DNA of 22,273 bases from a virus: positions 1 to 22,273 of IMG/VR virus record IMGVR_UViG_3300043435_000926; one strand, written 5' to 3'. The translations under genes were made by a program, and so were the position numbers. Position 1 is the first letter of the stretch. Every line of letters begins with the position of its first letter. Positions 1-22,273 of the stretch are shown piece after piece. The notes under the pieces were generated by a model. It saw only the letters and a program-made list of their open reading frames with translations, was not told the origin of the DNA and ran no database searches.

Positions 1-69
1 CCTATGAGACTTGCCTATCATAGATAGCATAGTCTAAGCTTTCTTCAATCGCATTGCAATGATTTTGAG
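1..69. other. short gap at window edge, no confident gene
   Basis: This short stretch follows the stop codon of the 508-aa gene. On the minus strand there are possible ATG codons at 28..30 and 18..20 whose frame stays open to the window edge, but no convincing Shine-Dalgarno sequence precedes them. It may hold the start of the next gene in the series. Nothing further can be supported. Confidence 0.3.
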
Positions 70-1596
70 TTATTGAACCCAGCAATCGCAATTGCACTCA
101 ATCACACTGTCTATTGCCTGTTGATCGTTAAATGTTGCAGGCAACAGAGTAGAAGATGTATAAGCAGTATTTAGATTGGGTGGCAATATGTTGCCTGCAT
201 TGAGCGATGTGCCTGGTCCTATTGGAACATTGGTACTTACGATAGGACTGTTATTGTTCAGAATAGCACTAGTGTTGCCCGCTGCCGTGCCTCCTGCCGA
301 AAGCAAATCGTCTTGAGTAGAGTCGTAGTATGCAATAGGATTAGGAGATAAGGCAACATTGTCACAATTCTGAGTAACTGACCATGCTGGAATAGTATAG
401 TTTCCAGTAAGACCCACGATACCATCAACCGCTTCTGGTAAAGTACCAGCGGTCAATAATACTTTCTGTTGAGTTATTGAGGGTAAATCAGGAATGTTAT
501 TATCAAGTGGAATACCTATTTGTTCAAGTCTTGCTTGATTTCTAGATTGTCTCATTGTTCCAACCACGCTTTGACCACCAACTAAGCATGGATCTGATAG
601 TGCTTCAACCGTCTGAGCAGCGCCATGCGGGAAAGTATCCTGAGAAAATGAAGGCATTGAATCTACGAAGCTGAGTATCGAACTTGGATACGGGTTTAGT
701 CTGTTATCTCGCGGGACTGGCACAGGAGGTAATGCATTAAATCTAGTACGCTGTTCGATCTTTAATGCCTTTCCAGTGATATTCCAATTCAGATTTAGTA
801 TCTGAGTTGCCTCGACATTTGATGGAGTTGCTGTACTGATAGCCAGAATCTCTGCATTTGCAGCAGTGATGTACGCTTGCACTGCTGAATCCATATTTCC
901 AGGACTGAATGTAGGGGGACTTGCGACGGAAGCACCGAAGTTGTTGGTCGCACTGGTACCAGGATTAGTAATCGTAGTTCCAATAATCTTACCAAACGTA
1001 GTCAAGTCTTTCCAGTCTGTGCCGATTGTGCATGTAGCAGTAGCACCATTGTTCAGAGTTATTACTGGTGCGCCAGCACCATCTCTTCCATAACCTCCGC
1101 CAGCGTCTGTGATCTGAATGTCGGTTAATTGCCAGTTTCCTGGTGTGACTTCTGTTGCTACAGCAGTTAATATCGCTTGTTGCCATTTTACTGCCAGATA
1201 TAAGTTTGAATATATCTGAATCAAAGTAGAAGATTGAAGCTGCTGAATGCCTTTCTTGATATCTTGTAGAGGATAGGGCAGACCGCTCATGCACCCGAAA
1301 AAATCAGAATAAGTGTAGGTGCCATACACGCCACTTCCAAGAGCTATTTTACTTAATCCCTCATCGGCCAGCGTGTTGTCTGTAGGTACATTAGTGCCAT
1401 TTATCAACGGCAGATTGGCATTAGTTTCTATCGAGTAGACTACTTGACCAAATCGAACGGGATCAACCTTAGTAATGTTTTTGATTTGCATCATAGACTG
1501 AGCAAATGCACCGGCAGCAGTAGCTTGATCTGGAGGGATAATTCCTTGCAGATATGAGCCAAATCCGACTGGCAAACCTTGTATACTCTCAGTCAT
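70..1596 (-). CDS. unrecognised phage protein, probably a virion/tail structural protein (508 aa)
   Basis: I do not recognise the family. The protein is 508 aa, rich in Asn, Thr, Ser, Pro and Gly, with no signal peptide or membrane segment, a composition typical of phage tail and baseplate proteins. Residues about 157-235 include a stretch of the GGGYG...APVITLNNG kind, resembling the small beta-rich repeats with a G-G-Y...P-x-(V/I)-T pattern seen in many surface and phage proteins. The last eight residues, CNCDCWVQ, are oddly cysteine-rich. The ATG at 1596 is preceded by a weak GAGAAAG and lies 9 bases after the stop of the 462-aa gene. Its position after the PAAR gene and the 462-aa gene suggests a baseplate or tail role, which is inference. 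A head or neck role is not excluded. Confidence 0.6.
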   Translation of the reverse strand: MTESIQGLPVGFGSYLQGIIPPDQATAAGAFAQSMMQIKNITKVDPVRFGQVVYSIETNANLPLINGTNVPTDNTLADEGLSKIALGSGVYGTYTYSDFFGCMSGLPYPLQDIKKGIQQLQSSTLIQIYSNLYLAVKWQQAILTAVATEVTPGNWQLTDIQITDAGGGYGRDGAGAPVITLNNGATATCTIGTDWKDLTTFGKIIGTTITNPGTSATNNFGASVASPPTFSPGNMDSAVQAYITAANAEILAISTATPSNVEATQILNLNWNITGKALKIEQRTRFNALPPVPVPRDNRLNPYPSSILSFVDSMPSFSQDTFPHGAAQTVEALSDPCLVGGQSVVGTMRQSRNQARLEQIGIPLDNNIPDLPSITQQKVLLTAGTLPEAVDGIVGLTGNYTIPAWSVTQNCDNVALSPNPIAYYDSTQDDLLSAGGTAAGNTSAILNNNSPIVSTNVPIGPGTSLNAGNILPPNLNTAYTSSTLLPATFNDQQAIDSVIECNCDCWVQ

Positions 1597-1605
1597 ATTT
1601 CTTTC

Positions 1606-2994
1606 TCATTTTTGCTGATATCGTCTGAACAAATTCTCTAGTGAGTTTCTTGCCGAGCCGACTCCAGTAATTATAGATCCAGCATTATCATATGCTTCTG
1701 CAATGCTGCCCAAAGATTGAGTGTCAGCTAAACTGGCAACAGCTTCTTTAACAATCGCTGGAGATTCAGTGGGTGGCGCTACTGATGGAGTACTTACTGG
1801 AATAATAGTTCCTACTTGCGCTTCGACAATTGAAGATGTCAATGCTGCATTGACTGCCTTATCTGCGTAGATAAGGTAGTAAGTTTTACTGTTGGTAGGA
1901 CCGGTTTGAGCGTTATACAGCGGTACTGTCAAGGTGGTGTAACTGTTGGGAAAACATTTTTTGACATTAAGAAGATCGGCTAAAGATGTAATATCGCGAG
2001 TAGTGCATTCCAGAATCTCTAGCACAGTCGCTAAGTCAGTATTCTGAATAATTAAGAATGCTCCGAATATCTTCTGTTCTTGTGCAACACTGATACCAGA
2101 AGCATTAGGATTTAGTATTGTTGCGATTTCAGTCTGGGTTAACTCTGCGCCTAATAGTGCAAGACTTACTGCTTGCGTAATCGCATTATTTTGCTGTAGT
2201 GTTTTCAGTAAATTAGACGGCAATCCAAAAGTGGCGATCTGTGCCAAGTTCAACGCCTTACCCAAGTTCATTAGATCAGATCCAAACTGTTGAGTTGCCA
2301 GACTTACGCCAGTGATGTCTGCACTCATCAAATCATTCATGTTACTATAAGTACCGTCTAGAAAATTCTTTGAATTTTGCAATGCGACAATAGGAGAATT
2401 AGATGATGATAGAAATCCTTGTGCGCTTAGAAAGCTTGAAGTGAATTCTTTGTATTGTATATTGCCGTATTCTGGATCCACTGGATCTACAATACCGTTC
2501 CAGTTGAAGTCATTGTATCCTTGCAGTGCTAGCAATCGTAAATATCCCCACTGAGTTACACTAAAATTAGGATTAGTCAAATCATAAGGCAACCAGGTAG
2601 CCGCTTGTCCTTGATAAGAATTGCCAGTAACTGCATAACCTGTATTGACCTCACCAAGCCATTGATCTGATGGATCTTCAATTTCGTAAGTAGGTGGTTT
2701 AGAATTGCCTAGTGCAGGTATGACATTAGCACCCACTGTGATGAGATTAGCATAGGTGGTATTTGCAATGTTTGCGTTACCAGACGGCTGACCATCAATA
2801 AAGGCTTGATGAATTGCGTCAGTTAATAAACTAAGACAGGTCTCTGAGATGATGTTGCCAACAACATAGTTATTGTTATCAGTACTTGATCCTATGTAAC
2901 CCACTACCGCCGGATTGATATTCAACCCTTGATCATTTAGCATAGAGCCAAGAACATTGACTCCAAGCGGTGACTGTTTGCCAGAATTACTCAT
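1606..2994 (-). CDS. unrecognised large phage protein next to the PAAR gene, probable baseplate/tail component (462 aa)
   Basis: The 462-aa protein begins MSNSGKQSPLGVNVLGSML, has no signal peptide or membrane segment, and is rich in Asn, Ser, Thr and Leu. The middle (about residues 150-175) has an aromatic, Asp-rich stretch (YNDFNWNGIVDPVDPEYGN). The part from about residue 245 to 345 looks mostly helical. Its ATG overlaps the stop of the PAAR gene by 4 bases (ATGA), so translation is probably coupled, and no strong Shine-Dalgarno is visible. By general appearance it recalls large uncharacterised structural proteins of T4-like marine phages, but I cannot confirm homology. The place between a spike-tip protein and another large Asn/Thr-rich protein supports a virion role. 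Confidence 0.6.
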   Translation of the reverse strand: MSNSGKQSPLGVNVLGSMLNDQGLNINPAVVGYIGSSTDNNNYVVGNIISETCLSLLTDAIHQAFIDGQPSGNANIANTTYANLITVGANVIPALGNSKPPTYEIEDPSDQWLGEVNTGYAVTGNSYQGQAATWLPYDLTNPNFSVTQWGYLRLLALQGYNDFNWNGIVDPVDPEYGNIQYKEFTSSFLSAQGFLSSSNSPIVALQNSKNFLDGTYSNMNDLMSADITGVSLATQQFGSDLMNLGKALNLAQIATFGLPSNLLKTLQQNNAITQAVSLALLGAELTQTEIATILNPNASGISVAQEQKIFGAFLIIQNTDLATVLEILECTTRDITSLADLLNVKKCFPNSYTTLTVPLYNAQTGPTNSKTYYLIYADKAVNAALTSSIVEAQVGTIIPVSTPSVAPPTESPAIVKEAVASLADTQSLGSIAEAYDNAGSIITGVGSARNSLENLFRRYQQK

Positions 2995-3272
2995 GGCACA
3001 AACACATCTGGACTGCCTTCAGTGATCTTGTGACCACATGAATTAGGTGAGCCTTCTCGTAAAACTGGTTCACCCTCACAGAAAACAGTAGGGCTTCCTG
3101 CTGTAGTTTTAGCTGATCTATGAGGTGGATGCGAAGTTCCGTATGGTTTATGCGAGGATATTTCAGAGGTGTGAAGGCCCACAGCTACCCCATTGGCAAA
3201 AACGGTTTTTGCACCCTTTTTGATCTGGCCTCCAGCGTTATTCTTATCCCCAACTCTGCTCAGTTTTGGCAT
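2991..3272 (-). CDS. PAAR-domain protein, tail spike tip
   Basis: The 93-aa protein has the full PAAR pattern: MPKLSRVGDKNNAGGQI at the N-terminus, then a VFANG turn, a His-containing loop around residues 34-51 (SSHKPYGTSHPPH), an AGSPTVFCEGEPVLREGS stretch, and a closing SCGHKITEGSPDVFV. PAAR proteins form a small cone with a bound metal that sharpens the central spike of contractile tails and type VI secretion systems. In T4 this role is played by gp5.4. The His and Cys residues (His 34, 41, 48 and 51 area; Cys in FCEG and SCGH) are candidate metal ligands. The ATG at 3272 lies just downstream of the 100-aa gene, and its 3' end overlaps the next gene by 4 bases. Its presence is the main evidence that the phage has a contractile tail. 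Confidence 0.9.
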   Translation of the reverse strand: MPKLSRVGDKNNAGGQIKKGAKTVFANGVAVGLHTSEISSHKPYGTSHPPHRSAKTTAGSPTVFCEGEPVLREGSPNSCGHKITEGSPDVFVP

Positions 3273-3275
3273 TCT

Positions 3276-3578
3276 TCATCCCATAATTACCTTTTTGCTA
3301 GGTACACTCAGGCCAGTAGTAGCTTGAATGTACTGGGACTTGATGTTCTCATCTGTAAGTCCAATCATAGCAATACTGTTAGTATTTAGCTCTACCGAAC
3401 TCTCGATATTGTAGGTAAACATGCTAGGAATCAACCCAGGTTTTCCACTTGGAGTTGGCCCAATTGAAACTGGATTTCCAATAATCAAGCATTCGTCGCC
3501 TATTTCTAAAACTTTAGCAACAACTTCTTCGCCGCTATTCAATTTAAATGTGTAGATTTCATCAATTTTAAAGTTCAT
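3276..3578 (-). CDS. small beta-rich phage protein, possible Sm/SH3-like barrel (100 aa)
   Basis: The 100-aa protein opens with alternating hydrophobic strands: FKIDEIYTFKLNSGEEVVAK, then a VLEIGDECLIIGNPVSIGP segment and a Pro-Gly rich turn (TPSGKPGLIP). The pattern of a GEEVVAKV strand followed by a second strand and an INP/GNP turn resembles Sm-like or small SH3-like barrels, but this is a fold guess rather than a recognised family. The ATG at 3578 has AGGGTG 6 bases upstream and follows the glutaredoxin stop by 3 bases. It sits at the junction between nucleotide-metabolism genes and virion genes, so either role is possible. Confidence 0.6.
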   Translation of the reverse strand: MNFKIDEIYTFKLNSGEEVVAKVLEIGDECLIIGNPVSIGPTPSGKPGLIPSMFTYNIESSVELNTNSIAMIGLTDENIKSQYIQATTGLSVPSKKVIMG

Positions 3579-3581
3579 AAA

Positions 3582-3803
3582 TCACCCTAATTTTCTATTA
3601 AGTTCAGTGTAGCCGCCCACGTATTCTTCGCCCAGAAAAATCTGAGGCACAGTCTTTGCTGTTGGCACTGATTCCAACAATTGCTGTTTAGTCCAGTTTT
3701 CACCAATGATTCGTTCTTCATACAAAATACCCTTCATATCGAGCAGATTTTTAGCTGCCACACAATAAGGGCAAGTAGGTTTGGTCCAGATAATCGCTTT
3801 CAT
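3582..3803 (-). CDS. glutaredoxin
   Basis: The 73-aa protein is a compact phage-type glutaredoxin. It has the redox motif Cys11-Pro-Tyr-Cys14 after the first strand, the TVPQIF cis-proline motif at residues 51-56, and the GGY glutathione-binding turn at about 63-65. It would reduce the disulfide formed in NrdA during ribonucleotide reduction, using glutathione, in the cytoplasm. A strong AGGAG lies 5 bases before the ATG. It directly follows nrdB in the same transcription unit, as expected for the dedicated electron donor of a phage ribonucleotide reductase. At 73 aa it is slightly shorter than bacterial Grx1/Grx3 (about 82-85 aa), but no motif is missing. Confidence 0.93.
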   Translation of the reverse strand: MKAIIWTKPTCPYCVAAKNLLDMKGILYEERIIGENWTKQQLLESVPTAKTVPQIFLGEEYVGGYTELNRKLG

Positions 3804-3824
3804 AATCTCTCCTTAGGCTGATAC

Positions 3825-4928
3825 TTATAGCTCGGGCAATTCATCATAATTAATTGTTGAATCCATCAAACCTATGACGTAGTTTGTTGATTCATTTTCC
3901 TGCAAGGCTGTTTGTTTCTTGCTAGTTTCGGTGTGTTTTCGAAACCATGGAATAGGCGTATTTTTTGGTGCAGTGGTGTTATACTTAATACCGATCTCTT
4001 TAAGAGCACCGATGGCGGTATAATCCACGAAGTCTTTGAGAATATTAGCATTCAGTCCGATGACTGGACCTTTCTTGAATAAGTAATCTGCCCATTCCTT
4101 TTCTTCTCTGATCACATCCAAATACATGTTATACACTTCTTGTTCACATTCCTGTTTTGCTTGTGCAAATCTAGCATCTTCCTTGACAACCTGATTGATG
4201 ATCCAAGCTGTCCATTCTTTGTGTAATAGTTCATCTTGTAGAATCAAGCTGATGATATTTCCATTACCAATGAAGATCCTGTTCTCGACCATGGCTAGTG
4301 ATGTTGCAAATGATACCATGAATCGAAGTGCTTCAAGTGCATAGCTGGCATTCAATGCTAGCCAGATTGCTCTGATGTGATCCTTTTCACTGACCAGCAT
4401 CTCTCCGATCTCTTTCTGACAATTCAGCTTATGCAGTTGATCATAGTAATTACCCACACTGCTGGCCATATCTACGATTTCTTTAGTGTCATGAATAGTA
4501 TTGAATATTTCTTTCGGCACATTGTAGATGTTGCGAATGATGTGGCTATAACTGCGACTATGAATATTCGTTTCAAAAAAAGTCCAATTGTAAAGTAGTG
4601 CTTCCAGTTCAGGTAATGAAACAACTGGTGTGAAAATCTGCGATGGACCTCTACCCTGCACGCTGTCTAGCGCGGTCTGTCGCAAGAGGTTAGAGGTAAA
4701 AATATGTTTGACGCTGTCGCTGGCATCTTTGAAATCGTTCGAATCTTTTGTCAAACTGATCTCTTCAGGAACCCAGAAAAAACCTCTAGCAGTCTGTTCT
4801 AGTTTTGCTAATTTGTTGTACTTTACTTCCTCAAATCGCTGGACAGTGACTGGGCCTGCAGGATCTAGAAACATCTTGCGATTAAGGTAGTCTGTTTTAG
4901 TGTTTAGATTGTATTGTTGTTTCGACAT
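3825..4928 (-). CDS. nrdB: ribonucleoside-diphosphate reductase class Ia, beta subunit (R2)
   Basis: The 367-aa protein matches NrdB across its length. Established landmarks are the first metal ligand Asp88 in TALDSVQGR, Glu119 and His123 in FFETNIHSRSY, the likely radical tyrosine Tyr127, Glu199 in YALEALRF, and Glu233/His236 in DELLH. R2 houses the diiron-tyrosyl radical that is passed to NrdA. The C-terminal tail ends NYDELPEL, consistent with the peptide that docks on NrdA. One oddity is that the first ExxH pair reads Glu-Thr-Asn-Ile-His, one residue longer than the Glu-Thr-Ile-His of E. coli and T4; I re-read the bases and the codons are clear. AGGA lies 8 bases before the ATG at 4928. 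It follows the 207-aa gene by 13 bases and precedes glutaredoxin. Confidence 0.97.
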   Translation of the reverse strand: MSKQQYNLNTKTDYLNRKMFLDPAGPVTVQRFEEVKYNKLAKLEQTARGFFWVPEEISLTKDSNDFKDASDSVKHIFTSNLLRQTALDSVQGRGPSQIFTPVVSLPELEALLYNWTFFETNIHSRSYSHIIRNIYNVPKEIFNTIHDTKEIVDMASSVGNYYDQLHKLNCQKEIGEMLVSEKDHIRAIWLALNASYALEALRFMVSFATSLAMVENRIFIGNGNIISLILQDELLHKEWTAWIINQVVKEDARFAQAKQECEQEVYNMYLDVIREEKEWADYLFKKGPVIGLNANILKDFVDYTAIGALKEIGIKYNTTAPKNTPIPWFRKHTETSKKQTALQENESTNYVIGLMDSTINYDELPEL

Positions 4929-4941
4929 TTATTTTTTCCTT

Positions 4942-5565
4942 TTACAGTAAGCCAGGTGTCAATTCTCTTAATCGTCGCGTATTGAAGTAGCTTCGCGTTT
5001 CTGCCAGCATCTCGCCAGATTCTGACAAAACATACTGATATCGCTTGTATAGCGTATTGTCATAGGCAAAAAATTTACGCATCTCGTCTACGCTGTCGAA
5101 CGTTTGCATAGTTTGACCTGGACGTTCACTGTCATATATCGTAATAGTGTGACCTAGTTTGAACAAACGTTTCCATAGTTCATATGCATCGTCACTAATT
5201 TGCGTGTCGCTAAGAAGTTTTATAGAACGATTATTATCCTTTAGGATACTGTCATACAAATCACTGGCATATGGCGCATGTCCTTTAAGTTTTGGATTTT
5301 TACCTAGTGCGTTTACCACTAAGCCTTGTGGACGAACCGACAGTTCTACGCCTAAATCGATACGCCCATTACTTTCATACCAATAATACTTAGTTTGTTT
5401 GCCATCGATTTTCTTTAGATTGTTACCCAGATCAATTACTTTTGATCCGCTTCTAATTCTGTCTTTTATGTTGTATTCTACCATATCGTATATGTGAAAT
5501 GAACCAATGCCCATTGGCATTTCTGTGAGCCACGTTTCATTGAAATCAGTTCTACTAGTTGTCAT
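4942..5565 (-). CDS. unrecognised 207-aa protein inside the nrd operon
   Basis: I do not recognise the family. The protein is soluble, 207 aa, with no signal peptide or membrane segment. It begins with a short region NETWLTEMPMGIGSFHIYDM, has a central section with RPQGLVVNALGKNPKLKG and YASDLYDSIL (about residues 77-108), then a strongly patterned part with SDDAYELWKRLFKLGHTITI (about 122-142). It ends in a Tyr/Arg-rich helical tail. A mixed alpha/beta globular domain seems likely. AGGA lies 6-7 bases before the ATG. The gene sits 8 bases from the aldolase gene and 13 bases from nrdB, so it is co-transcribed with dNTP-synthesis genes, but no enzymatic motif is visible. Confidence 0.75.
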   Translation of the reverse strand: MTTSRTDFNETWLTEMPMGIGSFHIYDMVEYNIKDRIRSGSKVIDLGNNLKKIDGKQTKYYWYESNGRIDLGVELSVRPQGLVVNALGKNPKLKGHAPYASDLYDSILKDNNRSIKLLSDTQISDDAYELWKRLFKLGHTITIYDSERPGQTMQTFDSVDEMRKFFAYDNTLYKRYQYVLSESGEMLAETRSYFNTRRLRELTPGLL

Positions 5566-5573
5566 TTTTATTC

Positions 5574-6206
5574 CTACTTTCCACTAGCAAGTACTATCTT
5601 ACATATGTGGTTCAATCTCTCAATATGTTCATATGCACGCCATGGACTAGAATCAATTGCTACGATACCATGACCTTTGATACCGACGATATCATATGCT
5701 ATGTTACCTTGCGCATCAAGGTCAAGTTTTTCATGTACTTGATCTGCCAATTCTTGACTAATAGGTGGCACATCACCAACATTTGGCGCTACTTTAGTGT
5801 AACGAGATAGCTCTGGGAAATCTTTTGCTAGATCAGCTAGCTGAATACCAGCATGCATTGCAGCAATAATGTATGTAGGATGAAGATGCATCACTACTCT
5901 TACATCTGTGTTGTGTTGGCCTAACTTCTTGAGCAAACCAAAATGCATAGGTATCTCTCCGCTAGGTTTTAGATTTCGTGAGATATCAGTATAGTCAGCA
6001 ACTGTCCAATAGATACGATTCATAGGTTGCTCTATCAATTTGATCTTTTTGAATTGATCAGGCTGTAGAGTTTGCTTTCTAACGCCGCTAGGAGTGATGA
6101 AGAAGTAGTCGCGATCATAGTTACGAATAGAAACATTACCATCTCTACTAGTAATCCAATTTCGCTTGTAAGCGTCTACTAAAATATCACAGATTGTTTC
6201 TAGCAT
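5574..6206 (-). CDS. class II aldolase/adducin-family protein (FucA/AraD-like)
   Basis: The 210-aa protein has the standard length and motifs of class II (zinc) aldolases and epimerases. These are the phosphate-binding Gly23-Asn24 (SRDGNVSIR) and TPSG at 38-41, the catalytic-type Glu84 in KPSGEIPMH, and the zinc ligands His107 and His109 in MHLHPTY with His179 in IKGHGIVA. In L-fuculose-1-phosphate aldolase the equivalents are Glu73, His92, His94 and His155. The family cleaves or isomerises small sugar phosphates, and methylthioribulose-phosphate dehydratase is a relative. Substrate cannot be read from sequence. All metal and catalytic residues are present, so it is probably active. AGGA lies 7 bases before the ATG. 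It lies 9 bases after the NrdA C-terminal ORF and before the 207-aa gene and nrdB, which is an unusual setting. Confidence 0.9.
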   Translation of the reverse strand: MLETICDILVDAYKRNWITSRDGNVSIRNYDRDYFFITPSGVRKQTLQPDQFKKIKLIEQPMNRIYWTVADYTDISRNLKPSGEIPMHFGLLKKLGQHNTDVRVVMHLHPTYIIAAMHAGIQLADLAKDFPELSRYTKVAPNVGDVPPISQELADQVHEKLDLDAQGNIAYDIVGIKGHGIVAIDSSPWRAYEHIERLNHICKIVLASGK

Positions 6207-6215
6207 ATTACTATC

Positions 6216-6749
6216 CTAAAGCTTACATGAATCACAGTCCGAATCATCTTCAACCTCAATAGATTGTTGTAATGACTGTTCTGGCTCATCGACACTCTTG
6301 CTGCCCGCTTTGTCGATAAGTGAATAATAAAAACTCTTTATTCCCCAACGATGTGCTTGCATTAAATTTTTAGCAATTAACGTAGATGGTACTTTTCGAT
6401 CTGGAAAATGCTTTGGCGAATAAAATGTATTAGTACTTATGCTCTGATCCACATAAGCAGCAAGCACTGCGGCAGTCTTCAAATAGCCTACGCAATCCTT
6501 TTGCTCCCACATCAACTGATATTTGTTCTTCAGTCTGTGATATTCAGGGACTACTTGAGTCAATGATCCAGCCTTGCTTTCTTTAACAGAGATCAGTGAC
6601 ATTGGCATCTCGATACCATTTGTGGAATTGATGACTACAGAAGAATTATGGGACACGCAGCCATTTGGTAATGCATAAGCTCCACTGCGAGTTGTTATAT
6701 CATAGGTGGGTACGATTTCTAGTTTACGATTTATTTTTTTGATTTTCAT
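6216..6749 (-). CDS. nrdA: NrdA C-terminal part fused to the C-terminal half of a split intein (IntC plus C-extein)
   Basis: The 177-aa protein has two parts. Residues 1-35 are an intein C-terminal half: TYDIT followed by a GAYALPNG segment and the terminal CVSHN, with the penultimate His34 and terminal Asn35 needed for splicing. Ser36 is the +1 nucleophile. Residues 36-177 (142 aa) are the C-terminal end of NrdA: SSVVINSTNGIE, a QVVPEY segment, the radical-transfer Tyr pair in KSFYYSLI, and the tail CDSCKL with two redox cysteines. The ATG at 6749 has an excellent GGAG at 6757..6760, 7 bases upstream and inside the endonuclease gene, so this half is translated on its own. It overlaps the endonuclease ORF by 26 bases in another frame. 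Trans-splicing with the upstream ORF would restore NrdA. Confidence 0.93.
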   Translation of the reverse strand: MKIKKINRKLEIVPTYDITTRSGAYALPNGCVSHNSSVVINSTNGIEMPMSLISVKESKAGSLTQVVPEYHRLKNKYQLMWEQKDCVGYLKTAAVLAAYVDQSISTNTFYSPKHFPDRKVPSTLIAKNLMQAHRWGIKSFYYSLIDKAGSKSVDEPEQSLQQSIEVEDDSDCDSCKL

Positions 6750-7914
6750 TTATTTTCTCCATTAACTCTTCGATTGTGATCGAGCATTTCATTCTTTTGC
6801 TACAATTTTCTTCAGTCAAAACCCATTCTAGATTTTCATGATGCCCGATTATATCAGGATCTATACCGTTTAGAAAGCCCTGCATTTTTGAAAATCGGTG
6901 ATCCACTTGGTATTCACCACGATGTTTGCCTCTTTTTCCAGGGCATGCCGGTATTTTTTTCAACGAATTCTTAGTTACTCTATCAACTCTTGCCGAATAT
7001 CCTTGAAGTCCTTTATGCAATTCTTCTGCTAATTTTCCTTGTTCTCTGAAACATGAAGATTTTGATTTACGTCTTCTTTCATAGATTTCTAGACCATTAT
7101 TACCATATCTATCTAAACAAAATTGCAAACTAGAACTATCTTTCTTTTCATTAATCGACTGCATTATTCTTTCAATTTCTTCTTTTGAATGATTTCTGGA
7201 CTCATAAAATTCTCGATGTAATCCAGAATACATTTTTTGAACTGACGATATCATTTTCATGGAATCTTCTTTAGAATATCCACGCTTCAGCCAAAAATCA
7301 ACTGTACATCTGTTAGTTTCTCTTTTGTATTTTGTGAAGCCTGCTAGATCATCTCCCCAGTAATCACTATAATTTTTGTGAAATCTATGTATAAACTTAT
7401 GTCGTTCTCGTCCTTCTACTTCCCCGTGCAATTCAATACATCTTTCTAATGACAGAGAAGTCTCGTATTTCAGAGTTTTTACTTTATCTCGCGCTTGCTC
7501 TTCGGTCATTCCTTTTTTCAGCCAATAAGAAATATCATAGGTATTTGGTTTATTTCTGCGATATTCTGCTTGACGAATTTGCCAGGTCTGTCCATACTTT
7601 ACTCGAAAATACTCTTCACTATTTGCCACTGATGTATTTTCTTTTCTAAATTCAAGCCAAAGTTTATATCTCTCAGAACAATACTCTTCATCAGTGAGAC
7701 CTTGTACATATTTCAAATATCGACCATCATGAACAAATCTAAACACTGCATTCATGATGTTGTCTCTGTTCTTTAGAGAAAGTTGATAAAACTCCGACAA
7801 GTCTTCGGTAGAAACTGAACTCAAGAGTTTTGACAGTTCTGACAGAGTTTTGGCTCTTTGTAAGATTTTCTTAGGCTGGGATCTCGGTTTGCCCAAAATC
7901 ACCAACTTCAACAA
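6724..7914 (-). CDS. HNH-type homing endonuclease between the split intein halves
   Basis: The 396-aa protein is basic and soluble. Near the C-terminus (about residues 331-385) it has an HNH-like core: YQVDHRFSKMQGFLNGIDP, with Asp338-His339, then GHHENLEWV (Asn361) and EENCSKRMKCSIT (Asn370, Lys373). This is the His-Asn-Asn/His metal-finger nuclease pattern common in phage homing endonucleases. The middle part repeats a short DNA-binding-like unit: SYWLKKGMTEEQA at 129, DFWLKRGYSKEDS at 206 and a weaker copy near 265. The frame has a stop six codons before the TTG at 7914 and no ATG until residue 54. The TTG has AGGGAG at 7921..7926, 6 bases upstream. It overlaps the NrdA/IntN ORF by 44 bases and the IntC ORF by 26 bases. 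It probably cuts an intein-free nrdA to spread the element. Confidence 0.85.
   Translation of the reverse strand: MLKLVILGKPRSQPKKILQRAKTLSELSKLLSSVSTEDLSEFYQLSLKNRDNIMNAVFRFVHDGRYLKYVQGLTDEEYCSERYKLWLEFRKENTSVANSEEYFRVKYGQTWQIRQAEYRRNKPNTYDISYWLKKGMTEEQARDKVKTLKYETSLSLERCIELHGEVEGRERHKFIHRFHKNYSDYWGDDLAGFTKYKRETNRCTVDFWLKRGYSKEDSMKMISSVQKMYSGLHREFYESRNHSKEEIERIMQSINEKKDSSSLQFCLDRYGNNGLEIYERRRKSKSSCFREQGKLAEELHKGLQGYSARVDRVTKNSLKKIPACPGKRGKHRGEYQVDHRFSKMQGFLNGIDPDIIGHHENLEWVLTEENCSKRMKCSITIEELMEKINENQKNKS
6757..6760 (-). promoter_or_regulatory. Shine-Dalgarno GGAG for the IntC/NrdA C-terminal ORF
   Basis: GGAG lies 7 bases before the ATG at 6749 and is embedded in the last codons of the endonuclease gene. 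It shows that the C-terminal NrdA piece has its own translation start, which argues against one long ORF broken by sequencing errors. Confidence 0.75.
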
Positions 7915-10132
7915 CGTCGTCTCCCTCTTCTAATTCCCAAACTCGTAGCCACTGTTTTTCTCCGTTTCTGTGTACCAGTAATTTATGATTATCAGTAAGC
8001 TTTACAATAGATCCATCTTCGAATTCTAGTTCGTTGACGTAGGCTAGACCATTATAGTAAATATCAGTGATAAAATCTTCTTTTCCATCTGGACCGACTA
8101 CTGAAATCTCCGAGATTCGATGATGACCGACAAGATTTTCAGATTCGATCCGTGTCCAATCTAAGCCTGCTCGTTCACACAATTGATGAAAATTTGGCAA
8201 TGACCCATCGATAGTATTTATCTTATCTTCCCAAGAATGACAACTTTCCACCGGTGCAATTGCCATGAGTGTTGCATTTCTGACACCATGTTGCTTCATC
8301 TCTGCACGCAAACTTTCCCAATCAAGTTCTGGAGTAAAGTCTGTTAATTCATTGACTCCCTTTGCTCTGAGTTCCCACGGGAAAATACCTTGTCCATAGC
8401 GTGTCCGATCGCTATGCAAGCACTTTCCGCGTTCTTTAGCAAGTTCAACGGTAGCTTCAGTCAAATAATATGCCTGAGCTTCCATCCAACTCTTGACTTC
8501 TCGTAGAGCATCCGTTTCACCGTACTTCAATCCTCTCTTAGCATGCCAATATGCAAGATTAGTCACGCCGATTCCCAGTGGCTGAATCTCGTCGTTGCTT
8601 AATTTGCTTTGAATGCTCAAGAAATCCTGATAGTCAAGAATGTTGCACAAACTACGTTGCAAAATGCGGCAAGCTCGACGCATATCTTCGGGGTTTCTAA
8701 AACTTCCCCAATTTATGGACCCGAGGGTACAGAGGGCGATTCGGCCCTGATCATCATCTAGTCGCTTGAAGGGCTTAGTTGGAAGCAAAATTTCCAGACA
8801 AAGGTTACTTTGATAGATCGTATGATACTCTGGATCAAACGGACCCTGATTCATCACGTTATCAATGAATACTAGATAGATTCTACCTGTGTCGGTTCTT
8901 TCCTTAAGAATTCCACCCTTGAATACATCTTCTGCATTCATTGTCTTCTTACGCAAATCCTTACGTTTTTCGTATTTGCAGTAAAGTTCTTCAAACTTCG
9001 CGCAATTTGTATAAAAAGCTTCGTATAAGTCGGGAACTTCGTTAGGATCAAAGAAGGTGATATTTTCACGGTTTTTGAACCTTTTCCAGAAGAATGCTGA
9101 TAGCACTACGCCATAGTCCATATGACGTACTCTTGTTTCTTCTGTTCCCTGATTGTTCTTGATGATAATAAGATCGTCGAACTGATAGTGCCAGATAGGA
9201 TAGAAGATCGTAGCACTTGCGTTACGTATACCACCCTGACTGCAACTACGTAGATCACCAAACCATTTCTTTAAGAATGGCACCATACCAGTATGCATGA
9301 CTTCTCCACCTCGAATAGGTGATCCTAAAGGACGTAGTCTGCCCACTTCTAGACCAATACCAGCACGTTTGCTAGCATATTTTGCCATCATTTCTCCTGA
9401 CGCAAAAATACTATCAAGATCGTCGTCTGATTTGATCAATACGCAACTACTAAATTGCTTTGTGGGTGTGCCTAGTCCCGCTAATACAGGAGTAGCAAGA
9501 GTAAAAAGACCATCACTAGCTGCGTGATAATACTCTTTGATATATCGCATCCGTGCTGCATTAGGTTCTTCTTTATGGAATACTGTCGCGGCTGCAATCA
9601 TATATCTGACCTGAGGGGTCTCATAAATCTGCTTAGTTGCACGATTTCGAACCAGATATTTTTCAATTAGCTGCTCAATCGCAGCGTAACTGTACTGCTC
9701 GTCCTTCTCATGATCGATGATTTCTTCCATCTTGTTCCAATCTTCTTCTGAGTACCATTCTAGTAGTTCAGAAGTGTAAAGACCAGACTCGACGTTTGTT
9801 TTTACAATTTCAAACAGTGCTGGAGGTTCGTATTGCCCATAAACGTCCTTTCGAAGCATAGATAGACGTTGTTTTCCTGCAACATATTGATAGTTTACAT
9901 GTCCCACATCTTGATTGTTCTCAACATCAATAAGATCTACTATCGCACGAAGAGTGATTTCATCGATTTCGCGAGTGGTAATACCATCATAAAAATGTGG
10001 CTGGGCTTTGATCTCAACCATGGATTGACTGACATCAGCAATACCTTTGCAGATGTTTGCAATTTGAGCTTGCCACTTTTCGACAGTCAACAACTCTCGA
10101 TTACCTGAACGTTTAATGACGTAGATTTTCAT
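7871..10132 (-). CDS. nrdA: ribonucleoside-diphosphate reductase class Ia alpha subunit, N-terminal part fused to IntN
   Basis: The 753-aa ORF is NrdA residues 1-630 plus a 123-aa intein N-terminal half. It starts with a complete ATP-cone (VIKRSGNRELLTVEKW to about residue 90), so ATP/dATP activity control is probably kept. Catalytic landmarks are all present: Cys230 (FSSCVLIK), Asn443, Cys445 and Glu447 in QSNLCLEI, and Cys468 in ALCTLGS. These correspond to E. coli Cys225, Asn437, Cys439, Glu441 and Cys462. NrdA reduces ribonucleoside diphosphates using the radical from NrdB. The extein stops at APVES in the substrate-phosphate loop and Cys631 begins the intein. Alone this ORF lacks the Tyr-Tyr radical path and redox tail, which the 177-aa ORF supplies. 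AGGA precedes the ATG at 10132, which overlaps the 147-aa gene by 4 bases. Confidence 0.96.
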   Translation of the reverse strand: MKIYVIKRSGNRELLTVEKWQAQIANICKGIADVSQSMVEIKAQPHFYDGITTREIDEITLRAIVDLIDVENNQDVGHVNYQYVAGKQRLSMLRKDVYGQYEPPALFEIVKTNVESGLYTSELLEWYSEEDWNKMEEIIDHEKDEQYSYAAIEQLIEKYLVRNRATKQIYETPQVRYMIAAATVFHKEEPNAARMRYIKEYYHAASDGLFTLATPVLAGLGTPTKQFSSCVLIKSDDDLDSIFASGEMMAKYASKRAGIGLEVGRLRPLGSPIRGGEVMHTGMVPFLKKWFGDLRSCSQGGIRNASATIFYPIWHYQFDDLIIIKNNQGTEETRVRHMDYGVVLSAFFWKRFKNRENITFFDPNEVPDLYEAFYTNCAKFEELYCKYEKRKDLRKKTMNAEDVFKGGILKERTDTGRIYLVFIDNVMNQGPFDPEYHTIYQSNLCLEILLPTKPFKRLDDDQGRIALCTLGSINWGSFRNPEDMRRACRILQRSLCNILDYQDFLSIQSKLSNDEIQPLGIGVTNLAYWHAKRGLKYGETDALREVKSWMEAQAYYLTEATVELAKERGKCLHSDRTRYGQGIFPWELRAKGVNELTDFTPELDWESLRAEMKQHGVRNATLMAIAPVESCHSWEDKINTIDGSLPNFHQLCERAGLDWTRIESENLVGHHRISEISVVGPDGKEDFITDIYYNGLAYVNELEFEDGSIVKLTDNHKLLVHRNGEKQWLRVWELEEGDDVVEVGDFGQTEIPA
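7921..7926 (-). promoter_or_regulatory. Shine-Dalgarno AGGGAG for the TTG start of the endonuclease
   Basis: AGGGAG lies 6 bases before the TTG at 7912..7914, inside the IntN codons for Glu-Glu-Gly-Asp. It is the best start signal in this frame, because the frame is closed by TAG six codons upstream and the first ATG is at residue 54. Coding constraint could also explain the purines. Confidence 0.45.
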
Positions 10133-10572
10133 AATGATCCTATTTTTCGTTGGAGTGGCGTAGTGTCGATTTTCTTTACAATAGTAAAGTCAGACAGCTT
10201 GATATTTAACACTGACTCAGGCCAGTAATTAAGTATATATTTTGCGCCGTCTACCAACACTAGTACCACTTGTTCACCATTATCATCTTTAGCGATGGCT
10301 AAGTCAATGCGGCAAACACCCAGAAATAGCAATGTGTAGATCATACCTAGCCCACGGGCATACGGGCAATACGTATTGATATGCAACAAGTCCCATGGAT
10401 TTGGCCACTCGTTTATCAAGTCAGGATGTAAATAATGCTCGACAAAAGGAACTTTTTGCCAATATCTATCGACTTCAATGCATTGTTCTTCGAGGGACAG
10501 TAAATCAATTTTTTGCCTAAAAGAAGCCCATGATTGCAGTCTAGACTCGTAAGAACTTAAAAATGGGTTCAT
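10129..10572 (-). CDS. unrecognised 147-aa protein upstream of nrdA
   Basis: I do not recognise the family. The protein starts MNPFLSSYESRLQSWASFRQ, is rich in Trp and Tyr, and has a helical N-terminal half. The C-terminal half reads NPWDLLHINTYCPYARGLGM, then a hydrophobic YTLLFLG, a VVLVLVDGAKYILNYWP strand pair and a final beta segment. The order Cys-helix, LG turn, strand, strand-Asn loosely recalls transglutaminase-like cysteine peptidase folds (Cys-His-Asp), but no catalytic His is evident in the expected strand. If related it would be inactive or divergent. AGG lies about 6 bases before the ATG. It overlaps nrdA by 4 bases, so the two are translationally coupled. Confidence 0.75.
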   Translation of the reverse strand: MNPFLSSYESRLQSWASFRQKIDLLSLEEQCIEVDRYWQKVPFVEHYLHPDLINEWPNPWDLLHINTYCPYARGLGMIYTLLFLGVCRIDLAIAKDDNGEQVVLVLVDGAKYILNYWPESVLNIKLSDFTIVKKIDTTPLQRKIGSL

Positions 10573-10584
10573 ACGACGCCTAGC

Positions 10585-10746
10585 TTATTGTTCTGTATTT
10601 TCAATATTTTGAGCAGGCTCGGTTACTGGGATTTCGGGCAATTGAGTAAGAATAGCTATAGTTTCAGCTACCTCGTGATATGGTCTTTGCATAAGATAAG
10701 ACAATGTGGCCCGTAAAACTTCTTCAGATATAAGATAGTATTTCAT
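10585..10746 (-). CDS. small unrecognised protein (53 aa)
   Basis: An ATG at 10744..10746 opens a 53-codon frame ending TAA at 10585..10587. The protein begins MKYYLISEEVLRATLSYLMQ and continues RPYHEVAETIAILTQLPEIP, then a polar Glu/Asn-rich tail ending in NTEQ. It looks like two amphipathic helices and a disordered tail. GGAAAA lies just upstream at good spacing, and the gene ends 12 bases before the start of the 147-aa gene, fitting the compact operon. Short proteins of this shape are common in phage genomes. No function can be read. Confidence 0.72.
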   Translation of the reverse strand: MKYYLISEEVLRATLSYLMQRPYHEVAETIAILTQLPEIPVTEPAQNIENTEQ

Positions 10747-10770
10747 AAATTTTTCCGATATGTTACGAAA

Positions 10771-10778
10771 TATTTAAC
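10771..10778 (-). promoter_or_regulatory. possible T4-type late promoter (GTTAAATA)
   Basis: On the minus strand GTTAAATA matches the T4 late box TATAAATA at 6 of 8 positions. It lies in one of the few real gaps (10747..10817), between the LamG gene and the nrd operon. Its distance to the GGAAA ribosome site is nearly the same (14 versus 13 bases) as at the stronger box at 20070..20077. It could start the nrd operon transcript. The match is weak. Confidence 0.28.
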
Positions 10779-10817
10779 GTGTTTGCAAGACTTGAAGTAT
10801 TTTTTGCTAGCTAATAA

Positions 10818-11477
10818 TTAAATCGGATTGCTAGGCCAATTCACTATAGGTTCACTCGGACTAGACGTTGCTCCCGAGACCGTAAGATTTCTGGAACCAA
10901 TAATTTCAATCTCTGGACTATCGCGTCCAATATATGGGGAATAAAATACCAGAGATGCTGGGCGCACTAAAAGAGGACTCAGTCCGGCAGCTAACATGGC
11001 AATTTCTGGCTCAGCAAGTGCAACATTCCAGATTGCTGGATGCGCAATTAAACCAGTAGTTCCTTCTCCTGTGAATAAAGCTCTGACCATTCCAACGCTC
11101 ACACGATTTATTCCAGTAGGAGTTTGACTAATAGTTTGTGATCCTTTGCCTGTACCATTAAGATAAACATCACGACTCGTACTAGAAGTAGCAACGCCGC
11201 ACGCAGAATTCCATACGTTCGCAGTGATGGTGTTTGATGATACCGCTGCGTTCTCGGCTACGGCCGTTGTCCTACACAAAAAATTAAGACCAAATCCGCT
11301 TCTAGCACGCAGCCGCCACCAGTTGTCTGCGTTAGATTGCTGAATAGAAAACACCGTGTTAAAAATTACAGCACCCGTAATATTAAACCAGCAATGCATA
11401 GTAAGCGGAGTAGTAGTTACAGGAGACGAATCAACCTGTAAATACGTTCCGGTTGCTTGATCAAACAATCTAGACAT
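10818..11477 (-). CDS. LamG/concanavalin-like jelly-roll protein, probable tail-fibre component
   Basis: The 219-aa protein shows the LamG-like (concanavalin A-like lectin/glucanase) pattern: an early TMHCWFNI strand, FSIQQS, a WWRLRAR strand, VWNSACGVATSS, a VYLNGTGKGS turn, GMVR, and the hallmark IAHPAIWNVALAEPEIAMLA followed by GLSPLLVRPASLVFY. These phage proteins usually sit on the virion surface and may bind glycans. The C-terminal 40 residues (after FYSPYIGRDSP) form a short extra beta segment ending VNWPSNPI. AGGA lies 8 bases before the ATG at 11477. It follows three tail-fibre-like genes and probably belongs to the host-recognition cluster. Alternatives are a head decoration protein or a peripheral baseplate protein. 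Confidence 0.82.
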   Translation of the reverse strand: MSRLFDQATGTYLQVDSSPVTTTPLTMHCWFNITGAVIFNTVFSIQQSNADNWWRLRARSGFGLNFLCRTTAVAENAAVSSNTITANVWNSACGVATSSTSRDVYLNGTGKGSQTISQTPTGINRVSVGMVRALFTGEGTTGLIAHPAIWNVALAEPEIAMLAAGLSPLLVRPASLVFYSPYIGRDSPEIEIIGSRNLTVSGATSSPSEPIVNWPSNPI

Positions 11478-11507
11478 GTACTATATCCTATGAAATAAAA
11501 ATTTCTA

Positions 11508-13796
11508 TCAATTAATATACGTTACGTCTACTGCTACAACTAATGCGTCACCAGCCATGGTATCACTAACGTTGGCCGCTTTTCTTGCAATCTTTAATAC
11601 GCACCAGTCACTAGTTGCTATGCCGTCTACGTTTGACAGATTGGCCGAAATAGAATGTAGCCTTTTACCAGTCGTGCCTAAGTGTGTATCCAACATTAAC
11701 GTTTCTGCACCAAATGCCTTTGTGGTAATATCTTGAGTATCAGAGTTTGGCGTAATACACGCAAGAGATGCTCCCCAAACTACGTTTCCTGATGACGCAG
11801 TGCTTGCGTACCATTGAATATCCACTTGAACATTACCTGCGCTGTACTCGTCTGAGTTAAAATTAAAAAACACTGCTTCTTCTGTATTTGCGTCAAACGC
11901 CAGAGAATTGACTGGAAAGTTAGTTCCAGATACTGATTGATACGTCGCATAGTTAGCACTAGGATATGTTGCAGAGGCAGGAAAAAATTGTATTGCCTTC
12001 ACTATGCCAGTAAGATTAATTCCATTTCCATAATAATAGTTTGCAATTACGTTACCTGTTGTAATATTAGCAGTTACCGCCAATGAAGATAGCGTACCTA
12101 CTGATGTGATATTAGGTTGCGCGGCATTAGTAACAGTGTTCGCACTTTGAGCTATAATCGCAGTCAATCCACTGCCATTACCTGAGAAAAAGTTAGCAGA
12201 GATTAAGTTGGCTCCAGTGATATTTCCACCTTGTCCATTGCCGTAAAATGCACCATTACCAATAAAATAATTTGCCGTCACGTTTCCACTAAAAATACCA
12301 ATGGTAGCGCCTAGATTGCCGACGTTAGCATTACCCGTAACTGTTAATGAAGACAAAGTGCCTACTGAAGTAATGTTTGGCTGTGCCGCAGTTGTAACGG
12401 TACCCGCTGTTGTTGCAGATCCAGCACTCGCTGCATAAGTTGCGTTAGCAACAGTTCCGGTAACGTTAGCACCAGTTATGGATGTCAGTGCAGCGCCATT
12501 GCCGCTTACGTTTGTGAATACTGCATTAGTTGCACCTATGTTACCAACGTTAGCATTTCCAGTGATGTTAGCGGTACCAATTACATGTAAGTTTGATGTT
12601 GGAGTAGAAGTACCTATGCCTACATTACCGGTAGCAAGAATTCTCATTCTTTCATTCGTGTCTGTAGCAAACCTAATATAACCTTGAAATAGTGTAGCTA
12701 GTGTAAGATTAGACGGTGCAGCATTAGTACCATGAGCATCAACACTAAAAGTTCCAGCCTCTCCTCCTATTCTACCATTTAACGTTCCAGTTGAATAGAA
12801 TACCATAAGAGAGTTATTGAATAGAAACTCACGCTCGCCGTTTCCCGCAGAAAGCCAAATATTGCCAGCAGAATAAAGGTTTATATTACCGTTTTGTACA
12901 GGAATAGAAATGTTACTAGTTCCGTTGGCTAGTATCCCCATGAAATTACCGGCAGTGACATTACCGGTCACTGCAAGTGATGACAACGTACCGACACTTG
13001 TTATATTTGGCTGTGCTGCCGTCGTTACAGTTTCTGCGGTAGTCGCAGAAGAAACAGTACCAGTAACATTTGCACCAGTTATGGCTGTCAGTAATGCGCC
13101 ATTACCTATAAAATAATTCGATGTGACTGAATTGCCTAAATTCGCACTTAGTAATGCGATAAAGGTGTTTGATTGAATCACGTTCGCGTTAATCAAATTT
13201 CCGCCTGATCCGGATCCTAATGTCACATTATTGGATACACTCAGATTTCCTGTTACATTAGCACTGTTGCTGGTCACTACAAGCACGTTCGAGGTGCCTG
13301 CTACAGAGACGTTGACGTTACCATTTGCGGTAACAATCACATTACTTGTGCCGTTTTCGATATAGGTGGGTGATGTTAATGTGATATTACTTAGATATCC
13401 ACCGTCTCCAAAATAAAAGTTAGCTACGACATTGTTGGCGCCGGAAATATTTGCGTCAGCACCACCGATGTTGATTGAATTCTTGACTGATAAAGTGTCA
13501 GTCGCCTTGTTGAACGTTAGGTTGCTTGTAGCACCTAACACATTTCCATCATTGAATTGAATTTGCGTGTTTGATCCTGCAACCGTATTCACGAAACTCA
13601 AATTGCCTGTTCCATCAGTCTGCAAGACTTGGCCCGATTGACCACCTGTTATTATCAGGTTTTCAACCGAGCCAAGGTTTGCATGAACGTTGACCAACAG
13701 CGTTTGAGCTGTAATGTTTCCGCCGGAGTCGATAACATTGGTTAGGTTATCGACCCCGACAGAATAAGCACTTGCATTAAACGCTTTTAGTCCCAT
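11508..13796 (-). CDS. repetitive tail-fibre-like protein (762 aa), third of three paralogues
   Basis: The protein begins MGLKAFNASAYSVGVDNLTN with IDSGGNIT close behind, the same opening as its two upstream neighbours. It then consists of Asn/Gly/Val/Thr-rich modules: GSNTQIQFNDGNVLG, the TGGQSGQVLQTDGTGNL unit, several NITSVGTLSSLxVTGN repeats and NYFIGNGAxLTAI units. Residues about 379-400 carry NERMRILATGNVGIGTST, a motif common in phage and bacterial fibres, but no endosialidase chaperone domain follows. From about residue 599 to the end there is a non-repetitive beta-rich domain (AIQFFPASATYPSANYATYQ to VDVTYIN), the probable tip. The start is 5 bases after the previous stop with only a weak ribosome site, so coupling is likely. 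Expected to be trimeric; this is inference. Confidence 0.82.
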   Translation of the reverse strand: MGLKAFNASAYSVGVDNLTNVIDSGGNITAQTLLVNVHANLGSVENLIITGGQSGQVLQTDGTGNLSFVNTVAGSNTQIQFNDGNVLGATSNLTFNKATDTLSVKNSINIGGADANISGANNVVANFYFGDGGYLSNITLTSPTYIENGTSNVIVTANGNVNVSVAGTSNVLVVTSNSANVTGNLSVSNNVTLGSGSGGNLINANVIQSNTFIALLSANLGNSVTSNYFIGNGALLTAITGANVTGTVSSATTAETVTTAAQPNITSVGTLSSLAVTGNVTAGNFMGILANGTSNISIPVQNGNINLYSAGNIWLSAGNGEREFLFNNSLMVFYSTGTLNGRIGGEAGTFSVDAHGTNAAPSNLTLATLFQGYIRFATDTNERMRILATGNVGIGTSTPTSNLHVIGTANITGNANVGNIGATNAVFTNVSGNGAALTSITGANVTGTVANATYAASAGSATTAGTVTTAAQPNITSVGTLSSLTVTGNANVGNLGATIGIFSGNVTANYFIGNGAFYGNGQGGNITGANLISANFFSGNGSGLTAIIAQSANTVTNAAQPNITSVGTLSSLAVTANITTGNVIANYYYGNGINLTGIVKAIQFFPASATYPSANYATYQSVSGTNFPVNSLAFDANTEEAVFFNFNSDEYSAGNVQVDIQWYASTASSGNVVWGASLACITPNSDTQDITTKAFGAETLMLDTHLGTTGKRLHSISANLSNVDGIATSDWCVLKIARKAANVSDTMAGDALVVAVDVTYIN

Positions 13797-13801
13797 CTAT
13801 C

Positions 13802-16800
13802 TTACATCGTCCTGTATTGAACTGTCCATACTGTGCTGTTACCAGTAGTTGGTGTTACATAAAGTACAATGTTAGATCCATTGACTCCAGCAGTTAGAGT
13901 TCCTGGTGAGCTACCAATGAACACTGTGCCGAAGATACTGTAATCAACATCTGCACCATTTGTTACCGCCTGTACAGTTTGTACACTGTATTTAGCAGTA
14001 CCATCAACGCCCTTAACAAGATATTCAACTACAGTTGCTGAATTGTGTGGGAATGAAACCAACGCTACGTTTGAAGTAGCAGTAGTAGTTAATGTTGCCC
14101 ACGCAATATGCGTATTACCAATGTTGACCTGGTTGTTTGCAGTGACAACATTAGCAGTTGCTGTATTTACCACATTGACGTTACCAGCACTTACGTTTGC
14201 AGTAAAGACGCCGTTAGTTGCGCCCAAATTGCCTACGTTAGCATTACCAGTTACACTCAATGTACCGCCAGTTGACAGGTTGCCACCAGTGATTGTTTGA
14301 GTTGCAGTGATTACACCAACAGTGTCAATATTGCCACCAGTGATATTACCAGTTGCATTCAACGTACCAGCAACGTTTACACCCGTACCAGTTACTACAG
14401 CAACGTTTGCGTTACCAGAAACACTGATATCAATGTTTCCACCAGCAACTGGCATTGATATGTTTGAAGTACCATTTGCGAGTGTGCCAATGAAGTTACC
14501 TGATGTAGTGTTACCAGTGACTGCCAAGCTGCCTAGTGTACCAACACTAGTCAAACTTGATGTTACGACACTCGACGCCAGCACTGTTCCAATCAAGTTG
14601 GCTGAATTAGCTGTTACTGGTGTTGTACCAGCAGCAGTTAACTGACCTTGTTGATTGACAGTAAACGTTGAGATCGCATCGCCTGAGCCGTATGAACCAG
14701 TAGTTACTGCTGTATTACCTATGCTGAATACAGTACCGTTCAACACCAATCCTGTACCAGCAGTGTAAGTACCAGCACCTGAGAATTGTACCCAATTTAC
14801 AGGACTTGTACCAACTGTTGTCACTGGATCAGTCATTACCCAACCAGTATCGTTGTAAGTGGTTCCATTCTGTACGAATGTAAAGTCACCACCTGCCATC
14901 TCAGTTGGAGTATTGAAGTCAGCAGCGCGAGTCAATACTGTTGAGCTTGTAACAACGTAAATACCGTTGTGCGCAGCATTGGCTTCGTTCTTGACCAAGA
15001 TTCTGTTAGTAGCAACTGCTGTGACGTTACCGTCAAAGAAGTTTGCACTAGTGAAGTCACTTGTTCCGCCAGTCAATACGAGGTTTGCACCAACACCAGC
15101 TGTGCCGTTGTTGTAAGCAATCGCACCACCCGACAATGTAGCAAGATTTGCAGTTGTTGCTGCGTATGACGGAGCGTGAACATGCAATCCTTGTGCAATA
15201 CTGTCAACGTATGCCTTTGTGGCAGCGTCGCTAGCAGCACTTGGTTCAGCAACGTTGCTGATACGGACGTTAGAAACGTCTACGACACCGATGCCTGCTG
15301 GAGTAAGAGTAATGTTGCCATTACCTGAGCCAACTGTCAATGTGATACCAGCACTTGTCAAGCTGCGGATACTGTCAGTTACGACGTTACCATTAGCTTG
15401 GACATTACCACCAACAACCAATAAGTTAGTGATAGAGCCGTTATTTGCACCGATATTACCAACAATGTTTGCATTTCCTTGAACTTCTAGTGACCCAACA
15501 TTTGCCAGATTAGTGACTGACAAGTTGTTACCACTGACGTTACCAGTTGCGACTACATTGTTGCTTGCATTCAAGTTAGAAACATTAGCATTACCCAAAA
15601 CAACAAGAGTGCTTGTTGCCTTGTCAAATGTCATATTAGCATTAGCGCCTGCTAACCCACCATCATTGAATAGAACTTGTGTGTTGCTACCTGGAACAGT
15701 GATGTTACCAGAGAAGTTACCAACCAAGTTACCAAAGAAGTTTGGAGCAGTGACATTACCTGTTACGCCCAATGTGCCACTTACGTTAGCACCTGACCCA
15801 GTTACAACAAAAGTTGTATTACCTGATGCAGTTAGCGAAATGTTGCCGTTTGGAGTCAATGCAATATTGCTATTGCCGTTCTGTACGAGTGGTGTATTCA
15901 ATGCAATGTTAGCATTAATTGTATTGCCTACGATGTTACCGATACTGTTGATATCAGTAATGTTTGCAGTACCATTAACTTGCAAGCCAGTCAACGTACC
16001 AACAGATTGGATATTTGGCTGATTGGTGCTTGTCAATGTGCCTTGCAAGAAGTTTGCAGAAGCAAGATTACCAAGATTTGCATTAGCAGCAGTCAAGTTA
16101 CCAGTGAATACAGCGATGTTACCACCGATGTTTCCAACGTTAGCATTACCAACAACATTCAATGTACCTGATGCTGACAAGTTACCAGCATTTGCTGTAC
16201 CATTAACTTGCAATGAAGTCAAGTTACCAACTGAAGTGATGTTTGGCTGTGCTGCTGTTGTCAATGTACCAGTGAAGAAGTTTGCACTGATGAGATTTGC
16301 ACCAGTGATATTACCACCAGAACCTGCACCTATTGTAATGTCATTAGCGACATTAACATAGTTAGCTTCAACCAAATTGCCCAAGTTTGCATTGAGTGCT
16401 GAGACGTTGCCTGCGAAGACACCAGCTGTTGCACCAAGATTGCCAACGTTTGCATTACCAACAACTGACAATGTTTGTGAAGAAACAAGGCCTGCTGTTA
16501 CGATGTTACCACCAGTAACGTTACCAGATGCAGTGATCAGACCAGCAGTACCTAGATTACCGACATTAGCATTGCCAGAAACACTGAGAGTTGCTGAAGA
16601 TACTACACCAACAGTAGTGATATTACCACCGATGACGTTGCCGGTAGCTTGTACGACACCGCCTGTTGTTAAGTTACCGCCCGAGACGTTACCTGTTGCA
16701 GCAACCACACCACCTGTGTTGATGTTTGCACCAGAAACGTTACCTGAAGCAACAACCGCAGCAGATGCATTGATATTTGCACCAGAAACGTTGCCCGTGG

Positions 16801-18394
16801 CTTCTACATAACCACCTGTCAACAAGTTACCGCCAGTGACGTTACCTGTTGCAGTGATGAAACCACCAGTACCTAAGTTACCAACGTTGGCGTTGTTTGT
16901 GACGCTTAATGTTGAAGACGATACTAGACCGTTTGAAGCTACGTTCGCAGCAACGATGTTGCCGCTTGAGTTCAATGCATTGACGTTAGCTGTACCAACT
17001 ACCGTGAATAAATTGGTGTTTTTGTCAAACGTGAAGTTTGCTGAGCCACCAAATGATTCGTCATCGTTGAACTGAATCGCTGTATTTGAGCCGCCTGGGT
17101 CACTTAGATCCCATGCTGCGCCGTTCGCATACAATAGATTGTCAGTCTTTACTGCGCCTGCTTCGACATTACCAGTTGTGCCAATTGTGTTGGCTGAGAA
17201 TGTTGCTACGAGTGCGCCTGCGACGTTGACAGATACGTTACCACTTGCTGCTACTGTAACATTACTTGTTCCATTAGCAATCAATGATGTGTCGATACCA
17301 GTTAAGAACGCGCCATTACCAGTAAAGTAATTGGCTGATAGATTGCCGCTTGCGTCACGTACAGCAACTGTGTTTGCACCTGCTGCTTGATCGCTATTGA
17401 AGCCGTCTAACAAGTCAGCATTCAAGTTTGCAACTACAGTTTGTGAAGTTACAACTAATGGTGCTGTGCCGTTAGCTACGTTCGATATCAATCGTGATGC
17501 AGTAACATTACCTGCTGTGTTTACGTTAGCAGCAACTAGATCGCCTGTGGCGTTTAGTGTGCCGGCTACGTTAACACCTGTGCCAGATACAACTAGTGTT
17601 GAATTACCAGCAGAAGCAACTGTTACATTGCCATTTGCAACCATTGATACGTTTGAGTTACCGTTTGCTAGTGTACCAATGAAGGTGTTAGCAGAGATAA
17701 CGTTCGCACCAGTCAAGTTACCGCCGGTACCGCCGCCAATGTTTGCACTGCCAAGAACTGTTAAGTTATTAGCAACTGTGATATAATTAGCAGTAGCTAG
17801 ATTACCTAGAGCAGCATTGCCCGAAGTAATATTGCCAGTGACACTTAATGCATTAGCAACACTTAGTGTGTTGGATGACTTGTTGAAAGTCAACCCTGCT
17901 GTTGCATTTGTTGTACCAGTGTCGTTGAATAGAACATCAGTATTTGCGCCAGGTGCAGCAAGTGTACCTTGAATATTACCGATGAACCAATTTGCTTGTA
18001 CGTTTCCAGTTACTGATACGTTAGCTGGGAAACTTACATTTCCGTCGAGTGCTGCAATAGTGACGCTTCTGTTATTGCTGATTAAAGCAAGATCAGATGT
18101 GCCGCTATTTACGTTTGCAACGAGTACGCTGTTCGTGACAGCTAAATTACCTGTAACATTAGCGCCAGCAGTGCTGACAACTAATACGTTGCTTGTGCCA
18201 CCAACACTAACAGCAAGATTGCCGCTAGATGCTAGTGCGATATTCGATGTACCAGCAACTACGTTGCTGGTGTTGACAGTTCCGACAGTAGCAGCAATTA
18301 CGTTGCCGATATTACCAGAACCATCAATGATCGTTGTTTGCTCTAAGTCGCCTACTGAGTAGCCGCCTACAGAGTTGAGTGGTTTTAATGCCAT
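13802..18394 (-). CDS. giant repetitive tail-fibre-like protein (1530 aa)
   Basis: The largest gene in the window. It opens MALKPLNSVGGYSVGDLEQT with IDGSGNI, shared with the other two fibres. Most of it is short beta-type repeats (GNVTGGN, NANVGNLGA, NGNSNIAL, NITSVG). Landmarks are LNADLLDGFNSDQA and VAVRDASGNLSANYF near residues 321-360; a 17-aa tandem array at about 511-596; and a non-repeat island at about 1055-1250 with AATKAYVDSIAQGLHVHAPS, VLTGGTSDFTS, ILVKNEANAAHNGIYVV and NGTTYNDTGWVMTD. The tip (about 1423-1530) is a separate domain ending VWTVQYRTM. There are three copies of the GSNTQ-QFND module. GGAG lies 9 bases before the ATG. Length and repetitiveness suggest an extended fibre shaft. 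I see no frameshift or internal stop. Confidence 0.85.
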   Translation of the reverse strand: MALKPLNSVGGYSVGDLEQTTIIDGSGNIGNVIAATVGTVNTSNVVAGTSNIALASSGNLAVSVGGTSNVLVVSTAGANVTGNLAVTNSVLVANVNSGTSDLALISNNRSVTIAALDGNVSFPANVSVTGNVQANWFIGNIQGTLAAPGANTDVLFNDTGTTNATAGLTFNKSSNTLSVANALSVTGNITSGNAALGNLATANYITVANNLTVLGSANIGGGTGGNLTGANVISANTFIGTLANGNSNVSMVANGNVTVASAGNSTLVVSGTGVNVAGTLNATGDLVAANVNTAGNVTASRLISNVANGTAPLVVTSQTVVANLNADLLDGFNSDQAAGANTVAVRDASGNLSANYFTGNGAFLTGIDTSLIANGTSNVTVAASGNVSVNVAGALVATFSANTIGTTGNVEAGAVKTDNLLYANGAAWDLSDPGGSNTAIQFNDDESFGGSANFTFDKNTNLFTVVGTANVNALNSSGNIVAANVASNGLVSSSTLSVTNNANVGNLGTGGFITATGNVTGGNLLTGGYVEATGNVSGANINASAAVVASGNVSGANINTGGVVAATGNVSGGNLTTGGVVQATGNVIGGNITTVGVVSSATLSVSGNANVGNLGTAGLITASGNVTGGNIVTAGLVSSQTLSVVGNANVGNLGATAGVFAGNVSALNANLGNLVEANYVNVANDITIGAGSGGNITGANLISANFFTGTLTTAAQPNITSVGNLTSLQVNGTANAGNLSASGTLNVVGNANVGNIGGNIAVFTGNLTAANANLGNLASANFLQGTLTSTNQPNIQSVGTLTGLQVNGTANITDINSIGNIVGNTINANIALNTPLVQNGNSNIALTPNGNISLTASGNTTFVVTGSGANVSGTLGVTGNVTAPNFFGNLVGNFSGNITVPGSNTQVLFNDGGLAGANANMTFDKATSTLVVLGNANVSNLNASNNVVATGNVSGNNLSVTNLANVGSLEVQGNANIVGNIGANNGSITNLLVVGGNVQANGNVVTDSIRSLTSAGITLTVGSGNGNITLTPAGIGVVDVSNVRISNVAEPSAASDAATKAYVDSIAQGLHVHAPSYAATTANLATLSGGAIAYNNGTAGVGANLVLTGGTSDFTSANFFDGNVTAVATNRILVKNEANAAHNGIYVVTSSTVLTRAADFNTPTEMAGGDFTFVQNGTTYNDTGWVMTDPVTTVGTSPVNWVQFSGAGTYTAGTGLVLNGTVFSIGNTAVTTGSYGSGDAISTFTVNQQGQLTAAGTTPVTANSANLIGTVLASSVVTSSLTSVGTLGSLAVTGNTTSGNFIGTLANGTSNISMPVAGGNIDISVSGNANVAVVTGTGVNVAGTLNATGNITGGNIDTVGVITATQTITGGNLSTGGTLSVTGNANVGNLGATNGVFTANVSAGNVNVVNTATANVVTANNQVNIGNTHIAWATLTTTATSNVALVSFPHNSATVVEYLVKGVDGTAKYSVQTVQAVTNGADVDYSIFGTVFIGSSPGTLTAGVNGSNIVLYVTPTTGNSTVWTVQYRTM
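16605..16862 (-). repeat. 51-bp (17-aa) tandem array inside the 1530-aa fibre gene
   Basis: Five consecutive 17-residue units can be read, each starting ATGNV or ASGNV and continuing (S/T/I)G(G/A)N, for example ATGNVSGANINASAAVV and ATGNVSGGNLTTGGVVQ. A partial unit flanks each side. Unit length is constant, consistent with duplication in steps of 51 bp. Confidence 0.75.
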
Positions 18395-18447
18395 GTGTGG
18401 AGTCTCCGTTTTACATGTTTTGTTTTTCTTCTATCTAATACAATCTA
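18395..18447. other. 53-bp gap between two fibre genes
   Basis: The gap holds the GGAG ribosome site of the 1530-aa gene (complement of 18404..18407). I see no late-promoter box and no hairpin followed by a T run, so the fibre genes are probably read through from upstream. Confidence 0.5.
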
Positions 18448-20046
18448 TTATGGATCATAAGCAGTCACCATTACCTTTGTTGTGATCACATTGGCCTGTA
18501 GTGGTTCAAAATAGAGCACTACCTGGTCCGGAACAATGATGTTGCCAGATACATATTCGATTGTATAATCCCCCGTGAATCCGTTTACTTCTAGCGTGCT
18601 GGTTTCGTTGTAACTCAACTCACCACCAATTAACACTACAGTAAACTTGTTAATTTGCCTCTTGTTTCCTGCAGGATCTGTCGATACAATTACAAAGTCA
18701 GCGCCCGATACGCTGTTAGCTTGTAGTGATACAATTGCCTGCTTGCTAGAAGTGCTTGTTGTTACAATAAACACTTGTTGCGTAAAAAATCTATTTATGC
18801 CAGAACCCATGGCCAGTACGTTGGCCACTAGATTTCCAGCTATTGTTACCGTGTTAGTTACTTCATTGAACGTGAAGAATGGGCTTCCGCCAAACACGCC
18901 GCTATCATTGTATTGAATCTGAGTGTTAGAACCGCTGGGCCCGCCGCCGCCGCCATTTCCATTGTCAATCCATTCTAGATTTCCTAATCCATCAGTAGAT
19001 AGAACGTAACCATTTAATCCACCACCAATATGAATATTGGCTAAATTACCTAGATTTACGTTACCTGACTGAGTGAAGTTGACATTTCCACTACCATTCA
19101 AATTGCCAGTGAAATTGGCATTTGTGTTAATCCATAATCTATCTGCTGTGATTAGATTAGACGCAGATAAATTGCCACCGTTTATATTGCCGGTAGCTTC
19201 AATATTGCCATTTACACTTAGGTTTGATAGAGTGCCTAGGCTGGTTATATTTGGCTGTGCATTATTTGTTACTGCTGCCGCTAATGGAACAGAACCAATG
19301 ATGTTTGGGCCAGGTATATTGGTAAGATTGATGCCACTACCTACAAAGTAGTTAGCAATGACTGCGTTGCCTAGATTGGCACTAGCTGCATTGACCGTTA
19401 ATCCAGTCAACGTACCTAAGCTAGTTATATTTGGCTGGGCTGCATTAGATACAGTCTGTGCAACCGTGGCATTACTTGCAATACCGGTAAGATTGCCAAC
19501 AAACGTCTGTGCTGCAACTATTTGCGCATTTAGTGTGTTACTTGTGCCATCAAATGTCAGCGTGGGTGATGCGCCAAAAGAGCCGCTGTTGTTCCACTGC
19601 AACTGACTGTTTGCGCCACCAGGAGAACCATTGCCTCCGCCGCCTGTCTGAGCGGTCCATGCTAGATTACCTAGACCATCAGTCTGTAACACATAACCGT
19701 TTACACCGCCAAAAATCTTTACATTTGCGACATTACCTAGATTTGCTGTAGTATTGACTTGTAGATTGGCAACAGTTAAAAGATTAAGACTGCTGTTAAA
19801 CGTGAAATTTGCGCTAGCCGCAAAGTTGCCGTTGTTGTTAAATTGAACTTGAGTGTTAGATCCAGCTGCACTGACTGTCAGTGGTTGACCGTTAGCATAC
19901 AAATAGTTATTTGCATAGACATACTGAGCCGTAACGTTACCTGAGGTAAAAACGTTAGAGACAACATTTCCGTTTGCGTCAATTACGGGCCTAGGTGGTA
20001 TATCGACGGTGTAGCCGCCCTGCGAATTAAAAGATTCTGCTGCCAT
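18448..20046 (-). CDS. repetitive tail-fibre-like protein (532 aa), first of three paralogues
   Basis: I place the start at the ATG at 20046 (MAAESFNSQGGYTV) rather than the TTG one codon upstream, because it matches the openings of the two following fibres and has GGAAA at good spacing. The protein has a VIDANGNVVSNV segment and three copies of the GSNTQ-QFND-TF module (GSNTQVQFNNNGNF, GANSQLQWNNSGSFG, GSNTQIQYNDSGVFG). It also has two copies of a GGxNGYVLxTDGLGNL unit, NITSLGTLTGLTVN repeats and Gly-rich linkers. The last ~115 residues (from INRFFTQQVFIVTT to MVTAYDP) are non-repetitive and beta-rich, unlike the tips of its paralogues. It is the first gene after a promoter-like gap. A structural role in host attachment is inferred from family resemblance. 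Confidence 0.82.
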   Translation of the reverse strand: MAAESFNSQGGYTVDIPPRPVIDANGNVVSNVFTSGNVTAQYVYANNYLYANGQPLTVSAAGSNTQVQFNNNGNFAASANFTFNSSLNLLTVANLQVNTTANLGNVANVKIFGGVNGYVLQTDGLGNLAWTAQTGGGGNGSPGGANSQLQWNNSGSFGASPTLTFDGTSNTLNAQIVAAQTFVGNLTGIASNATVAQTVSNAAQPNITSLGTLTGLTVNAASANLGNAVIANYFVGSGINLTNIPGPNIIGSVPLAAAVTNNAQPNITSLGTLSNLSVNGNIEATGNINGGNLSASNLITADRLWINTNANFTGNLNGSGNVNFTQSGNVNLGNLANIHIGGGLNGYVLSTDGLGNLEWIDNGNGGGGGPSGSNTQIQYNDSGVFGGSPFFTFNEVTNTVTIAGNLVANVLAMGSGINRFFTQQVFIVTTSTSSKQAIVSLQANSVSGADFVIVSTDPAGNKRQINKFTVVLIGGELSYNETSTLEVNGFTGDYTIEYVSGNIIVPDQVVLYFEPLQANVITTKVMVTAYDP

Positions 20047-20055
20047 CAAAATTTC

Positions 20056-20085
20056 CGTTTAGTATCACTTATTTATGTCTAAACG
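20056..20085. repeat. inverted repeat with 7-base arms around a promoter-like box
   Basis: CGTTTAG at 20056..20062 and CTAAACG at 20079..20085 are exact inverted copies separated by 16 bases. The late-promoter-like box lies within the loop. The loop is too long and the arms too short and AT-rich for an intrinsic terminator, and no T run follows. A protein-binding operator is one possibility. Confidence 0.55.
20070..20077 (-). promoter_or_regulatory. T4-type late promoter-like box (CATAAATA)
   Basis: On the minus strand CATAAATA matches the T4 late promoter TATAAATA at 7 of 8 positions. It sits in the 65-bp gap upstream of the first fibre gene, 23 bases before the ATG at 20046, which would leave a short leader carrying the GGAAA ribosome site. 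Position before structural genes fits late expression. Confidence 0.5.
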
Positions 20086-20111
20086 ATGATAATCAGGGGC
20101 GGTAGTATCCT

Positions 20112-21620
20112 TTATGTTGTTTTTTTCTTGGCTTTGATTTTTTCCACAAACGCTTTATATTTTTTGTAAAATATGCTTCGTTTTATAGCAGATTCACCAG
20201 CAGGAAATCTGCCTTTAACTACTTTGCGTGCATATTCGTATGCGTATTCTGGATCACTTGCTATCTTTTTTTCTGCTTCTGGCCATCTGCCTTTAACTAT
20301 GTTGCGTGCATATTCGTATGCGTATTCTATATCACTTGCTATCTTTTTTTCTGCTTCTGGCCATCTGCCACGGATTATATTTCGGGCGTACAAGTACGCC
20401 CATTCTCGATTTTTTGCAATAGCTGCTTCACCAGCAGGAAATCTGCCACCTATGACATCTGCGGCGTAATCGTATGCCCAACCGGGATCTTTTGCAATAG
20501 CTGCTTCACCGGCAGGAAATCTGCCCTGGATGATCGTGTCGGCGTACTCGTGTGCCAGTTTGGGATCTTTTGCAATAGCTGCCTCGATCTCAGGCCATCT
20601 ACCTTTCAGAACTTTTTTTGCATAATATATTGCATGATCTGGATGTTTTATTAAAACTTGTTCCGCCTCAGGCCATCTGCCTCGTACACGCTTTATCGCA
20701 TATTCTGTGAGTAATCCCAAGCTGTGAGGGTCTTTCAAAAGCAATTTTTCTAGTTCTGGCCAGCGTTCTTTTTTATAGCTTAATGTGTAATAAAAAAGAT
20801 CCCAGAGTTTGTCACTATTGCGACTTGCTGCTTTTAGCATAGCCGATTCTCCGGCTGGAAATCTTGCTTTGTAAATTTTATCTGCATATGGCAAAGCTTT
20901 CTTACCATCGGTGGTGATGGGTTTACCGGGATCGGCAAAAAGTTTTTTCAAAACTGGATGATCGTGTGCAAAATGTTTTATTAGCGTGGCTGATAGTTGA
21001 CGATCTTTTGAATTCATGAACTGTCCAGACGGGAAATGAAACTGATATTTTTCGCCATTTTTATCGCGCCAGATGTACAGAGGCCCTTCGCTATGATATT
21101 CGCTAAACAGGTTATCTTGTTTGCCGGCAGTACACCATTTGGTGCCACTGCCTAAAATGCAACTGGCCTTTTGTGTTTTTGGCACAGCCAGTAATCCCAG
21201 AGGTCCGTTGTATAAAACTGTTGTGTTTGGTGGCACCTCAAAAGTCTGCTGTGTTTCGGGCGCAACTTGTTGCGGCGCTTGCAGTTCTACGTTATAGATT
21301 CTATCCATTGCGTCTTCTAAAGAATGGAAGTCGTATCTATTGATATCTCGTTGTTCTAATCTGGATTTTGCATTGATGAATTTTTCTAGTACGTCTTTGA
21401 TTCTTGGTCTGTCTTCTAGTCGGAACTGCTGTTTGTTATACTGATTTGCTAACCAGAGAGTGTATTGCTTGTTGGGGGTTGGATCCATCTCTTCTAGAGC
21501 AGCAAGAATTTGATCGACATCAGTGATGTTTTCTCTTTCAGCAGATGCCAAGAGACGAGACCCAAGATTCTTGGCTGTGATGTCTCGTTTGTACTCGATG
21601 AGAAAATCTCTAGATCTCAT
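20112..21620 (-). CDS. unrecognised TKWCTA-domain protein with 26-aa GRWPEAE/GRFPAGE repeats (502 aa)
   Basis: I do not know a named family. From the ATG at 21620 the layout is as follows. Residues 1-110 are charged and helical (MRSRDFLIEYKRDITAKN). Residues about 111-130 are a Gln/Pro linker. Residues about 130-230 are a compact domain with LYNGPLGLLAVPK, CILGSGTKWCTAGKQDN (Trp162, Cys163), GPLYIWRDKNGEKYQFHFPS and HPVLKKLF. Residues about 244-480 are nine repeats of about 26 aa with core G-R-(W/F)-P-(E-A/A-G)-E. A Lys-rich tail ends the protein. Each repeat probably forms two helices, giving an alpha solenoid. The ATG overlaps the upstream stop (ATGA); a second ATG six bases earlier lies in repeat-derived sequence. 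No signal peptide or catalytic residues are assignable. It precedes the fibre cluster. Confidence 0.8.
   Translation of the reverse strand: MRSRDFLIEYKRDITAKNLGSRLLASAERENITDVDQILAALEEMDPTPNKQYTLWLANQYNKQQFRLEDRPRIKDVLEKFINAKSRLEQRDINRYDFHSLEDAMDRIYNVELQAPQQVAPETQQTFEVPPNTTVLYNGPLGLLAVPKTQKASCILGSGTKWCTAGKQDNLFSEYHSEGPLYIWRDKNGEKYQFHFPSGQFMNSKDRQLSATLIKHFAHDHPVLKKLFADPGKPITTDGKKALPYADKIYKARFPAGESAMLKAASRNSDKLWDLFYYTLSYKKERWPELEKLLLKDPHSLGLLTEYAIKRVRGRWPEAEQVLIKHPDHAIYYAKKVLKGRWPEIEAAIAKDPKLAHEYADTIIQGRFPAGEAAIAKDPGWAYDYAADVIGGRFPAGEAAIAKNREWAYLYARNIIRGRWPEAEKKIASDIEYAYEYARNIVKGRWPEAEKKIASDPEYAYEYARKVVKGRFPAGESAIKRSIFYKKYKAFVEKIKAKKKTT
20181..20891 (-). repeat. 78-bp (26-aa) repeats in the complete paralogue
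   Basis: About nine units, the distal ones regular (two RFPAGE, two RWPEAE, one RFPAGE toward the C-terminus) and the proximal ones diverged in length and sequence. Two adjacent RWPEAEKKIAS units are nearly identical in protein and DNA. Confidence 0.85.
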
Positions 21621-22273
21621 GGCCATTTACCACCGACGACGTTTTTAGCGTACAGGTATGCCCATTTGGCATCTTTTGCAATAGCTGCTTCCGCTTCAGG
21701 CCATCTGCCACCTATGACGTTTAGAGCGTATCCTAATGCCGAGTAGGGATCTTTTGCAATAACTGCTTCCGCCTCAGGCCATCTGCCACCTATGACATCT
21801 CGGGCGTACCAGTATGCCCATTGAGGGTCTGCGGCAATAGCTGGTTCCCCCGCAGGCCATCTGCCGACGATGACATACATGGCGTACTTGTATGCGTCGC
21901 CGGAATCTTTTGCAATAACTGCTTCCGCTTCAGGCCATCTGCCACGTATGATATCTTTGGCGTACAAGTATGCCCATTCGGGATCTTTTGCAATAACTGC
22001 TTCGACCTCGGGCCATCTGCCACGAACGACGTTTCCGGCATACCTGTATGCCCGTTTGGGATCTTTTGCAATAGCTGCTTCCGCTTCAGGCCATCTGCCA
22101 CGAATGACATCTCGGGCGTACTCGTATGCCCATTCGGGATCTGTAGCAATAACTGCTTCTGCCTCAGGCCATCTGCCACGTATGACATCTCGGGCGTACT
22201 CGTATGCCCATTCGGGATCTTTTGCTGTTTCTTTTTCTTTAGCAGCGAAGAGCTTCTTGAGAACTGGATGTTT
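21617..22273 (-). CDS. paralogue of the GRWPEAE-repeat protein, 5' part outside the window (218 aa seen)
   Basis: The frame is open from the window edge to a TGA at 21617..21619. The first residues seen, KHPVLKKLFAAKEKET, match the segment just before the repeats in the complete downstream protein (HPVLKKLFADPGK). The missing part therefore probably contains the same TKWCTA domain. Seven full 26-aa units follow, such as DPEWAYEYARDVIRGRWPEA. The eighth stops after GGKWP, in mid-unit, with the stop overlapping the downstream start. Compared with its paralogue it lacks the Lys-rich C-terminal tail. A TTG at 21967 inside the repeats is not a real start. Function unknown; the solenoid could be a protein-binding surface. 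Confidence 0.82.
   Translation of the reverse strand, partial: KHPVLKKLFAAKEKETAKDPEWAYEYARDVIRGRWPEAEAVIATDPEWAYEYARDVIRGRWPEAEAAIAKDPKRAYRYAGNVVRGRWPEVEAVIAKDPEWAYLYAKDIIRGRWPEAEAVIAKDSGDAYKYAMYVIVGRWPAGEPAIAADPQWAYWYARDVIGGRWPEAEAVIAKDPYSALGYALNVIGGRWPEAEAAIAKDAKWAYLYAKNVVGGKWP
21620..22219 (-). repeat. 78-bp tandem repeat array, 7.7 units
   Basis: Units run DPEWAYEYARDVIRGRWPEA plus EAVIAK, exactly 26 codons each. The two units nearest the window edge share a stretch of more than 35 identical bases at a 78-base offset (22104..22142 and 22182..22220), which points to recent duplication or gene conversion. One unit has the hybrid core GRWPAGE. Confidence 0.9.

Follow-up and report, generated by a model that had tools for sequence, protein, structure and literature searches.

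How can a virus make NrdA from a gene that is no longer in one piece, and what broke the gene? In the window analyzed here, the 22,273 nucleotides of IMG/VR record IMGVR_UViG_3300043435_000926, nrdA lies on the minus strand (10132..6216) as three overlapping ORFs in three different frames. Very probably, this is a class Ia nrdA broken by a mobile composite, namely a class 1 intein inserted in the catalytic loop with an HNH-like homing gene inside it. A selfish, presumably DNA-cutting gene lies within the intein, which would be why NrdA is made in two pieces; the halves probably rejoin through this self-removing intein, splicing in trans.

The N-half ORF (10132..7871, minus strand, as for all genes and gene parts below) encodes NrdA residues 1-630 followed by a 123-aa IntN. 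The N-extein (8243..10132) comprises the ATP cone, the all-alpha domain, and most of the barrel and ends in APVES, and IntN (7874..8242) carries Cys1 and the block B residues TDNH, with a stop codon at 7871-7873. The free-standing endonuclease ORF (6724..7914, 396 codons from a TTG at 7914) overlaps the IntN ORF by 44 nt at one end and IntC by 26 nt at the other. The C-half ORF (6749..6216) joins a 35-aa IntC (6645..6749), whose last residues are GCVSHN, to the 142 C-terminal residues of NrdA (6219..6644), which begin with SSVVINSTNGIE and precede a stop at 6216-6218. Ribosome-binding-like sequences were read by eye 6 nt before the TTG (GAGGGAG, 7921..7927) and, within the endonuclease ORF, before the IntC ATG (GGAG, 6757..6760). 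Both the N-half and the C-half matched Pfam Ribonuc_red_lgC (7.8e-91 and 1.3e-09, respectively), the C-half also matched the NrdA models of PHROG and NCBIfam, and the best phage records among the matches listed for the N-half ORF were 56-60% identical over 83-85%. From these profile matches, it is certain that NrdA lies on both flanks of the break. Genes encoding the small subunit NrdB (3825..4928) and a glutaredoxin-like thioredoxin-domain protein (3582..3803) form the context of the locus. No known RNA was matched within the window at the Rfam gathering score, and a group I intron, like any other known RNA, was thus rejected as the interrupter.

Inteins that contain an endonuclease within a single reading frame are common, and the three frames could in principle be an assembly or base-calling artefact, in which two false frameshifts would have broken one continuous intein-endonuclease ORF. 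However, contigs from three other metagenomes (L015, L016, and L017), 99.2-99.5% identical to the window, have the same three frames, and the ORFs of divergent relatives are separate, with their own starts and overlaps. Relatives that are 64-76% identical in IntN and the nuclease still show three ORFs, and in two of them, L025 and L026, all three are kept with dN far below dS. For the endonuclease, the comparison of the window with L025 gave a dN of 0.214 and a dS of 1.70 (dN/dS about 0.13); dN was also far below dS in IntN and IntC, indicating purifying selection on all ORFs. Since the same frames recur in three contigs and the ORFs are kept in L025 and L026, base-calling error is excluded in practice, and the probability left to an artefact is negligible. 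The three-ORF fractured nrdA described in the sequence-only reading is thus real, and the coordinates of all its pieces held on re-check. The C-extein also contains a mosaic patch (6275..6444) in which mismatches to the three same-virus contigs cluster (47/51, 47/51, and 47/54). This patch was considered as a homing tract, but no claim is made, given that it starts 200 bases from the junction and that the nearest other match found is 86% identical.

The insert carries Cys1, T-x-x-H (TDNH), the terminal His-Asn, and Ser at +1, in agreement with the His-Asn before Ser and the block B motif already pointed out from the window. Cys1 was found in all five aligned IntN, among which T83 and H86 are invariant. 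Over the 12 inteins compared (10 split and two contiguous), Cys1, TxxH, and His-Asn were kept and +1 was Ser or Thr; the C-terminal junction reads SHN/SS in the window and HN/S or HN/T in the 10 junctions compared. The first block of IntN had been described as weak, and the scores bear this out: NCBIfam intein_Nterm and Pfam Intein_splicing both pointed to the right family at 17.3 bits for a cut-off of 24.5 and at 17.6 for a cut-off of 35.8, respectively. As a proxy for the fold, the contiguous intein of phage CP220 was modeled with AlphaFold2 (pLDDT 87), and all 50 matches listed for this model, the best with Z 10.0, were either inteins or Hint domains of Hedgehog proteins. A class 1 intein with a putative Hint fold, as judged through the CP220 proxy, is the best explanation of the insert. 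The first 30 nt of IntN are identical in the window, L025, and L026, which may reflect exchange or a recognition sequence.

The predicted splice junction is APVES/SSVVINSTNGIE, and the joined product would be a 772-aa NrdA with a junction peptide around APVESSSVVINSTNGIE. Of the relatives of the C-half in IMG/VR, 80 were kept: 76 have an uninterrupted nrdA, three are fractured, and one is cut off. In the 76 uninterrupted genes, the N- and C-exteins are codon-adjacent exactly at the predicted splice point, which confirms the junction first proposed from the window. The loop that receives the insertion is presumably the NrdA phosphate loop, in agreement with E. coli NrdA. Alternatively, the two NrdA parts may work non-covalently, the intein halves being dead or a mere clasp; a functional two-piece phage NrdA, that of Aeh1, appears in print (PMC3653736). 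This arrangement is nevertheless quite improbable: the 12 inteins examined have retained their splicing residues, purifying selection acts on both IntN and IntC, and loose halves would hardly work because the break falls in a conserved catalytic loop.

The interrupting gene was described in the sequence-only reading as a free-standing HNH-like endonuclease. The separate ORF and the motif stood, but a Pfam HNH match and a meaningful PDB match were absent. HNH homing endonucleases are characterized by an H ... N ... H/N motif, and EDxHD (Vsr-like) homing endonucleases by E, D, H, and D catalytic residues. In the window, the putative HNH-like catalytic part spans residues 334-394 (6733..6915), where D338-H339, N361-L362, and N370-x2-K373 are invariant in seven of seven aligned nucleases; the HNH-like label is taken from these motif residues and is therefore putative. 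Pfam HNH did not match the window enzyme or any of ten relatives (five HNH-like), and PDB sequence searches with the nuclease returned either nothing or five matches at E 0.1 or worse. The AlphaFold2 model had a mean pLDDT of 63 and a best Foldseek E of 1.5, and naming a fold from it was dropped in view of these values and of the PDB searches. Assignment to EDxHD was rejected as well, since the C-terminus, with D-H ... N-L ... N-x2-K, does not have that pattern. An EDxHD-like pattern was found in the enzymes of L018, L029, L035, L036, and L037. The N-terminal and central part of the window nuclease (residues 60-296, 7027..7737) belongs to a module common to EDxHD-like endonucleases (hhalign probability 99.9, E 2.4e-31), and BLASTP aligned the nuclease to the L029 enzyme at 31% over 205 columns. 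This long N-terminal module occurs in proteins with either an HNH-like or an EDxHD-like C-terminal domain.

No ATG precedes codon 54 of the window endonuclease, so translation must begin at a TTG or a GTG, probably one close to 7914. In L025 and L026, ATG codons occur shortly before the position aligned with this start, where the window has ACG, and the absence of an early ATG may mean weak nuclease expression in the window. At all 12 loci compared, the end of the nuclease ORF overlaps the beginning of IntC, as counted with one chosen start per nuclease and C-half (MKI/MKV for the C-half), some of which have longer starts. The late ATG, set against the ATG near the start in two relatives, would suit a decaying composite whose nuclease is inactive and whose intein persists only because nrdA would be broken by losing it; CP21, in which the WX1-type nuclease is frameshifted, possibly through a sequencing error, would fit as well. 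We consider such decay unlikely, because the window nuclease is full-length, has the invariant motif residues, and evolves at the low dN/dS given above. Two scans of bacterial species-representative genomes with short exact peptide patterns, which reach close relatives only, found no relative of the nuclease or IntN, and a bacterial home for the element was set aside within that reach.

Mobility of the composite is supported by the differing relationships of its parts. The window and L040 are 90% identical in the N-extein, 43% in IntN, and 41% in the endonuclease, whereas the window and L025 are 69%, 76%, and 70% identical, respectively. The NrdA tree rejected a clade of the window, L025, and L026 (p-AU 0.025), the intein tree rejected a clade of the window and L040 (p-AU 0.006), and the same incongruence test on the nuclease tree was borderline (p-AU 0.051), all somewhat generous p-values because the groups were named after the percent identities seen. 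The NrdA tree was built without L037 and includes 19 of the 80 empty alleles found, and the long branches L018 and L021 were dropped from its clade tests; L029 and L037, being split elsewhere, are not part of the intein tree, and CP21 and phiKp_21 are in neither tree. An exchange tract across IntN and the first nuclease bases was found in L025/L026. On these trees, intein and exteins have different histories, which points to mobility. On the intein tree, with three of nine inner branches well supported, we counted three changes of register, two of nuclease type, and two between split and contiguous states.

The anatomy, the exact junction relative to intein-free relatives, the kept splicing residues, the purifying selection, and the differing histories are directly supported; we infer trans-splicing and DNA cutting by the composite. 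The intein split falls after the block B region, the usual place for an endonuclease gene in inteins. Coupled initiation at the overlaps would allow a single message to yield all three proteins, and IntN and IntC would pair and trans-splice, which would link NrdA 1-630 to the 142 C-terminal residues. The target of the endonuclease would be an allele that lacks the intein or the nuclease in a co-infecting phage, and repair of the cut allele is proposed to copy the composite in.

In L029 and L037, the intein is split elsewhere, and a duplicated, catalytically dead intein piece lies beside the nuclease (IntN profile positions 67-113 in a second, dead copy and a second IntC first strand). Tentatively, the composite may be a three-part mobile element with swappable parts: a codon-sliding intein, a DNA-targeting module, and an HNH-like or EDxHD-like catalytic end. 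The intein lineage would slide by one codon within a Ser/Thr run, and the nuclease cassette might jump to a new place in the intein, carrying scraps of the old intein that would clasp the split halves for splicing. The same NrdA loop is seen empty (76 of 80 kept), contiguous (CP220), and fractured (WX1 and the window), and it bears on how contiguous inteins turn split. The adjoining nrdA of CP21 and CP220 is 98% identical, yet the two differ in the presence of the nuclease insert, so that nuclease gain or loss and its cost in splicing could be tested with natural alleles. The family also supplies split inteins with Ser or Thr at +1, and the targeting and cutting parts of the nuclease seem exchangeable.

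The intein, with its insertion point, had been proposed as a candidate new split intein, which is not so: the same family occupies the same loop in the cultured phages CP220, KP13-7, phiKp_21, and WX1. The gene is fractured at this loop in Klebsiella KP13-7 and phiKp_21, in Campylobacter WX1, and in contigs L018, L025, L026, L030, L032, L035, and L040, and a contiguous mini-intein is found at the same site in CP220, CPt10, CC_R7, IBB_35, and F355. Neither the insertion site nor the intein family is new, and the "fractured gene" kind is known. Dassa et al. reportedly described, in 2009, fractured genes in which a split intein is accompanied by a free-standing endonuclease. Like the window, these have an endonuclease ORF between the halves of a split intein in a conserved replication or nucleotide gene, but their nuclease is EDxHD/Vsr-like and that of the window HNH-like. 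PMC3653736 reports seven nrdA and two nrdJ interrupted by inteins and already includes the CP220 nrdA intein, and the split inteins NrdA-2 and NrdJ-1 are named in PMC7090010.

The Klebsiella phages KP13-7 and phiKp_21 (Alcyoneusvirus) share with the window the order IntN, HNH-like nuclease, IntC, the loop, and the overlapping ORFs. Their intein lies one codon upstream (E/T instead of T/S), with 32% identity to the window in IntN and 24% in the nuclease, and a further split intein lies upstream of this one in the KP13-7 nrdA. The Campylobacter Firehammervirus inteins are homologous to that of the window and have the same NrdA position and register, but they are mostly contiguous, 146 aa long, and without a nuclease (CP220, CPt10, CC_R7, and IBB_35), and their IntN is 32-33% identical to the window IntN; WX1, classed only as Eucampyvirinae, is split, with a homologous nuclease in the gap. 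The C-terminal motif of the window nuclease recurs in free-standing endonuclease-like genes that T4-like phages such as Raoultella vB_Ro_M12a carry between the genes for tail sheath and tail tube (49% over 59 residues in IME540, 46% over 54 in M12a), whose N-terminal part is unlike that of the window and which lack an intein. Finally, Aeromonas phage Aeh1 also has its nrdA in two genes, nrdA-a and nrdA-b, with the MobE homing endonuclease gene between them, and according to PMC3653736 the insertion of mobE split the gene without any splicing element. The break in Aeh1 has no intein, whereas both halves in the window carry intein sequence.

In the 22,273-bp window, nrdA lies on the minus strand and consists of three ORFs in three frames: an N-half (10132..7871) encoding NrdA 1-630 and a 123-aa N-terminal intein piece (IntN), an endonuclease ORF (7914..6724, 396 codons counted from TTG), and a C-half (6749..6216) encoding a 35-aa C-terminal piece (IntC) and 142 NrdA residues. 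The successive overlaps are 44 and 26 nt. This layout, proposed in the sequence-only reading, held, as did its intein motifs (His-Asn before Ser, T-x-x-H block B), with Cys1, TDNH, His-Asn, and +1 Ser all found. Ribonucleotide reductase models matched both NrdA parts, and nrdB and a glutaredoxin-like gene follow further along on the same strand. The locus is an nrdA gene fractured by a split intein and a free-standing, HNH-like endonuclease gene, an arrangement already known; the proposal of a candidate new split intein did not stand, the same NrdA site being occupied in Klebsiella and Campylobacter phages. A 45-bp stretch spanning the nrdA start codon (10106-10150) is absent from contig 3300042541_002680. 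Elsewhere in the window, 78-bp tandem repeats (20207-22225) encode a degenerate repeat protein, and overlapping ORFs occur within them near 21617-22188.

The three-frame break is real. Contigs of the same virus from three other metagenomes, 99.2-99.5% identical to the window, have the identical frame arrangement, and three separate ORFs are also kept in two relatives, L025 and L026, whose identity to the window is 64-76% in IntN and the nuclease and 89% in IntC. For the nuclease, comparison of the window with L025 gave a dN of 0.214 and a dS of 1.70 (NG86); for IntN and IntC, dN was 0.18 and 0.08, respectively, with dS saturated for both. A patch of the C-extein, the downstream NrdA part (6275-6444), carries 47 of the 51, 47 of the 51, and 47 of the 54 mismatches to the three same-virus contigs, which would be explained either by chimeric assembly or by recombination with a divergent phage.

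When the window and 11 relatives were compared, all 12 loci showed an overlap of 4-29 nt between the nuclease stop and the C-half start, and six showed one between the N-half stop and the nuclease start. In the window, GGAG precedes the IntC start and GAGGGAG the nuclease TTG. We infer coupled translation of these ORFs.

Searching IMG/VR with the C-half gave at least 598 confirmed relatives, of which the best 80 were kept, a set that favours close relatives by construction. In 76 of these best 80, N-extein and C-extein were codon-adjacent at the predicted splice point, confirming the junction at which the conserved loop had been read as exactly rebuilt. Three others were fractured (L038, L039, and L040, the first two being near-identical contigs) and one (L103) was cut off by the contig end. 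Among all loci collected, 80 alleles were empty, their commonest loops being VAPVESSSVVINSTNG (38) and IAPVESSSVVINSTNG (33).

The intein of Campylobacter phage CP220 was modelled as a natural fused proxy for the split intein of the window (pLDDT 87). All 50 PDB matches listed were inteins or Hedgehog domains, the best of them being 5o9j (Z 10.0, rmsd 3.6, 141 aligned). Within the E-[TS]-S-S loop, the intein follows the Thr/Ser position in the window, L025, L026, L040, L020, and phage WX1, and lies one codon earlier in phage KP13-7 and in L018, L021, L030, L032, and L035. Three register changes are required on the intein tree, whose branches are weakly resolved, and the +1 residue is Ser or Thr in either register.

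No Pfam HNH match was found in the window nuclease or in ten relatives, its best PHROG matches were families of unknown function, and its poor AlphaFold2 model yielded no fold. Seven aligned nucleases, including that of the window, share D-H, N-L, and N-x2-K near the C-terminus, residues which we take to correspond to the HNH motif. The same residues occur in T4-like phages, in genes lying between those for the tail sheath and the tail tube; one of these intervening genes is annotated as a homing endonuclease. Five relatives (L018, L029, L035, L036, and L037) have an EDxHD-like C-terminal pattern instead; among them, weak, sub-cut-off matches to DUF559 or MTES_1575 were confined to L018 and L029. 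Alignment between the profiles of these two sets (probability 99.9, E 2.4e-31) is confined to the N-terminal and central region, and the family can be read as combining a single targeting module with either of two types of cutting domain. Exchange of domains has been described among phage homing genes of a different family (PMC10448857), and the modular construction of homing enzymes has been reviewed (PMC3943268). In a 462-kb uncultured phage (L012:1448-5150), a nuclease with 37% identity to the window enzyme across its last third separates the halves of a type II topoisomerase-like gene (named by eye), with apparent IntN and IntC. In L036 (2352-7215), an nrdA with an empty site is followed by nrdB (by eye) and a free-standing EDxHD-like endonuclease having its N-terminal module in common with the window enzyme.

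In L029 (5480-7484) and L037 (5721-7487), nrdA is broken at the same site as in the window, with the intein split near block A (near IntN profile position 10 and about 33, respectively). The N-half carries an extra tail aligning to profile positions 67-111 and 68-113, without TxxH (13.5 and 14.3 bits, reached by none of 1000 shuffles of each tail). The C-half has an intact copy of this region, preceded by an extra IntC-like start (first strand). The duplicated IntN tail precedes the nuclease gene and the extra IntC-like strand follows it. The duplicated IntN piece is predicted to be catalytically dead, and the arrangement can be read as a nuclease cassette relocated together with scraps of a former intein; conceivably, the duplicated pieces act as a clasp.

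Intein and extein histories differ, in keeping with mobility of the intein. The window and L040 share 89.8% identity in the N-extein (167 codons), 43% in IntN, 41% in the nuclease, and 57% in IntC; the window and L025 share 69%, 76%, 70%, and 89%, respectively. The NrdA tree unites the window and L040 with 15 empty alleles in a single group with strong support (100/99), separate from L025 and L026 (96/92). NrdA rejected a grouping of the window with L025 and L026 (p-AU 0.025), also when L040 was included (p-AU 0.020), and the intein rejected one of the window with L040 (p-AU 0.006); the same kind of test on the nuclease was borderline (p-AU 0.051). Between L025 and L026, IntN is 95% identical with a dS of 0.47, nuclease dS is 2.5, and flanking NrdA is saturated. 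A recent exchange of IntN by itself seems likely: nucleotide identity climbs from roughly 70% to roughly 90% where IntN begins and drops to 50-60% in the bin starting 25 nt past its end.

A tblastn search with the window IntN (E up to 0.1) matched 17 phage records, from 14 Campylobacter, two Klebsiella, and one Eggerthella phage, the last a partial match inside a PhoH gene. The CP220 nrdA intein and the two-piece nrdA of Aeh1 (PMC3653736) and the IBB_35 inteins (PMC3322345) are already published. Among the open-licence PMC papers listed on WX1, phiKp_21, KP13-7, and Alcyoneusvirus, titles and abstract openings contained no mention of an intein, and no further title listed concerned these intein splits.

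KP13-7 nrdA (L001:2998-8528) has two split inteins, one after NLC, accompanied by a gene with a GIY-YIG-like look, and one at MPGE|TSSQ, besides another insertion that contains a small ORF (3877-4573); of the two inteins, phiKp_21 carries just the second. WX1 nrdA (L007:766-5923) also has two, the gap of the first holding two small ORFs. The CPt10 nrdA (L006:767-4834) is a pseudogene according to its record and is so termed in PMC3653736. An IntN placed after NLC closes its N-half, two small ORFs come next, and the remainder starts with an IntC that precedes CEI; the gene can be read as fractured but perhaps still functional.

Compared with CC_R7, WX1 has about 25 nt of contiguous intein replaced by the nuclease, whose stop codon lies within GTTAAAAAC, which belongs to the intein itself; the two are identical at 296 of the first 306 nt of IntN and 506 of 548 nt of the compared N-extein. 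CP21 has a frameshifted copy of the WX1-type arrangement and matches CP220 at 538 of 548 positions in adjoining nrdA, the two differing in whether they have the nuclease insert. F355 has a contiguous intein of a second subgroup. At the same NrdA site, Klebsiella phages KP13-7 and phiKp_21 resemble the window, with overlapping ORFs for IntN, nuclease, and IntC, and WX1 likewise has a split intein with a nuclease, whereas in Campylobacter phages CP220, CPt10, CC_R7, and IBB_35 the intein is contiguous and 146 aa long.
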